DNA from: Phycisphaerales bacterium
Lineage (GTDB): Bacteria > Planctomycetota > Phycisphaerae > Phycisphaerales > UBA1924
Length of the DNA stretch: 64,000 bases
Assembly (NCBI GenBank): GCA_029260295.1
Contig: JAJDDN010000007.1
Span: 186,001-250,000 of the forward strand
Direction: 5' to 3'
In this document: positions 1-64,000 of the stretch, in pieces
Numbering within the stretch: the first letter of the stretch is position 1
Layout of the letters: each line of letters opens with the position of its first letter
Translations under genes and position numbers: made by a program
The notes under the pieces: generated by a model
The model's input: only the letters and a program-made list of their open reading frames with translations
Databases searched by the model: none
What the model was told of the DNA's origin: nothing

Positions 1-360
1 GCAGTAATGAGCGGGCACCTCATCGACAAAGGGATCGACACTAACAACCCGGCAAGCCTCTCCAATGCACACACAAGCACAACCCTTCGCAGCAAGCACA
101 AGTTCGATGGCTTGATCTTCACAGATTCCCTGGATATGAACGCCATCGAATCGCAATGGAACGCAGGAGAAGCATGCACACTCGCTATCCTTTCTGGTGC
201 AGACATCGCTGTTCACGGGTTCAATAACCACAACCAAGCCGATCACCCTGCGATCCAGATGCATCACGAATTGATTAAAATGCTCGAACACATGACCCCG
301 GATTCGGCCGAGAGACTCGAAACCACCAATCGTCGGCGACGCCGATCAATGCATCAATAA
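1..360 (+). CDS. Glycoside hydrolase family 3 / beta-N-acetylhexosaminidase-like protein, C-terminal part (truncated by window edge)
   Basis: Frame is open upstream of the listed ATG; 'FDGLIFTDSLDMNAI' resembles the conserved NagZ/GH3 segment (GVIFSDDLSM..). Confidence 0.7.
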   Translation, partial: AVMSGHLIDKGIDTNNPASLSNAHTSTTLRSKHKFDGLIFTDSLDMNAIESQWNAGEACTLAILSGADIAVHGFNNHNQADHPAIQMHHELIKMLEHMTPDSAERLETTNRRRRRSMHQ

Positions 361-469
361 CAACCGATAACAGCTCGCACTGAGCGTTTAACCCTTGTTT
401 TTTAGGATGTTCTGGATCAAGGGCAGTGTTTTGGTAGCGGCAAGCGAAAACCTGTGGTCCGTTATAGGC

Positions 470-880
470 ATGAAACTCCAAAAGAAGACACGATCGTTCG
501 CCATCGGTGCAGCCCTCGCAGGAATCGCACTGTTCTCAGGCTGCACATCCTCGCACCCATCGACCGCATGGCAGGGACGAGGATACGACGCGGGCTCAAG
601 TGGAGGCTCGTCGGCACTGGTATTCATCCCCAGAAATGAAGAAACCGCATCACTGGTTTTCTCCGATGTACGCGGCTCAGAATACGGTCGCCGCGACCAC
701 CATATGGCGAGCTTCGATACTTCTCGGCGTGACGAACTCTTCGGCGTTCGCCAGCAAAGACACTCCTCGCTAAGCCACTCACGAACATACCGGAGCTCTC
801 GCAATGCCGATGAGTACCGTTACCCAACCCAAGAAAGCCGGCGGCATCGCGGGTACCGGAGATACACCCGCGACCATTAA
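470..880 (+). CDS. Small predicted lipoprotein, Arg/Ser-rich, unknown function
   Basis: Internal Met gives signal peptide with lipobox MKLQKKTRSFAIGAALAGIALFSGC. Confidence 0.55.
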   Translation: MKLQKKTRSFAIGAALAGIALFSGCTSSHPSTAWQGRGYDAGSSGGSSALVFIPRNEETASLVFSDVRGSEYGRRDHHMASFDTSRRDELFGVRQQRHSSLSHSRTYRSSRNADEYRYPTQESRRHRGYRRYTRDH

Positions 881-919
881 TAGGGTTTAATGGGCCACGG
901 GCTGATTGAAAAATGGAGA

Positions 920-947
920 GGGCCGATCCAAGGTCTAGGATCGGCCC
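920..947 (-). terminator. Intrinsic terminator of the fibro-slime-domain gene
   Basis: Perfect 10-bp inverted repeat gggccgatcc-N8-ggatcggccc; on the minus strand followed by CTCTCCATTTTTC. Confidence 0.75.
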
Positions 948-981
948 ATCACCAACACCAACATGCACCAATAAGACTGTA

Positions 982-1908
982 TTAATCGTACAACGCGGCC
1001 GTAGGGGGCAGCTCAACGGCCCGGAGCTGCAGCGTAGTCTCGATCCGGAAGTTCGATCCGCTGTACCGACGCTCGGCATGGAAGACATCAAGCGTGTAGG
1101 TCCGTCCATCCTGGAGCCAATCGAGGCGATCCAGATCGAGGAACTGCTCGCGTGGCGGATGGAGGCCGCCTAAGTCAACGACGAGCTGTCCGTGAATATA
1201 GACCCAGACATCATCATCACCGGTAAACTTGAAGACCTGGCCCGTGTTCCGATGGAAAGTAAACTCGGTATTGATCTCGGTCGTGAAGTGGTAGTTGCGG
1301 CCATCACGGAAGTCACCGTAGAGTTCACCGTTGATCGGGAAGAACCCATGGGTTCCGTGTTCGGTGTCATTGGTTGAATCAAAGACATAGCGGTCTGTGC
1401 CCGCAACACGCTGGAGCGTGAGCTGGATGGCCGTGGAAAGATTCACGCCCGGGACATCGCGGTACCACTGATCGAACCGATCCGATGAGGTGAAGCCATT
1501 GCTTGAAGGGCCGTCGACGAGCTGCCCCTCCCGATCGCCTGCATCTGGGTCAAACATCGATGGATTGATGTTTCGTCCGAACTCATCCTTAAACTCGCTG
1601 TAGATTTTCATCCCGCGAAGATCACCAGAAGAAACCGGCTTGCCGTCTTCACCCAGAGTGTCAGCAACAAGACCGACGGTGGTGGTGCCGCCAAAGAACT
1701 CGAAGTCGGGATGCCCGCCATCCCATTGCTTTGGTTTAAAGTCACGGATTACACAATCAAGCTGGAGCGTATCAGGGAGCGGGTCACCCACGCCATCTTG
1801 GGCAGATGCGGTCCAAGCGATTGACATCGCCCCAACACCTCCGACCAGAAACGCGAGAACGCCGGCCCGTGAAAAATCCTTCGTTGTGTTTGCTGTGTGC
1901 TGTTGCAT
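982..1908 (-). CDS. Secreted fibro-slime / PA14-like domain protein
   Basis: Signal peptide; 'FTGDDDVWVYIHGQLVVDLGGLH...YTLDVFHAERRYSGSNFRIETTL' is typical of fibro-slime domains. Confidence 0.8.
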   Translation of the reverse strand: MQQHTANTTKDFSRAGVLAFLVGGVGAMSIAWTASAQDGVGDPLPDTLQLDCVIRDFKPKQWDGGHPDFEFFGGTTTVGLVADTLGEDGKPVSSGDLRGMKIYSEFKDEFGRNINPSMFDPDAGDREGQLVDGPSSNGFTSSDRFDQWYRDVPGVNLSTAIQLTLQRVAGTDRYVFDSTNDTEHGTHGFFPINGELYGDFRDGRNYHFTTEINTEFTFHRNTGQVFKFTGDDDVWVYIHGQLVVDLGGLHPPREQFLDLDRLDWLQDGRTYTLDVFHAERRYSGSNFRIETTLQLRAVELPPTAALYD

Positions 1909-1986
1909 GCTTTCATTCCTTCCCGCAGCGAGAGGCTGCGCCCCCGTACTTACCTAACCAACATGTGAACCCGCCGACAAACGGGC

Positions 1987-2187
1987 TCAGTCCAGGGTGG
2001 ATTCCGCCGAAGCAACGCTTTGGGGAGAATCCTGCGATGCTGATACGAACGCCGTACCCATCGAAAAGATCATGGAAAGCCCGGATGCGGCGATCGCTGC
2101 GATCAGCAGTGCCTGCATGAGTTTGTTTTCATTGGCGAGCGGGGCTCCTGGCTCGCCGAGTGTTTCAGGTGGTGCTGTGGTGCTCAT
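1987..2187 (-). CDS. Small single-TM protein, unknown function
   Basis: 66 aa, one hydrophobic helix (LLIAAIAASGLSMIFSMGTAFV), good SD (CAAGGAG) upstream. Confidence 0.5.
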   Translation of the reverse strand: MSTTAPPETLGEPGAPLANENKLMQALLIAAIAASGLSMIFSMGTAFVSASQDSPQSVASAESTLD

Positions 2188-2471
2188 GGCATGCTCTCCT
2201 TGCGGGGGGGTAGGTTTGGTGTTGGTCCCGCAAATGAACAGTCCAATTCATCCCCATCGATGCCAGCGATTGGATTGATAAGCCAGCCAATCCTTTCCGT
2301 CTGTGCCGGTTATGACGACTGGCCGCCCTCCGGCCGATGTCTGGAGGGTGAGAATTTCAAGATCTAGAATTTGCGGACTCTGCCCCAAATGCCCGATGGA
2401 ATCAGAGAATGATGTGATACACTGCCTGTGCGGGGCGGTTTATTCAGCAACCTACGCGGGAGAATGGCTCA

Positions 2472-3812
2472 ATGGATGTCTTTGTAATCGAGGGTGGACG
2501 ACAACTCACCGGAACAATTCGGGTCAATGGCTCCAAAAACGCCGCCCTGCCACTCATGGCAGCCTCTCTCCTCACCGACGAGCCCCTCATTCTGAGCGAT
2601 GTCCCCAATCTCTCCGATATCCGCAACATGACCCGGCTCCTGACAGAACTCGGGGTCCACAGCGACCAAGAGCCTCAAGATCATGGCCAAACCATCACCC
2701 ACCAGGTCACCGATCCGAGCTTGTCCCACGCCAGGTACGAGATCGTCCGCACTATGCGGGCCAGCATTAGCACCCTCGGTCCCCTACTGGCCAAACGCGG
2801 CAGTGCCCGAGTTTCGCTCCCCGGCGGCTGCGCGATCGGCCAACGCCCGGTAGACCTCCACCTCCGTGGGCTCGAAGCACTCGGAGCAAAAATCACGCTT
2901 GATGGCGGCGATATTGAGGCCGTCGCTCCTGGCGGTACCGGCGGACGCCTGATCGGGGCCCCGATCTTCCTCGGCGGCCCGTTCGGTTCGACCGTCCTGG
3001 GCACCGCCAACATCATGTCGGCCGCCACCTTGGCTCTGGGCACGACGATCATCGAATCCGCCGCGTGCGAGCCTGAGATCGTGGATCTGGCCAATATGCT
3101 CATCGCGATGGGCGCCAAGATCACCGGCGCGGGATCGCCCCGGATCATCATCGAGGGCGTCGAAGAACTCGGGGGCACCAGCCACCGTGTGATGGCCGAC
3201 CGGATCGAAGCCGGGACTTATATGTGTGCCGCGGCGATCACAGGCTCGGACCTCACTCTCGAGAACTGCCCGCTCGATGCGATGATGAGTGCTGTGGACA
3301 CCTTCGGGCACATGGGCATCCATGTCGATCCCGTTGGAACCAGTAACGACCCGATGCGTCAATCCTGCATGATCTCCAAATCGGGCCAGATCAAACCCGT
3401 CCAGATCACCACCCAGCCCCACCCCGGATTCCCTACCGATCTGCAGGCCCAGTTCATGGCGTTGCTCTGCTTGTCAGACGGCAACTCGGTCATCACCGAA
3501 AAAATCTTCCCCGAACGGTTCCTTCATGTCGCCGAACTCTCGCGCATGGGCGCCCAAATCCATCGTCAGGGGGCGACGGCTGTTGTCACCGGGGTCAAAG
3601 AACTTACTGGGGCACCGGTTATGGCGTCGGATCTCCGGGCAAGCGCGGGTTTGGTCATCGCTGCGCTCGCTGCCAATGGCACAACCGTCATCAATCGGGT
3701 CTACCACATTGACCGCGGGTATGAGAATCTGGAAGAGAAACTGGCTGGGGTTGGGGCCTCGATCCGCAGAGCGGATGCTGAGGAGTTCGCTGATTCAGCG
3801 ATGACGCTCTAG
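2472..3812 (+). CDS. murA: UDP-N-acetylglucosamine 1-carboxyvinyltransferase
   Basis: Full-length; GSKNAALPLMAASLL, catalytic PGGCAIGQRPVDLHL motif, C-terminal DLRASAGLVIAALAA...RGYENLEEKL. Confidence 0.97.
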   Translation: MDVFVIEGGRQLTGTIRVNGSKNAALPLMAASLLTDEPLILSDVPNLSDIRNMTRLLTELGVHSDQEPQDHGQTITHQVTDPSLSHARYEIVRTMRASISTLGPLLAKRGSARVSLPGGCAIGQRPVDLHLRGLEALGAKITLDGGDIEAVAPGGTGGRLIGAPIFLGGPFGSTVLGTANIMSAATLALGTTIIESAACEPEIVDLANMLIAMGAKITGAGSPRIIIEGVEELGGTSHRVMADRIEAGTYMCAAAITGSDLTLENCPLDAMMSAVDTFGHMGIHVDPVGTSNDPMRQSCMISKSGQIKPVQITTQPHPGFPTDLQAQFMALLCLSDGNSVITEKIFPERFLHVAELSRMGAQIHRQGATAVVTGVKELTGAPVMASDLRASAGLVIAALAANGTTVINRVYHIDRGYENLEEKLAGVGASIRRADAEEFADSAMTL

Positions 3813-3821
3813 GCCGAGTTT

Positions 3822-4118
3822 TCAGTCGTCTTCTTCATCAAAGCCGCGCCGGACCATCTCGCTCAGATGCTCGAGACATGCTTTGGCATCGTCGCCGTTG
3901 CAGACAACTTCTATTGAAGTACCCTTGGTAGCCGCGAGCAACATAAGGTCCATGACGGATTTGCCATCGGCGTCCTCTTCGTTGGCCTTGACGCGGACCT
4001 CGGCGTCAAACTTCCCCGCCGCGATCGCAAAATCGGTCGCCGGTCGGGCGTGGAGCCCGTATCGGTTGACAATCTTGAGTTTGGCCGAGCACGATTTGGA
4101 CACACAGTTCTCCGTCAA
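3822..4118 (-). CDS. HPr-family phosphocarrier protein
   Basis: GLHARPA active-site His motif and KSVMDLMLLAA segment. Confidence 0.9.
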   Translation of the reverse strand: MTENCVSKSCSAKLKIVNRYGLHARPATDFAIAAGKFDAEVRVKANEEDADGKSVMDLMLLAATKGTSIEVVCNGDDAKACLEHLSEMVRRGFDEEDD

Positions 4119-4221
4119 TCACAGCTTTATCTGCTCAACACACACATCTCGCCTTAAGCGGGATGCCTAAAAAAATCATCTCTCGCTACTACTTACAACC
4201 GCTCAACAACCCAATCAGAGA

Positions 4222-4701
4222 TTACGCCTCGCCGAGCCGATGATGGTCCGCATCATCGAGCAGCGTGGCGATCTCATCAACCCCTTGCGTCTGACGCATA
4301 CAGCGACGGAAGGTTTCTTTGGACAGGTTCTTGAAGATCGTTTCCATCGCCTGCAGGTGATCCTCGGGCTGGTCGGCCGGGGTCAACAGCATGACAACGG
4401 TGTACACAGGGAGCTTGTCGCGGGATTCAAAGTCGATCCCGCGTTGACTGAGCCCGATTCCCGCCGCCAGTTTGGCGATCTTAGGGTGCTTGATATGAGG
4501 CACCGCCACGCCGTACCCGAATCCTGTGGAGGATTTGCGTTCGCGTTCGAGGATCTTTGCGAGCAGCTCGTCGCGGATCTCGGCCGGGGCCGCCCCGCTG
4601 GCAACGAGCATATCAATCATCTCTGCGATGGCACCGTCACGGTCGCTCGCCTGAAGATCGCTGCAAATGGCACTGGGTTGAATAATATCGGTCAGTTTCA
4701 T
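4222..4701 (-). CDS. ptsN: PTS IIA / nitrogen-regulatory EIIA-Ntr-like protein
   Basis: KLTDII..., RERKSSTGFGYGVAVPHIKHP (phospho-His motif). Confidence 0.88.
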   Translation of the reverse strand: MKLTDIIQPSAICSDLQASDRDGAIAEMIDMLVASGAAPAEIRDELLAKILERERKSSTGFGYGVAVPHIKHPKIAKLAAGIGLSQRGIDFESRDKLPVYTVVMLLTPADQPEDHLQAMETIFKNLSKETFRRCMRQTQGVDEIATLLDDADHHRLGEA

Positions 4702-4793
4702 GTGAGCCCCATACGAGCATTCTGTACGCATACACCATAGCCCCGAACCATCCAAAAGGTGGCCTGAGAGCGACTTATGCACAGCCCGGCGGT

Positions 4794-5096
4794 TTATCGC
4801 ACAGACTTGAGCTTCTCGCGGTGGTCATGGAGCTGGCGGTCGGCCTTGACCACAACCTCGTCGATCGCGTCATAGACATCCGGGCCCTCGGTCTTGGCGA
4901 TGAAGTCCTCGTGGCGTTCAACATCAACCGTCACTTCGACGGCGTATTGCTCCTTGGTCGGGCTTTCTTTCCACACCAGGAAGTCCATCTGCTGAACAAA
5001 GCCCTTGTATGTACTGAGTTTTTCGGCCTTCTTTTCGATGTGAAGGCGGATTGGATCGGTGATTTCAAACTGACGCCCAACAATGTTAATACGCAT
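4794..5096 (-). CDS. hpf: Ribosome hibernation promoting factor (short form)
   Basis: MRINIVGRQFEITDPIRLHIEKKAEKLSTY...DVYDAIDEVVVKADRQLHDHREKLK. Confidence 0.9.
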   Translation of the reverse strand: MRINIVGRQFEITDPIRLHIEKKAEKLSTYKGFVQQMDFLVWKESPTKEQYAVEVTVDVERHEDFIAKTEGPDVYDAIDEVVVKADRQLHDHREKLKSVR

Positions 5097-5241
5097 GGAG
5101 GTCTCCTTTGGGCTGGGGGCACGCAAACTCACGCGCCCTGTGACTGCTCTATTCTAGGATATCAACCGCCAACTTCCAAGCGGATTTTTGAGACCTCTGG
5201 CCCAACCACTTAAGGCCAAGAAACCCCCTAGACTTGCCACC

Positions 5242-6969
5242 ATGTCCGCTAAAGCCCTCCGCAACTTAATTCAGTACAGCATCCTTGCCATGCTCCTCGG
5301 CCTTCTCGGGCTTTTCCTCCTCTACCCCATCGGACTCACCGTCCGGGGCGGCTTTGCCACCGACCCGGCAACAGGCACCGGGTGGACACTCGAACACATC
5401 CTGTTGGTGTTCCAAGACCCCCTCCAAATTACCGGGCTCATCAACTCGCTCAAGATCGCGGTGATGACCACCTTCTTCTGCATCATCATCTCGCTCCCGC
5501 TTGCCACCCTCAGCGCCCGCTACACCTTCCCAGGGAAGAAAATCCTCAACGCCGCGATCCTCGTTCCGTTGATCCTCCCGCCATTTGTCGGCGCGATCGG
5601 GATCAGCAAACTCATGGGACGCGAGGGCGCCCTCAACGCAATGCTCGGGACCGACTGGGACCTGCTCGGCAACGGCAAGTTCTGGGGCGTCGTCCTGGTT
5701 CAGGCCCTCCACCTCTATCCGATTATCTACCTCAACACCGTCGCATCGCTGGCAAACCTCGATCCCGCTCTTGATGAGTGTGCAGAAAATCTTGGCGCGG
5801 GCGGCTGGAAACGGTTCTTCAAAATCACACTCCCGCTGATCCGTCCGGGACTGTTTGCAGGATCGACGATCGTGTTTATCTGGAGCTTTACCGAACTCGG
5901 CACACCCCTGATGTTCGACTACTCAACAGTCACCCCGGTGCAGATCTTCTACGGACTCAAAGAGGTCCAGAACAACGCCGAGCCTTACGCGCTGACTGTT
6001 GTGCTGCTGTTCTCAGCAATCATGATCTATGTGCTGGGCAAGCTCGTCTTTGGCCGCAAGGGATACGCGATGTATTCCAAGGCTTCGCGAGCCGGATCCG
6101 AGATCGCCCTCAAACCGTTCTGGGGATTGATGGCAATGTTCGCCTTTGGCAGTGTCACCGCCCTGGCGTTGATGCCTCACATCGGGGTCATCCTGACCTC
6201 GCTGGCCGCCCCCGGCTCGTGGTACTCCTCGGTCCTCCCCGAAACCTTTACCCTCTCGCACTTTAATCAGGCACTGACCGCTGGCGAATCGTTCAACTCG
6301 ATCAAGAACTCGCTGATCCTGTCACTGCTGGCGATGATCCTCAATATGGGCTTCGGCGTGCTGATCGGCTACATCCTCGTCCGCACAAAGGTCATCGGAC
6401 GCGGGTTCCTCGACGCCCTTTGTATGATGCCTCTGGCCGTCCCCGGGCTGGTGATGGCGTTCGGGTATGTCGCGATGACACTCCGCTGGCCGTTTGGTGC
6501 GGGCGATCCTCTCGAAGGCACGCTGGCGGTCTTCGGGACCAATCCAAACCCGTTCCCGCTGCTGATTATCGCCTATGCGGTGCGTCGCTTGCCTTATATT
6601 GTGCGTTCGACTGTTGCCGGGCTTGAGCAGACTTCTGGCGAGCTTGAAGAGGCGGCCGTGAATCTTGGTGCGACGCGGGTAGCCGCGGTCCGCAAGGTCA
6701 TCATCCCGCTAATCATGGCCAACCTGATCGCGGGCGGCTTGCTGGTCTTCAGCTTCTCGATGCTCGAAGTTTCGGACTCCCTGATCTTGGCCCAACGCTC
6801 TGATCACTTCCCGATCACCAAAATGATCTATGAGTTCACCAACAGGCTGGGCGACGGACAGTACATAGCCTCAGCGATGGGTGTCTGGGGCATGACGCTC
6901 CTGACCGTCACGCTTGTTGGCGCATCAGTGATGATGGGCAAGAAGCTCGGTTCGATCTTTAGGGTATAG
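5242..6969 (+). CDS. Iron(III)-type ABC transporter permease with two fused permease domains (FbpB-like)
   Basis: Two BPD_transp_1-like halves with EAA loops (DECAENLGAGGWKRFFKITLPLIRPGL; LEEAAVNLGATRVAAVRKVIIPLI), about 12 TM. Confidence 0.88.
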   Translation: MSAKALRNLIQYSILAMLLGLLGLFLLYPIGLTVRGGFATDPATGTGWTLEHILLVFQDPLQITGLINSLKIAVMTTFFCIIISLPLATLSARYTFPGKKILNAAILVPLILPPFVGAIGISKLMGREGALNAMLGTDWDLLGNGKFWGVVLVQALHLYPIIYLNTVASLANLDPALDECAENLGAGGWKRFFKITLPLIRPGLFAGSTIVFIWSFTELGTPLMFDYSTVTPVQIFYGLKEVQNNAEPYALTVVLLFSAIMIYVLGKLVFGRKGYAMYSKASRAGSEIALKPFWGLMAMFAFGSVTALALMPHIGVILTSLAAPGSWYSSVLPETFTLSHFNQALTAGESFNSIKNSLILSLLAMILNMGFGVLIGYILVRTKVIGRGFLDALCMMPLAVPGLVMAFGYVAMTLRWPFGAGDPLEGTLAVFGTNPNPFPLLIIAYAVRRLPYIVRSTVAGLEQTSGELEEAAVNLGATRVAAVRKVIIPLIMANLIAGGLLVFSFSMLEVSDSLILAQRSDHFPITKMIYEFTNRLGDGQYIASAMGVWGMTLLTVTLVGASVMMGKKLGSIFRV

Positions 6970-6973
6970 ACCA

Positions 6974-7528
6974 ATGAACATCAGATTTACCCATCCCGAT
7001 GATGTCCCTACCATCACGGCGATGCTCAATTCCGAAATCGCCAATGGCATCGCCCACTTCGGAACAGAACAGATCAACGACTCGGCAACCTCAATTGAAC
7101 TCGAAGCCGCAGGGAACCGATTCCCGTGGTACACCGCCGAGGACACTTCCGGCAATTTTCTTGGGTTCTGCAAGTCCGCCCCGTGGAGCCCGCGCGGGGG
7201 CTACGACTGGACCGCCGAAATCACCATCTACATCGCCAAACACGCCCAAGGCCAAGGCGTCGGCAAAGCCCTCTACACCAAACTCCTCGGCTCCCTCCGC
7301 GCCCAGCGGTTCCAGGTTATTGTCGCCGGGATCTCGGAGCCAAACCCCGCCAGCGTTGCGCTCCACACATCAATTGGCATGGAACAGAGTGGATACAACA
7401 AAACAATGGGTTTCAAGCACGGCCGATGGATCGATGTGAGCTACTACCAGATGATCCTCGGCGATCTAACCAACCCGCCCTTGCCGGTGCTTGACATAGA
7501 CGAGGCCATATCAGACCAATCAAGCTGA
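6974..7528 (+). CDS. GNAT N-acetyltransferase (phosphinothricin acetyltransferase-like)
   Basis: MNIRFTHPDDVPTITAMLN...QGVGKALYTKLLG acetyl-CoA motif. Confidence 0.88.
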   Translation: MNIRFTHPDDVPTITAMLNSEIANGIAHFGTEQINDSATSIELEAAGNRFPWYTAEDTSGNFLGFCKSAPWSPRGGYDWTAEITIYIAKHAQGQGVGKALYTKLLGSLRAQRFQVIVAGISEPNPASVALHTSIGMEQSGYNKTMGFKHGRWIDVSYYQMILGDLTNPPLPVLDIDEAISDQSS

Positions 7529-7540
7529 TACACTCAAAGC

Positions 7541-8164
7541 ATGCTTGACCCCAACGCCAGCACCCTGATCCGTTCACAGCACATCATGCGATCCGCGTGG
7601 TCGGCGACGCTGCTCTTTGACCAGACGCCATTTGAAACCCAGTGCATGATCGACCCACGGACCGGCGACTTTATCGTCGCGATCCTCAAAGACGCACTCG
7701 AAGCCGACGACCTGGTCCTTGCCTGCCCGCGAGACTCGCTCGACACGCTGCTCCGTATTTCAATTGAACTCTCTGAAGATGTCACCGAAGAACAAGCCGA
7801 TCGGTTCACAGCATACCACTTGCCATCCGCCACCCCGCTGCTGGCGATCGGAAAGTTCGTTTACGCCAAGCTTGATTCTGGTGAGGTTGTCACGCCCGAA
7901 GAATGCCCGCTTGCCAATCCGTTTGTTGACTCGATGGGCCCGCTGTGCAGATCGCTCAATGCTGACCGTGGCGTCCTTGCAGGGGTGTGCAAGTTGTTAT
8001 CCGGGGTCGATCATGAATCGCCGCTGGCGGTTGGTGTTGACCCGGCCGGGATAGACATCCGTGCAAGCTACGGGCTGGTGCGATTGGTCTTCCCGGTGCC
8101 GGTTGCTGATGCTGATGAAGCAATGAGCTCAATTGATGCGTTACTGGAATCTTGTAATGCGTGA
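7541..8164 (+). CDS. Hypothetical protein; C-terminus resembles DUF2470 / pyridoxamine-oxidase-like heme-related proteins
   Basis: LAVGVDPAGIDIRASYGLVRLVFPVPVADADEAMSSIDALL resembles the DUF2470 core; weak match by eye. Confidence 0.5.
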   Translation: MLDPNASTLIRSQHIMRSAWSATLLFDQTPFETQCMIDPRTGDFIVAILKDALEADDLVLACPRDSLDTLLRISIELSEDVTEEQADRFTAYHLPSATPLLAIGKFVYAKLDSGEVVTPEECPLANPFVDSMGPLCRSLNADRGVLAGVCKLLSGVDHESPLAVGVDPAGIDIRASYGLVRLVFPVPVADADEAMSSIDALLESCNA

Positions 8165-9383
8165 AGCGCATGCACATCTGTTCCAACTCGGGCGTTCGCT
8201 GACGATGCTGGACTGCTCCGGATGCCAGAGCCGGGAGGCGATGCTCGATTCAATCGAGGCATTCTGCCAAAGACTCAAACCAAGCGATTGGGTACTCGCC
8301 CACAGTGTACGCCCCGAGGGTTGGGCGGACCCCAGATGGCCATCACGGCAGGAACTCGATCATGCCAGCGACAACCGTCCTGCGTGCGCGTGGTGTTTCG
8401 ACTACCACTCGATGGGAGCATCATCATCCGCACTCGCACACGCGGGGATCTCCGGGGACACCACCATCGACCGCGGCATCATCGAACTCGACAACGATGG
8501 CACCCCGACCGGCGTGCTCTTTGAACACGCCGCGCTCAAGCTGTGGTCGTCCGTCCCCGAGCCCGATGCAACGCAGCGCCGATCGCATGTCCTGAGCGCA
8601 TGCCTGCACCTGAGCAAGCTCGGGTTCACGGAGGTCCATGATCTCAAATCCCAGCCCTGGCTCGGGCAGGTGCTGCATGATCTCCAAACTGCAGGCGAGA
8701 TCACTCAACGATTCCAACTCTTCCCGCTCACCAAAGATCTCGATGCGACCATTTCGACACGCGACCAGTGGGAATCTGACAAGCTCGTACTCGCGGGAAC
8801 CAAGATCTTCACCGATGGTTCGCTCAACTCGCGTACCGCGTGGATGCTCGAGCCGTACACCGACACACACACGACCGGCACTCCAATGATGACCGCTCAA
8901 GAAATCGACGACGCGATGCTCAAGAGCAAGGCCCACGATCTCCCAGTTGCGGCCCATGCGATCGGCGACGCCGCCGTCCGGGCGGTGCTGGACTCAATTG
9001 AACGGACACAGTGCACGAACATGAACGCACGCATCGAGCACGCCGAGCTGATCCATCCAGGCGACATCGCCCGCTTTGTTGAGCTTGGCGTGATCGTATC
9101 GGTTCAGCCGTGCCATCTGCTGCCGGACATCGAGGCACTCAACACGGGACTGGGCGACCGGCTCGATCGGGTGCTCCCGCTCCGTTCATTGATCGAGTCA
9201 GGATGCATCCCCGGTAAAACCCTTATCTTCGGATCCGATGTACCCATCGTCCGTGCTGATCACCAAGACTCAATCCAAGCGGCTGTCCACAGACGACGCA
9301 ACGGCATGCCCGATTCAGAAGCCATCGGCCTCAACCAACGGCTGACCCGCGACGAATCGCTCGCGTGCTTTGGCGTTAACTGA
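8157..9383 (+). CDS. Amidohydrolase family protein (YtcJ-like, amidohydrolase_3)
   Basis: KIFTDGSLNSRTAWM, PVAAHAIGDAAVRAVLD, RIEHAELI, SDVPIVRAD. Confidence 0.88.
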   Translation: MREAHAHLFQLGRSLTMLDCSGCQSREAMLDSIEAFCQRLKPSDWVLAHSVRPEGWADPRWPSRQELDHASDNRPACAWCFDYHSMGASSSALAHAGISGDTTIDRGIIELDNDGTPTGVLFEHAALKLWSSVPEPDATQRRSHVLSACLHLSKLGFTEVHDLKSQPWLGQVLHDLQTAGEITQRFQLFPLTKDLDATISTRDQWESDKLVLAGTKIFTDGSLNSRTAWMLEPYTDTHTTGTPMMTAQEIDDAMLKSKAHDLPVAAHAIGDAAVRAVLDSIERTQCTNMNARIEHAELIHPGDIARFVELGVIVSVQPCHLLPDIEALNTGLGDRLDRVLPLRSLIESGCIPGKTLIFGSDVPIVRADHQDSIQAAVHRRRNGMPDSEAIGLNQRLTRDESLACFGVN

Positions 9384-11394
9384 GAACTTCGTCATCGAGC
9401 GGGATCCGGAGCTCGAACTCCGCACCGTGGCCACGCTTGCGGATCAATGAAAGATCGCCGCCCATCTCCACAGCCAATCCACGCGAGAGCGCGAGCCCCA
9501 GTCCCAGCCCTGAACGGTCACGCAGTGCCGATGAAGAACCACGCACAAACTCGCCAAAGATCTTCCGCCGGTCTCGGCTGGCAACGCCCGGGCCATGATC
9601 CGCTACAACAAGCAGCAGCGAATCCCCCGCGACCGATGCGTCGAGATGCACACGAAAATCCGATTCCTGATCCGATTCCGAATCGGCCCCGGCATACTTG
9701 CACGCGTTGTCCATCAGGTTCATCACGATCCGTTCAATCGCATGTGGATCGAGAGTCACCGTCCGCTGGGCGTGGTCGCCCGTTTCATCGGACACCATGA
9801 GGTCCATCCCGGACTGCTCGCCCAGCCGCGACATCGGGGGGACGATGCGTGCGATAAGCTCGCCGACTGAGAGCCGTTGCTCGCCCTTGGGCTTGTCCTT
9901 GCCGTAGCGCTGGCGGGAGATCCGCGCGTATTCGAGCACATTCTCCACGATCCCGGTGAGCCGATCGGATTCTCGTTTAAGAGTATTAAGATAATCTTTG
10001 CGGACCGCTTCATCGGTCACCATCCCGTCGGCGAGCATCTGTGAGTACAAACGAAAGGTTGTCAGCGGGGTCCGCAGCTCGTGCGTGACCGCCCCGACAA
10101 AGTGCGCCCGCCTTGCAGACATAGTCAGCACCGTCCGCAGCACGATGCCAACAGCGATCATCGCGAGGATCACCGCGACCCATGTCACCAGCATCGCCAT
10201 CATCGCGGGAGTCAGCCTATCACCTGCGACATCGACCGCACCGCCCGGGATAAACGACACGGGCACAGTGGCGAGCCGGTACGACGGGAGTTGCCGCCCC
10301 CGCTTGCCTTTGGTCTGCACAGGATGATCGCTGGTGATCGGGACGAGCGTTGAGGTCGGGAGAAGATCGCCGATCGATCCGAGGAGCTCGCCCGACATGC
10401 TTGCCCAGTCGAGCCAGACCCCCTGAACGACTTCGTGCCCATCGCGCTGGATCGTTCGTGTCAGCACAAGCTCATGGGTGCCATCATCACGCAGCACCCA
10501 GCGTGGCTCGATCGCGCCGACCACATCCTGGATCTCTTTTGCTTCACGATTCTTTGCCCAGTTTTCGTCATCGAAACTGCCCGAGTTATCGAAACGCCCC
10601 GAGTCATCCATTTCTTTCTGATTTACTTTCTGATCAATATCCGCACTTTCAAGTTTCTCTTTACTATCCGCTTTGCGATCATCAACGATCGAGGTCCGTG
10701 AAGCACCAACAGCATCACCGGAGACAAATCCAGTAGAAACAGGTGTCGCATCAACAATCTCTTCCAGAGCCGGGCTCGCAGATAGCGACTGGCTGTTTTG
10801 AGCGATGTTGGCGATCTGCTGCCTCGCTTCAAAGTCCGCCTCGGAACTGGTAGGAATAGTAACTGAACTCTGAAGGGCCAACGCATTCGAGTTCGTAATC
10901 CCACCCTCATAATCCCGCACAGCCATCACCGGCTCGCTCTCGCTCTCCTTCGCAATCAAGCCCCCATCGAGCACCTGCTGCTGCGTATTGGTCAGCATCG
11001 CGATCGCGTCGGCCTCGCTCCCCGAGCCCTTGGTCGAACCGAGCTCGTCGATCTCAAAGAATCCGCGTGCATAATCTCTCCCCACGAGCACCTTCTTGGT
11101 TTGCTCGGAGGAAACCCTCATGCGGTCACCCATTGCCGACAACGGAACCGAATCCAGCACCATTTCATAATCCTCGATTGGGCGTGCCGCCTCAAGGGCG
11201 ATCATGGGCGCGAGCCGAGAATCCATGCGCCAGAGCGCGAGCCGGATGAGTTCTTGGCGTTGGTTCATAGCCCGAGAAACGGCGCTGCGGGCCTCGAGCG
11301 TGTACACCGTAATGCTCGCCCAGCTCAGCGCGGCGACGATTAATAACACCCCGCCCCAGAACGCCCACCAGAGTTTGCTCCGGCCTTTGGTCAT
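9376..11394 (-). CDS. Membrane sensor histidine kinase
   Basis: HELRTPLTTFRLYSQML H-box, NLMDNACKYA N-box, GPGVASRDRRKIFGEF and GLGLALSRGLA ATP-lid motifs; two TM helices. Confidence 0.93.
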   Translation of the reverse strand: MTKGRSKLWWAFWGGVLLIVAALSWASITVYTLEARSAVSRAMNQRQELIRLALWRMDSRLAPMIALEAARPIEDYEMVLDSVPLSAMGDRMRVSSEQTKKVLVGRDYARGFFEIDELGSTKGSGSEADAIAMLTNTQQQVLDGGLIAKESESEPVMAVRDYEGGITNSNALALQSSVTIPTSSEADFEARQQIANIAQNSQSLSASPALEEIVDATPVSTGFVSGDAVGASRTSIVDDRKADSKEKLESADIDQKVNQKEMDDSGRFDNSGSFDDENWAKNREAKEIQDVVGAIEPRWVLRDDGTHELVLTRTIQRDGHEVVQGVWLDWASMSGELLGSIGDLLPTSTLVPITSDHPVQTKGKRGRQLPSYRLATVPVSFIPGGAVDVAGDRLTPAMMAMLVTWVAVILAMIAVGIVLRTVLTMSARRAHFVGAVTHELRTPLTTFRLYSQMLADGMVTDEAVRKDYLNTLKRESDRLTGIVENVLEYARISRQRYGKDKPKGEQRLSVGELIARIVPPMSRLGEQSGMDLMVSDETGDHAQRTVTLDPHAIERIVMNLMDNACKYAGADSESDQESDFRVHLDASVAGDSLLLVVADHGPGVASRDRRKIFGEFVRGSSSALRDRSGLGLGLALSRGLAVEMGGDLSLIRKRGHGAEFELRIPLDDEVLS

Positions 11395-12110
11395 GAACTT
11401 TCACCACCGCTGTTGTCGGGAGCCGCAAGCATATAGCCCTTGCCCCGAACCGTCCGGACCACTTCTGGATTGGTCGGATCATCATCGAGCGTCTCACGGA
11501 TCCTTGCGATCGCCATGTCGACCGTCCGCGTGTGTGTCCCGCGCGGGTCAAGCCCCCAGACCTTCTGCAGCAGTTCGTCACGCGACACCGCCCGACCCGG
11601 ATTGGCCGCCAGGAACCCGATGACCTCCGCCTCACGCTCGGTCATCGTCCGGCGCGAACCATCTACAAGTACCACCTCGCGGCGTTCAAAATCGATCTGC
11701 CTCCCCGCGATCGCCATCTTCTTCCGCTGCGACGGACGCGCAGGCATCCGCCGGAACACCGCCTCGATCCGCGCGATCAGTTCATCGAGCGAGAAGGGTT
11801 TGACAATGTAATCATCCGCCCCCAGCTTGAGCCCACCGATCCGGTCGCTCTCTTCGCCCCGAGCAGTCAAGAAAATCACAGGCACATCGGGCTTGGGCTT
11901 GCGGAGCTCGCGCAGCACCTCGAGCCCATCCATCTTGGGCATCATGATATCGAGCAGCACAAGATCCGCTTCGATGCTCAGGCACATCGCCAAGCCTTGC
12001 TCGCCATCGCTCGCCTCGTGGACCGTGTACCCCGTATACGACAACGCATCGACCAGGCCCCGCCTGATCGAATCGTCGTCCTCCACTACAACCAATACAC
12101 CTAATGACAA
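11391..12110 (-). CDS. OmpR/PhoB-family response regulator
   Basis: REC domain (VEDDDSIRRGL, DLVLLDIMMPKMDG, FLTARGEE, KPFSLDEL) plus winged-helix (GTHTRTVDMAIARIRETL). Confidence 0.95.
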   Translation of the reverse strand: MSLGVLVVVEDDDSIRRGLVDALSYTGYTVHEASDGEQGLAMCLSIEADLVLLDIMMPKMDGLEVLRELRKPKPDVPVIFLTARGEESDRIGGLKLGADDYIVKPFSLDELIARIEAVFRRMPARPSQRKKMAIAGRQIDFERREVVLVDGSRRTMTEREAEVIGFLAANPGRAVSRDELLQKVWGLDPRGTHTRTVDMAIARIRETLDDDPTNPEVVRTVRGKGYMLAAPDNSGGESS

Positions 12111-12133
12111 ATCAGAATCCTTTCGTCTCTACC

Positions 12134-13636
12134 TTACCACGAATAGTGAACCGTATAAGTAACAATACCTTCTTCGTCGGGCTCAAGTGTGACCGGGACA
12201 TGCATAGTTCTTGCATCAAGCATCTCATAGTCGTGCGAGATCTTCTGAATGTCCGCGTTGGACCAGCGGTAGAGCCGTTCCTGCACGACGACATCGACAG
12301 GCACATCCTTGCGATTCCGCAGCTTGACCTCGATCGTCTCGGTGATCCATCGCTTGCCACGCTCAAAGCTCACCTGGCGACGCTCGCCAACCACATCAAA
12401 CGCGTTGCCGAGTTTGATCATGATCGTTTCACCCTGAGGCGTGTGATCAATAACCTCCTCACCAATAAACTCATACGCCCCGTCCGCCTCGTCGAGCTGA
12501 TTGACCCGCATGCGCCCCGATGGCAGCGGGATCCCCATCCCGTTCTCCTCGGTGTTGTCGAATCGCAGGAACACCGCGACCTTCGAGTTGGACTGTACGC
12601 CCCAGTTCTGATCCATCATCGCAGCGTTGCCGTTCCACCGCGCCTGGGCGGTGCCGTCGTACATCATGATTTTTTCGGTCGGTACCCCGTTGACGGCCTC
12701 GAAGAGTTCGATCTGCTTGGTCGAACGATCCGGGATCGTGGTCGGGCGACCGAGTGTGTAGAGGTGGTATTCGAAGAATGATTTTTCAACAAACCCAGCG
12801 GACTTCCCTGCGGTGTCCATTCTCGACATACCCTCGAACCGTGCGTACTGATTCTGCGGCTGCGCGCGATGCACATCACCCGCGACCAGCTTGAGCTTCG
12901 CATCTTCGTAAGAGCCGCCGGATTGATTCAGGATCGAAACCCACGCGCCAATATCAATCGTCCCATGATTCGCATCCTTGCCCTCGGTATAAACTAGGTT
13001 GTAGTCTGCCCACCAGGTAATACCAGTAGTCTGATACGAAACCCGCGTCTCGTGTTCGCCGCCTTTATTTGCATCGACCTGCCACATGAGCGTCGGCTTG
13101 GTGACCAGCGATTCATCAAGCGACGGGAACACCACGCCGCTATATCCCTGCTGGAACTGAACACGCCCGTCATCGAGCTGCAGCAGCATCCCACCCGCGG
13201 CCGTCGACATGAGCGTCACTTCCTGACCGTTATGAATAATTGTCTGATCAATATACCGCTCGAGCATCCGCCCCATCGACAGCAAATCAAACCGGTAGCT
13301 CTGTTCGAGCACGCTGGTCCCATCTGGGTCGGTCAGCGACGAGAACCGGACGGTCGTCGGATCGAGCAGCGCCGCCACATCGGTGAACTTGAGCTCACTG
13401 AGCCCCTTGTCGATTTCCAGCGTCCGGTCCTGACGGATCACGGCGTAGCCGGGGATCTGGTTGTACCGGTTGTACCCGTACCCCTGCGATTGCCCGGGCA
13501 CCGGGCGGTACCACTCGGCGGGGATCGCCCCGGGAGCGGCGGTCGAATAAATCGTCAGCGCGGTGTCATCGGCGAGGGCCAATCCGCTCATGCCAAGAAG
13601 AGTTGCCGCGATGGTCAGTGCCTTGATCGTGTTCAT
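12134..13636 (-). CDS. DUF4139 domain-containing secreted protein
   Basis: Signal peptide; 'VSYQTTGITWWADYNLVY' and 'RFDNTEENGMGIPLPSGRMRVNQ...AYEFIGEEVIDHTPQGETIMIKLGNAFDVVGERR' typical of DUF4139. Confidence 0.85.
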   Translation of the reverse strand: MNTIKALTIAATLLGMSGLALADDTALTIYSTAAPGAIPAEWYRPVPGQSQGYGYNRYNQIPGYAVIRQDRTLEIDKGLSELKFTDVAALLDPTTVRFSSLTDPDGTSVLEQSYRFDLLSMGRMLERYIDQTIIHNGQEVTLMSTAAGGMLLQLDDGRVQFQQGYSGVVFPSLDESLVTKPTLMWQVDANKGGEHETRVSYQTTGITWWADYNLVYTEGKDANHGTIDIGAWVSILNQSGGSYEDAKLKLVAGDVHRAQPQNQYARFEGMSRMDTAGKSAGFVEKSFFEYHLYTLGRPTTIPDRSTKQIELFEAVNGVPTEKIMMYDGTAQARWNGNAAMMDQNWGVQSNSKVAVFLRFDNTEENGMGIPLPSGRMRVNQLDEADGAYEFIGEEVIDHTPQGETIMIKLGNAFDVVGERRQVSFERGKRWITETIEVKLRNRKDVPVDVVVQERLYRWSNADIQKISHDYEMLDARTMHVPVTLEPDEEGIVTYTVHYSW

Positions 13637-13692
13637 GGGTTTCTCCTAGTGTGCCGCATGGCTATAGCCGCGGCCTTGGTTGAGTATACAAA

Positions 13693-13722
13693 CCCCGGCA
13701 CCCGAGCTATCGGATGCCGGGG
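13693..13722 (-). terminator. Strong hairpin between the VIT/VWA gene and the DUF4139 gene (terminator or attenuator)
   Basis: ccccggca-c-ccga-gcta-tcgg-a-tgccgggg; on the minus strand followed by a short T run (GGGGTTTGTATACTC). Confidence 0.5.
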
Positions 13723-13746
13723 GGTTCTGGGTCAAACATCGCATCT

Positions 13747-16104
13747 TTACTTTGGATTCTTCACCAAGATCCGCTTGCCATGGTTCATCAGCTCGATCTC
13801 GCCACGATTGGCGATCATCCACTGACGCCCCTGATCAGCCAGATCATCAACGAGCGACCAGTACGCATCGGTCGCAAACTCGACGGTGTCATCGATCGCC
13901 TGCTCAACCTCGGCCGTGACCGAGACATCCACCCAACGCCCGGCCTTGCGGTAAAGCGTCGAGCCCGTACCACGCTGGACCGTCGAGATCGTGACATGGT
14001 TCATATCGGCATCGTAATACCGGTTGCTCTTGATCATGCCACTTGATTGAACAACCGCATCGGAAGCAACCCGCGATTGCAAGGATGTCACTCGTTGATC
14101 CTTGCGATTCAAGGACTGAGATATGCCCCTACTACCAGAGCGTGCCTTTGATTTCTCTTCGGATTCCAAGAACGCCCTCCCATCCATGAGGCTCACACCA
14201 TTCTCATCCTGTTCCACCAGTGATTCAAACGCCATGTCCTCGGTCGCCAGGAACGCGGTGTACTCGGTCATGATCCCGTGCTCCAATGACAAACTGGTAA
14301 TCTCATCAACGAGTTCCGTATCGGGCTCCGACCCATCAGCTGTGGAAACCCGGATCTGACTGATCAACGAATCGATCCGCTGCTGGGCCCACAACCGCGG
14401 GATAAAGCTGTACTTGGTGGAGGCCTCGTCATTCGAAACATGACTCCCGAGCGTCGCGATCTGACCGTCCCGATCACCCGACAACCGGAGCCACAGGGGC
14501 ATACCGCTAAGGTTCTCGTATTTCCCAAGTACTACGACACGCGAGCCATTATACAAATCACCCAACCCGTCGTCCTCGACGCTGAACACCTTGGATCTGC
14601 GGATTAAATCTCTTGTTTCTTGGGTCATCCCCGTGCCGCAGAACCCGCCTACGCCGCCCGTAAACTCAACCCCGGTCATGACCGGGCCGTTGAGCTTGTC
14701 GAACACCCGCCCAACCTTGATCTCGACATCCTCACCGGGCAGCACAAAGGTGGACTCGCCCTTGGTTCCTTGCGCGATGGCATCGAGCAATGGAGCGTTG
14801 ACATCAAACCCCAGACCGAAGGTGAAGACACGACGGTTCGCCGTATTGTTCTTGATCGCGGCGTCGCGGATCTGCACTTCACCATTCGATGCCAATCCAT
14901 CGGTCATAAACAAGACCAACGGCAGCACCCCCTCAACGCTCGGCTGCCGCAACGCAACAACAAGCGCATCGAGGAGATGCGTCCCTCCTCCTGATTGAAT
15001 GCGTTCTATGTACTGAATCAGATCCTTGCGAGAATCCTTGGTAATCACAACAGAACCATCTGCAAAGGAACGAACATCACCGCTGTAATCCACGATGCTG
15101 ATCCGCTCGCCGATCGCCATGCCATAGACGATTTGCTTTGCGGATTCCTTCGCCTGTTCGATTTTTTCCCCGCCCATTGATCCGGACCGGTCGATCACGA
15201 TGGTCACCTCGCGGAGCATCGGGCTCTGGTCGGAATCGACCGGATCCGGCGCGTCAGCCACAAACATAAAGTACCCGCTGCTCTCACCGGTTGGGTACAT
15301 CAGCACCGTTGGCTCACCAGTCAAATCGCCGGTTGATGCGTACAACACAAACGCCCCAGGCTCATCAAGCATCGGCACATCCACGCGCAGCCGAGAACCA
15401 CCCTCGGGCGTGCTGACGATCGGATGCGAAGGCGAGAACACCGCCCCGAGATTATCACCGGACGACTCGACCGCGATCTCAAGCTCCCACTCGATCGACG
15501 AATCAGCCACACCCGCTGAACGCGGGAGCACATACTCCACCGTCCCCCTATGCGCCTCGAGGACTTGTTCATAGGCAATCGTCACCGTCCGCTCAGACCC
15601 CGGCTCAACCGGGAACACGCTCGACTGGATCATCGCGTTGCCCACAAACTCAAGTAATCCCGGATCAACCATCTGACGCACGATCTCGTGGTATCTTCGT
15701 GTCGCCTCAGCACGCGGGAGCAGCTCTGCGGTCGGCTCATCACCGATCCCATCTATTCCGAATGTATTGATCGCAGCGCCGTCCGGCACCGGGACCACCA
15801 CCCGCGCCTGGGCACGGCGATTGGTCGGGTTATGCACCACCATAGTCAAAGTGGTCGTCGCGACACTCCCCACGATCCGAACTTCGGCGTGCACAGATTG
15901 AACCGCGGTAACCACACCAACCCCCGGCACTGCGATCGACCGCTGAGGCACAAGCACCCGAATCTGATCCGATCCGATCGGCTGGCTGCAAGCTATAGAA
16001 CTTCCCGCTCCGATCACGATGGCCGCCGCCAAACCAACCGGGACGAATCCCAATCCGCTCAGACTCATTCCCATTCCCAAAACGCTTCGATTCATCAGGT
16101 TCAT
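13747..16104 (-). CDS. VIT (inter-alpha-trypsin) and von Willebrand factor A domain protein, secreted
   Basis: VIT domain (VVPVPDGAAINTFGIDG..ATRRYHEIVRQMVDPGLLE), VWA MIDAS DRSGSMGGEK, SD AAGGAG before ATG at 16104. Confidence 0.92.
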   Translation of the reverse strand: MNLMNRSVLGMGMSLSGLGFVPVGLAAAIVIGAGSSIACSQPIGSDQIRVLVPQRSIAVPGVGVVTAVQSVHAEVRIVGSVATTTLTMVVHNPTNRRAQARVVVPVPDGAAINTFGIDGIGDEPTAELLPRAEATRRYHEIVRQMVDPGLLEFVGNAMIQSSVFPVEPGSERTVTIAYEQVLEAHRGTVEYVLPRSAGVADSSIEWELEIAVESSGDNLGAVFSPSHPIVSTPEGGSRLRVDVPMLDEPGAFVLYASTGDLTGEPTVLMYPTGESSGYFMFVADAPDPVDSDQSPMLREVTIVIDRSGSMGGEKIEQAKESAKQIVYGMAIGERISIVDYSGDVRSFADGSVVITKDSRKDLIQYIERIQSGGGTHLLDALVVALRQPSVEGVLPLVLFMTDGLASNGEVQIRDAAIKNNTANRRVFTFGLGFDVNAPLLDAIAQGTKGESTFVLPGEDVEIKVGRVFDKLNGPVMTGVEFTGGVGGFCGTGMTQETRDLIRRSKVFSVEDDGLGDLYNGSRVVVLGKYENLSGMPLWLRLSGDRDGQIATLGSHVSNDEASTKYSFIPRLWAQQRIDSLISQIRVSTADGSEPDTELVDEITSLSLEHGIMTEYTAFLATEDMAFESLVEQDENGVSLMDGRAFLESEEKSKARSGSRGISQSLNRKDQRVTSLQSRVASDAVVQSSGMIKSNRYYDADMNHVTISTVQRGTGSTLYRKAGRWVDVSVTAEVEQAIDDTVEFATDAYWSLVDDLADQGRQWMIANRGEIELMNHGKRILVKNPK

Positions 16105-16165
16105 ATGTGGTCTCCTTGTGTACATGCTGTACGAATAGAGATACCAACCTATTGCCCGTCAGGTC

Positions 16166-16260
16166 GTCACACGAATGTCACACCCGCCCCGCATACTTGC
16201 AATGTCACACGCGTGTCACGCGGCCGTCACAGCCGTGTCACACCGATCTTGTCCTGTCAC
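16166..16260 (-). promoter_or_regulatory. Direct-repeat array of TGTGAC (GTCAC on + strand), mostly 11-bp spaced; candidate OmpR/PhoB-type binding region
   Basis: GTCAC begins at 16166, 16177, 16204, 16215, 16226, 16237, 16256: spacings 11, 27, 11, 11, 11, 19. Confidence 0.65.
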
Positions 16261-16273
16261 TCAGAATCGCGAT

Positions 16274-17674
16274 TCAGTCCGCGCTACGGACAATCAGCTT
16301 ATGCGGCAATAAAATTGTGACAAATCCCGCAATCGCAAGCACAACCGCGGTCCCCATGAACGCCGCGTCGATCCCCATCCCATCAATCAATCCAGATTGC
16401 ATGGAATCAGGCAGCCGTTCCACGATCCACATCACAAACCCCGGCACATGTGACTTGGAACCCAGCCCGTTCTGCACCACCTCAGCACCCAGCGGCCCCA
16501 AAAACGACAACGACCACGCCCCGCCGAGCATCAGCCCCGACACCAAACTCGTCCGGTGCGGCAATAACCGCTGTGAAAGCGACATACTCACAGGGATCGC
16601 CGCCCCGAACCCGACCCCAGACAACACCGACGCCCCCATCACCATCCATCGTCCGATCTCGGGATCCATCGCCGTCAATCTCGGGATCATCGCGATGCAC
16701 ACCGCTCCAAACATCGGCAGAATCACAAACACGGCCTTCTCAAACCGAGCCGCCAGAATAAACCCGAGCGTGAGCCCCGCCCCGCCCATCCCGACCTGCA
16801 TCGACGCTTGCAGCGTCCCGTTGACCTGCGACGCCTCGATCCCGAGCTGGTCGGTCATCGACTCGGTTCCATTTCGAGCCAGCACATACTGCGAAGCCCA
16901 CTCGGTAAACAGATACATCAGCGCCATGTTGGTTGTAAACCGCAGCACATTGCTCGCATACAACACCCAGACCGCGAACCACCGCCAGAAGCGTTCCCGC
17001 TTGTCCCATCCGTCCTGATGTTCATGGGCCGCGTGATGGCGGTGCCCGGACTTGTGGATCGCCATCGCCAGAACCAACGCCGCGATGAGTCCGATCGGGA
17101 TGAACCAGCGGATCGCAAGGAGCCCGTCCTTGGCATTGGCACCGTTCTCGATCGCCACCGCATCGGGTGTCATCCATTCAACAAACTGAGGCGTGAACAC
17201 ATTGCCCACGACGCCGCCGATCATCCCCGCGAGGAAGAACACCGCGACATACATCGATCGGCGCCCGCTGAGTTGCCCCATCCGCCCCACTGTTGCCGCT
17301 GCGGGCGGATGGAACGCCCCGATCCCCATCGCGCCGATGCTGTACAAAATAGCCAGTTCAGTAAAGTCCCGCGCCATCCCCAGGTTTCCAATACACAACA
17401 CAGCAACGACAAATCCGACTGTCCCGAACGCCCGCGAATCAAACCGATCACTCGCCCACGCGACGATCGGCTGGACAACCCCGGAGCACACCGACCCCAA
17501 CGCAAGCAGGAGTGCCTTCTGTTCAGGGCGGATATCGAGCATCACCGCGAGCATCGGCAAGAGCGCCACCCCGATGAACGAGAACACATCGACGACAAAG
17601 TGCGCGCCGATGGTCACCGCCGCACGCAGCGGGGCCTTTGATACCGATCCGTCGTTGTTCTGACCAGATTCCAT
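16274..17674 (-). CDS. MFS transporter (fosmidomycin-resistance-like)
   Basis: About 12 hydrophobic segments; ASDRFDSRAFG loop; GIGAFHPPAAATVGRM. Confidence 0.85.
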   Translation of the reverse strand: MESGQNNDGSVSKAPLRAAVTIGAHFVVDVFSFIGVALLPMLAVMLDIRPEQKALLLALGSVCSGVVQPIVAWASDRFDSRAFGTVGFVVAVLCIGNLGMARDFTELAILYSIGAMGIGAFHPPAAATVGRMGQLSGRRSMYVAVFFLAGMIGGVVGNVFTPQFVEWMTPDAVAIENGANAKDGLLAIRWFIPIGLIAALVLAMAIHKSGHRHHAAHEHQDGWDKRERFWRWFAVWVLYASNVLRFTTNMALMYLFTEWASQYVLARNGTESMTDQLGIEASQVNGTLQASMQVGMGGAGLTLGFILAARFEKAVFVILPMFGAVCIAMIPRLTAMDPEIGRWMVMGASVLSGVGFGAAIPVSMSLSQRLLPHRTSLVSGLMLGGAWSLSFLGPLGAEVVQNGLGSKSHVPGFVMWIVERLPDSMQSGLIDGMGIDAAFMGTAVVLAIAGFVTILLPHKLIVRSAD

Positions 17675-17679
17675 GGCCC

Positions 17680-19413
17680 TTAGTCTATGCCGCTGGGCCG
17701 CCCGCCCTTGCGAGGATCGCTCGCGGCTTCCCAGCCGTCTTTACTACGCATAATCACCTGCACATTGCCCACCGTCGCGTCCCGCCGGCCGAGTTTCTGC
17801 TCGTATCCACGAAGCGGGTTCCCAAAGACATTGAGTATATATACGCTGTACCCCTCCTCAAACAGCACCTCGTTGGGCATCCACTGGTGGTGCAGCCGAG
17901 GGGCCGCGACCGCCTGGCCCGCGTCCATCCCCGCCATGACATTGAGCAGCACCTGCATCGTCCCCGTGATGATCCGAGGCCCACCAGACGCCCCCGCGAT
18001 CGCCAGAATATTCCCGTCTTGATCAAGCATAATCGTCGGCGACATGCTCGACAATGGCCGCTTGCCAACCTCAGGCATATTCCGGCCCGACTGCACCAAA
18101 CCAAACCCATTGGGCTGGGCGTTTGGATTCGTAAAATCGTCCATCTCGTTGTTGAGAATAAACCCGAACTCTTCGACCCCGACCTTTGAACCAAACTCAA
18201 AGTTGATCGTCTCGGTCAGTGCAACTCCCCCGCCCCACTGGTCGATCACGCTTAGGTGGCTGGTCCCGTCGTCGTCTACAAGCGCATCGTGCGTGCCGTA
18301 GTATTCTGGTTCATGCCCATGGTCATCAATCAACCCCGCCATGCGATCGATGTTCTTCGGATCAAGCATCGCATCCACCGGCACCGGCGCAAACGCCGGG
18401 TCAGCCAGATACCGCGACCGATCCGCAAACGCGTGCTTGAGCGATTCGATCACCAGATGCACCCGATCGTTCTTGACCGACGCGTCATCGAAATCGTACC
18501 CCTTGGCCTCCATGATCGCCAGCGTCTCAAACATCGTCACCCCGCCGCTCGACGGCGGTGGCATCCCGATCAATCGCTTCCCGGCGACCGTCGTCTCGAT
18601 CAGTTCCATCTCCAGAACCTCGTATGACGCGATGTCTTCAATCGTCATCGTCCTACCCTTGTATTCCAGCGCCTTGACCACCGCACGCCCGATCTCCCCG
18701 GTCCACGCATCGAGCCCGTCGCGGGCGATCAGCTCAAGAGCCCTCGCCTGCTCAGGATTCTTGATCCGGTCACCCAACTTCACCCGCCCCCACAAAGCGA
18801 ACTTCTCCCACGGCTGCGACATGTGCGAACTCTGCAGCCCCGGATTCATTTTGTACTTATTAATCAGCCCACCAACCGCCAACATGTAGTGTTCGTCAAC
18901 CACAAACCCATCAACCGCCGCCGCGATCGCCGGAGCGAGCACTGTTTCCCGGTCGAGCGTCCCGTACTTCTCAAGCGTGTAAAGCAACCCCGCCACAGTC
19001 CCTGGAACTGCAACCGACATCCGCCCGTTGGTCATCGACAACCCCGACGCATACACCGACTTGTCATACGGCGAGGTCTCGCGGTAGTTGATCGCGGTAT
19101 GCACTTGCCCATGCGTCGGATCATCAGGCAGATGGATCACCATAAACCCGCCCCCGCCGATCCCGCATGAATACGGCCGAACGACTGAGAGCGTAAATGA
19201 AGCCGCGACCGCTGCATCAACCGCGTTGCCGCCGCGGGCGAGCATCTGCGCCCCCGCCGACGAGGCCACCGCGTGATCCGCTGCGACGGCTCCGCGTGCA
19301 AAGGAATCAAAGAAGACATCTGAATCGCGCACCGGGGCGTTTGCACACCCACCGACAAGACCAACTACACACAGCGACAAGACAACGAACCGGAAGACTT
19401 TGGTTTGAATCAT
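17680..19413 (-). CDS. ggt: Gamma-glutamyltransferase (lipoprotein-type signal)
   Basis: VGGCANAPV lipobox; GGNAVDAAVAASFTLSVVRPYSCGIGGGGFMV; catalytic-site region DDGTSHLSVIDQWGGGVALTETINFEFGS. Confidence 0.94.
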   Translation of the reverse strand: MIQTKVFRFVVLSLCVVGLVGGCANAPVRDSDVFFDSFARGAVAADHAVASSAGAQMLARGGNAVDAAVAASFTLSVVRPYSCGIGGGGFMVIHLPDDPTHGQVHTAINYRETSPYDKSVYASGLSMTNGRMSVAVPGTVAGLLYTLEKYGTLDRETVLAPAIAAAVDGFVVDEHYMLAVGGLINKYKMNPGLQSSHMSQPWEKFALWGRVKLGDRIKNPEQARALELIARDGLDAWTGEIGRAVVKALEYKGRTMTIEDIASYEVLEMELIETTVAGKRLIGMPPPSSGGVTMFETLAIMEAKGYDFDDASVKNDRVHLVIESLKHAFADRSRYLADPAFAPVPVDAMLDPKNIDRMAGLIDDHGHEPEYYGTHDALVDDDGTSHLSVIDQWGGGVALTETINFEFGSKVGVEEFGFILNNEMDDFTNPNAQPNGFGLVQSGRNMPEVGKRPLSSMSPTIMLDQDGNILAIAGASGGPRIITGTMQVLLNVMAGMDAGQAVAAPRLHHQWMPNEVLFEEGYSVYILNVFGNPLRGYEQKLGRRDATVGNVQVIMRSKDGWEAASDPRKGGRPSGID

Positions 19414-19433
19414 GCCAGAACTATACGGCTGGC

Positions 19434-20828
19434 TCAGTGATCAAGCGTGCGGTCAAGCCGGCGGCGTTGGACGATCCAGAACCGGTGATCCCCAGCATCA
19501 GGCCCCTTGCCGTCCTCGCCCCGGATTGGGCCACGGAACAACGCTCTAAAGAACGCTTTGACGCCATTGGTCACGCGGGCAAACCCGACCCCGCCCTCGC
19601 GACCATCGTGGCGTACAAGCCGGTAGCCAAACAAATGAAACACCTGCCTGCGGAGCACGCACGCCAGATCACCATCAACCAAGAGTGTCGAATGTTCGCC
19701 CTGATACACTCCGGGCATCAACCCAATGAGCTGATGCACCCAGCCCTGCTCGCGCAACCGCGCCGACAGGTTCACCCAACCGGCACTAATCGTTCGCACG
19801 ATAAAGAACCCATCATCGCCGATGCGTTTGTGCGTCTGCATATTGGGCAAAAACACCAGACCGTAAATCGGCGAGTACACTTTCTCCCCGCCCTGCATCG
19901 CCAGCACGGCTCTGTGCGGATGCACTTCTGTGCCCGTCTCAATGCCGTTGCAGATCAAAAAATCTGTGTCAACAATCGGCTCGCGGTGCCGCACATCGTA
20001 CACCACATGCCCGCGATCTCTTGATGCTTGTTTCATGTACCCAAGCGGATCGGCGTCATTTGTATCCAGCCCAACAATCCCCGCAGTGTCAAGGGCAATC
20101 CAGATCCCAGCCTCGAGCACATCAACCGAAGCCGGGTCATCGTGCTGCCCGCCCTCGATCAAATACGACACGCACCCGAGCCGGTTGGTCACCGCATCAA
20201 TCACGAGCCCGTCGGCCTCTTCTTCGATCCCCAGGTACTTCGGGCAGGGCATCGCCATCGCGTGAACGCGTGCCGGGAGTGAATCTTCAAATGCAACCAC
20301 CGGCCGCGAGACCGCGCTGGTCGTGTGCAGATCCAGCACGATCATTTCCTGACCGGCTTCATTGCATGATTCAAGAATCCCTTCGAGAGCCGCGAAGAGT
20401 TCAAACATCTGCCCGTGCTCTACACTGGTCGATGCCGGCTCGTTAAATTTTTCACGCTGGCACATCCGGTTCAGGTCATGATCCACATACCGCATGTCCG
20501 GATCTTCATGATTGAGCGCCGCCATGTTCCCCGCAAGAACAACTAGCCGGCCTGTCATCGAAGCACCACCCGTTTGAGCCAACCGATCCAGCACCCTCTG
20601 CCCCGCGATCAGCCCAGCACGCTCGTTGCCATGAACGCCGCCAAGCACGACAAGCGTGGCCCCAAAAGCACCATTCCCAGCCCGCCCGAGCTCCCGCTCA
20701 AGATAGTGGATTGGCACTTCTTGCACACGATCCGTTTCGATCTCGGGTTTGGCTTCAGTCATCGGCACAACACGCTCCGCAACGGCCCCATCCGCACATA
20801 CTGATATCGGCATATTCACGCCCATCAT
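19434..20828 (-). CDS. Succinylglutamate desuccinylase / aspartoacylase-family protein
   Basis: VLGGVHGNERAG Zn motif, DLNRMCQ, LDLHTTSA. Confidence 0.88.
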   Translation of the reverse strand: MMGVNMPISVCADGAVAERVVPMTEAKPEIETDRVQEVPIHYLERELGRAGNGAFGATLVVLGGVHGNERAGLIAGQRVLDRLAQTGGASMTGRLVVLAGNMAALNHEDPDMRYVDHDLNRMCQREKFNEPASTSVEHGQMFELFAALEGILESCNEAGQEMIVLDLHTTSAVSRPVVAFEDSLPARVHAMAMPCPKYLGIEEEADGLVIDAVTNRLGCVSYLIEGGQHDDPASVDVLEAGIWIALDTAGIVGLDTNDADPLGYMKQASRDRGHVVYDVRHREPIVDTDFLICNGIETGTEVHPHRAVLAMQGGEKVYSPIYGLVFLPNMQTHKRIGDDGFFIVRTISAGWVNLSARLREQGWVHQLIGLMPGVYQGEHSTLLVDGDLACVLRRQVFHLFGYRLVRHDGREGGVGFARVTNGVKAFFRALFRGPIRGEDGKGPDAGDHRFWIVQRRRLDRTLDH

Positions 20829-22756
20829 TCAGTATCATTGCCGCCCCGGAGCTGATCTTCGAGCAACTTGCCCGCGATCCGCATGTAATCGTGCTCGGTC
20901 ACAATCCCAACCAGCTTCCCGTCCTCCTGAACCACAGGCAGACACGATGCCCCGTGTTTCTTCATCAGCTGGATCGCCTCAAGCGTCGGCATCGAGGGGC
21001 TCGCCCAGATCGGATCCTTCTCCATGAGATCCTCGACCGCAATTGAATCACTCTTGCGTTTAATCGGATCCGCCACCAGCCTCAGAAGTGCCCGGTAGCT
21101 CACCAATCCAACCAATCTGTGTTCCTTGTCCTCAACAGGGATATGCCGGATTTTTTCCCAGTCCATGATCGATGCCGCCAGATCAATCAGCTCATCCCGC
21201 CGGACCGTAAAGAGCTCGGTCTGCATGTACTGCCCGACCGTCGAGTAGTGATGCCTCCACTCCCCGCTCTCGCGGATCTCGGCGACATCCCATTCATGAA
21301 CCGGCTTCCCCTCCTGTTGCCGCGTGATCGTCCCGGCTGTCAATGTCGAGAGCCGCTCCGATCGCGTCCCGTGGTCATGAATGTGCTCGACCGATGAAAT
21401 CATCCACCGCGCCCCGTTTCGTCCCGTCTCGGTCCGCTCTGAGATGATGTTCATGTACTTGTCAATATCACCCCCATCAACCCCGGCGTCTTTCAATCCA
21501 TCGATCGCCATCGGGACGAGTTCGCCCAAGATCAGGTCCCGCACCGGGATCACCTTCTCGTCGAGCCAACGCATCTTGAAATCCAGCCCCGACCGCGCCG
21601 AGGCAACAAAATTTGCTTTCGCATCAGCAAACGAGAGCCGATCCGTCAGATCCGGATACACCTTTGGCATCCGCTTCATCAGCCCGAACCAGAATGCCGA
21701 GTTGGCCACCTCATCAGCAATCGTTGGCCCCGCAGGAAGCACCCGGTTCTCGATCCGCAGATGGGGCTTGCCACTAGTAATCCCGTAGCACGGGCGATTC
21801 CAGCGGTACAGTGTCCCGTTATAAGTCTGCAATGCCGAGAGCTTGGGGATCTCCCCGCCCATCGCCATCTCCAGCGAATCCTCAGCGACATCAGCCTTGA
21901 ACATATTCCGGAAGCGGGCGATGTCTGATTTAAACAGTTCAACAACGGATTCTTTGACCCATCCCTCACCGAAACGGACTCGTTTAATAATGTCCCGCTG
22001 GGTCGGGATGTCCTGGCCAGAGGTATCGACGGTCTGTTCAAAGATAGCAATGCGCGTCTCGTGCCAGAGCCGCTTGCCGAAGAGCACCGCGGAATTGGCG
22101 GCTGTCGCGAGCACCGGACCCGTCACCGCCTGTGCTACATTATACGCGATGGCGAAATCTTCCGGATCAACCTGATAATGCAGTTGATACGAAGTATTGA
22201 GCGCTTCGAGCATCACCGAATCGTGCGAAAAATTAATCTCGTCGATCCCTTTGATCCGGATGTCGTAGCGACCGCCTCGGGCTTTGGTGACCCGCTCATC
22301 GAGGGCGTAGTACCGCTGCTTTGGCGTAATATATTCTCTCGACAGATGCTCTTGCTGGAGCGTCGGGACTATCCCGATCAGAATAGGCATCGCGCCGAGT
22401 TTCATCGAAGCGTCCTGAGCAATCGCCATCAGTTCATCGAGCTCTTCGTGGAGATCGGTGAGCACCGGCCCGCCGAACACCTTCGGATCGCAGTTGAACT
22501 CCATGTTGAACTGCCCGATCTCGGTCGTCGCTCGCTCTTCATTGATCAACGCCAAGACCTGAGGCCCAAGCGGAGCCGGATGCATCGCCTCGTCCACAAA
22601 CGCGAGCTCTTGCTCAGCGCCGATCCGGGTGATCCCGGTCTCGAACATGTCATGATCAAGCATGTATTCGAGCGCCCGCAGGTCTGTGAGCACATCATGG
22701 GTCGATGCCCGGTGCTCTTGCCCCCCGCTGGATTGGCTCATTTCCTGTATGCCCAT
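20825..22756 (-). CDS. Glutamate-cysteine ligase family 2 (GCS2)-like amidoligase with C-terminal CBS domain pair
   Basis: IGAEQELAFVD, FNMEFNCDPKV, SYQLHYQVDPEDF, RIENRVLPAGPTIADEVANSAFW; then two CBS repeats (IRHIPVEDKEHRLVGLVSYRALLRL; ASCLPVVQEDGKLVGIVTEHDYM). Confidence 0.85.
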   Translation of the reverse strand: MGIQEMSQSSGGQEHRASTHDVLTDLRALEYMLDHDMFETGITRIGAEQELAFVDEAMHPAPLGPQVLALINEERATTEIGQFNMEFNCDPKVFGGPVLTDLHEELDELMAIAQDASMKLGAMPILIGIVPTLQQEHLSREYITPKQRYYALDERVTKARGGRYDIRIKGIDEINFSHDSVMLEALNTSYQLHYQVDPEDFAIAYNVAQAVTGPVLATAANSAVLFGKRLWHETRIAIFEQTVDTSGQDIPTQRDIIKRVRFGEGWVKESVVELFKSDIARFRNMFKADVAEDSLEMAMGGEIPKLSALQTYNGTLYRWNRPCYGITSGKPHLRIENRVLPAGPTIADEVANSAFWFGLMKRMPKVYPDLTDRLSFADAKANFVASARSGLDFKMRWLDEKVIPVRDLILGELVPMAIDGLKDAGVDGGDIDKYMNIISERTETGRNGARWMISSVEHIHDHGTRSERLSTLTAGTITRQQEGKPVHEWDVAEIRESGEWRHHYSTVGQYMQTELFTVRRDELIDLAASIMDWEKIRHIPVEDKEHRLVGLVSYRALLRLVADPIKRKSDSIAVEDLMEKDPIWASPSMPTLEAIQLMKKHGASCLPVVQEDGKLVGIVTEHDYMRIAGKLLEDQLRGGNDTE

Positions 22757-23118
22757 AACAACTCCGCGATCCGACCCGGCAAAATGCACTCAACATTCCG
22801 CCGGCTCGTCTCCCTATTGGATTGTGACATGTTCAAGCCAAGAACGCAACCATTGATCATCATCTCGTCCCAAATCGCAACCAATTTCCCCACCATGCGT
22901 AGAGTTTCTTGCCTGAGCGGAACACCGATCAACCCAATCGTGGCTCTTGATCCATACAGTTCTCGGACCTTCTGTCCACCCACCCGCTCGATCGCCGGAT
23001 CAGTTCTCGCTGATCGTCAATCGTATCGAATCGCTGTTCTGCCCTTTGCCGATACACACGCAACCTGTTCTCGTTCTTGAAGTTCGATTCAGAGCGACCA
23101 CCCACCTCTGGAGAAGAG

Positions 23119-25536
23119 ATGCACACCCCCACCCCCCGACTACTCCTTGCCGCTCTCGGCCTGGCAACCACCCTGGCAATGGCTCAGAATGCCAATCAAG
23201 TCAAGCAAGCCAAACCTATCGAACGCATCGATCTCCTCACGCACGCTGCACCAACATCCTACGAGAACCACATGGTTGTCTCGATCCGAATTAACACAGT
23301 TGAGCAGCTCCAAGCCGCCCTCGACCTTGCCGAGTCTTCATGGACCGAGCGACCAGGACTCGGGCAAGTCACCCTCCAGATCACCCGTGACAATCTCGAC
23401 GCACTCACCAAGCTCGGGGTCAACCCGATTGTCCAGATCGCGGACCTCCAGACCCACAACCAACAACAATGGTCAACCCTTGTTGCGCGCGAACAGATCG
23501 ACATCGACAACAGAGCCGGCGCATTCCGTCCCCTTGAAAACTTCCAACGCGGTGCCTCGACCCACGACGAGAACTGGTTCACCGGCTACAAGCAACTCGC
23601 AGACATCTACGCCTACATGGATGTTCAAATCGCGGCCAACCCAGACCTGATCACCAAGGCCGACATCGGCGACACGATCCAAGCCCGCGACATCTTCTCG
23701 TTCACGATTACCGCTCCCGATGAGCCGGGGAATCTGGCCGCCGATCGCCCGGTGATCCTCTGGAACGGCTGCCAGCACGCCCGCGAGTGGGTTTCACCCA
23801 TGACCGTAACCTACATCGCTTCCAAGCTCCTCGACGACGCCGACACAGACCCAGAAGTCGCGGCCCTCCTAAGCTCGGTCCGCTTTGTCATCATCCCGGT
23901 CACGAATCCGGACGGGTACTTGTATTCATGGTCGAGCGAACGCTACTGGCGCAAAAACCGTCGCGACAATGCGGGCTCCTCGTTCTTTGGTGTTGATCTC
24001 AACCGCAACTGGGATTCCGCAGATTTCGGCGGCGCCAGCACATCAACAAGCCCGTCATCAGATGTCTACCACGGCACTGGTCCATTCTCAGAACCCGAAA
24101 CCGCCGCTCTCAGTAATCTGGCGACCGGCTTTGGAACCGACCTTGCCGCCCACATTGACTACCACACCTTCTCCCAGCTTATCCTTTGGCCGCTGGGATA
24201 CGCATCCGGACTCGTCACCCCAGAACCCGACCGCACGATGTTCATCAATCTATCAGGCGATCTCTCGGCGCTGATCCAGTCAGTCTCAGGCGAGTTCTAT
24301 GACCCGATCCAATCTTGGCTGCTCTACCCCGCTGCGGGGACCTGCTCGGACTGGTTCTACGACGACCTCAATGTCCCCAGTTTCACAATCGAACTCCGAC
24401 CATCGAGCGGTGGGTCTGACGGTTTTTCGCCACCGGCAAGCGTGATCCTTCCGACGGCCCAAGAAAACTGGGAAGCCGCCAAGCTCTTTGCTCAGCGGAC
24501 CACCCAAGCGATGACCCTCTCCCATAATCCGATTCTGGTTCTCCAGGCCGACACCCCGACACCGATCTCTATGATTGCTGCACCGGGGATCAGTGAGATT
24601 GATTCGTCTACCGCTGTGCTCCACACACGGATCGGGAACTTTGGTGCATTTTCACAGGTCACGATGGTCGAGTTTGAACCCTCTACATTCGTCGGGCATC
24701 TGCCAGCAACCCCGTGTGATCAGACAGTGGAGTACTACTTCACCGCAGATTCACTCAGCGGCACCTCCATGAGCTTTCCGATCGGTGGCGAATCATCCCC
24801 ACTCAGCGCACTGAGCCAAGAGATTACCATCGCCTATGAAGACGACATGGAACTCAGCACCGGATGGACCGTTGGGCAAGGTTCCGACACCGCGACCACC
24901 GGCCTCTGGGAACGCGCCAATCCACAAGCTACCGGTGCCCAGCCCGAAGACGACCACACCCCCGGAGCCGGCACACTCTGCTGGATCACCGACGGAGCCT
25001 CGGGCGGATCCTTGGGCGCCAACGACATCGACGGCGGGGCCACCACCCTCACCTCTCCAATCCTTGACGCCACCAGCAACGGCAGCGATGCCGAGCTCGT
25101 CTATTGGCGTTGGTACTCCAACAACGCCGGGGCATCACCGAACGAAGACTCCATGCTTGTCCAGATCTCAGATGATGACGGGTCTTCATGGAGCACGCTC
25201 GAAGTCGTAACCGACAATGCGGGGGCCTGGACCGAGCAACGATTCACCATCGCGTCGTTCATCAATCCAACGAATCAAATCCGTGTCCGGTTCATTGCCT
25301 CGGATCTGAACGCCGGCTCAATCGTTGAAGCCGGGGTCGATGACCTCCGGATCGAGTCGGTCGGGTGCTCTGGCAACTCAGCCGACATCAACGGCGATGG
25401 CCAGTTGGATTTCTTTGATATAGCCGCATTCCTGACCCTGTTTTCAGCCCAAGACCCCATCGCAGACTTCACGGGCGACGGGGCCTGGGATTTCTTTGAT
25501 GTAGCCGCTTTTCTGACCGCCTTTAGTGCCGGCTGA
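23119..25536 (+). CDS. Secreted M14 zinc carboxypeptidase with C-terminal dockerin-like/GC-type domain
   Basis: WNGCQHAREWVSPMTVTYIASKLL (HxxE), DLNRNWDSADFGG; C-terminus NSADINGDGQLDFFDIAAFLTLFSAQDPIADFTGDGAWDFFDVAAFLTAFSAG. Confidence 0.93.
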   Translation: MHTPTPRLLLAALGLATTLAMAQNANQVKQAKPIERIDLLTHAAPTSYENHMVVSIRINTVEQLQAALDLAESSWTERPGLGQVTLQITRDNLDALTKLGVNPIVQIADLQTHNQQQWSTLVAREQIDIDNRAGAFRPLENFQRGASTHDENWFTGYKQLADIYAYMDVQIAANPDLITKADIGDTIQARDIFSFTITAPDEPGNLAADRPVILWNGCQHAREWVSPMTVTYIASKLLDDADTDPEVAALLSSVRFVIIPVTNPDGYLYSWSSERYWRKNRRDNAGSSFFGVDLNRNWDSADFGGASTSTSPSSDVYHGTGPFSEPETAALSNLATGFGTDLAAHIDYHTFSQLILWPLGYASGLVTPEPDRTMFINLSGDLSALIQSVSGEFYDPIQSWLLYPAAGTCSDWFYDDLNVPSFTIELRPSSGGSDGFSPPASVILPTAQENWEAAKLFAQRTTQAMTLSHNPILVLQADTPTPISMIAAPGISEIDSSTAVLHTRIGNFGAFSQVTMVEFEPSTFVGHLPATPCDQTVEYYFTADSLSGTSMSFPIGGESSPLSALSQEITIAYEDDMELSTGWTVGQGSDTATTGLWERANPQATGAQPEDDHTPGAGTLCWITDGASGGSLGANDIDGGATTLTSPILDATSNGSDAELVYWRWYSNNAGASPNEDSMLVQISDDDGSSWSTLEVVTDNAGAWTEQRFTIASFINPTNQIRVRFIASDLNAGSIVEAGVDDLRIESVGCSGNSADINGDGQLDFFDIAAFLTLFSAQDPIADFTGDGAWDFFDVAAFLTAFSAG

Positions 25537-25591
25537 TTGATTTGGGCTATACTTCCATAGCCAGACGAAAATACTGGTGTATACTTAAGTA

Positions 25592-25703
25592 ACTCTTTGA
25601 CAACTTGAGCCGCTTCAATCGTGCTCACCACAACCTTGCCCCCCAAAGTCCCCCCGATATGGTCCACCCCCCACCCCGGATCGATCGGGGGGCACCTTTT
25701 TTT
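25592..25703 (+). ncRNA. Candidate C-rich small RNA ending at a U7 tract (may instead be just the 3' end/terminator of the carboxypeptidase gene)
   Basis: TATACT at 25580-25585, three CCCCCC runs (25639, 25650, 25667), GGGGGG 25687-25692, T7 25697-25703. Confidence 0.3.
25667..25703 (+). terminator. Intrinsic terminator
   Basis: CCCCCC(ACCCCGGATCGATC)GGGGGG cacc TTTTTTT. Confidence 0.7.
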
Positions 25704-25838
25704 AGACTCGTTACGCACTGGCCATTTCCCCCCGTTTTAAGAACAAGCCTCCAATTTCCGCACACACAATAATGCACAAGACTACCCTTGAGACTTGTTC
25801 TCAGCTACTTATTTTATACACTTCAGACGGAGCCTCCT

Positions 25839-26561
25839 ATGAACTCAACCACTCCAACAACTCCGATCACCAGCCGGCTTAAAGACGACAACTGGGATCT
25901 CCATCAAATCGCTGAACGCGGCGGAACCCCCGAATCCATGATCAAGGGCACCATGACCCGTGAGCAGTTTGCTGCGTATCTTGGCCAAGCGATCCATGTG
26001 CACCGCGCGCTGGACTCAGCTCTCAATCAAGCCACCCAACTGATGGCTGACCTTGACTACCTCGTGACTCCGAAGCATCTCTTTGAGCAGTACTTCGCGC
26101 AAGATCTCGAGTACTACCAAACAGGAATGGCCGAAACCCCGGCACCGGGAACCGCACGATTCATCGAGCACATCAACGCACACGCCAACCAACCACTCCA
26201 CATCTTCGGGCTCCACTATGTCCGCATGGGTGCGCTCAACGGCAACCGCTTCGTCGCACGCAAGCTCCGCCAGGTCTTCGGGATCGACCACCCGTCTGAT
26301 GGCATGCTAAGCCATGACCCATTCGGCGGTTCACAACGCGGCGATTGGATGAGCTTCAAGCAAGGCATCGACGCCCTCGTCCTCACCAGCGACCAACGCG
26401 ATGAACTCTTCGGGGGTGTCCGAGCCGCCTATGTGCTGACGATCAATCTGGATCTTGAAGAATACATGAGCGACCAGCAACTCCTGACCGCCCACGAAAA
26501 ATCACTCGACCGCGAAGTCTTTGTCAAGGGCCACTCGGTCCATGTCCAACCTGAATCTTAA
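25839..26561 (+). CDS. Biliverdin-producing heme oxygenase
   Basis: RLKDDNWDLHQIAERGG..MIKGTMTREQFAAYLGQAIHVHRALDSAL; GDWMSFKQGIDAL. Confidence 0.82.
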   Translation: MNSTTPTTPITSRLKDDNWDLHQIAERGGTPESMIKGTMTREQFAAYLGQAIHVHRALDSALNQATQLMADLDYLVTPKHLFEQYFAQDLEYYQTGMAETPAPGTARFIEHINAHANQPLHIFGLHYVRMGALNGNRFVARKLRQVFGIDHPSDGMLSHDPFGGSQRGDWMSFKQGIDALVLTSDQRDELFGGVRAAYVLTINLDLEEYMSDQQLLTAHEKSLDREVFVKGHSVHVQPES

Positions 26562-26573
26562 AGGCTCAGCGGA

Positions 26574-27533
26574 TCAGTCTGCCCACAACTCAAACATCGC
26601 CGCTATCTCATCGGCCACCTCGCCAAGCGCCCCCGACGGGAGCAACCCGAGCGGGTGATCGATCACCCCGACGCGTCCAGACTCAAACGCGGCGATTGGT
26701 AGATCGGCAAGCGGCCCGAATGCTCCTTTAATTTCATCGAGCGTTGGCACAGCCGGCTCGCCAAAGCGATCATCTTCAGTCTGCTGCTGAGGCGAAATCA
26801 GAATAATCGAATCCGGATTCAGTGCTATCAGATCCTCGTAATCGAGCTCGATCCACATTGATCCTTCTGCAACAGCAGGAGTTGCCCCGAGCCTCGTGAT
26901 GAGCTGGTGGTGATACGAACCCGGACCCATGGCGCCGATCGGATCCACCGAACCAAGCACCAGCACCTTCCCGGCTGCATCGGCGATCGGCCCAAGATCA
27001 TCCCAAGCAAGAGCCAGCCCCTCGCTGGGCGGAGTGCGGTCTTGATCCTGCATCACATCAAACTCGGTCGGCTGCCCTTGGGGAGCACCCTTGAACAGGT
27101 AGTACAAATCGTCCATCGCCACCGCGATGTCGTCGAGCGTGTTGAGGGGACGCTCAAAGAGAATCCAGCCGCGTTCATCTGCGATCTGCAACAGCTTGGG
27201 TGAACGCTCGGCGCTGGTCTTCTGAAAGAACAGGTGTGTCGGGTTGGTTTCAATAAGAACTTCCAGATCAAATCCCAGCTCAGACCCCGCTGCGGGGACT
27301 TGGCCGCTCAGCACCATGTCGTAGTCGTGCTTGGCGACGATGCGATCCTCAAACCCAAGATCACGCAGCATCACCGCGATCGCCGGAGACAGGGCAGCCA
27401 TTCGGACCTCGAGCTGCTCGGTGTTCTCGCTCTTCTTGGCAACAGGTGTTACCGACGGCGATGGCCCGCATGAGACAAGAACCAGAGCACAGAGAACTGC
27501 ATAGAAAGAAAGGATGTAACGGGCGGTGGTCAT
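26574..27533 (-). CDS. Periplasmic iron/cobalamin/heme-type ABC substrate-binding lipoprotein (BtuF/FepB-like)
   Basis: Lipobox ALVLVSC; RMAALSPAIAVMLRDLGFEDRIVAKHDYD, DLEVLIETNPTHLFFQ, YEDLIALNPDSIILIS. Confidence 0.8.
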   Translation of the reverse strand: MTTARYILSFYAVLCALVLVSCGPSPSVTPVAKKSENTEQLEVRMAALSPAIAVMLRDLGFEDRIVAKHDYDMVLSGQVPAAGSELGFDLEVLIETNPTHLFFQKTSAERSPKLLQIADERGWILFERPLNTLDDIAVAMDDLYYLFKGAPQGQPTEFDVMQDQDRTPPSEGLALAWDDLGPIADAAGKVLVLGSVDPIGAMGPGSYHHQLITRLGATPAVAEGSMWIELDYEDLIALNPDSIILISPQQQTEDDRFGEPAVPTLDEIKGAFGPLADLPIAAFESGRVGVIDHPLGLLPSGALGEVADEIAAMFELWAD

Positions 27534-27544
27534 GACAGAGGGTA

Positions 27545-28885
27545 TCAGCCCCCACCGCCGAGAGCTCGGATGACCTCGTCTTTGAGTGATTGGAGTTGCT
27601 GATCGGTGTACAGCGGGAACGCCCAGGTGCGATCGTTTGCGATCTCGCGGACCTCCAGGGATTCCAGAGCGGCCCTTGAAGCGGCATCGAATCCATCAAT
27701 CGCCCCGGCGTGGTTTGATCTGGTTTCAACGAGCAGTTGTTGGAGCTGAGCGAAAAGCTTGGCGGTGTGATTCTGGTTCCCGTTGATCTTGGATTCGGCG
27801 ATCTCGTCAACCAACGCCAGCTTCTGATCCGCAGCGTCAAAGTCGCCGAGCATCGCGGGATCATGACGGGCGTGGTGGGCGGCCCAAACCGCACGGTCAG
27901 GATCTTGGGTGGTTGGAAGTTCAAACTCCAGCCGCATCGTCGCCGTCGCGGCCGCGATGGGGGCAAGGGATAGGCCCTGCCAGTTGGCGATCCATGCTTC
28001 GGTAATCTGGTCGTATTCGTAGCCGCCGGTGCCATGGATAAAGAGATCGCAGGCGAAAGCCCGCACGATCGCGGTCATCATGATCCCGCGTGGGATGAGA
28101 TTGCTGCGATCAAACCCGGAGTCCGAATCCAGTTCAACAAAGACCGGCACGCGTCCGTTCTCGTCGAGCCGCCAGAGTGGGAGCTCGATCCGATTCTCTG
28201 TCATCGACAACACGCGAACCCCGGCATCGGGAAACTTCTCAACACTCGCGTTGTAGGATTCGATAGCAGCCTTTGGATCAGCAAGAATCGCATCAAACAA
28301 CCCAGAACCCGCGTCGGTCGAGAGTAGATCCGATGCAAAGACCAGTGTCGGTTCTTGGAGATCGAGTTGCTCGCAGAGCATGCCAATAGTGGCAATGGCA
28401 AACTGGCGGGCGAGCGAGGGTTCGTGCTCGTATCCCATGAGCCATGAGCCGATGGATTCGAGTTCTTCTGGGAGATCGGCATTGATTGCGATCGCAGGTT
28501 GAGAAGCGGCCGGGGAATGTTCTATTGATTCCCCCCCGATGCGGACTGTCTCAACTGTGAGCGACTCGCCGTCTTGCTTTGGCAATCGGACCAATGCGGG
28601 ATCCACGACATCTTGATCAGGCACAATCCAAACCGAGACGGCTCCGGTTTCTTTGGACCAGTGATCCAACGCGATGAGCTTGGCGACGATCCCCGGATGG
28701 AAGAGGATGGGCTGGTGACCCGATGCGATAATCGGGCGGTCAGTCGGGAGCCCGAGTTGTATCCGCGCTTGGATCGCCTGCTCAGAGCTGGGCGCCCTGA
28801 TATCTGAGATCCATGCATCGGGCGCGGGGAGCAGTGCGATCTCGGCGAGCTCTGGGGGGTGCGTGCTGGTTTTTTTGGGGGCCAT
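27545..28885 (-). CDS. Conserved protein with BshC-like features (bacillithiol cysteine-adding enzyme superfamily; tentative)
   Basis: IIASGHQPILFHPGIVAKLIALDHWSKETGAVSVWIVPDQDVVDPALVRLP and NLIPRGIMMTAIVRAFACDLFIHGTGGYEYDQITEAW resemble BshC 'TGQQ..lf.GP...iyK..W..sEDHD' and 'lRp..qd..lP..ayvgGp.E..Y' by eye. Confidence 0.45.
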   Translation of the reverse strand: MAPKKTSTHPPELAEIALLPAPDAWISDIRAPSSEQAIQARIQLGLPTDRPIIASGHQPILFHPGIVAKLIALDHWSKETGAVSVWIVPDQDVVDPALVRLPKQDGESLTVETVRIGGESIEHSPAASQPAIAINADLPEELESIGSWLMGYEHEPSLARQFAIATIGMLCEQLDLQEPTLVFASDLLSTDAGSGLFDAILADPKAAIESYNASVEKFPDAGVRVLSMTENRIELPLWRLDENGRVPVFVELDSDSGFDRSNLIPRGIMMTAIVRAFACDLFIHGTGGYEYDQITEAWIANWQGLSLAPIAAATATMRLEFELPTTQDPDRAVWAAHHARHDPAMLGDFDAADQKLALVDEIAESKINGNQNHTAKLFAQLQQLLVETRSNHAGAIDGFDAASRAALESLEVREIANDRTWAFPLYTDQQLQSLKDEVIRALGGGG

Positions 28886-28929
28886 ACACGCGGATTCCTG
28901 TGCGTGACAAGGCGGGGTTGATGGGGACA

Positions 28930-29709
28930 TCAACACCGACATCGAGACTCAGCATTGGTTGAGGCAGGGTGCTTCACAGCAGCGAGCTTGACCTGCGCGT
29001 TGGCGTTGACGATCTCGCGTGCGAGCACCTGGCGGTAATGCGCAAGGCGGTGGACGGAGTCATCGAGTCCGCCACCGAAGGTCCTGTTGGGGTCGTTATA
29101 AATCAGATCGACCTCGACCTCGCCGACGCGGAGGTTGTGAGCCGAGGACTGCGCCCAGAGCTGCATCGGAAATGCGTAGCCACTCTCGGTCAGGGTGATC
29201 CGTTGCATCGCGCTGACGCGGTGGGCTTTGAAGCCACAGAACGCGTCGGTGAGTGTGTAGCCGAAGCGGTCGTTGATCTCGTTGGCGAGGGTCATGTTGA
29301 TGGCCCGGCGGTCGGCGGGGGCGATCTCGGATTTGGCGTCGAGATTGAGATAGCGGGAGCCTGAGATGATGTCGAGGTCGTCGCGAGCAATAGCGTCCAT
29401 GAATGTTGGGATGTGCGCCGGCTCGTGCTGGTCGTCGCAATCCATAGTGATGACCCAGTCGTATCCCTTGCGGGCACCGTGTTTGAAGCTCTCGCTGATC
29501 GCGTGGCCATACCCCATATTGGTGGTGTGGCGGATGATGTCGAGACCCATCGGCCCTTGGAGTTCCTCGAGGATCTCCGGGGTGCCGTCGGTCGAGCCGT
29601 CGTCAATCAGGAGGATGTTGTCGGCGTACTGACGCACGCGATCAAGAATCCCGCGGACATAGCCCACTTCGTTATAGACAGGGATGGCGATCAGTACTGA
29701 CATAAACAA
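28930..29709 (-). CDS. Glycosyltransferase family 2
   Basis: VLIAIPVYNEVGYVRGILDRV..ILLIDDGSTDGTPEILEEL, DCDDQHEPAHIP, GSRY. Confidence 0.92.
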   Translation of the reverse strand: MFMSVLIAIPVYNEVGYVRGILDRVRQYADNILLIDDGSTDGTPEILEELQGPMGLDIIRHTTNMGYGHAISESFKHGARKGYDWVITMDCDDQHEPAHIPTFMDAIARDDLDIISGSRYLNLDAKSEIAPADRRAINMTLANEINDRFGYTLTDAFCGFKAHRVSAMQRITLTESGYAFPMQLWAQSSAHNLRVGEVEVDLIYNDPNRTFGGGLDDSVHRLAHYRQVLAREIVNANAQVKLAAVKHPASTNAESRCRC

Positions 29710-29808
29710 TCTCCGGCTCGATGGATCGAATGATAGGTGGACGAACAGTTTATATCTGAACGCTCGTTCGGGAATGATTATTCCCAGCGAATCACGAGAT
29801 TCCGCAGA

Positions 29809-30420
29809 TTACTGGTTCTCGATCTCTGATTGCTCATCCTCTTCGGATTTCGACAGGGCGGTATAAGCCCCGAATCCAAACGGAAGGCCGCTCCCGCCCT
29901 CTTGATCGTCATCCTGGATGTCCTCAGTTGCCGCTTCGAGCTGGCGAACCAAATCCTCGGACAGCGAGTGGATTCCGATAATGTGCGAAATCGGGAGGGT
30001 GTAGGTCTCGCCTGAGGGGGTGGTGATCCGGAAGACAGTGCACTGGACATCGGCAGAGCGTTCGCGGTCCTTCTGAGAACCCACGGCTGAGCACGCGAAG
30101 ACTGGGAAGATGTCTGCGATTGGGATGCGCTGCCCGAGGCTGGTGATGATCCCCATCCGACCATCAAACAGGTCTGCGACCGGCAGTATCGAGTGCTGTG
30201 CCGCTGACGGGGTCGGGCTCAGGCGAGAGCTGGAGCTCGCTGCTGCGGTGGCCATGGCCATCAGGGAGTCGCGGACGACATTGGACCAGAACTGATCCCG
30301 GCGAGCCTGAACACGGATTGCCTGGGGCATCGCGGATACAGATGCATCGGCCGGGTGTGGCCATTGCGGTGCCGATTGCTCGGCCTTTGACGAATCTTGA
30401 GGGTTATTGGATGGATTCAT
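29809..30420 (-). CDS. Hypothetical cytosolic protein
   Basis: Complete ORF, plausible start, biased composition with acidic tail; no family recognised. Confidence 0.6.
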   Translation of the reverse strand: MNPSNNPQDSSKAEQSAPQWPHPADASVSAMPQAIRVQARRDQFWSNVVRDSLMAMATAAASSSSRLSPTPSAAQHSILPVADLFDGRMGIITSLGQRIPIADIFPVFACSAVGSQKDRERSADVQCTVFRITTPSGETYTLPISHIIGIHSLSEDLVRQLEAATEDIQDDDQEGGSGLPFGFGAYTALSKSEEDEQSEIENQ

Positions 30421-30609
30421 GGTCCATGAGTTTATCCACTCTGCAGGTATAACCCCCGGTGCTGCACCGCCTATACAGGTCTGTTTTTTATATTCCAGAA
30501 CCCCACCGTCATAATCGGCACAACCTCCGGCGTATTGGCATTTGTCCCATATTCACAGCCAAGTGACATCATCGACCCGCCGATGCATTGTCCACACGGA
30601 GGATGAATT

Positions 30610-30909
30610 ATGGATAACAACGGCAAGGCATTCAATGAGGTACGGGCACTTCTGAATAAGATGGATCGCTCCATCGATGACGCCCGCACCAAACGATTGG
30701 GGCCAGCGATCGGCTCACCTCAACAGTCTCCAAAGAGCAACAATGCAGGTTCAGTTGATCTAGATCAGGAAGTCGGAGGCTCAACCCCCGCTCGCCCGAT
30801 GACAGAACTCCAACGCAAACGCGCCTCCTTCGGACGAGCCAAACCGCTCGGACGCAATGAATCAAAGAGCCAATGGAAATCCACAGGCTCCGACGATTCG
30901 ATCGGGTAA
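30610..30909 (+). CDS. Hypothetical small basic/low-complexity protein
   Basis: ORF with SD-like GGAGGA just upstream of ATG; no family recognised. Confidence 0.5.
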   Translation: MDNNGKAFNEVRALLNKMDRSIDDARTKRLGPAIGSPQQSPKSNNAGSVDLDQEVGGSTPARPMTELQRKRASFGRAKPLGRNESKSQWKSTGSDDSIG

Positions 30910-30934
30910 CTCAAAATTCAAACACACGACCCTC

Positions 30935-32788
30935 TCACGGGGTATGAGTCAGCCGCTGATCAATGATCCAGCGGTTGATTTGTTTTTCGAGGAGCGGCAA
31001 AGGAAGCGAGCCGTCCTTGAGCACTTCGTCGTGGAACGCGCGAACATCAAACGCATCACCAAGCTCGGCTTCTGCATATGCCCGCAGCCCGCGGATACTG
31101 AGCTGCCCGATCTTGTACCCCGTCGCCTGACCCGGCCAACCGATGTACCTGTCGACCTCTGAAGTGATGTTGTGGGGAGCGAGCGCGCTGTTGGCAATCA
31201 TGTAATCAATCGCCTGCTGGCGTGACCAGCCCTTGGCGTGGATGCCGGTATCAACGACCAGCCGCAGTGCCCGCCACATCTCCATATTGAGCCGACCGAA
31301 GTTGTCGTATGGATTGGCGTAAAGCCCGTTGGTCGCCTGATCGCCCATCTCAAGCCCGAGAGCCTCGGCATACAACGCCCAGCCTTCGCCAAAGGCTGTA
31401 AAGTTCATGGTCTGACGGATCGGGTGCTGATTCTCAATCTCGCGGACCAGAGCGTACTGATGGTGGTGCCCGGGGACCGCTTCGTGCATGGTGAGCGCGA
31501 GCATCTCGTAGCGGGGCCTTTGGTCGAGCTTCGAGCAGTTGGCCATGAAGTACCCCGGGACGGCTGATTTCATGTCGCCGGGGTAGTAGTACGCGGTGGG
31601 CGCGCTGGCTTCTTGGTATTGGGGGAGCCGTTTGACGCCGTAGGAGAGGCGTGGGAGACGGCCGAAAAGCTCAACCATCCCAGGATCGATCCGCTTGCTG
31701 ATGGCCTGGTACTCGGCGAGCAAGGCATCGGGATCGGTGTGATAGAACCTCGGATCGGTGCGGAGGTACTCGATAAATGCGGTGAAGACCGCATCGTCTG
31801 ACTTCCAATCGATGTCTCCATGATCGCCTGCGGTGAACCAATCTGTTTGCCTGATGACCTCGATCATCTCGGCCTTGAGCCGTTCGACCTCTGCGAGCCC
31901 CAAGTTATGAACCGCTTGAGCGGTCACGCGAGGCATGGTTGTGTGGTTGGCGAGTTGGCTGTTGTAGCCAGCGATCCCGTCAACACCGTCGCTGGCACCG
32001 ATCGAATCCCGGCAGGCCGGGATGTACTCGTTCTGCAAGAACAACGCGAGTTCCAAGAACACTGGGACAATTTCGGCATTGATGATGTCGAGCGCCTCAC
32101 TCGCCTGCGGGTTCTCGGGATTCATCGAGCGGAACGGCTTATAAAAAGGTGACAGGGCCGGGTCGTTGCGGATCTCGCCTGAACACTGCGCCAGAACCTG
32201 GGCGACCGTCGATGACAGGATCACCCGTGGCGGGACGCGTCCCGACTGGATGCCGGCCCGCATGTTGTCGATGTGATCGCCGATGAGCACATCGACTCGT
32301 TTGAGCCGCTGGATATACATGGATCGGTGGGCGTTGGTCGTCATCGGGACCCGCGAGCCCATCTGGGGGAGCCAGATTTGAGGGCCTGAAATGGAAGTAA
32401 TCGGGGTCTGGAATGATTTGAACTTGTTCTGGGCGATACTGGTCATGAGCCGGTACTGGACGAGATCAAAGTCTGTGCGGTCCGCGTCGCTGTAGTTAGA
32501 CTGATCGAGCACCTGGAGATCTGCGAGCAGCTCCCCTTCCTGATCGATCCAGACCTGCTGGGCGGCGGCCGAAACATCCTGCATCTCGCCGAGCCGTGAA
32601 TCATCGTTGACGATCTGGTAGTAGCCGCCGGGGTTGTTGTCGTACATCTCAAGGAGGTAGCGGTCCATGAATCCCCAGAGGGCGGGGTCGCGATCGTCTG
32701 GGCAGGCTGGGAGATCCGGCTGGGCCAAAGCGGACGAACAGATGGCGAGGACGAGGGCGGCGATTCCGATCTGGAGGGGTTTGAGCAT
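30935..32788 (-). CDS. DUF885 family protein (putative metallopeptidase-like)
   Basis: Signal peptide; 'MLALTMHEAVPGHHHQYAL' HExxPGHHxQ motif, 'AFGEGWALYAEALGLEMG'. Confidence 0.9.
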   Translation of the reverse strand: MLKPLQIGIAALVLAICSSALAQPDLPACPDDRDPALWGFMDRYLLEMYDNNPGGYYQIVNDDSRLGEMQDVSAAAQQVWIDQEGELLADLQVLDQSNYSDADRTDFDLVQYRLMTSIAQNKFKSFQTPITSISGPQIWLPQMGSRVPMTTNAHRSMYIQRLKRVDVLIGDHIDNMRAGIQSGRVPPRVILSSTVAQVLAQCSGEIRNDPALSPFYKPFRSMNPENPQASEALDIINAEIVPVFLELALFLQNEYIPACRDSIGASDGVDGIAGYNSQLANHTTMPRVTAQAVHNLGLAEVERLKAEMIEVIRQTDWFTAGDHGDIDWKSDDAVFTAFIEYLRTDPRFYHTDPDALLAEYQAISKRIDPGMVELFGRLPRLSYGVKRLPQYQEASAPTAYYYPGDMKSAVPGYFMANCSKLDQRPRYEMLALTMHEAVPGHHHQYALVREIENQHPIRQTMNFTAFGEGWALYAEALGLEMGDQATNGLYANPYDNFGRLNMEMWRALRLVVDTGIHAKGWSRQQAIDYMIANSALAPHNITSEVDRYIGWPGQATGYKIGQLSIRGLRAYAEAELGDAFDVRAFHDEVLKDGSLPLPLLEKQINRWIIDQRLTHTP

Positions 32789-32907
32789 CCACCAGCATAG
32801 GAGTCATACAAGAGGAGTCGTATACGATTGCGGGTTGCCCCCAGCGATGGAGCGGATAGGATACCGGGCTGCAGATCGGGCTCTTTGGCCGATCGAGGCG
32901 ACAATCC

Positions 32908-32978
32908 GAGGGATTAGTGTAATGGTAGCACGAGGGTTTCTGATACCCTTAGTAAGAGTTCAAATCTCTTATCCCTTA
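32908..32978 (+). tRNA. tRNA-Gln (anticodon CUG)
   Basis: Manual fold: acceptor GAGGGAT/ATCCCTT, D-arm GTG/CAC, anticodon stem AGGGT/ACCCT with loop TTCTGAT, T-arm AAGAG-TTCAAAT-CTCTT, discriminator A; CCA not encoded. Confidence 0.9.
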
Positions 32979-32983
32979 CTTTC

Positions 32984-34996
32984 TTAGCTGACAGGTTGCC
33001 CCGCAGGGTGAAGCGGCTCGTCAGAATCATCAGTCAACTGCAAACGAAGCAGCTGGGCGTACCGACCATCGGCGGCCAGCAGCTCATCGTGCGTGCCGAC
33101 CTCTTGGATGGTCCCGTCTTCAAGCACCACGATCCGGCTCGCGTGGCGGATGGTGCTCAGGCGGTGCGCGATCACGAAACTGGTCCGCGATTTCATCAGC
33201 GTGTTGAGGGCCTGCTGGATCAATCGTTCGGACTCGGTATCGAGCGAACTGGTCGCTTCGTCAAGAATCAGGATCTTTGGATCTGCCAAGATCGCGCGGG
33301 CGATGGCGATGCGTTGTTTCTGGCCCCCCGACAGACGGATGCCCCGCTCGCCGATGACGGTGTCGTAGCCTTCTTCGAGGTCTTCAACAAACCCATGCGC
33401 ATTGGCGGCCTTGGCAGCATTGACAATCTGCTCATGGGTCGCGCGTCGCTTGGCGTATCCGATGTTGTCGGTGACGGAGCCATCGAAAAGGAAGACATCT
33501 TGTTCGACAATGCCGAGCAGTGCGCGGTACTGCTCGATCAGTAGATCTTTGAGATCGATACCATCGAGGGCGATGGTGCCGGAGGTCGGGTCGTCAAACC
33601 GTGCGATGAGATTGCAGAAAGTGGTCTTGCCCGCGCCCGATGCGCCGACGAGGGCGATGGTTTCGCCTGGTTCTATTGACAAAGTGATTTCGTGAAGAAC
33701 GGGCTCGCCTCGGGTAATGGCTTGATTGGAATCGTCGCGGTTTTTGGTACGGATTGGGTAGGCGTAGGACAGATCGGTGATGGCGAGTTGGCCGGTGACG
33801 GTCTCAGGCGAGATCGAATGTGTCGGGATGACATCGGCGAACTCTTGATCCTCAGCCAGTAGATCCAGCACGCGATCGAGAGCCGCGAGGTTGTTCTGGA
33901 CATTGGTCGCGCTCGAAACGAGCGATTCAAGCGGGCCAAGAAGGGCGAGAATGTACGCGGAAAACGCCATGAGGTCGCCGATGGTGAGCGTGCCGTCGAT
34001 GACGGCGGTGCCGCCGTAGAGCAGCACGGCGATCGACGCGACGGGGATCATGACCTGCCAGACGATCTCGATGGTCCGAGCCCACCACCATGTGTAGAGC
34101 TCTTGGCGGACTAGGAGATGCCCCTCGGTCGTGAACCGGGCGGCTTCGGCCTGACGACGATTGAACGCCCGAACAACACGCATGCCCGCGAAGGATTCGG
34201 CGCTCATCGCGTCGATGCCTTGACGGCGGGATCGGATGTCGCGGTACATCGGGCGGATGCGCTGGATCCAGGTGCGATGGCTGATCCAGATCACCGGGAG
34301 CAGGATGAGTGCACCGATGACGAGCCGCCAGTCGATCCAGATCAGGACGAGGAGCGTGCCGAAGAACTGAATGATTGCTCGCCAGGGGTTGTAGATCATG
34401 GAGAAGACGAGATCGCCGACCCCGCCCGCATCTTCGCGGAGGATCGAGGAGACGCCGCCAGATTTGAGATGGTGGATGCGATGCAGCGGCAGGCGCGAGG
34501 CGTGATCAAACACCCGCTTGCGGAGCGCGACCTGGACCCTTTTGGTGATTCGGGTGCACTGCCATCGTCCCCACATGGCAAACGAGATCGAGAACGCGGT
34601 GACCACAAGCATGATCGCCCCGAGCTGCCAGATCAATCCAACGCGGTCGGCGCGTGAGCCGTCATGTGTTCCTAGGAAATCGGGGAGCCCGGTGGGGCCT
34701 GGGGCGTCGTTGATGATGTAGTCGATCGCGACCTTCATACTCATCGGCATCGCGAGCCCGAAGACCACCGCCAGCGAGAGGGTCACCAGCGAGGCGACGA
34801 TCGTCATCTGGAACCCGCTCAGGAGTTTCCAAAACTCAGCGAGCAGACCCATCGCCGAGCGTTTGGCACCCTGAGCATGCTTTTTGTCGGTCGCTTTATC
34901 AACGCTCTCGTGGACAGATTGCTGGGCGTTCTTGGCGCGGCGGACCTCGAGATAGCGTGTAAAGCGGGCTTTGCTGGATTTATTAGAATTACGCAC
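32984..34996 (-). CDS. ABC transporter ATP-binding protein/permease (MsbA-like half transporter); start uncertain
   Basis: Walker A GASGAGKTT, signature LSGGQKQR, Walker B ILILDEATSSLD, H-loop IAHRLST; TM domain. A GTG start at 34996 lies in a hairpin; an internal Met (MGLLAEFWKLL) is an alternative. Confidence 0.93.
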   Translation of the reverse strand: MRNSNKSSKARFTRYLEVRRAKNAQQSVHESVDKATDKKHAQGAKRSAMGLLAEFWKLLSGFQMTIVASLVTLSLAVVFGLAMPMSMKVAIDYIINDAPGPTGLPDFLGTHDGSRADRVGLIWQLGAIMLVVTAFSISFAMWGRWQCTRITKRVQVALRKRVFDHASRLPLHRIHHLKSGGVSSILREDAGGVGDLVFSMIYNPWRAIIQFFGTLLVLIWIDWRLVIGALILLPVIWISHRTWIQRIRPMYRDIRSRRQGIDAMSAESFAGMRVVRAFNRRQAEAARFTTEGHLLVRQELYTWWWARTIEIVWQVMIPVASIAVLLYGGTAVIDGTLTIGDLMAFSAYILALLGPLESLVSSATNVQNNLAALDRVLDLLAEDQEFADVIPTHSISPETVTGQLAITDLSYAYPIRTKNRDDSNQAITRGEPVLHEITLSIEPGETIALVGASGAGKTTFCNLIARFDDPTSGTIALDGIDLKDLLIEQYRALLGIVEQDVFLFDGSVTDNIGYAKRRATHEQIVNAAKAANAHGFVEDLEEGYDTVIGERGIRLSGGQKQRIAIARAILADPKILILDEATSSLDTESERLIQQALNTLMKSRTSFVIAHRLSTIRHASRIVVLEDGTIQEVGTHDELLAADGRYAQLLRLQLTDDSDEPLHPAGQPVS

Positions 34997-35019
34997 AGCG
35001 GGATGCTACCCGCTGTGCG
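34992..35019 (-). terminator. Hairpin following the PEP-CTERM-like gene and overlapping the annotated ABC-transporter start
   Basis: 11-bp perfect inverted repeat CGCACAGCGGG-ATGCTA-CCCGCTGTGCG. Confidence 0.5.
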
Positions 35020-35057
35020 CTTGGAGAACACATGATTTGTTGAGATCAGCAGTGAAT

Positions 35058-35588
35058 TTAGCCGCGACGACGACGGGAAACCATCAGCATGCCGGTGCCC
35101 ATCAGTGCGATTGAGCCGGGGGTTGGAACAGCAGGGCTGAAGCTGACCTGGAAGACCGCGTCATTGAAATCGCTGTCGCCGCCTGGGAGACGGATGTCTT
35201 CAACGCCGATCCAGACATTGTTTGGGTCCGAAGCGTCGATACTGAACTGAGCCCAGTCGGCGGCGTCGGATGTTTCGAACAGGTCAAGACCGCCTCGGAT
35301 GACTTCGTAGCTGAAGTCGATCCGCTCGCCCTGCTGGAAGGTCGTGGGGAGGAATACGGACTCGCCGGTGGCTGATTCGTGATTGTTCAGCAGGGTTAAG
35401 CCGCCAGATTCTAAATCTGGATTGATCCAGTTAAAGACACCGGTGTAGCCGGCACTGGAGCTGATGAAGGTCACCTTGACCTGGGCATTGTCGAATGGTG
35501 AGTAGATGCCTGGATCTGCGATGTCTGCGTGAGCCATGGTTGCTGCGGAGGTGATTGCCAAAGCGATGATTGTGTTGCGATTCTTCAT
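35058..35588 (-). CDS. PEP-CTERM-like sorting-domain exported protein (DUF4114-like)
   Basis: Signal peptide; 'GGDSDFNDAVFQVSF'; C-terminal VPTPGSIALMGTGMLMVSRRRRG tripartite sorting tail. Confidence 0.8.
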   Translation of the reverse strand: MKNRNTIIALAITSAATMAHADIADPGIYSPFDNAQVKVTFISSSAGYTGVFNWINPDLESGGLTLLNNHESATGESVFLPTTFQQGERIDFSYEVIRGGLDLFETSDAADWAQFSIDASDPNNVWIGVEDIRLPGGDSDFNDAVFQVSFSPAVPTPGSIALMGTGMLMVSRRRRG

Positions 35589-35828
35589 GGTTGTGTTCTC
35601 CGTTGATTGTTGTCATTGAGCGACTCGCTCTGCTACAACATGCCACGGATTTGGAAGCCTGCCCTCTGTTCTGGGGGTCACATCTCCACTTCTGGCGTAT
35701 CAAGGGGGCATGACCATCCCAATCGTTTCAGAGCCACCGGATTTCGGCACTGGCACGCGGGGTCGAGGTCCGGTAAAGTAGATCACCCGGGCATTGGTTA
35801 TGCCGGGAACTGGATCGAAAGGACACCG

Positions 35829-37262
35829 ATGGGCTCACAGAACGGACTGGCACTGCACTGGAAAATCCTCATCGGGCTCGTCCTGGGCGTCGCCGTGGGG
35901 CTGGCGATCAACACCATGTGGGACGCTTCGACATGGAACTCGATGGGCGTCGGCGATCCAGCATCGTGGGTAGACGGGGCTTCGGGCGTCGAAGCGAATG
36001 CTGACGCATCGGTAGTTGCTCATGGCGCCCGCTTTGTCCGCAACCTCAACGGCTTCATCGGTGATCTGTTTATGCGTGGGCTCCGGTTCATCGCGGTCCC
36101 GATTGTCATCTTCAGTCTGATCGTCGGCGCGTCGAGTTTGAACGATCTTTCGAAACTCAGCCGGATCGGCGGCAAGACCATCGGTATCTATCTGGTCACC
36201 ACGGCCATCGCCATCTCGGTCGGGTTGCTCTTTGCCAACATCATCAAGCCGGGCAACTTTGTCAGCGAGGAGACCCGTGATGGGTTTGTCGCCCAGTTTG
36301 GTGACCAGGCAAGCGCGAAGATTGAGGCCGCCCAAGCCCCGGACATCTGGGACACAGTGCTCAATATCGTCCCAAAGAATCCGTTCAACGCGATCGCTCA
36401 GGGGAACATGCTGCAGGTGGTGTTCGCATCGCTCTTGGTGGGAATCGCATTAACACTCATCAAACGAGAGAAGGCCGTTGTAGTAATCAGCTTCTTTGAC
36501 GCGATGACGGATGTTATTATCAAGGTCGTCGAGATCGTGCTGATGATCGCGCCGTACGCGGTGTTTGCGCTCATTGTCGATCAGATCGCTGAACTCGGGT
36601 TGGATATTTTGGGATCACTCGCGGTGTACTGCCTTGTCGTGGTCGCCGGGCTGGCGACGATGGCGTTTGTCGTGTACCCAATCGGGTTCAAGCTCCTCGG
36701 CGGGTTGTCTTATGGCCGGTTCTTCAAAGCCATCAGCCCAGCACAACTGCTCGCGTTCAGTTCCGCCAGTTCCTCAGCCACGCTCCCCGTCACCATGGAA
36801 TGCTGCGAGCAGCGGCTTGGGATAAAAGAAGAAGTCAGCGCGTTTGTGCTGCCCATCGGGGCAACGATCAACATGGACGGGACGGCCCTCTATCAGGGCG
36901 TCGCGGCGGTCTTCATCGCTCAGTTGTATGGGATGGATCTGACCATCGCCGACCAGCTCACGATTGTCCTGACCGCAACCCTCGCCTCGATCGGTACCGC
37001 CGGGGTGCCGGGCGTCGGAATGATCATGCTGGTCATCGTGCTTGAGAGCGTCGGGATTCCACTGGAAGGGATCGCGGTAATTCTGGGTGTGGACCGGATT
37101 CTGGACATGTGCCGGACGAGCTGTAATGTGACGGGCGATTGCATGGTCTGTGCGGTGGTCGCATCGAGCGAGGGGGCGATCGAGACCCCAGAGCAGGTCG
37201 CAGCGAGGCTCGCCCTCCCAATGGACGAAGATCCGCGAGATGAGGGCCGATTAGGCAAGTGA
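35829..37262 (+). CDS. Dicarboxylate/amino acid:cation symporter (DAACS/GltP family)
   Basis: LLAFSSASSSATLPVTMECCEQRLG serine-rich motif, GATINMDGTALYQGVAAVFIAQ, GTAGVPGVGMIML. Confidence 0.94.
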   Translation: MGSQNGLALHWKILIGLVLGVAVGLAINTMWDASTWNSMGVGDPASWVDGASGVEANADASVVAHGARFVRNLNGFIGDLFMRGLRFIAVPIVIFSLIVGASSLNDLSKLSRIGGKTIGIYLVTTAIAISVGLLFANIIKPGNFVSEETRDGFVAQFGDQASAKIEAAQAPDIWDTVLNIVPKNPFNAIAQGNMLQVVFASLLVGIALTLIKREKAVVVISFFDAMTDVIIKVVEIVLMIAPYAVFALIVDQIAELGLDILGSLAVYCLVVVAGLATMAFVVYPIGFKLLGGLSYGRFFKAISPAQLLAFSSASSSATLPVTMECCEQRLGIKEEVSAFVLPIGATINMDGTALYQGVAAVFIAQLYGMDLTIADQLTIVLTATLASIGTAGVPGVGMIMLVIVLESVGIPLEGIAVILGVDRILDMCRTSCNVTGDCMVCAVVASSEGAIETPEQVAARLALPMDEDPRDEGRLGK

Positions 37263-37279
37263 GAACCTACACTTGCGTG

Positions 37280-39154
37280 ATGAGTACCAACACGCAAAAC
37301 CAACCGACGCTCGACCCCGCCGCCACCCTCGATGACCGCTTTTGTGCGGCGATCCGCGTGGTGGTTCCCGATCTGCCAGACGACCAGGTCAAGGCCCACA
37401 TCGGCCCGTCGCGCCAACCCAAGTTCGGGGACTTTCAGTCCAACTGCGCCATGCCGATCGCCAAGCGCGTCGGGATGAAACCTCGGGATCTGGCGGCCAA
37501 AATAATCGAGGCTATTGATGTTTCGGGGATCGCCCAGCCGCTGAGCGAAGAGTCAATCGCCGGACCAGGGTTTATCAATGTGTCGCTGCTCCCAGAAGCG
37601 TTGGGATCGGCACTGGGGGCATTGGATTCCGATGAACTCGGGATCACGCCTCCGGCTCATCCAAAGACAATCGTCGTCGATGTCTGCGGGGTCAATCTCG
37701 CCAAACAGATGCATGTCGGCCACCTCCGCTCAACGGTCATCGGCGACGCGATCGCAAGAGTCCAGGAACGCCTTGGCCACTGCGTCAAGCGCCAGAGCCA
37801 TGTTGGGGACTGGGGTCGCCCGATCGCGATGGTTGTTGAAGAACTGGCCGTGATGGAAGACGCGGGGACTGATTTGTCCACAATATCGCTCGCTGAACTC
37901 AACGCGATCTACAAAGTAGTCGGGGCCAAATGCAAGGCCGAAACCAAAGCCCTTGAGATCATCATGAAAGTTGGCGGGCACGCCAAGGCGGAAATCGAAC
38001 TCGAAGAACGCATCGCCGACGCCGACGCAGCAATGGACAAAGCCAAGGCTCGGCTCGTGGCATTGCAGTCCGGAGATGAACGATCCGTCCGGCTCTGGCA
38101 GTTGATCTACGACATCACCATGACCGCATGCCTGGCAACCTGCCAGCGGCTCAACACCAACATCACCGACGAACACAGCGCCGGCGAATCGACCTACCGC
38201 GATGAACTCGGGCCGCTGGTTCAGGATCTGATCGACCGAAAGATCGCCGTCGAAGACGACGGGGCGTTGGTTGTCCGCTGCGAGGGCATCAAGGAACCGA
38301 CCATCATCCGCAAGCGGGACGGCGGGTTCTTGTACGCGACGACCGACCTTGCCGCGATCAAACGACGCGTAGGCAAACTCGGCGGCGACGAGGTTGTGTA
38401 CTGCGTCGATTCGCGCCAGGGGCTTCATTTCAAGCAGGTCTTTGCTGCGGCCCACAAAGCCGGGTACGACAAGAACGCATCGGGAACTGACGCGGTGCTC
38501 GTACACACCATGTTCGGGACGATCTTCGGCGAGGACAACAAGCCGCTCAAATCACGGTCTGGCGAGAACCTGAACCTGAGCGACCTGCTCGACGAGGCGG
38601 TCGCGCGTGCTTCGGCATCGGTCGCCGAGAAGAACCCGGATATGCCTGAATCTGAGCGTCAACCGATCAGCGAGGCCGTCGCGATGGCGGCGGTCAAGTA
38701 CGCGGATCTCTCGACCGAGCGGATCAAGGACTATGTGTTCAGCTTCGACCGGATGCTGGCCTTTGAAGGCGATACCGGGCCGTACATGTTGTACGCGATC
38801 GCCCGGGTCAAGAACATGCTCCGCAAGGCGGCGGATAAAGGCGTTGATGTCGATGCCGCAAAGAACGCCGAGTTCTCTATGGCCGACCCTGCCGAGCGTG
38901 CTTTGGCACTGATGGTGCTCCGCTACCCAACAATCATTCAAGCGACGGGCGACAATCACGAGCCCCACCGCTTGTGCGGCTACCTCTACGAACTCGCCTC
39001 GCTGTTCGCCAAGTTCTACGAGCAGTGCCCGGTCCTCAAAGACGGCGTCGATGAATCTACCCGGGACGGCCGATTGCGCCTGAGCATGCTTGCCCTCCGC
39101 GTGCTCCAGGACGGATGCAACACATTGGGCATCCCAACTGTCGAACGCATGTGA
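37280..39154 (+). CDS. argS: Arginyl-tRNA synthetase
   Basis: VDVCGVNLAKQMHVGHLRSTVIGDAI signature, GDWGRPI, FLYATTDLAAIKRR, C-terminal anticodon-binding domain. Confidence 0.95.
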   Translation: MSTNTQNQPTLDPAATLDDRFCAAIRVVVPDLPDDQVKAHIGPSRQPKFGDFQSNCAMPIAKRVGMKPRDLAAKIIEAIDVSGIAQPLSEESIAGPGFINVSLLPEALGSALGALDSDELGITPPAHPKTIVVDVCGVNLAKQMHVGHLRSTVIGDAIARVQERLGHCVKRQSHVGDWGRPIAMVVEELAVMEDAGTDLSTISLAELNAIYKVVGAKCKAETKALEIIMKVGGHAKAEIELEERIADADAAMDKAKARLVALQSGDERSVRLWQLIYDITMTACLATCQRLNTNITDEHSAGESTYRDELGPLVQDLIDRKIAVEDDGALVVRCEGIKEPTIIRKRDGGFLYATTDLAAIKRRVGKLGGDEVVYCVDSRQGLHFKQVFAAAHKAGYDKNASGTDAVLVHTMFGTIFGEDNKPLKSRSGENLNLSDLLDEAVARASASVAEKNPDMPESERQPISEAVAMAAVKYADLSTERIKDYVFSFDRMLAFEGDTGPYMLYAIARVKNMLRKAADKGVDVDAAKNAEFSMADPAERALALMVLRYPTIIQATGDNHEPHRLCGYLYELASLFAKFYEQCPVLKDGVDESTRDGRLRLSMLALRVLQDGCNTLGIPTVERM

Positions 39155-39167
39155 CCGTATGTAAAAA

Positions 39168-39194
39168 GCCGGCCCGCTTCGATGCGGGCCGGGC
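39168..39194. terminator. Bidirectional hairpin terminator between argS and a convergent porin gene
   Basis: GCCGGCCCGC-ttcgat-GCGGGCCGGGC flanked by AAAAA and a T-rich tract. Confidence 0.75.
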
Positions 39195-39221
39195 TTCCTA
39201 TTTATTCATATGTTTGATGAC

Positions 39222-40445
39222 TCAGAAAAGCAACTGGATCTGCGCCGTAACCGCGAACTGATCTGTAGTTGAATCCGGGAGCAGGTTCCCCCTGATCGAT
39301 ACGATGGATTCCGTTGTTGCATCTGGGTAGTGCTGGACTTCAAGGGTGAACTTGGCCGCGTGTGATTCGGGGATGATGTAGTGGTTCCAACCAACAGTGA
39401 ATGTGTTGAAGTCATTGGAACCCGATACACCCACCACTGTGGGGTTTGAATCCGATGGCATGATCAGATCCCAGCGTGCAAAGAACTCGTCGTGATCAGA
39501 AACGAACACGCCGCCCTGCAAGATGAAAGCACCATCGGTGAGTGTCATCGCACCGGTGTTCATAGAACGCCAGGTGCCCGCAGCAAAGAGATTCCACCCG
39601 TCACCGAGCAGCGACGCGTCTGCGGTGAATGTAGTCATCTCCGTTTGGGGAACTGTTGATGGGTTGGTATTGCCCATCCCCTGGTAGTTGGCGGCGGCCC
39701 CGAGCAGCAGCCCGCCGGTGGCACCGCGCCACGAGGTAAACTGCTTGTACTGAGACCATGACGCCTCGCCGAACTTCAGTTCACCGCGTGCGGTTACTGC
39801 GTAGTCCGCTTCGACCGCCGAGGAAAAGAAGGTATTGTCGGTCCCGAATCCGTCATTGAAGCTGCCGATCAGCCGCCAGTCGTCATCGGTTATAATTAGC
39901 TCAACACCCTGGGTGAAGTCTTGATTGATTGTTTCATTTGCAGCTGATCGGTCGGTCGCGAGCTGCTTCGATGAGGAGATATTTTCTTCTCGGATCAGCC
40001 CCGGCTTAAACTGACCCGCACGGAAGGTGACCGTGTCGCTGAGCTTCCATTTGAGGACTGCACTCTCAAGGGCCGCCCCGCCGGAGGACTGGCTAAAGGA
40101 AAACTTGATCTTGGCCGAGATGTCATCGGTGACCTTGCCCTCGATCCCGACCTTTGTCCGGCGAGTTGTGAATCCGAGCGTGAGATCGTTCTTCGGCCCC
40201 GCCAGCGTGGTGCTGTCATCGCCGCGTTTGTTGATGCTGTACCTGAACTGGGTGTGGATACTCACTTTAAGTGAATCGGGAACTGCCGATCCTAGCAATG
40301 AAAGGCTTTCGGATTCTGCTAGAGAATATGCGTGCGTAAGCTCGAGCAGCCGCTCGGATTCATCTCCCGCATTCGCGTTTCCGACCAAACTACCCGCCAG
40401 TGCAGCAACGATTGTGGCGTTCTTTAGGATCACATCAGACTCCAA
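39222..40445 (-). CDS. Porin, OprO/OprP-like
   Basis: Signal peptide; 'IHTQFRYSINKRGDD...LGFTTRRTKVGIEGKVTDDISAKIKFSF', beta-barrel pattern and terminal LLF. Confidence 0.75.
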   Translation of the reverse strand: MESDVILKNATIVAALAGSLVGNANAGDESERLLELTHAYSLAESESLSLLGSAVPDSLKVSIHTQFRYSINKRGDDSTTLAGPKNDLTLGFTTRRTKVGIEGKVTDDISAKIKFSFSQSSGGAALESAVLKWKLSDTVTFRAGQFKPGLIREENISSSKQLATDRSAANETINQDFTQGVELIITDDDWRLIGSFNDGFGTDNTFFSSAVEADYAVTARGELKFGEASWSQYKQFTSWRGATGGLLLGAAANYQGMGNTNPSTVPQTEMTTFTADASLLGDGWNLFAAGTWRSMNTGAMTLTDGAFILQGGVFVSDHDEFFARWDLIMPSDSNPTVVGVSGSNDFNTFTVGWNHYIIPESHAAKFTLEVQHYPDATTESIVSIRGNLLPDSTTDQFAVTAQIQLLF

Positions 40446-40617
40446 TTTCTAAAAGTATCACGACGAAGACCACAACTGACCTTCATGTATTGTTATAGCT
40501 CAGAATGAGACTCAAATGATAAAGCATCCGGTTAAATACTCTTAATGATTACCCCGCTGGCGGCTCCACTGATCCCCCCAGAAAGAGCCCGAATCTCAAT
40601 GGTACTCTAAAAAAGAA

Positions 40618-40643
40618 CGGGAGGGACCCGAAGGTCCCTCCCG
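40618..40643 (-). terminator. Intrinsic terminator of the upstream porin gene
   Basis: Perfect 11-bp stem CGGGAGGGACC-CGAA-GGTCCCTCCCG followed on the minus strand by TTCTTTTTT. Confidence 0.85.
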
Positions 40644-40685
40644 TGATTACATCAGATGATGTTGATCGTTGTCAGATTCGCAAAC

Positions 40686-41966
40686 TCAGAAGAGGAGCGA
40701 GAACTGGCCACGGATCATGAGATCGCTCTCAGTGGTTGGAGCAGTACCGCCAATGAAGCCGGTTGTCTGCATGTCACCAAAGCCACGGGTATCGAGGCCT
40801 GAGGTGTCATCGAGACCGAAGGATACATCGACCGAGAAACGGGCGGCGTATGACTCTGGCACGAGGTAGTAGTTGAAACCAACGGTGAATGTCGAGTAGG
40901 CATCGTCGTCGGTTGCTGCGAGTGGGGTGATTGCTGCCAAGTCATCATCAAGAATGATCATGTCGTAGCGAGCGAATGCTTCGAACTGCTCTGTGAAGAA
41001 CATGTTACCCTGGAGGACCAAACCGTCGTCGGTCTGGTCGGCGGAGCCACCAGCGATGAGGTCGTTGTCAACATTGGTGCTCTGGTATGAAGCAAAGACG
41101 CCCCAGCCGTCGCCTTCGTACTGCGCGTCGATTGTCCAAGCAGTAACGGTAGCGGTATCGATAGGAGCGAGTGATGGGTTGGTGTCACCAGCCTGTGACC
41201 AGTGGAAACCAGCACCGACGCGGAAGCCGGTGTTTGAGCCCTGCCATGAGGCGAAATCGCTGAACTGGTCCCAGTTGCCTGAGACGAGCCAGTCAAGACG
41301 ACCGCTGACAGAGAAATCTGATTCTGCACCGGAGGTGTAGAAAGTGTTTGCTGAGGCAGGGCCGTCAGCGAGCACTACGGTGAACTTCCACTCGTCGTCC
41401 GAGTAGTTCAGGCCGATGCCCTGAGCGTAGCCAACATCGAAGAACGAGTTGGTAAGTGAACGCTCAACACCCTGAGAGAACTCAGGAGCTACATTTGATT
41501 CCCAGCTGAATGGGTTCTTGAGCTGACCGAACAGGAATGTCCAGTTATCATCGAGGCCCCATGTGCCGTATGCTTCGCGGAGGGTTGCACCACCGTCGCC
41601 GCCTGCACCAGCTGATGCACCGTGATCGAAAGCACCACCGAAGTCAAACGAAACGTGACCTGTGATGTCAGTACCTTCAACGCCACCGCTCATACGAACC
41701 TGAGTACGCGGGGTTGAGAAACCAACAGTTGTGTCAGCGTCACCGAGAGTGGTGGTTACCACTTCGTCACGGCTGTCGTAGGTGTAACGGAACTGGGTAA
41801 AGATCGAAACATCGAGTGCCGAACCTGATGAACCGAGGAGGCTCGAACGGGTGTTGGCGTCGGCACGCAGCTCAGCTGCGTATGCACGATCGATGTCAAG
41901 TCCTGATTGAGCCAGCGCCGAGCCGCTCATGGTAACCAAAGCGATGGTTGTAATTGTCTTCTTCAT
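40686..41966 (-). CDS. Porin, OprO/OprP-like (paralog of the preceding gene)
   Basis: Signal peptide; 'IFTQFRYTYDSRDE...VGFSTPRTQVRMSGGVEGTDITGHVSFDF', terminal FSLLF; parallel to 39222..40445. Confidence 0.78.
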   Translation of the reverse strand: MKKTITTIALVTMSGSALAQSGLDIDRAYAAELRADANTRSSLLGSSGSALDVSIFTQFRYTYDSRDEVVTTTLGDADTTVGFSTPRTQVRMSGGVEGTDITGHVSFDFGGAFDHGASAGAGGDGGATLREAYGTWGLDDNWTFLFGQLKNPFSWESNVAPEFSQGVERSLTNSFFDVGYAQGIGLNYSDDEWKFTVVLADGPASANTFYTSGAESDFSVSGRLDWLVSGNWDQFSDFASWQGSNTGFRVGAGFHWSQAGDTNPSLAPIDTATVTAWTIDAQYEGDGWGVFASYQSTNVDNDLIAGGSADQTDDGLVLQGNMFFTEQFEAFARYDMIILDDDLAAITPLAATDDDAYSTFTVGFNYYLVPESYAARFSVDVSFGLDDTSGLDTRGFGDMQTTGFIGGTAPTTESDLMIRGQFSLLF

Positions 41967-42402
41967 TTCAGTGCTCCTTCTCGTTGGGCAGTGATTGTAA
42001 ATGTCTTTTCAAATGAACGAGCCGTAATCCGTACGACCCGCCTCTGACCGACTATAGGCCAGACTAACCTTCGTGAGTTTCATTATTCGACCTTTTGTTG
42101 GCACTAACTATCAATTTTAATCGCCTACAGACAAAATAATCAGCCAATACCCCTTTAAACACTCAAAACAGCCATAAACGCGCAAATCACGCATTTGAGT
42201 TTTCCACACTCTCCACGAGCCTCACCCTAAAATATAGCGTACATAGTGTCAAATTTCGATCTTTTCGACCACCTTGCCCCAAGACTGCACGCAACGGGAA
42301 CTGTTTAGATTCGATGAACTCTGCATTTTCACATTCAAACATCGCTCACACTTCTCTACAGTTGGTTGTCGCGATACGCATTCCTTTACACCGGAGCTCG
42401 TC

Positions 42403-43137
42403 ATGCCTCAATCTAAAGCCATACCACAGACACCCACTGAGCCACTAGTGGTGCTTGTTGTTGATGATGAGCCGGATTTGCGTGAACTGATCCAATACAA
42501 CCTCATTGAGTGTGGGCACTCGGTATTGACCGCCTGCGAGGGGATCTCCGCTCTTGAGCTTGCCCAATCAAAGCTCCCCGATGTCATTGTTCTCGATGTC
42601 ATGATGCCCGGACTGACTGGCATAGAGGTCGCCAAACGCCTGCGATCACAGACTCAAACGAGTTCGATCCCAATCATCATGCTGACGGCGAAGGCTGAAG
42701 AATCCCACGAACTCGAAGGGCTTCATGCCGGCGCCGACGATTACATCACAAAGCCATTCTCGATGCCCATCTTGATTGCCCGCATCAACTCGCTTGCACG
42801 CCGGACAAAAATAGACTCTGATACTGGTATAGCCCTCACGGTTGGTCCGGTATCGATCAATCTCAATGAGCACCAAGTCTTGATTGACCGGGAACCTATC
42901 CGTCTCACCATCACAGAGTTTCGGCTTCTGGCCACGCTCGTCCAATCCAAGGGCAAGGTCTTGACGAGGGCCAATCTCATCAGCCACGCGATCGGACCCG
43001 CTGTTACAGTGACGCCCCGGACGGTCGATGTTCACATCACCGCTCTGAGAAAGAAACTCGGCAACCAAGGCGTACTGATCTCAACGGTACGGGCGGTCGG
43101 ATATCGGATCGATGAACCTGATACCACTCCGAGTTGA
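42403..43137 (+). CDS. OmpR/PhoB-family response regulator
   Basis: VVDDEPDLRELIQYNL, DVIVLDVMMPGLTG, LTAKAEE, KPFSMPIL; winged helix TPRTVDVHITALRKKLG...VRAVGYRI. Confidence 0.95.
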   Translation: MPQSKAIPQTPTEPLVVLVVDDEPDLRELIQYNLIECGHSVLTACEGISALELAQSKLPDVIVLDVMMPGLTGIEVAKRLRSQTQTSSIPIIMLTAKAEESHELEGLHAGADDYITKPFSMPILIARINSLARRTKIDSDTGIALTVGPVSINLNEHQVLIDREPIRLTITEFRLLATLVQSKGKVLTRANLISHAIGPAVTVTPRTVDVHITALRKKLGNQGVLISTVRAVGYRIDEPDTTPS

Positions 43138-43153
43138 TGCTATATATAAGTAG

Positions 43154-44512
43154 ATGGAATCACACAACACCCCAGCACAAACCTCCAGCAGCAGCCCCCC
43201 AAACACGGGGGACACGGATGGGTGGCCGCTCCCGGCATCCATTCTGGCCGGCTCGATCATTGTCAGCTTCTTCCAGCCCATATTTCTTGCTGTTTCACTC
43301 GTCGCATTGATATGGCTCGGAGTTTTGCACCGAGCTTACTCTCGCCGCTTGGTTGGATTGGGGGCCAGGTATCGTCATTCCCATGACGAGATCAGGCACG
43401 CCCAACACTTGGCGGCTCGGATCGGATCAATCCTCGACTCTGCAGATGTCCCCATCCTGGCAACCAATAATGACGGCTCGATAATCCAGGCCAACTTTGC
43501 CGCCAAATCTATACTCGGATCCGGGCGCCCCCTCATAGGCGAACACTTTGATTCACTCATCACGCAGAGTGCCGTACATGAACTCGAGCGGCTCGCACGA
43601 TCCGGTGAGTCCGGGCACGCCCGCCTCCAACTCCCGGTCGGGAGCGACATGCGTATCTTTGATGTCGCGGCCGATCCCATCGCCAGTTCGCGGGGGTCGG
43701 TTTGCACATTCACTGACATCACAGAACTCTCGCGATCGGAGGCGCTCAAGGCTGACTTTGCTGCAAACGCAAGCCACGAGCTCCGCACACCGATCGCATC
43801 GATCATCGGTGCTGTCCAAACCCTCGAAGGCCCAGCAAAGGATGACCCCGCGATGATCCAGCGGCTGATCCAGATGATTTCGTCCAATGCATCACGGCTA
43901 GATCTCATAGTCAAGGACCTGCTTGATCTCTCGAAACTCGAATCGACTCTTGTCCCCGTTGTTCTGAGCCGTATCGACCTGGCCGAGCTGGTCGAGCAGA
44001 ACTCGTTGCCGTTCTTTTCTGTATGCCAGCGCAGGGGGCTGACTATCGAGACTCGGATTGATTCCGATTGCTCAGTCATCACTTCGGATGAGTCGATGCT
44101 CGAACTGATCTTACGGAACCTGATCGGAAACGCGACCAAGTTCGCCCATGAGAACACCACCATTACGATCCACGCCGAGCCGATCACCCTCGGGATTGAT
44201 CCAGCAAGCCCGCCGCCCGACGGGCTTGCCGGAGCATTAGGTGTTCGCATTGGTGTCCGCGACAAGGGGATCGGGATCCCGTTCTCACAGCAGCAGAGAA
44301 TCTTTGAACGCTTTTATCAGGTCGATGAAGCACGCGACGGGTCCTCTGCGCGGCGTGGCACCGGGCTCGGGCTGGCGATCGTCAAGCACGCCGCCAGAAC
44401 CCTGGGAGGGAACATCAGGCTCAAAAGCATCCACCAGCAAGGGACCACCATGATTGTGGAACTCCCCGGTTGCCTGAGCGGCATGGGCGATACCGCCGAT
44501 TCAACACCCTGA
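43154..44512 (+). CDS. PhoR-like sensor histidine kinase (TM + PAS)
   Basis: DFAANASHELRTPIASIIGAVQTL, NLIGNATKFA, DKGIGIPFSQQQRIFERFYQVD, GTGLGLAIVKH. Confidence 0.94.
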   Translation: MESHNTPAQTSSSSPPNTGDTDGWPLPASILAGSIIVSFFQPIFLAVSLVALIWLGVLHRAYSRRLVGLGARYRHSHDEIRHAQHLAARIGSILDSADVPILATNNDGSIIQANFAAKSILGSGRPLIGEHFDSLITQSAVHELERLARSGESGHARLQLPVGSDMRIFDVAADPIASSRGSVCTFTDITELSRSEALKADFAANASHELRTPIASIIGAVQTLEGPAKDDPAMIQRLIQMISSNASRLDLIVKDLLDLSKLESTLVPVVLSRIDLAELVEQNSLPFFSVCQRRGLTIETRIDSDCSVITSDESMLELILRNLIGNATKFAHENTTITIHAEPITLGIDPASPPPDGLAGALGVRIGVRDKGIGIPFSQQQRIFERFYQVDEARDGSSARRGTGLGLAIVKHAARTLGGNIRLKSIHQQGTTMIVELPGCLSGMGDTADSTP

Positions 44513-44656
44513 GCGTCGATCACATCCCACAAAGAGCCCACATCAGCGGGTATGGTGGCTTATCATTTGTGCCGGTCAATTTAGTCTGATCACAACCCGG
44601 TTCTCGGACCACAGTTGAGTGCCGATTCACCCGATACCTACCTATATACAGATCGC

Positions 44657-47092
44657 ATGGCCAAAGACCCCTCCAAACCAAGTTCAAAGACCGGCCCCAA
44701 GTCCACCAGTAAGGCCGGCCCTCGCAACGGATCAACGCCGAGGCGTTCGACTGTTCGCATCGCAAACAAACCGATCCGCCAGCAGCTCGCTGATCTGATC
44801 GCATCCCCCAATCTGTTCTGGGGTATCGTGGCCCTGCTCGGGTTCGTGCTCATCGTCGGATCGATCACTAACTGGACACGCGGCCAGCTCCTCGTCTCGG
44901 TCGGGCAGGTGATGCAGGACACCCGGACATCGCGGGTCGAGTTCAACACCGAAGATATTCAGCAAACACAGATGCATCAGCAAGCCGCGCGTCTCAATGT
45001 GCCGAGAATCCATAACGCGGATCTGCCGGTGCTCGAAGAGATCCGCGCGTCGCTGGCCAACCTCCCACGCACGCTCGGCGGGGTGGCCTCGCTTGACGAA
45101 GTAGACCGAGATATCCGTGTCCGATTCGGGCTCTCCGAAGAATCATTTACCACGCTCCGCGAAACCGCGGCTCAAGAAGCGAGCCTCAAACTCTGGAGCG
45201 ATCAGGTCAACACGCTCGACGAGATCCTCCGCCGTCGCCCGCTGCTCGACCGCCAGACCTGGCAGCGCGCTACGCAAGAAGGACTCAACACACAGATCGA
45301 GCTCCGGTTCGGTCCCGCTGAAGAAGGCATCCAACCTCCCGCACGGATCAGCCGCGACGACGCGATCAATATCGACAACACCGACCAGTTCAAAGCCGAG
45401 ATCGAACGCATGGTCCGGATCGCAGGATTCGCCGGCCCGGTCGATGCTGTAGTTCTCAACCGTTTGAGCTTCGAAACCCGGCCGACCTTCGCCTTTGACG
45501 AATCCACAACCGCCGCGACCCAAGAAGCCTCGGCCGATCGGATCCAGCCGGTACGCCGGGCGATTACTGTCGGCCAGCGGATTTATGCACGCGGGGATGT
45601 GCTTGAACAAGCCGCCTTTGAACTCGCCAAGACCGAGATCGAGCAGTTCTCAAAGCAGGGCAACATGTCCCGGCGTGTGCTCAAGTTCTTGTCTGTGTAT
45701 GGCATGGTCGCGATGCTCGGCGTTATCCTCGCCGGTTACATCTATATGTACTGCCCGCGGATCGCTCGGCGTCCCGCCCGGACAGGATGGCTGACGGGGA
45801 TGATTGCCGCGTGTGTTTTTTCGGCGTGTGTGCTGAGTGTCTTTGATCCAAGGCTCATCTGGCTCGCCTCGATTACCCCGGTGGTTCTTGTCGCGATCTT
45901 GGTGTGCATCGCGTACGAACAGCGCACCGCACTGGCGGTCTGCGGGATCACCGCGATCCTCGTAGGGCTCGCCCTCAAAATGCACACCGGAATGTTCGTC
46001 CTGATGCTCGTCGGATCGGCGGGCGCGATCGCTCAGCTCAAAGAAATCCGCGACCGCCGAACAATCATCCGCATGTCGCTGGTGATCTCCGGCGTGCTGA
46101 CAGTCGTCGCGGTATTCGACCAGTTTATCTCGCTGCCAACAGTCGGGGTCGGGGGATCCGAGATCCTGCGTCCATTGGTCGGCGCCTCTGTACAGGCCGG
46201 GATTTCTGGGTTGCTCGCGGGCGGGATCGCGTTGTTTATCCTGCCGTTCATCGAAAAAATCTTTGATATATCGACGGGCATGACGCTCATCGAGCTTCGT
46301 GATCCAAAGCAGCCATTGCTCCGTGAACTCCAGCAGCGCGCGCCGGGGACCTACAACCACTCGCTCAATGTCGCTTCGATCGCCGAGAGCGCGGCCGAGT
46401 CAATCGGTGCAGACGCGCTGCTGACCTATGTGGGTTGCTTGTACCACGACATCGGGAAGATGAATAAACCAGACTACTTCATAGAGAACCAATCCGGCGG
46501 ACCAAACAAGCATGACAAGCTCAACCCCGCGATGTCGCTCTTGGTCATCGTCGGCCATGTCAAGGACGGCGTAGAGATGGCCCGCGAGAACGGGCTGCCA
46601 AAGTCGCTCCACCACTTCATCGACGCCCACCACGGGACAACTCTAGTTGAATATTTCTATCGCCGTGCCAAGGAACTCGCGGCCCAAGCAGACGAGGAAC
46701 GCTCGCCAGAGCAGATCATCGCCGACAACGACGGCGACCAGTTCCCCGACGAGGTGGACTACCGCTATCCGGGCCCTAAGCCACAGACCAAAGAGGTCGC
46801 GATCGTGATGTTGTCTGATGCCGTCGAGAGCGCGACGCGGACGCTGACCGAGCCGACCCCCTCACGCATCGATGCGCTCGTGCGGTCGCTTGCCAACAAA
46901 CGATTGATGGACGGGCAGTTCGATGAATGCAACCTGAACTTCCGCGAGCTCAAAACAATCTGCGATTCGATTTCCAAGACCGTCGCAAGCATCTATCACG
47001 GCCGCATCCGCTATTCCGCCGAGCCCGACGAGCCAAAACGCGGGAGCGATACCGGAACGCCGCAGAAGACCCAAACCGACAAATCCGCCTAG
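44657..47092 (+). CDS. 7TM-HD family phosphohydrolase (PgpH-like, candidate cyclic-di-AMP phosphodiesterase)
   Basis: Extracellular 7TMR-HDED region, TM block, HD domain GTYNHSLNVASIAESAAESIGAD..YVGCLYHDIGKMNKPDYF...HHGTTLVEYFYRRA. Confidence 0.9.
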   Translation: MAKDPSKPSSKTGPKSTSKAGPRNGSTPRRSTVRIANKPIRQQLADLIASPNLFWGIVALLGFVLIVGSITNWTRGQLLVSVGQVMQDTRTSRVEFNTEDIQQTQMHQQAARLNVPRIHNADLPVLEEIRASLANLPRTLGGVASLDEVDRDIRVRFGLSEESFTTLRETAAQEASLKLWSDQVNTLDEILRRRPLLDRQTWQRATQEGLNTQIELRFGPAEEGIQPPARISRDDAINIDNTDQFKAEIERMVRIAGFAGPVDAVVLNRLSFETRPTFAFDESTTAATQEASADRIQPVRRAITVGQRIYARGDVLEQAAFELAKTEIEQFSKQGNMSRRVLKFLSVYGMVAMLGVILAGYIYMYCPRIARRPARTGWLTGMIAACVFSACVLSVFDPRLIWLASITPVVLVAILVCIAYEQRTALAVCGITAILVGLALKMHTGMFVLMLVGSAGAIAQLKEIRDRRTIIRMSLVISGVLTVVAVFDQFISLPTVGVGGSEILRPLVGASVQAGISGLLAGGIALFILPFIEKIFDISTGMTLIELRDPKQPLLRELQQRAPGTYNHSLNVASIAESAAESIGADALLTYVGCLYHDIGKMNKPDYFIENQSGGPNKHDKLNPAMSLLVIVGHVKDGVEMARENGLPKSLHHFIDAHHGTTLVEYFYRRAKELAAQADEERSPEQIIADNDGDQFPDEVDYRYPGPKPQTKEVAIVMLSDAVESATRTLTEPTPSRIDALVRSLANKRLMDGQFDECNLNFRELKTICDSISKTVASIYHGRIRYSAEPDEPKRGSDTGTPQKTQTDKSA

Positions 47093-47103
47093 CGGGAGAC
47101 TCG

Positions 47104-47259
47104 TTAGCCCTTGCGTTTTTTGGATTGGTTGTGGGTATTGCCCTTCATCTTGCCGCTCGATTTCTTGGTTCCCATCTCGGTGAACATAGCGATCACGCTC
47201 ACGATGGTAAACAGAACAACGATCCCCAGAACAATCAGCAATATCAGATTCATCGACAT
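47104..47259 (-). CDS. 51-aa small membrane protein with basic tail (not in supplied ORF track)
   Basis: Manual translation: MSMNLILLIVLGIVVLFTIVSVIAMFTEMGTKKSSGKMKGNTHNQSKKRKG*; SD GGAAGGAA upstream. Confidence 0.6.
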   Translation of the reverse strand: MSMNLILLIVLGIVVLFTIVSVIAMFTEMGTKKSSGKMKGNTHNQSKKRKG

Positions 47260-47317
47260 ATCAGATTCCTTCCGCTGTCAGTATACCAGATATTCTCGCA
47301 GCGCCAAGACGCAAATA

Positions 47318-47896
47318 CTACTCGCCCATGAGTTCTTTGTTGAACGCCTTGGTTCCGCCCGGAGCGAGCGTAAACCATTGCCACCCATCGGTCCCCACAA
47401 GCTGGCGGGCGACGATGTTGATCTGCCCGATATGGAAGCTGTAGTGGTCGATCTGACGGACAACCGCGGCATGAACCGGGTGCTCAACCTTGCGGATCGT
47501 GACGATCTTCGACAAGTCCTCAGCCGTCAACAAATCAATCGCCCCAAAGAGCGTTGACCACCCCAACTCCCACCGCTCCATGATCTTGGCGCGTTCGTCA
47601 GCGGTGTGCTGAGCAGGCGGATCAAACTCGGTGTCCCGATCCCGATTTGCTTTCTCGCCGTCGGTGGTCAAGAAATCCGTCCACCGGCTGAGCATGTTGC
47701 CCGCGAGGTGATTGGCGATGACCGCGCACGAGTTGAGCCCCGGCGCGAGGATTGTGAAAAACTGCTCATCGCTGAGTTGATTGAACGCATGTTCGCCGAA
47801 TGCCTTTTGTCGTTCAATGACCTGCCGCCAAGTTGCGAGCTCACCAAGGGGGGCACAAGATGTAAGACTATCAATATTTGGCTTTTTTTGCATCAT
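47318..47896 (-). CDS. DinB-family protein (DUF1572-like)
   Basis: LNSCAVIANHLAGNMLSRWTDFLTTDGEK...HPVHAAVVRQIDHYSFHIGQINIVARQLVG. Confidence 0.85.
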   Translation of the reverse strand: MMQKKPNIDSLTSCAPLGELATWRQVIERQKAFGEHAFNQLSDEQFFTILAPGLNSCAVIANHLAGNMLSRWTDFLTTDGEKANRDRDTEFDPPAQHTADERAKIMERWELGWSTLFGAIDLLTAEDLSKIVTIRKVEHPVHAAVVRQIDHYSFHIGQINIVARQLVGTDGWQWFTLAPGGTKAFNKELMGE

Positions 47897-48096
47897 TTTT
47901 TACTCTCGGCTACCCCCACTACAAATTACCCGTTAGCTCTTGCTAACCACAATATGTTGTGTTACCAGAAGCGATAACACCCTTTATGCAGGTGCGTGAT
48001 TGAAATATTTGAGCAATTCTAGTGGAACTTGTCGCCAGTATACACGATAATGATAATACATAGACAGAGTTGTACCGGGAAACCGGGCAGCAAATC

Positions 48097-48119
48097 CTAC
48101 GGCCGCCATGCGGCCGTAG
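48097..48119. repeat. Perfect 10-bp inverted repeat upstream of DUF3800 gene
   Basis: CTACGGCCGC-CAT-GCGGCCGTAG followed on + strand by TTGTTTTTG. Confidence 0.8.
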
Positions 48120-48143
48120 TTGTTTTTGAATACGATAGCTTTC

Positions 48144-49037
48144 ATGTACTTTATGTATTTAGACGAATCTGGAGATCCTGGAACACTTTCACTTGTGGAC
48201 AAAAGGATGCAACCGACATTCTGTATTTCTGGAATAATAATCCCCGAAGCCCGTCTTCTGCAAATTTCGCATGAATGGGTCGACATCAAAAAACAGTTTT
48301 TTCCAAAACTGTGCCAACACGGACGAAGATGGGATTGGCACACTGTCGAAATCAAGGGGAATGGAATCAGGTCAGCAATACGTTCAAATAATCGAAGAAG
48401 AAGACATGCTTTTGGATTTATAGACAAGACAATCGATTTATTAAAATCACACAACTGCACACTAGTATCACGAGTTTGTGTAAAGACTCCAGGCGTTGAG
48501 TTCAAAGGAAATGCCGTCTATACATCCTCAGTCCAATCCTTATGCGAAAACTTCCAAGAATTTCTTTCGCTTAAAGAGGCGAAGGGGATAGTAGTCGCCG
48601 ACAGTCGAAATCAAAAACCAAATATTGCTGTCGCACATAGTATCTTTACATTGCGGGTCGGCAACTCTGGAGATTCATTTCCAAACCTAGCAGACATCCC
48701 CCTGTTTGGCCACAGCGACAATCATGCAGGTCTACAAATCGCTGATATCATTGCTAGCAGTTTAATCACTCCGATATGCATCAATCATTGCGTACCTAGA
48801 GACCAGAAAAACAAACATTCAAACTCTAATTACAAACTATTGGCAGAACGCTACTGTACAGATTTAAACTCTCTACATTTTCAGTATGGACCACCCGACA
48901 AAAAACGCGGCGGATTAGTGATTTCAAACCCTGTAAGCAAACTCGGCGCATCAAATTTATTTGATACATATTGCAAGACTATCCATACCACCGTTCCAAC
49001 ACAACCCGCCAATCATCTAAGCTCTTCGCATAAATAA
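48144..49037 (+). CDS. DUF3800 domain-containing protein
   Basis: N-terminal MYLDESGDPG motif; 'HAGLQIADIIASSL' near the C-terminal side; AT-rich gene. Confidence 0.82.
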   Translation: MYFMYLDESGDPGTLSLVDKRMQPTFCISGIIIPEARLLQISHEWVDIKKQFFPKLCQHGRRWDWHTVEIKGNGIRSAIRSNNRRRRHAFGFIDKTIDLLKSHNCTLVSRVCVKTPGVEFKGNAVYTSSVQSLCENFQEFLSLKEAKGIVVADSRNQKPNIAVAHSIFTLRVGNSGDSFPNLADIPLFGHSDNHAGLQIADIIASSLITPICINHCVPRDQKNKHSNSNYKLLAERYCTDLNSLHFQYGPPDKKRGGLVISNPVSKLGASNLFDTYCKTIHTTVPTQPANHLSSSHK

Positions 49038-50205
49038 ACCCCTGCTTCACCTCGTCTGCGTTGGGGTGATGAGCCGCGAAGCGGATGCCGAACTTCCGCA
49101 TGTTTCGTGCGGTGAGATACTCTGGATCACGCGTTTTCGCATTGACCGCCAGCAACAACTCAAAATGCTGCTCTAGCACCGCCCGCTGCTCGGTGATTGT
49201 TGGCGCCTTGGGATCTTCCCCTGCTAGGATCGCTCTTGCTTGTTTGAAAATCCATGGGTTCCCGATGCACCCACGCGCGACCGAGACCCCCGTCAATCCG
49301 GTGTACCCGATCATGCGGAAGATCTGGTTGACATCCCAGACATCGCCGGATCCGAAGATCAATCGGCCCGGGTGGCGATCGACGAGTTCTTTGAGCGGGT
49401 CCCAGCGTGAGGGGCCGACATATTTTTGCTCGACGGTCCGGCCGTGGACGGTCACCCAACTGCACCCGAGGTCGTAGGCGGCATCAAACAAATACTCAAA
49501 GTTCTTCTTCATCTCCGGGGTGTCGTCGTATGCCATCCGCATCTTGACACTCAGCGGGATCGACCCCGGCAGCACATCACGCACGGCCTTGAGGATCGCG
49601 ATGGCGCCCTCAGGCTCGCGGAGCCAGTGCCCGCCGCGCGATTTCTTGGCGATTTTTTTCACCGGACACGCGAGGTTGATATCGATCCCGGCAAATGAAT
49701 CCGAGCCATCGGATCGGCTCTCATCGACGCCTTTGGAGACCATCGAGCGGTATTCCTTATTCGACCGGCTCCCCTGCTCAATCATTTTCAATGCCGACGC
49801 CGCCATCTCGGGCGGGTCGCTCCCCATGATCTGTCCGATCAGCGGATTATCCTCTTCTCCGCCAGGGACATTGCCTGTAATATCGCCCAAATCTGCTTTC
49901 GCAAACCCTTTGCCACCAGCGAGTAAAGTCCGATCGAGCAGCGCCTCGGTGACGCACATCGGGCACCCATGCCGGCGGGCGATGATCCGCATCGCGGCGT
50001 CCGAGTACCCCGCGAGCCCGGCCTGGTAAAACGGGGCGTCGAACCCCGGAATCAGGGCGGTAACGCGGGGATCCATGCCGGTCGGGCCATGCTTTGCGAT
50101 CAAATCCGTAGCGACAGCCCTGGGATCAATATCCTGCGCCCCCTCGGCGATTGCGAAGGCCGGGCCGGTCGCGTTCTTGCTGGGTTGGTTGCTTTGACAG
50201 CCCAT
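48979..50205 (-). CDS. dus: tRNA-dihydrouridine synthase family protein
   Basis: FYQAGLAGYSDAAMRIIARRHGC, INLACPVKKIAKKSRGGHWLREP, VTVHGRTVEQKYVGPSRWD, FGSGDVWD, ARGCIGNPWIF. Confidence 0.92.
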   Translation of the reverse strand: MGCQSNQPSKNATGPAFAIAEGAQDIDPRAVATDLIAKHGPTGMDPRVTALIPGFDAPFYQAGLAGYSDAAMRIIARRHGCPMCVTEALLDRTLLAGGKGFAKADLGDITGNVPGGEEDNPLIGQIMGSDPPEMAASALKMIEQGSRSNKEYRSMVSKGVDESRSDGSDSFAGIDINLACPVKKIAKKSRGGHWLREPEGAIAILKAVRDVLPGSIPLSVKMRMAYDDTPEMKKNFEYLFDAAYDLGCSWVTVHGRTVEQKYVGPSRWDPLKELVDRHPGRLIFGSGDVWDVNQIFRMIGYTGLTGVSVARGCIGNPWIFKQARAILAGEDPKAPTITEQRAVLEQHFELLLAVNAKTRDPEYLTARNMRKFGIRFAAHHPNADEVKQGFIYAKSLDDWRVVLERWYG

Positions 50206-50223
50206 GGGGCAAACGATAGGAGT

Positions 50224-50679
50224 GTGAAAGCCAACCAACGAATCCCAGCCGTAATCTCTGCCCTGTTCCTTGTCTCATGCTTGCCCGCTCTGAGCGGGTG
50301 CCAGCTCTTTTCTGAGACGACCCACGCGACGGCCGGGCCCGTCTATCCGGACTCAATTCCCAAGGGCGAGGTCTTCGATGTCCAGGTCTTCCGCCAGTCA
50401 ACCACCCTCCGCCTGACCAACATCACGACACGCGATTTCGGGCCCTCCACCATCTGGCTCAACCAGCGGTACTCATCGCCGATCGACGCGCTCGCATCTG
50501 GACAGACCCTTGAAATGGATCTCAAGATCTTCGTGGATGAGTTCGGAGAGACCTACCGAGCCGGCGGGTTCTTCTCGCAACGCGTCCCCGCACCGGTCGT
50601 CCTGTGCCAGCTGGAAACCAACGATGGCAGCGGCCCAGTCATGCACGGCTTCGTTGTCGTCGAAAACGCAATGGACTAG
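50224..50679 (+). CDS. Hypothetical lipoprotein, GTG start
   Basis: VKANQRIPAVISALFLVSCLPALSGCQ lipobox. Confidence 0.65.
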   Translation: MKANQRIPAVISALFLVSCLPALSGCQLFSETTHATAGPVYPDSIPKGEVFDVQVFRQSTTLRLTNITTRDFGPSTIWLNQRYSSPIDALASGQTLEMDLKIFVDEFGETYRAGGFFSQRVPAPVVLCQLETNDGSGPVMHGFVVVENAMD

Positions 50680-50728
50680 CCCCTCCAAAGTAACTCTTCG
50701 TGTCATCTGGCACACAAGGAATATTAAC

Positions 50729-51472
50729 ATGGCACGCATCCTCGTTGTCGGACCACACCCCGACGATCAAGAACTCGGCATGGGCGGGACGATCATCAAA
50801 CTCGTCAATCAAGGGCACGATGTCCTGATCCTCGATGTCACCAACGGCGAGCCCACGCCGCTGGGGTCTCCAGAGATCCGCAAAGGCGAAGCCGCCGATG
50901 CGTTCGATGTCTTGACACGAAACGCGACAGGGAGCGTTGACCGCTGGCTGCTTGATTTTCCAAACCGCTTCGTCGAACACACCATCGAGAACCGCCATGC
51001 CCTCGCCGGCGTGATCCGCGCCTGGCAGGCGGAGATGATCTTTACAACCTTTGACATCGACGCACACCCCGACCATCGTGCCGTGACCCGCTGCGTTGAA
51101 GACGCACGCTTCGATGCCAAGCTCACCAAAATCGACATGCCCGCCCCCACCGACGCGTGGACTGGACGCACCTTTGAACTCGGCGATCCGATCTATCCCA
51201 AGTGGCTCTTCTACTACTACGCGACGCACCTGCGATGGGTTGCTGATCCGAGCTTCGTCTTCGATATTTCGGGCGTACTGGACCAGAAGATCGAATCCAT
51301 CCGTGCATACCACACGCAGTTCGTATTACCACCCAAGAACGCGAAGATCGCCGAGTGGGTCGAGCATGCCGCGAGCTACTTTGGTTCTCGGATTGGGACC
51401 GATGCGGGGGAGCCGTTCTTTACGAAGGAACCGGTTGGGTTGAGCGACCTCATGTCACTCGTTGGTGTCTAA
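50729..51472 (+). CDS. PIG-L / BshB1-like N-acetyl-sugar deacetylase
   Basis: VGPHPDDQELGMGGTI Zn motif, DIDAHPDHRAV, C-terminal LRWVADPSFVFDISGVLDQKIESIRAYHTQF. Confidence 0.88.
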   Translation: MARILVVGPHPDDQELGMGGTIIKLVNQGHDVLILDVTNGEPTPLGSPEIRKGEAADAFDVLTRNATGSVDRWLLDFPNRFVEHTIENRHALAGVIRAWQAEMIFTTFDIDAHPDHRAVTRCVEDARFDAKLTKIDMPAPTDAWTGRTFELGDPIYPKWLFYYYATHLRWVADPSFVFDISGVLDQKIESIRAYHTQFVLPPKNAKIAEWVEHAASYFGSRIGTDAGEPFFTKEPVGLSDLMSLVGV

Positions 51473-51475
51473 CGC

Positions 51476-52564
51476 TCAATCACTTACATTCATCAGCACT
51501 TTGATCCCGTCGCCGGAGATCATGGTGCGGAACGCTTCTTGGTATTCGCTCATCGGAAACTCGTGGGTGATGATGTCGTCGAGCTCTAAACGCCCCGACA
51601 AGAGCAACTGCTCCATCTGGTACCAGGTCTCCCACATCCGCCGCCCGTTGATTCCTAGAACCGTGCAACCCTTGAAGATGATGTGGGCGTTAAAATCGAA
51701 GTCCACCGTGCGGGCGGGGAGCCCGAGCAACGCCGCGGTCCCGCCGTTGCGCAGAGCACGGAAGCCCTGATTCATCGCGGCTGGAGCGCCGGACATTTCG
51801 AGCAGCACATCGACGCCCTCATGGGTTTGGGCGCGGACATCGTGAACCCATGAATCATCGCGTGCGTCGTAAGCCGCGTAGGCACCGAGTTTCTTAGCAA
51901 GCTCAAGTCTCGGCGGATTCACATCCGTGCAGTAGATCCGCGAGGCCCCCGCCGCCTTGGCGACGGTCACCGCCATCAATCCAATAATCCCGACTCCAGA
52001 AATCAGCACGGTCTTGGCGCTCACATCAGCGGACATTACGGTGTGGACCGCGTTGCCCAACGGATCCAGAATCGCGGCATACTTGTCGTCAATATCAGGA
52101 TGCATGTGCCAAACATTGTCCTCGGGCACCACGATGTACTCCGCAAAGCACCCGTCGCAATCGATCCCGAAGATCTTGGTGTCGGCCGCGATGTGGGCAT
52201 TGCCGGTGCGGGAGTTGTAATCAACCCCAGCCGTCATGTGCCCCTCAGCACTGACCCGCTGACCGATCTCGCATTTGGTCACGGCCGTCCCGATCTTGTC
52301 CACATGCCCAACAAACTCATGCCCCGTGATGATCCCCGGAGGAACCCGCCCGGCGGCCCACTCGTCCCATTCCCAGATATGACGGTCCGTCCCGCAGATG
52401 CCCACCTTCTTGACCTTGATCCGGACCTCGCGAGGCCCCGGCTCAGGGATTGGGCGATCGTTGACCAACTGAAGTTCAGGCCCGGCGTGATGCTTAATCA
52501 GACCACGCATGGTGGTCTCAGTGGCGGGCGGGTCATCTTGGGTCATTGGAGAGATCGTGGTCAT
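51476..52564 (-). CDS. tdh: L-threonine 3-dehydrogenase-like MDR dehydrogenase lacking structural-zinc cysteines
   Basis: GICGTDRHIWEWDEW, GHEFVGHV, DPLGNAVHTVMSADV, FKGCTVLGINGRRMWETWYQM; cysteine lobe reads GHMTAGVDYNSRTGNAHIAADTKIFG. Confidence 0.88.
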   Translation of the reverse strand: MTTISPMTQDDPPATETTMRGLIKHHAGPELQLVNDRPIPEPGPREVRIKVKKVGICGTDRHIWEWDEWAAGRVPPGIITGHEFVGHVDKIGTAVTKCEIGQRVSAEGHMTAGVDYNSRTGNAHIAADTKIFGIDCDGCFAEYIVVPEDNVWHMHPDIDDKYAAILDPLGNAVHTVMSADVSAKTVLISGVGIIGLMAVTVAKAAGASRIYCTDVNPPRLELAKKLGAYAAYDARDDSWVHDVRAQTHEGVDVLLEMSGAPAAMNQGFRALRNGGTAALLGLPARTVDFDFNAHIIFKGCTVLGINGRRMWETWYQMEQLLLSGRLELDDIITHEFPMSEYQEAFRTMISGDGIKVLMNVSD

Positions 52565-52814
52565 ATGTATTTCTCAGGAAAGGGGGATCGCTGGGCACAA
52601 ATATCCAAATACAAGGCATTCTGGGCGCGGCTGAGGCGTTTGGCCTCTCGGCGGCTGCAATCACCCGCCAAAGCCATTAAATAGGGCCCTCAACCACCCA
52701 TATCGTATACAGTTGGGCCCCCTGAGCCGCCGATGTTGAACCAAAGGGCGGCGTTATTGGTATTGAATAGAAACAGACTCGAATTCCACGATTTTTGACC
52801 CCACCCCCCACCAC

Positions 52815-54014
52815 ATGTCCAGAACATCCATCAACAGTTCATTCCTCTATATCGCCAGCAAGCCCAGCGGGGGCAAGGCGATCGGTGTACGGACCGCCCG
52901 TTCTCACAGAGCACTCGCAGGAGTCCTCCGCAAGGAACGACAGGTGCTCGTCAAGACCTGGAAACTCCCAGCATGGGCGGTCAATGAGCCCGAGATGTCC
53001 CTCAAAGACCACGCCGAGTTCGATGCCCAGCTCGCCCAACTCCTCGATAGAGGCGTCCCCCTCACAGAGGCCCTCGAAGTCGCCGCCACGGTCGTCAAAT
53101 CCACAAACGAAGACCGCATCCTCCGCCTCCGCTCGCTTATCTCCCAGGGCACCAGTTTCAACGACGCGTGCCACCAGGTCGGGAGCTTCGATGAAGTCAC
53201 CTGCGCGGTCTACAAAGCCGCCGAGAAAACGGGCGACCTTGCCGGCGCGTGCCGCCAGCTCTCGATCGGCGCCAAGCGTCGATTGGAAGTCTCGGGCAAG
53301 GCCGCGACGCTGATGATTTATCCGTGCATTGTCCTCAGCATCGCGTTTGTCGCGGGGCTGGTGATGATGACCCTCGTCGTCCCGACCATCGGTGAATCCA
53401 TGGCCAGCGCCGGGATCGAGGTCCCGCTATTCACCAAGATCCTCGTCTCGGCCGGGCTGCTGATCCGTGCCAACATTATGTTTTTACTTGGCGCGATCGT
53501 CCTGCTCATTGTCGGCGGATTCCTCTGGCGAGGAGCCGTGGCCAAGCTTGCCGTCACGCTTACACGCAATATGCCTTTCGTCCGCGATGTGGTGCTTGAA
53601 CAGGAACTCACCCGGTTCTTCTCGGTCATGGGCTCAATGACCCGGTCGGGCATCGTGCTCAGCGACGCAATCGCGGTATCGAGCGGCGTGATCGGGCACC
53701 CAAAACTCAGCCGTGACCTTCAACGGCTCCAGATGCGGCTCATCGAGGGCGGACTATTCCGCTCGCTGATCGACCAGGTCTCGGCCCTCCCACTAGCGAC
53801 CCGCAAACTGCTGGTAGCGGCTGATCAAGCGGGGGACCTGGAATCAGCCTTTGATTCACTCGCCAAGGACCACGCCCAGAATGTAGACAAAAAAACCGCA
53901 CGCCTGATGGCGATGCTCGAGCCGCTGCTGATCGTGATCCTGTTCATGATCGTGGGCACGATGATCCTTGCGATCATGCTCCCGATGATGAACATGACCG
54001 GATCGGTCTTATAA
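52815..54014 (+). CDS. Type II secretion system F family inner-membrane protein (GspF)
   Basis: Two T2SSF repeats: LLDRGVPLTEALEVAA...YKAAEKTGDLAGACRQLS; SMTRSGIVLSDAIAVSSGV...VAADQAGDLESAFDSLA; terminal hydrophobic PLLIVILFMIVGTMILAIMLPM. Confidence 0.93.
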   Translation: MSRTSINSSFLYIASKPSGGKAIGVRTARSHRALAGVLRKERQVLVKTWKLPAWAVNEPEMSLKDHAEFDAQLAQLLDRGVPLTEALEVAATVVKSTNEDRILRLRSLISQGTSFNDACHQVGSFDEVTCAVYKAAEKTGDLAGACRQLSIGAKRRLEVSGKAATLMIYPCIVLSIAFVAGLVMMTLVVPTIGESMASAGIEVPLFTKILVSAGLLIRANIMFLLGAIVLLIVGGFLWRGAVAKLAVTLTRNMPFVRDVVLEQELTRFFSVMGSMTRSGIVLSDAIAVSSGVIGHPKLSRDLQRLQMRLIEGGLFRSLIDQVSALPLATRKLLVAADQAGDLESAFDSLAKDHAQNVDKKTARLMAMLEPLLIVILFMIVGTMILAIMLPMMNMTGSVL

Positions 54015-54113
54015 TGACGACCTATTGACCATACCAGCAGGCACCGATTCCTGTTGTGAATAAATGAATGCAACACACGCCGGGCATCGGCGTTGAACAC
54101 GGGAGCTATACAC

Positions 54114-54542
54114 ATGACCACACTCAACACACAACTCAATGCAAGATCGAACCCACGGATCCGTCCCGGCTTCTCACTCATCGAACTTACCGCGGTGCTT
54201 GTGATCCTCGGACTGCTCATGGCCGGTGCCGCCGTCGCGGTACCATCGCAGATCAAGAAAGCCCGCATCCGCACGACCAAGAACAGCATGGTTGTTATCA
54301 AAACGCAGGTCGAATCCTTTCGCGCCGAAAACGCGGGCGACTCACCAGCAACCCTCGCGCTCCTGATCCCTTCATTCATGGAAGAAGGCTCGGACTCTGA
54401 TTCGTTCAAAGAGAAATACTACTACCTCCCAACCCCCGGCGGCGCACACGAATACGAGCTCCGCTCGGCCGGTCCAGACAAAGAAATGGGCACCGAGGAC
54501 GACATCAATGTCTGGACCATGGATGTCTCCAACGCCAACTGA
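54114..54542 (+). CDS. Major pseudopilin, GspG-like
   Basis: Prepilin motif GFSLIELTAVLVILGLLMAG; C-terminal GPDKEMGTEDDINVW resembles the GspG Ca-binding end. Confidence 0.88.
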   Translation: MTTLNTQLNARSNPRIRPGFSLIELTAVLVILGLLMAGAAVAVPSQIKKARIRTTKNSMVVIKTQVESFRAENAGDSPATLALLIPSFMEEGSDSDSFKEKYYYLPTPGGAHEYELRSAGPDKEMGTEDDINVWTMDVSNAN

Positions 54543-54547
54543 TACCA

Positions 54548-55165
54548 ATGACCCGCAAGCACTCTCCATTCCTGCGACAATACAAAGCGTCACCCAGCCG
54601 CCGAGGCAGGGCGTCTACGAGACGCGGCGCCACGCTCATTGAAGCGGTGCTGGCCACCGTTCTTCTGGGGATGGTCGCGGCCACACTCGCCAGCGCGGTC
54701 TCGTTTATGACCGCATCGCAGCGTCGCATGCAGCAGCGGCTCGGGGCCGCCGAGCTGGCCAACCGGCTGATGCTGATGTACATGGACGACCAGGACGCGA
54801 TGCCCAACAAGCTGCTCCCGATCGAGTACGACATGGACCTCTTCCGCTGGACACTGGAAGTCGACCCCGTCGAGTTCACTATGGCCCAGCTCCCAGATGA
54901 AGCCGACGACAACGCGATCGGGTCGGGGATCAACTTCAACCGCATCCGCCTGGTCTCAATCCGCGTCTGGCTCAGCGAAGATTCCGGCGGTGCACGCGGA
55001 TTCTCGACCCAGTTCCCAAACTCGCAGCTCACCCGCCTCATCGACCCGCTCGCACTCTCAAACCCTGACTCGCTCCAGACCATGATCGACTCACCGGGCG
55101 GGATGGAACGCCTCTTTGAACGGCTCATGGAACTCGATGCCGCCGGCGGGGGTGGGACCCCATGA
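54548..55165 (+). CDS. Minor pseudopilin, GspI-like
   Basis: RRGATLIEAVLATVLLGMVAAT N-methylation motif; operon context. Confidence 0.75.
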   Translation: MTRKHSPFLRQYKASPSRRGRASTRRGATLIEAVLATVLLGMVAATLASAVSFMTASQRRMQQRLGAAELANRLMLMYMDDQDAMPNKLLPIEYDMDLFRWTLEVDPVEFTMAQLPDEADDNAIGSGINFNRIRLVSIRVWLSEDSGGARGFSTQFPNSQLTRLIDPLALSNPDSLQTMIDSPGGMERLFERLMELDAAGGGGTP

Positions 55166-56232
55166 GCGGAATCGCCATGAAAAAACGAGGCTTCACACTC
55201 GTGGAGATGACGCTGGCGATCGTTGTTGGCGCATTGGTACTACTGGGTGTTTCTGGAGTATTTGCCGCGACTCGGAATATGGATCGCATCTTTGGTGATC
55301 AATACGCACACTCCACCCAGCTCCACATCACCCAGATGACCATCCGCAGAGCAATGCTCTCGCTGCTGGTGCTTGAAGACCAGAGGCAAGCCCAGGCCAG
55401 CACGCCAGGCAACGACGACCAAGACGAGAACCAACTCCCGGATCGCTCCCGGATCATCCTGGAAACAGACCCGGTCTATGCCGCGATCCCCGGGCAATGG
55501 CAGCCCCAACGCTTCGAGGTCGTGCTTTCCACTCCCCCGATCGCGCTGGACATGGCGACCAAGGCCGCCGCGTGGGCGAGGATCAGTGACCGCGACGAGG
55601 ACTCGCTGGATTTCTCGTCTACAGACGCATCGGGAGGCGTATTGCGATCGGTCTTTGAGCTTCGTCCAGACGAAAGCCGAGAACGGATCATGCGCCGCGC
55701 CGGGATTATGGACCCAGACCCACAAGCAGACGAACGGCTCGCGATGAGTAACTCTACCCCCGAAGGATGGACACTCTGGTGGAGACCAATACTCCGGACC
55801 GAGAGTAACTTCCTCCGCAGCGGCGGCGCCCCACTCGCTGACTCGGCCGGCACCCAAGACGAAGTCCGGTTCCGCCTCGCCGGCGCGATCCCGCTGGTCA
55901 AAAATATCGAGATGTGCTCGTGGACCATTTACAAGAGCGATGAGAAAATCAATGAATACGACGCGCTGGAGATGAGCAGCCTGCCCGCGTACGCCGAGTT
56001 TGAGCTCCTGCTCCTCAATGGTCAATACGCGACCTGGATGTTCGAGATCGACTGGGTGCTCGGCGACGACCCGCTGGACATGGTCGATGACGACGCGGCC
56101 GCCGATGACGACGATGATAACGACAATGACAACAACGGTGGACCCGCCGACCCCGACATCCCAGGGAACCGTGGCGGCACCGGGCCCGACCGGGATAATC
56201 AAAACGGCAACTTCGGAGGCGGTGACACCTAA
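55162..56232 (+). CDS. Minor pseudopilin, GspJ-like, with acidic low-complexity C-terminus
   Basis: KKRGFTLVEMTLAIVVGALVLLG; ATGA overlap with upstream gene. Confidence 0.75.
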   Translation: MSGIAMKKRGFTLVEMTLAIVVGALVLLGVSGVFAATRNMDRIFGDQYAHSTQLHITQMTIRRAMLSLLVLEDQRQAQASTPGNDDQDENQLPDRSRIILETDPVYAAIPGQWQPQRFEVVLSTPPIALDMATKAAAWARISDRDEDSLDFSSTDASGGVLRSVFELRPDESRERIMRRAGIMDPDPQADERLAMSNSTPEGWTLWWRPILRTESNFLRSGGAPLADSAGTQDEVRFRLAGAIPLVKNIEMCSWTIYKSDEKINEYDALEMSSLPAYAEFELLLLNGQYATWMFEIDWVLGDDPLDMVDDDAAADDDDDNDNDNNGGPADPDIPGNRGGTGPDRDNQNGNFGGGDT

Positions 56233-57116
56233 TGCCTATCCGCACCTGCATTCGAACACTTGCCCAATCCGCGACCGCCCGCGGCGGGTTTGTCATGCCG
56301 ATGGTGATTCTGCTTATGGTCGTCGTTGGGCTGACCATGTCGCTCTCGCTCCGCCGGCTCTCAACCCAGCAACTGGTGGTCACCCGGCAGGTCAACGCGT
56401 ACTACGAGCACCACTCAGGCCGGGGGCTCCAAGAGGCCATCGGCGCCTGGCTCCGTCAACAGAACGGGCGGGAACTTGACGAGGTTCTCGAACCAAACAC
56501 CGGCAAAGCCATGGACATCACCCTATCGGGCGGCTCCATTGTTTCGATCTATCTCTTTGATGCCCAAGGGGCCCTGCTCTCGGATCTATCGAGTGTTCCT
56601 GGCGCGCAGGTAGACGAGGTCGGCCTTGCTCTCAAGAACCTGTCAGGATCCGTTGGGCCTCGAGAGTTTGCACAGTACACAAGACCATTTGGCCCCGCGG
56701 CAGTCAGCATTCATACAGCCCCCGAATCCGTCTTGCGGGCGATCTCAGAAGCAATTGCCGGGGGGAATGGGATCCGGTTAGCCGACGACATCATCCGTCA
56801 TCGTGGCTCAGGAGAACGGATGACCAGGCAGATCTTGGTTGAAACCGCGACCCGAGCCGGGGTGAACTCCGAACAACGGGCGGCGGTCCTCCGGCGCTTT
56901 GCGACCGATGTCCAAATTTGGGGCGTTGTCGTCGAAGTCCGCGGCGGGCGGGGGCTCAATAATGGCCGATTACTGGCTCGATACGGGGGCGTGACCCGGA
57001 TTCGATCAAACACCGGACGACGATCATCAAGCAATGTGATGGAAATTGGTGCGTTCTATACCTGGAAAGACCTCGGTATCGACAGTCAGAGCATCGATCC
57101 AGCCGATCTGTACTAG
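56232..57116 (+). CDS. GspK-like minor pseudopilin / helix-hairpin-helix protein
   Basis: GGFVMPMVILLMVVVGLTMSLSLR N-terminus; GspK-like order 'VSIHTAPESVLRAISE'; position after GspJ. Confidence 0.7.
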   Translation: MPIRTCIRTLAQSATARGGFVMPMVILLMVVVGLTMSLSLRRLSTQQLVVTRQVNAYYEHHSGRGLQEAIGAWLRQQNGRELDEVLEPNTGKAMDITLSGGSIVSIYLFDAQGALLSDLSSVPGAQVDEVGLALKNLSGSVGPREFAQYTRPFGPAAVSIHTAPESVLRAISEAIAGGNGIRLADDIIRHRGSGERMTRQILVETATRAGVNSEQRAAVLRRFATDVQIWGVVVEVRGGRGLNNGRLLARYGGVTRIRSNTGRRSSSNVMEIGAFYTWKDLGIDSQSIDPADLY

Positions 57117-57181
57117 AGCAAGGGCTACCCTGTTGGAGCCCGGAATCAGTGAATTATGTGATCCTCAAGAGAATACAAAAC

Positions 57182-58006
57182 ATGAGCACGATCATTTCAA
57201 GAACAAAGGCAAAGCAACTCACCCTGCTCTATCAGGTGACGGCCGCGGTTTGCGTGCTCGGAGCCGTGGCTGTAGGTGTCGTGGGATTGCCAAATTCCAG
57301 CTCATCGGCCCAAATCAACGATGTCTCACAGTCCCCTGCGTCGCCCCCTATTCCAGGGGTCGCCCAGAACACCAATGACACCCCACTCAAAACGCAGCAG
57401 ACCCGGATTGACCCCGGATCGATCAGTGCTCGGTTGTCGATGCTCGACAACGCACCGGCCGTTTCGGTTGTCGCTGATACGACCCCGACCACGAACCCTG
57501 AAGATCCAGTCCCCGAAGGTGTCGGAACGCTTGCAAAGCGGATCCGGTACACAGGGTACATCGACGACAGCGACCAGAAACTGGCGTTCATCCGGATCGA
57601 TGGGATGCAGCGGATCGTTGCCGAGGGCTCGGTTGCTCAGGCGGGATCAATAGGACTTAAAGATCTGACCATCACCGCTGTCCGTCCGAAGTATATTTTG
57701 GTAACCGATGGCCAGGCTGAGGATCGGATCACGCTGGCTGCTAAGAACGGCCCTTCGATCACGATGTCCGCAGGCCAGACCGTCATTGCCCCTCCAGAGC
57801 GACAAACCCTTGCCGACATGGTTCTTACACCCGAGGAACTCGCCGAGCTTGAAAAACTCCCGGTCAGACAGCGGAAGGCGAGAGAAAATATGCTCCGTCG
57901 TCAAAAACTTGGCCGACCAGGTCCGGGCAAAAAAGAACCATTGGCATCGTTCCGAGCCGGGGCCGGCAGCTTATCCGATCAACGCCAACAATCCGAAAAT
58001 GATTGA
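57182..58006 (+). CDS. Hypothetical T2SS-operon protein, GspC/PilP-like HR region
   Basis: N-terminal TM; IRYTGYIDDSDQKLAFIRIDGMQRIVAEGSVAQAGSIGLKDLTITAVRPKYILVTDG. Confidence 0.5.
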   Translation: MSTIISRTKAKQLTLLYQVTAAVCVLGAVAVGVVGLPNSSSSAQINDVSQSPASPPIPGVAQNTNDTPLKTQQTRIDPGSISARLSMLDNAPAVSVVADTTPTTNPEDPVPEGVGTLAKRIRYTGYIDDSDQKLAFIRIDGMQRIVAEGSVAQAGSIGLKDLTITAVRPKYILVTDGQAEDRITLAAKNGPSITMSAGQTVIAPPERQTLADMVLTPEELAELEKLPVRQRKARENMLRRQKLGRPGPGKKEPLASFRAGAGSLSDQRQQSEND

Positions 58007-58062
58007 CCAATCCATCCACCATACCCACCATTCATCCACCATCAACACATAAAGTACATCAT

Positions 58063-59646
58063 TTGAGCGATCGCATCTGTTATCTTGAACGCACCGACCG
58101 TGGGCTCGCACTCTCAGGCATCCGCCTGGTGAGTACCCACGCCGATGATCACTGGGACGCGACGGCCGGTGGGTCCCCCGACGCTGTGCTTCAAACTATC
58201 GAAGACGCTGCGGTGTGGATCCGCCAAAGACTCAAAGCCGGCGGGGGAACATCAAAGTCCTTCCCGGTTCTTTGCCTTGATACCGATGGCACCATCTGCA
58301 CCTGGACCAAACCCGAAGATACCAGCCCAGAAATGATCGCAGCAGCGATCGATCAACTCGATGTGGATCAAGACGACGATGCACTCGAAGGTGGGATGCA
58401 TTCCTCGATGGGCGAGCGGTTCCCGGATCTTCCTCTAGAAGTGAACTATGAATCGCTCAGCGACGAGCAAACTTCTGATGGTTCACGCCGGGCTGTCGTG
58501 GCGACTCCAGACATCTCGGCGAGGCTCCTGATCGACCAGCTCGATTCGATGGGCATCCGGATTGGCCGCGTTGAAAACCTATGGACGATGATCGCGATGG
58601 GCTGGGACCCTGGCGCGCCGCACAGATCCAGTGCCCGCGACTCCCAGCGGGTGGTCTCGACAGATGATCCTGTCTGCGGGTGTGTGCTCATGGATCCCAA
58701 TCGCGCCCGGCTCATCTGGACTTGGTCGAAACGCGGCCAGCTGATTGCCGCGGGATCAATGCGGGTCGGTCATGACTCAGAAGGCCCGGTTCTCCATGAA
58801 AGCGATATTGCCCGGCTTTGCGCCGATTGGCTTGGATGGGCGGCCCAGCTTGGGGTTGCCCCGATGCGGGTGGTGATGGTCCTGCCTGAAAGCGATCATC
58901 AAAGCATCTCACAGAGCAAGACCGAGGACGACACCGAGATCAAACGCGGCTTTGATCACACCAAAATCGGGAGCATGTTCTCTTCGCACTGGCCGATGGC
59001 TACAACCGATCTTGTCATCGAGGCCGATCCGATTTTGGCAACACTCCGCGCGATCCACACGATCGAAGATACCACCAAAAACAAGAATACCCGCGACGAC
59101 CAGCTCACCAACCGTCCCGGTCGATCCCATCGTTCTATGTACCGCTGGGCGGCGGCCGCGCTCATCTTTGCAGGAACAGCCGTTGGCTGGACTGCGATGA
59201 CGCTCTACGGGCAAGGCTCAGAAACTCTCAAAGAGGCCAAGAGCGCACGGGCCCAGATGATTGATCAGATCATGAAGCTCCAGCCACCGGTCGCGGATCT
59301 TCGCCTGCCCACTGCAGAGCTCCAGGCAAGACTCAGCCGGCTTGTGTCCAGCACCGGACCGATGCAAGTGACCGCTCCCAGACCTGTACTCGAAGAACTC
59401 GAAACTGTGTCATTTGTGCTCGGGATGTCCGGCATTGACATTGATACGATCTCACTCACCAACACGCTGGCCACACTCAAGATCCGGACCCAAGACCTTG
59501 CACTCGCCGAGCAGATCAACGAGGCGCTGCGGTCGATCGAAGGCTCGCATATCCAATGGCGAGCCTCACCAGATCTCACCAAACGAGGCGTACAGATCGA
59601 AGCGACATTCACCGGCACCTGGATCAGGGAGGAGAGTTCGTCATGA
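58063..59646 (+). CDS. GspL/PilM-like T2SS operon protein (TTG start; 58003 also possible)
   Basis: Cytoplasmic domain then a single TM MYRWAAAALIFAGTAVGWTAM and a coiled periplasmic region; between GspK and PilO-like genes. Confidence 0.5.
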   Translation: MSDRICYLERTDRGLALSGIRLVSTHADDHWDATAGGSPDAVLQTIEDAAVWIRQRLKAGGGTSKSFPVLCLDTDGTICTWTKPEDTSPEMIAAAIDQLDVDQDDDALEGGMHSSMGERFPDLPLEVNYESLSDEQTSDGSRRAVVATPDISARLLIDQLDSMGIRIGRVENLWTMIAMGWDPGAPHRSSARDSQRVVSTDDPVCGCVLMDPNRARLIWTWSKRGQLIAAGSMRVGHDSEGPVLHESDIARLCADWLGWAAQLGVAPMRVVMVLPESDHQSISQSKTEDDTEIKRGFDHTKIGSMFSSHWPMATTDLVIEADPILATLRAIHTIEDTTKNKNTRDDQLTNRPGRSHRSMYRWAAAALIFAGTAVGWTAMTLYGQGSETLKEAKSARAQMIDQIMKLQPPVADLRLPTAELQARLSRLVSSTGPMQVTAPRPVLEELETVSFVLGMSGIDIDTISLTNTLATLKIRTQDLALAEQINEALRSIEGSHIQWRASPDLTKRGVQIEATFTGTWIREESSS

Positions 59647-60218
59647 GCGCCCTGCCCAATGAATCCAGACTCAGTTCGGACGATCGATACGAGCTCGCAT
59701 CGCGCGCTGTCATGCAAGAACGCCAGTCCCGCCCAGTGCACTTTGTGGTTTTGGGCGTCATTGTGTTCGTTGCCGCCTTAATCTTCCTCGCGGTCGCATG
59801 GCGGCATAACACAACCGCCAACAACAAGCTCGTTCATAACCGAGTGGAAGCATCGAGTATCGAGCGGATGATTATGCAAATCGGCGAGCTTGAAACAGCC
59901 CAGACCCAAACTACCGGCGATGACATCTTCAAACCCATCCCCGATATCCTAACCAGGATTACCCGCGTAGGAACCCAGGTCGGGCTTGAGAACGAGCTGA
60001 ATCTTCCAAGAAACACTGCCCCGCGCGTGACCGGGTCCGCCAGGCTTCTGAGCTATCCATACACGGTGCGTGATTCTTCACTCGAACGGATCCTGACATG
60101 GATACAGCAATCACAAGACCAAATCCCCGGACTGTTGATCCGGGAGATTACCATCACACTCAATGCGAAGAGCTGGCTTGTCAAGGTCACGCTGGCCCGG
60201 TACGAACGGGTCGAATAG
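59643..60218 (+). CDS. GspM/PilO-like protein
   Basis: Single TM FVVLGVIVFVAALIFLAVAW then periplasmic domain with 'YPYTVRDSSLERILTWIQQSQDQIPGLLIREITITL'; ATGA overlap. Confidence 0.6.
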   Translation: MSALPNESRLSSDDRYELASRAVMQERQSRPVHFVVLGVIVFVAALIFLAVAWRHNTTANNKLVHNRVEASSIERMIMQIGELETAQTQTTGDDIFKPIPDILTRITRVGTQVGLENELNLPRNTAPRVTGSARLLSYPYTVRDSSLERILTWIQQSQDQIPGLLIREITITLNAKSWLVKVTLARYERVE

Positions 60219-60230
60219 GAGTCTTTCGAA

Positions 60231-60893
60231 ATGACGATGAACGGATCAATAGCTCGACCCTGCCGATCAATGGCCACGCTAACGCTGGCAGCATTCACGC
60301 TCCTTGGTGCCCCGGCAATGACCGGGTGCTCAAGCCCGGATCGCACCTGGGACACCAACACAACCAAGGCCGCATCGGACCCGGTTGATGCATACAAGCA
60401 ACGCTCCCGCACCGAAGCCATCACACTCTTTAACCAGGCGTCCCAGCACCATGAGAACGGGGATTTCGAGAAGGCACTGGTCAAGTACCGCGAATCCATC
60501 CAAAGAGACAACACCATATTCGCAGCATGGAACAACATGGGCCAGCTGCTGATGCAAGAGAAAAACTACGCCGACGCGGTGTCGGCCTATAAAATCGCTT
60601 CGGACCTCCAGCTCACCGATCCACGCCCTGACTACAACATCGGGCTTGCTTACCAGATCATCGGATGGGGAGACGAATCATTTATCCACTTCGATCGCTC
60701 GCTGGATCGGGACCCCAACTACCTGCCCTCGTTGCGGGGAATCGTGCGCAGCGCCGAGATGCTGGGTACTGGGGACCAACGAATCCTTGAGTTCATACGC
60801 AGCGGACAGCTCCGCGAGAACGATGACCAGTGGCGTGAATACTTCGATCGCCAACGCTTCCGTGTCGAAAAACTGATCGAAGAAAGCACCTAA
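60231..60893 (+). CDS. TPR-containing lipoprotein
   Basis: Lipobox-like GAPAMTGC; ALFNQASQHHENGDFEKALVKYRESIQRDNTIFAAWNNMGQLLMQEKNYADAVSAYK repeats. Confidence 0.8.
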   Translation: MTMNGSIARPCRSMATLTLAAFTLLGAPAMTGCSSPDRTWDTNTTKAASDPVDAYKQRSRTEAITLFNQASQHHENGDFEKALVKYRESIQRDNTIFAAWNNMGQLLMQEKNYADAVSAYKIASDLQLTDPRPDYNIGLAYQIIGWGDESFIHFDRSLDRDPNYLPSLRGIVRSAEMLGTGDQRILEFIRSGQLRENDDQWREYFDRQRFRVEKLIEEST

Positions 60894-60910
60894 ACTTAGT
60901 CTCCAAACAA

Positions 60911-62329
60911 TCAGAGCCGCTCGGCGGCAAGCGACGCCAGCTCGGATCGTTCGGTCTTGGCGAGAGTCACATGCCCGACCATACCCAGCCCGCGCATCCG
61001 CTCGACGGCGTAACTCAGGCCGTTGGAAGATTGATCCAGGTATGGGTTATCGATCTGCCCGATGTCGCCGGTCAACACCAGCTTGGTTCCTTCACCGATG
61101 CGAGAGACAATCGTCTTCACCTCGTGGGGTGTCAGGTTCTGTGCTTCATCCACAATCATGAACTGGTGCGGGATCGACCGGCCACGGATGTAGGTCAGCG
61201 GCTCAAGTACCAGCCGGCCGTCGGCGACGAGCTTCTCGATGCGCTGTTCTGAGGTCTTTGATTCGGGCGCTTGGTTAGGCGAGCCGCGCGTTGAAAGCAG
61301 GTACGACAAGTTGTCAAAGATCGGTTGCATCCACGCACCCAGCTTCTCGTCCTTGTCGCCCGGGAGATACCCGATGTCCCTGCCCATCGGCATGATGGGC
61401 CGAGCAACCAGCAGCTTGTCGAAGCGTTCTTCCTGGAACACCTTGGTCATCCCTGCAGCGATCGCAAGCAGGGTCTTGCCCGTACCGGCACTACCAAGCA
61501 AAGTCACCATCTTGATCTCGTCATCGAGGAGCATATCCAGAGCCATGGTCTGCTGAACATTGCGGGCCATGATCCCGAAGGTGGGTTTGCGTTGTCCCGC
61601 AACTGGGATCAGGTGCTCGGTATCGGTCAATCGACGCGCCAACCCAGAATGGGTCTCGTCCTGCGCATCGGTGAGCATGACATACTGATTGGGCGTGATC
61701 TCGCGTTGATAGGTCTGCCCGCTGTCAGTCTCGACCTTCAGGTACGGCTCAAGATGATCGAGCGACAGCATACGGTCGGCGTAGAGCTCATCGATGATGT
61801 CTCGCCCGACGGCCAACTCCATGTAGCCGGTATAGAGCCGCTCGCCATCTACGCGTTGGTCGCGGACATCCTCGGACTTGATCCCCAGCGCGTCGGCCTT
61901 GATCCGGGCGGCGAGATCTTTGGACACAAACACAACCCGGTTGTTGGCCCGGTGCAATGACCACGCCGCGGCGATAATCCGGTTGTCGGGCATGTCCTTG
62001 GACAGGATCGGCGGACGGGAATGATCCTCAACATCGATACTGAGCCACCCGGTCGCACCACTGGAATGAACACCGAGTTTTTCGAGCGAGACGCCTTCGA
62101 TGAGTTTGCCATGGCCTCGCAAACGATCGAGCTGGCGGATCGCGGTCCGCGCGTTGCGGCCCACATCGTCCTCGCGACGCTTCATCGTATCGAGCTCTTC
62201 GAGCACGGGGTACGGGATCACGATGTGGTTCTCTTGGAATACAAACATCGCGTTTGGGTTGTGCAGCAGCACATTGGTATCGAGCACATAGTACTTAATT
62301 GATGAGCTGGTATTTTTTTTGTCGGTCAT
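60911..62329 (-). CDS. PIN domain / PhoH-family ATPase
   Basis: N-terminal PIN (YYVLDTNVLLHNPNAMFVF), PhoH core LLGSAGTGKTLLAIAAGM, FMIVDEAQNLTPHEVKTIVSRIGEGTKLVLTGDIGQIDNPYL. Confidence 0.93.
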   Translation of the reverse strand: MTDKKNTSSSIKYYVLDTNVLLHNPNAMFVFQENHIVIPYPVLEELDTMKRREDDVGRNARTAIRQLDRLRGHGKLIEGVSLEKLGVHSSGATGWLSIDVEDHSRPPILSKDMPDNRIIAAAWSLHRANNRVVFVSKDLAARIKADALGIKSEDVRDQRVDGERLYTGYMELAVGRDIIDELYADRMLSLDHLEPYLKVETDSGQTYQREITPNQYVMLTDAQDETHSGLARRLTDTEHLIPVAGQRKPTFGIMARNVQQTMALDMLLDDEIKMVTLLGSAGTGKTLLAIAAGMTKVFQEERFDKLLVARPIMPMGRDIGYLPGDKDEKLGAWMQPIFDNLSYLLSTRGSPNQAPESKTSEQRIEKLVADGRLVLEPLTYIRGRSIPHQFMIVDEAQNLTPHEVKTIVSRIGEGTKLVLTGDIGQIDNPYLDQSSNGLSYAVERMRGLGMVGHVTLAKTERSELASLAAERL

Positions 62330-62452
62330 ATGTAATCGCCTGCTGGCGGCTCAACAATGAGTGCCTTGCGTGGCTGTTCTCCTGAGTACGGGCGTGATCT
62401 CGCCCAATACAGCATATCGGCTGATACGAGTTCGTGCATCCAAGAGCAATGC

Positions 62453-62971
62453 TTAGAACGCGTTGTAAATCACCATTGTGACGAGAACCGCCGAAGCCGC
62501 GCCAGCCAGCATGAGCTTGATAACCATTGAGACCAACCGCCCCGCCGCCGCGCCGGACCCGGACCGGACCGAGTCCTTGAAAGATCGATTCGCGATTGAC
62601 CGCTCAGCAATAAACGCCCCGAGCCCCGCCCCAAGCACGCCGCCTGCGATCGAACCAACGATCGGGATCGGGATCATGAATGTGCCCAGAATCGCCCCAG
62701 CCAGCGTCCCGATCACCGACCCGATCGCCCCGGCCCGCGATCCACCCATGCGTTTGACGCCCAACGCCGAGGCAATGAAATCAACAAACTCCGAAGTCGC
62801 CGCGATGGCAAACAGGGCCCCCACTGTCCACCAGCCGACATACTCGGGCACCCACAACGCCAAGAGCGTGCTGCAAGCGGCCATCGTCCAGATTCCCGGC
62901 AGCGTGATGGCCGTCATCGCCATACCGACGAGAACGACAACAAACACAATGGACAGGACCAGCCAAATCAT
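62453..62971 (-). CDS. DUF456 domain membrane protein
   Basis: MTAITLPGIWTMAACSTLLAL, GVKRMGGSRAGAIGSVIGTLAGAILGTFMIPIPIVGSIAGGVLGAGLGAFIAE. Confidence 0.88.
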   Translation of the reverse strand: MIWLVLSIVFVVVLVGMAMTAITLPGIWTMAACSTLLALWVPEYVGWWTVGALFAIAATSEFVDFIASALGVKRMGGSRAGAIGSVIGTLAGAILGTFMIPIPIVGSIAGGVLGAGLGAFIAERSIANRSFKDSVRSGSGAAAGRLVSMVIKLMLAGAASAVLVTMVIYNAF

Positions 62972-63900
62972 TCACCGTCTTCTTGGGATCCCAGAGCTTT
63001 CTTTTCCATTGCCAAAATCCAGTCCTCGACCAGTGCGTGCTGGTAGGTATCGACCTTGATCTCCTTGCCCGCGTGGGTGCTATGGGCAGCGTTGAGCTTG
63101 ATGAACACAATGAACTTGTCCCATTTGCGTTTATCCACCTCGTCGATATTCTCGGGCGTGATCGCGATCGATCCAGGCACCGTCAGCGTCATGGAATCGG
63201 CATCCCAAGAGAACTTCTGCCCGATCACCTTGATGATATTGACGAGCATCCAGAAACCGATCCCCCAGCAAAGGATCATGATCAGCCACTGCGATGGGAT
63301 GTCATAGCTCTTGAGCGGCTTAGGATTCGAGAGCGACGATGTCCAAAGAGCCCTGCTCTGGGCGAGTTCGTTGTTGGGGTTGTCAATGGTCGTGTTCTCA
63401 GGCGTGAGCTGCCCGATGATCTTGAGCCCATTGAGCCATTGGTAGCGTGTGTTGTACATCGTTGCCCGGAGATGCCGGGCTGACGATTGATTCTGGGCAT
63501 CGATACCGTTGCGCTGCATTGTTTCTGGATCGCTTAGCTTGGCGTACTCGGCAACCGGGTCGGGCACACTCGATTTGCGTTCAAAGATCCCGAAGTCCTC
63601 AGACCCTGCGTTTTTGGCCGCATCAAGATACTGCCACTTAGCCCAGTCCGCGAACCGCTCGCCGCGCGCGGGATACTTGATCAACGCGTCATACAAACCC
63701 AGGCCCCCAAAGCCCAGCACAAAGAAAGTGATGATAAAGAGCTTGATGGACCACTTCGGGTTCAGCGGTGCCTTGGCACAATCCTGCGAAACATGCTCCG
63801 GCGTGGGATCGGCTACAGGCTCAGTAGCTGAATCGGCGACTGAATCTGTGGCCGGGTCGGTTGTCGGCATCTCATCGGGCGTGTTTGGTGTTTCGCTCAT
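62968..63900 (-). CDS. Hypothetical membrane protein, overlaps DUF456 gene
   Basis: Acidic N-terminus, two TM segments (SIKLFIITFFVLGFGGLGLYDAL; WLIMILCWGIGFWMLVNII), C-terminal PH-like soluble part; 4-bp overlap. Confidence 0.65.
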   Translation of the reverse strand: MSETPNTPDEMPTTDPATDSVADSATEPVADPTPEHVSQDCAKAPLNPKWSIKLFIITFFVLGFGGLGLYDALIKYPARGERFADWAKWQYLDAAKNAGSEDFGIFERKSSVPDPVAEYAKLSDPETMQRNGIDAQNQSSARHLRATMYNTRYQWLNGLKIIGQLTPENTTIDNPNNELAQSRALWTSSLSNPKPLKSYDIPSQWLIMILCWGIGFWMLVNIIKVIGQKFSWDADSMTLTVPGSIAITPENIDEVDKRKWDKFIVFIKLNAAHSTHAGKEIKVDTYQHALVEDWILAMEKKALGSQEDGE

Positions 63901-64000
63901 GGAATCCCCATAGATTGGAATCAGTACTCAATACAGCAGAATATGCAGAATCGCTACAGAATCAATCGGTTCATTGATCTTCCGGGCTTCATTTCATCTT

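Follow-up and report, generated by a model that had tools for sequence, protein, structure and literature searches.

A tandem GTGAC array as the probable operator of an OmpR/PhoB-family response regulator in a planctomycete VIT/VWA operon

Introduction

The promoter of a planctomycete operon that begins with a VIT/VWA gene carries a dense run of GTGAC repeats, and the question it raises is which regulator, if any, reads them. Regulators of the OmpR family dimerise head to tail on direct repeats. To our knowledge, few planctomycete regulatory sites have been assigned, and a literature search returned no planctomycete study of this operon. The initial annotation proposed a multi-site operator, either for the response regulator encoded further down on the same strand or for a second, PhoB-like regulator at 42403. 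Here the array is examined in the window (the whole 64-kb stretch of DNA that was analysed), in the genome of origin (2.91 Mb, 8 contigs) and in related genomes.

Results

Array layout and operon

The minus-strand gene order is gamma-glutamyltransferase, MFS transporter, array, VIT/VWA, DUF4139-like, response regulator and histidine kinase. The first operon gene (13747..16104, minus strand) encodes a predicted exported protein with VIT and VWA domains (Pfam VIT, 2.2e-19; VWA, 6e-16), and its start is best placed at 16104, behind a Shine-Dalgarno sequence AGGAGA at 16116..16111. It is followed on the same strand by a gene for a DUF4139-like protein (12134..13636; Pfam DUF4139, 3.2e-05, with 24.2 bits under the gathering cut-off of 31.8), an OmpR/PhoB-family response regulator (RR; 11391..12110; Response_reg 1.3e-32, Trans_reg_C 5.6e-22), and, as the last gene, a sensor histidine kinase (HK; 9376..11394; HisKA 1.6e-16, HATPase_c 4.6e-21). 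Cross-genome linkage of motif and gene makes the RR the proposed ligand of the array. The upstream MFS transporter gene (16274..17674, minus strand), assigned by domain search and synteny, serves as a syntenic landmark for the operator.

On the plus strand, GTCAC begins at seven positions (16166, 16177, 16204, 16215, 16226, 16237 and 16256), and both these coordinates and the four steps of exactly 11 bp agree with the initial annotation. The sense (minus) strand reads, in order, GTGACAGGACAAGATCG-GTGTGACACGG-CTGTGACGGCC-GCGTGACACGC-GTGTGACATTG-CAAGTATGCGGGGCGG-GTGTGACATTC-GTGTGACGACC. Read toward the VIT/VWA gene, four GTGAC units at 11-bp steps are followed, after 27 bp, by two more that are 11 bp apart. 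The four distal half-sites (16237..16241, 16226..16230, 16215..16219 and 16204..16208, minus strand) lie at -60, -49, -38 and -27 relative to the first proximal half-site. The latter, half-site A (16177..16181, minus strand), is position 0, and half-site B (16166..16170, minus strand) is position +11. Half-site B ends 22 bp upstream of a -10-like element, GTATCTC (16138..16144, minus strand), a putative promoter element at a fixed distance from it. The seventh GTGAC (16256..16260, minus strand) lies 19 bp from its neighbour, off the 11-bp register, and is missing in the nearest relative as in other relatives. It is therefore placed outside the conserved operator, and the seven-site array first described is reduced to six half-sites, namely the four at 11-bp steps and the promoter-proximal pair.

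The clustering of GTCAC sites is far beyond chance. Among GTCAC pairs 5-59 bp apart in the 64-kb window, four are spaced at 11 bp and all are inside the array; for GTGAC, the same window and spacings gave no pair at 11 bp. The longest 11-bp run in the window is four and the densest 76 bp hold six sites, against simulated maxima of two and four, respectively (600 strand-sets, first-order Markov copy of the window). Slippage does generate short direct repeats, and the array could in principle be a tandem repeat produced by chance or mutation, or one that has no regulatory role. However, the units have only GTGAC in common while their spacers vary freely, the observed run was never reached in the simulations, and the pair with its 22-bp spacing is kept across dozens of genera. 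A chance repeat was rejected on simulation and conservation, and its probability is negligible.

In the 2.9-Mb genome, exact GTGAC-N6-GTGAC occurs seven times, four times in the array and three times elsewhere, and the reversed control pattern occurs four times. The three pairs outside the array, one of which lies within an ABC-transporter ORF, are at background level (3 vs 4).

Conservation within the genus

With the DUF4139-like protein as query against 101 genomes, a match was found in all 21 congeneric genomes. Promoters of the genus have the form GTGAC-N6-GTGAC, 22 bp, and then TATC or similar. A pattern search of 200 relatives recovered the pair with its 22-bp spacing at the operon promoter in 18/21 congeneric genomes. 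The contigs of G005, G007 and G017 stop short of the promoter, so that the element is present in 18 of the 18 that remain. Distal half-sites typically occupy -27, where conservation is highest, and -38, second in conservation, while -16, -49 and -60 are occupied in some species. That at -49 is kept in L038, L040, L041, L053, L140 and L184, and that at -60 is found at the same position in L038 and in L140, which belongs to another genus. L140 also shares the 4+2 layout with the 27-bp gap seen in the window. Together the distal positions fall on a single 11-bp lattice, offset by 5 bp from the register of the proximal pair, and the two steps by which distal sites are reached, 27 bp and 16 bp, differ by one 11-bp unit. 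Exceptions to the lattice are shifts of 1 bp (-26/-37 and -28/-39/-50) and one species with sites at -12/-23.

In one subclade (promoters of L044, L046 and L058), four contiguous half-sites are phased at 11 bp, the distal ones being degenerate, with GTCAC or GTAAC at -22 and GCAAC at -11 in register with the proximal pair. The MAG G001 has the operon in two versions, each on its own contig (L039 and L038), one with VIT/VWA and DUF at 87% identity and one with VWA and DUF at 89% identity. This reflects either a bin that mixes two strains or a second copy of the operon.

Conservation across the family and order

Orthologs of the RR (E <= 1e-75) were found in 64 of the 200 relatives. At 40 RR loci outside the genus, which cover the family and order, a promoter segment of 390 bp around the operon start was compared, and 29/40 loci have an exact GT(G/T)AC pair upstream of the operon. 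These segments contain 35 pairs, all 35 at exactly 11 bp; within the range of 6 to 21 bp, no GT(G/T)AC pair has a different spacing. Across the 40 loci, GT(G/T)AC-N6-GT(G/T)AC was absent from the other 458,976 bp of that strand and from the antisense strand. In nine of the other 11 loci a one-mismatch pair, mostly with GTTGC, is present; these nine were sought post hoc, and their position 22 bp from a -10-like element was no part of that search. Two of the 40 loci (L157 and L183) have no clear pair.

The core consensus is GT(G/T)AC-N6-GT(G/T)AC, 22 bp and a -10-like GTA(T/C). In 37 aligned promoters with the 22-bp spacing, from the genus and the family, the G before TA is invariant, and selection for this alignment required only TA(T/C), not the preceding G. 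Another eleven bases along, a GT is present in about 80% of the 37 aligned cores. The comparison of orthologous promoters supports the initial proposal, the core with half-sites A and B being kept in 18 congeneric genomes and family-wide.

The fixed distance to the -10-like element resembles that of a -35 box, and an alternative sigma factor could in principle read GTGAC as part of a -35 with no RR involved. Half-site B, at 22 bp, is nevertheless several bases further from the -10-like hexamer than a usual -35; sigma promoters do not feature 11-bp pairs or distal arrays; and the element tracks the response regulator gene. A sigma factor as the sole reader of GTGAC is accordingly highly improbable.

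Linkage of the element to the regulator gene

The company kept by the element was compared across loci. In L161, L170, L172 and L173 there is no VIT/VWA gene upstream, and the pair is found 115-177 bp before the RR start; L173 has the order MFS, operator, RR and HK. No pair was found at L062-L067, which are DUF4139-like loci with no RR ortholog linked to them. Retention with the RR after loss of VIT/VWA, together with absence from DUF4139-like loci that lack the RR, identifies the element as a candidate operator of the RR itself, which is the simplest reading. The element goes with the RR gene and not with the VIT/VWA gene. In L042, from a neighbouring genus, neither VIT/VWA nor the ~430-aa VWA gene described below is first, and the promoter is unchanged.

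Under a promoter that stays the same, the first gene of the operon swaps between species, being either VIT/VWA (785 aa) or an unrelated VWA gene of ~430 aa in the same syntenic place (loci covered: 13747..16104 of the window, L038, L040, L041, L045, L047, L051-L053 and L057). Both are present in tandem in L048 and L139. In G022 the DUF4139-like gene is apart from the regulator operon. A GTGAC pair at L056:6796 (plus strand) lies ~90 bp upstream of this detached gene and points away from it.

Candidate regulators

The window contains no 11-bp GTCAC/GTGAC pair outside the array, and inspection of the region upstream of the PhoB-like regulator at 42403 revealed no similar pair. Two porin-like genes, recognised by eye (39222..41966 and 42274..44512), are divergent and adjoin the PhoB-like regulator and a PhoR-like kinase, which suggests a phosphate-response cluster; no GTGAC array was found at this cluster. 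Reading of the array by another regulator, such as the PhoB-like one, with an incidental linkage to the operon, draws on the similar box shapes within the family and on the 11-bp direct repeat used by E. coli PhoB. Against it, the element stays with this RR gene after the rest of the operon is gone, no similar pair is near 42403, and strict forms have no further site in the genome, unlike a Pho regulon. The PhoB-like regulator was therefore rejected as ligand, lacking both linkage and sites, and a reader other than the RR is improbable, although this box could also be recognised by further OmpR-family regulators of the genome. The other ligand named at the outset, the RR on the same strand, gains support from the pair that precedes RR-ortholog operons family-wide, and the array is probably its multi-site operator. 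The locus has three features of an OmpR/PhoB-family tandem operator: a direct repeat of 10-11 bp, a fixed position relative to the promoter, and a cognate RR that is nearby and co-occurs with it.

The closest full-length relatives of known structure to the RR are RegX3 and MtrA. Its best NCBIfam match is the RpaB model (217.8 bits, below the cut-off of 330), and its scores also fall below the cut-offs of the NCBIfam MtrA (181.5 vs 300 bits) and PhoB (187.5 vs 296.2 bits) models and the YycF/WalR model (187.4 vs 340 bits). A covariation of RR residues (the residue before the recognition helix, or G/A in the wing) with GTG or GTT half-sites was considered and discarded. It fits well on few sequences, with exceptions in L161 and L172, and positions across the whole protein sort the half-sites equally well, as shared ancestry would lead one to expect.

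Extent of the regulon

In a search of the genome of origin, a 56-column sequence model of the core matched no promoter but this one (E 1.5e-10, a value that is not independent, as the model was partly built from these promoters, the window's included), with the distal array as a second, weak match. The absence of further model matches in the genome is informative. A relaxed pattern with the 22-bp spacing likewise found only this promoter, and weaker or differently placed sites may exist elsewhere in the genome.

The pair with its 22-bp spacing recurs at one further promoter, in G005 and G008 only (L176, 2313, minus strand; L177, 6737, minus strand). The gene that follows it encodes a predicted secreted protein of 435 aa and lies downstream of an FtsX-like permease gene. 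This protein is a possible second target in these two genomes.

Discussion

The array is very probably an operator for the RR of its own operon, which would thereby be autoregulated. In the proposed mechanism, the RR would bind GTGAC half-sites 11 bp apart as head-to-tail dimers. The proximal pair abuts the -35 position, 22 bp upstream of the -10-like GTATCT, in a promoter whose -35 box is otherwise poor, and the phosphorylated RR may recruit RNA polymerase there and so activate the operon together with its own gene. Extra dimers could be loaded on the distal half-sites, whose 11-bp register is shifted by 5 bp from that of the proximal pair.

The direction of control can be assigned with less assurance. 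Autorepression is frequent among regulators, and up to six dense half-sites might keep polymerase from the -35 position and the DNA upstream of it, so that the RR could bind the array and yet repress its own operon by negative feedback. The proximal pair, however, adjoins the -35 position and does not cover the -10 element or the start, and the lack of a good -35 hexamer fits an activator-dependent promoter. Activation is favoured because a -35 box would start right at the end of the proximal pair and because MtrA sites upstream of -35 activate, while those near -10 repress (PMC3353115). Repression is thus rather unlikely, and activation by the RR at the array is the probable mode.

The E. coli Pho box, an 11-bp direct repeat bound by the OmpR/PhoB-family regulator PhoB, was the comparison drawn in the initial annotation. 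The 11-bp direct repeat holds, but the coding strand there reads TGTCA and here GTGAC, and the nearest analogues are instead the GTnAC boxes of GlnR, MtrA and WalR. In Streptomyces venezuelae the GlnR box is GTnAC-n6-GTnAC, and GlnR arrays follow an a-b-a-b order at 11-bp steps, with one case of a 16-bp gap that was proposed to bend DNA (PMC10704036). Half-site form, 11-bp period and an OmpR-family winged-helix regulator are thus common to actinomycete GlnR (PMC10704036) and the present locus. GlnR, however, is without a known partner kinase and controls many nitrogen genes, whereas here the kinase is in the operon and the phylum is another one; in place of many sites at nitrogen-assimilation genes, as in a GlnR regulon, there is one strict site, at this operon. 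The MtrA motif of Mycobacterium and Corynebacterium, a cG(T/A)nA(C/T) repeat, is likewise a direct repeat with an 11-bp period (PMC6265350), but MtrA controls a large regulon of cell division and the cell wall. The WalR box, TGTWAH-N5-TGTWAH, has the same 6+5 geometry, and the TGTTAC form of some relatives fits it (PMC9210968); WalR differs in its broad cell-wall regulon. Judged by its sequence, the array is a further instance of the known GlnR/MtrA-type box.

The combination of a VIT/VWA protein with a two-component pair also recalls the proteobacterial dedicated-sortase system, and the VIT/VWA protein resembles TIGR03788. Its score for that model is 183.6 bits against a cut-off of 551.65, and no sortase was found among the operon genes examined (VIT/VWA, DUF4139-like, RR and HK).

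A bolder reading, which we regard as possible but doubtful, is that of a self-contained single-target switch, a two-component system kept across a planctomycete family, in which the only strict site is the switch's own promoter, the effectors are exchangeable (VIT/VWA, plain VWA, both or none), and distal half-sites come and go on an offset lattice. If true, envelope VWA proteins would be expressed from a tunable socket with positive feedback and possibly bistability.

In this case a regulator is matched to its box, unusually clearly, from sequence comparison alone, and this yields an operator, a consensus promoter and a self-only regulon hypothesis for an uncharacterised envelope operon. GlnR/MtrA-type boxes are thereby seen outside the actinobacteria, and the promoter appears to outlive the genes that it serves. 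In this little-studied group of planctomycetes, the RR would set both its own level and the production of VWA-type envelope proteins.
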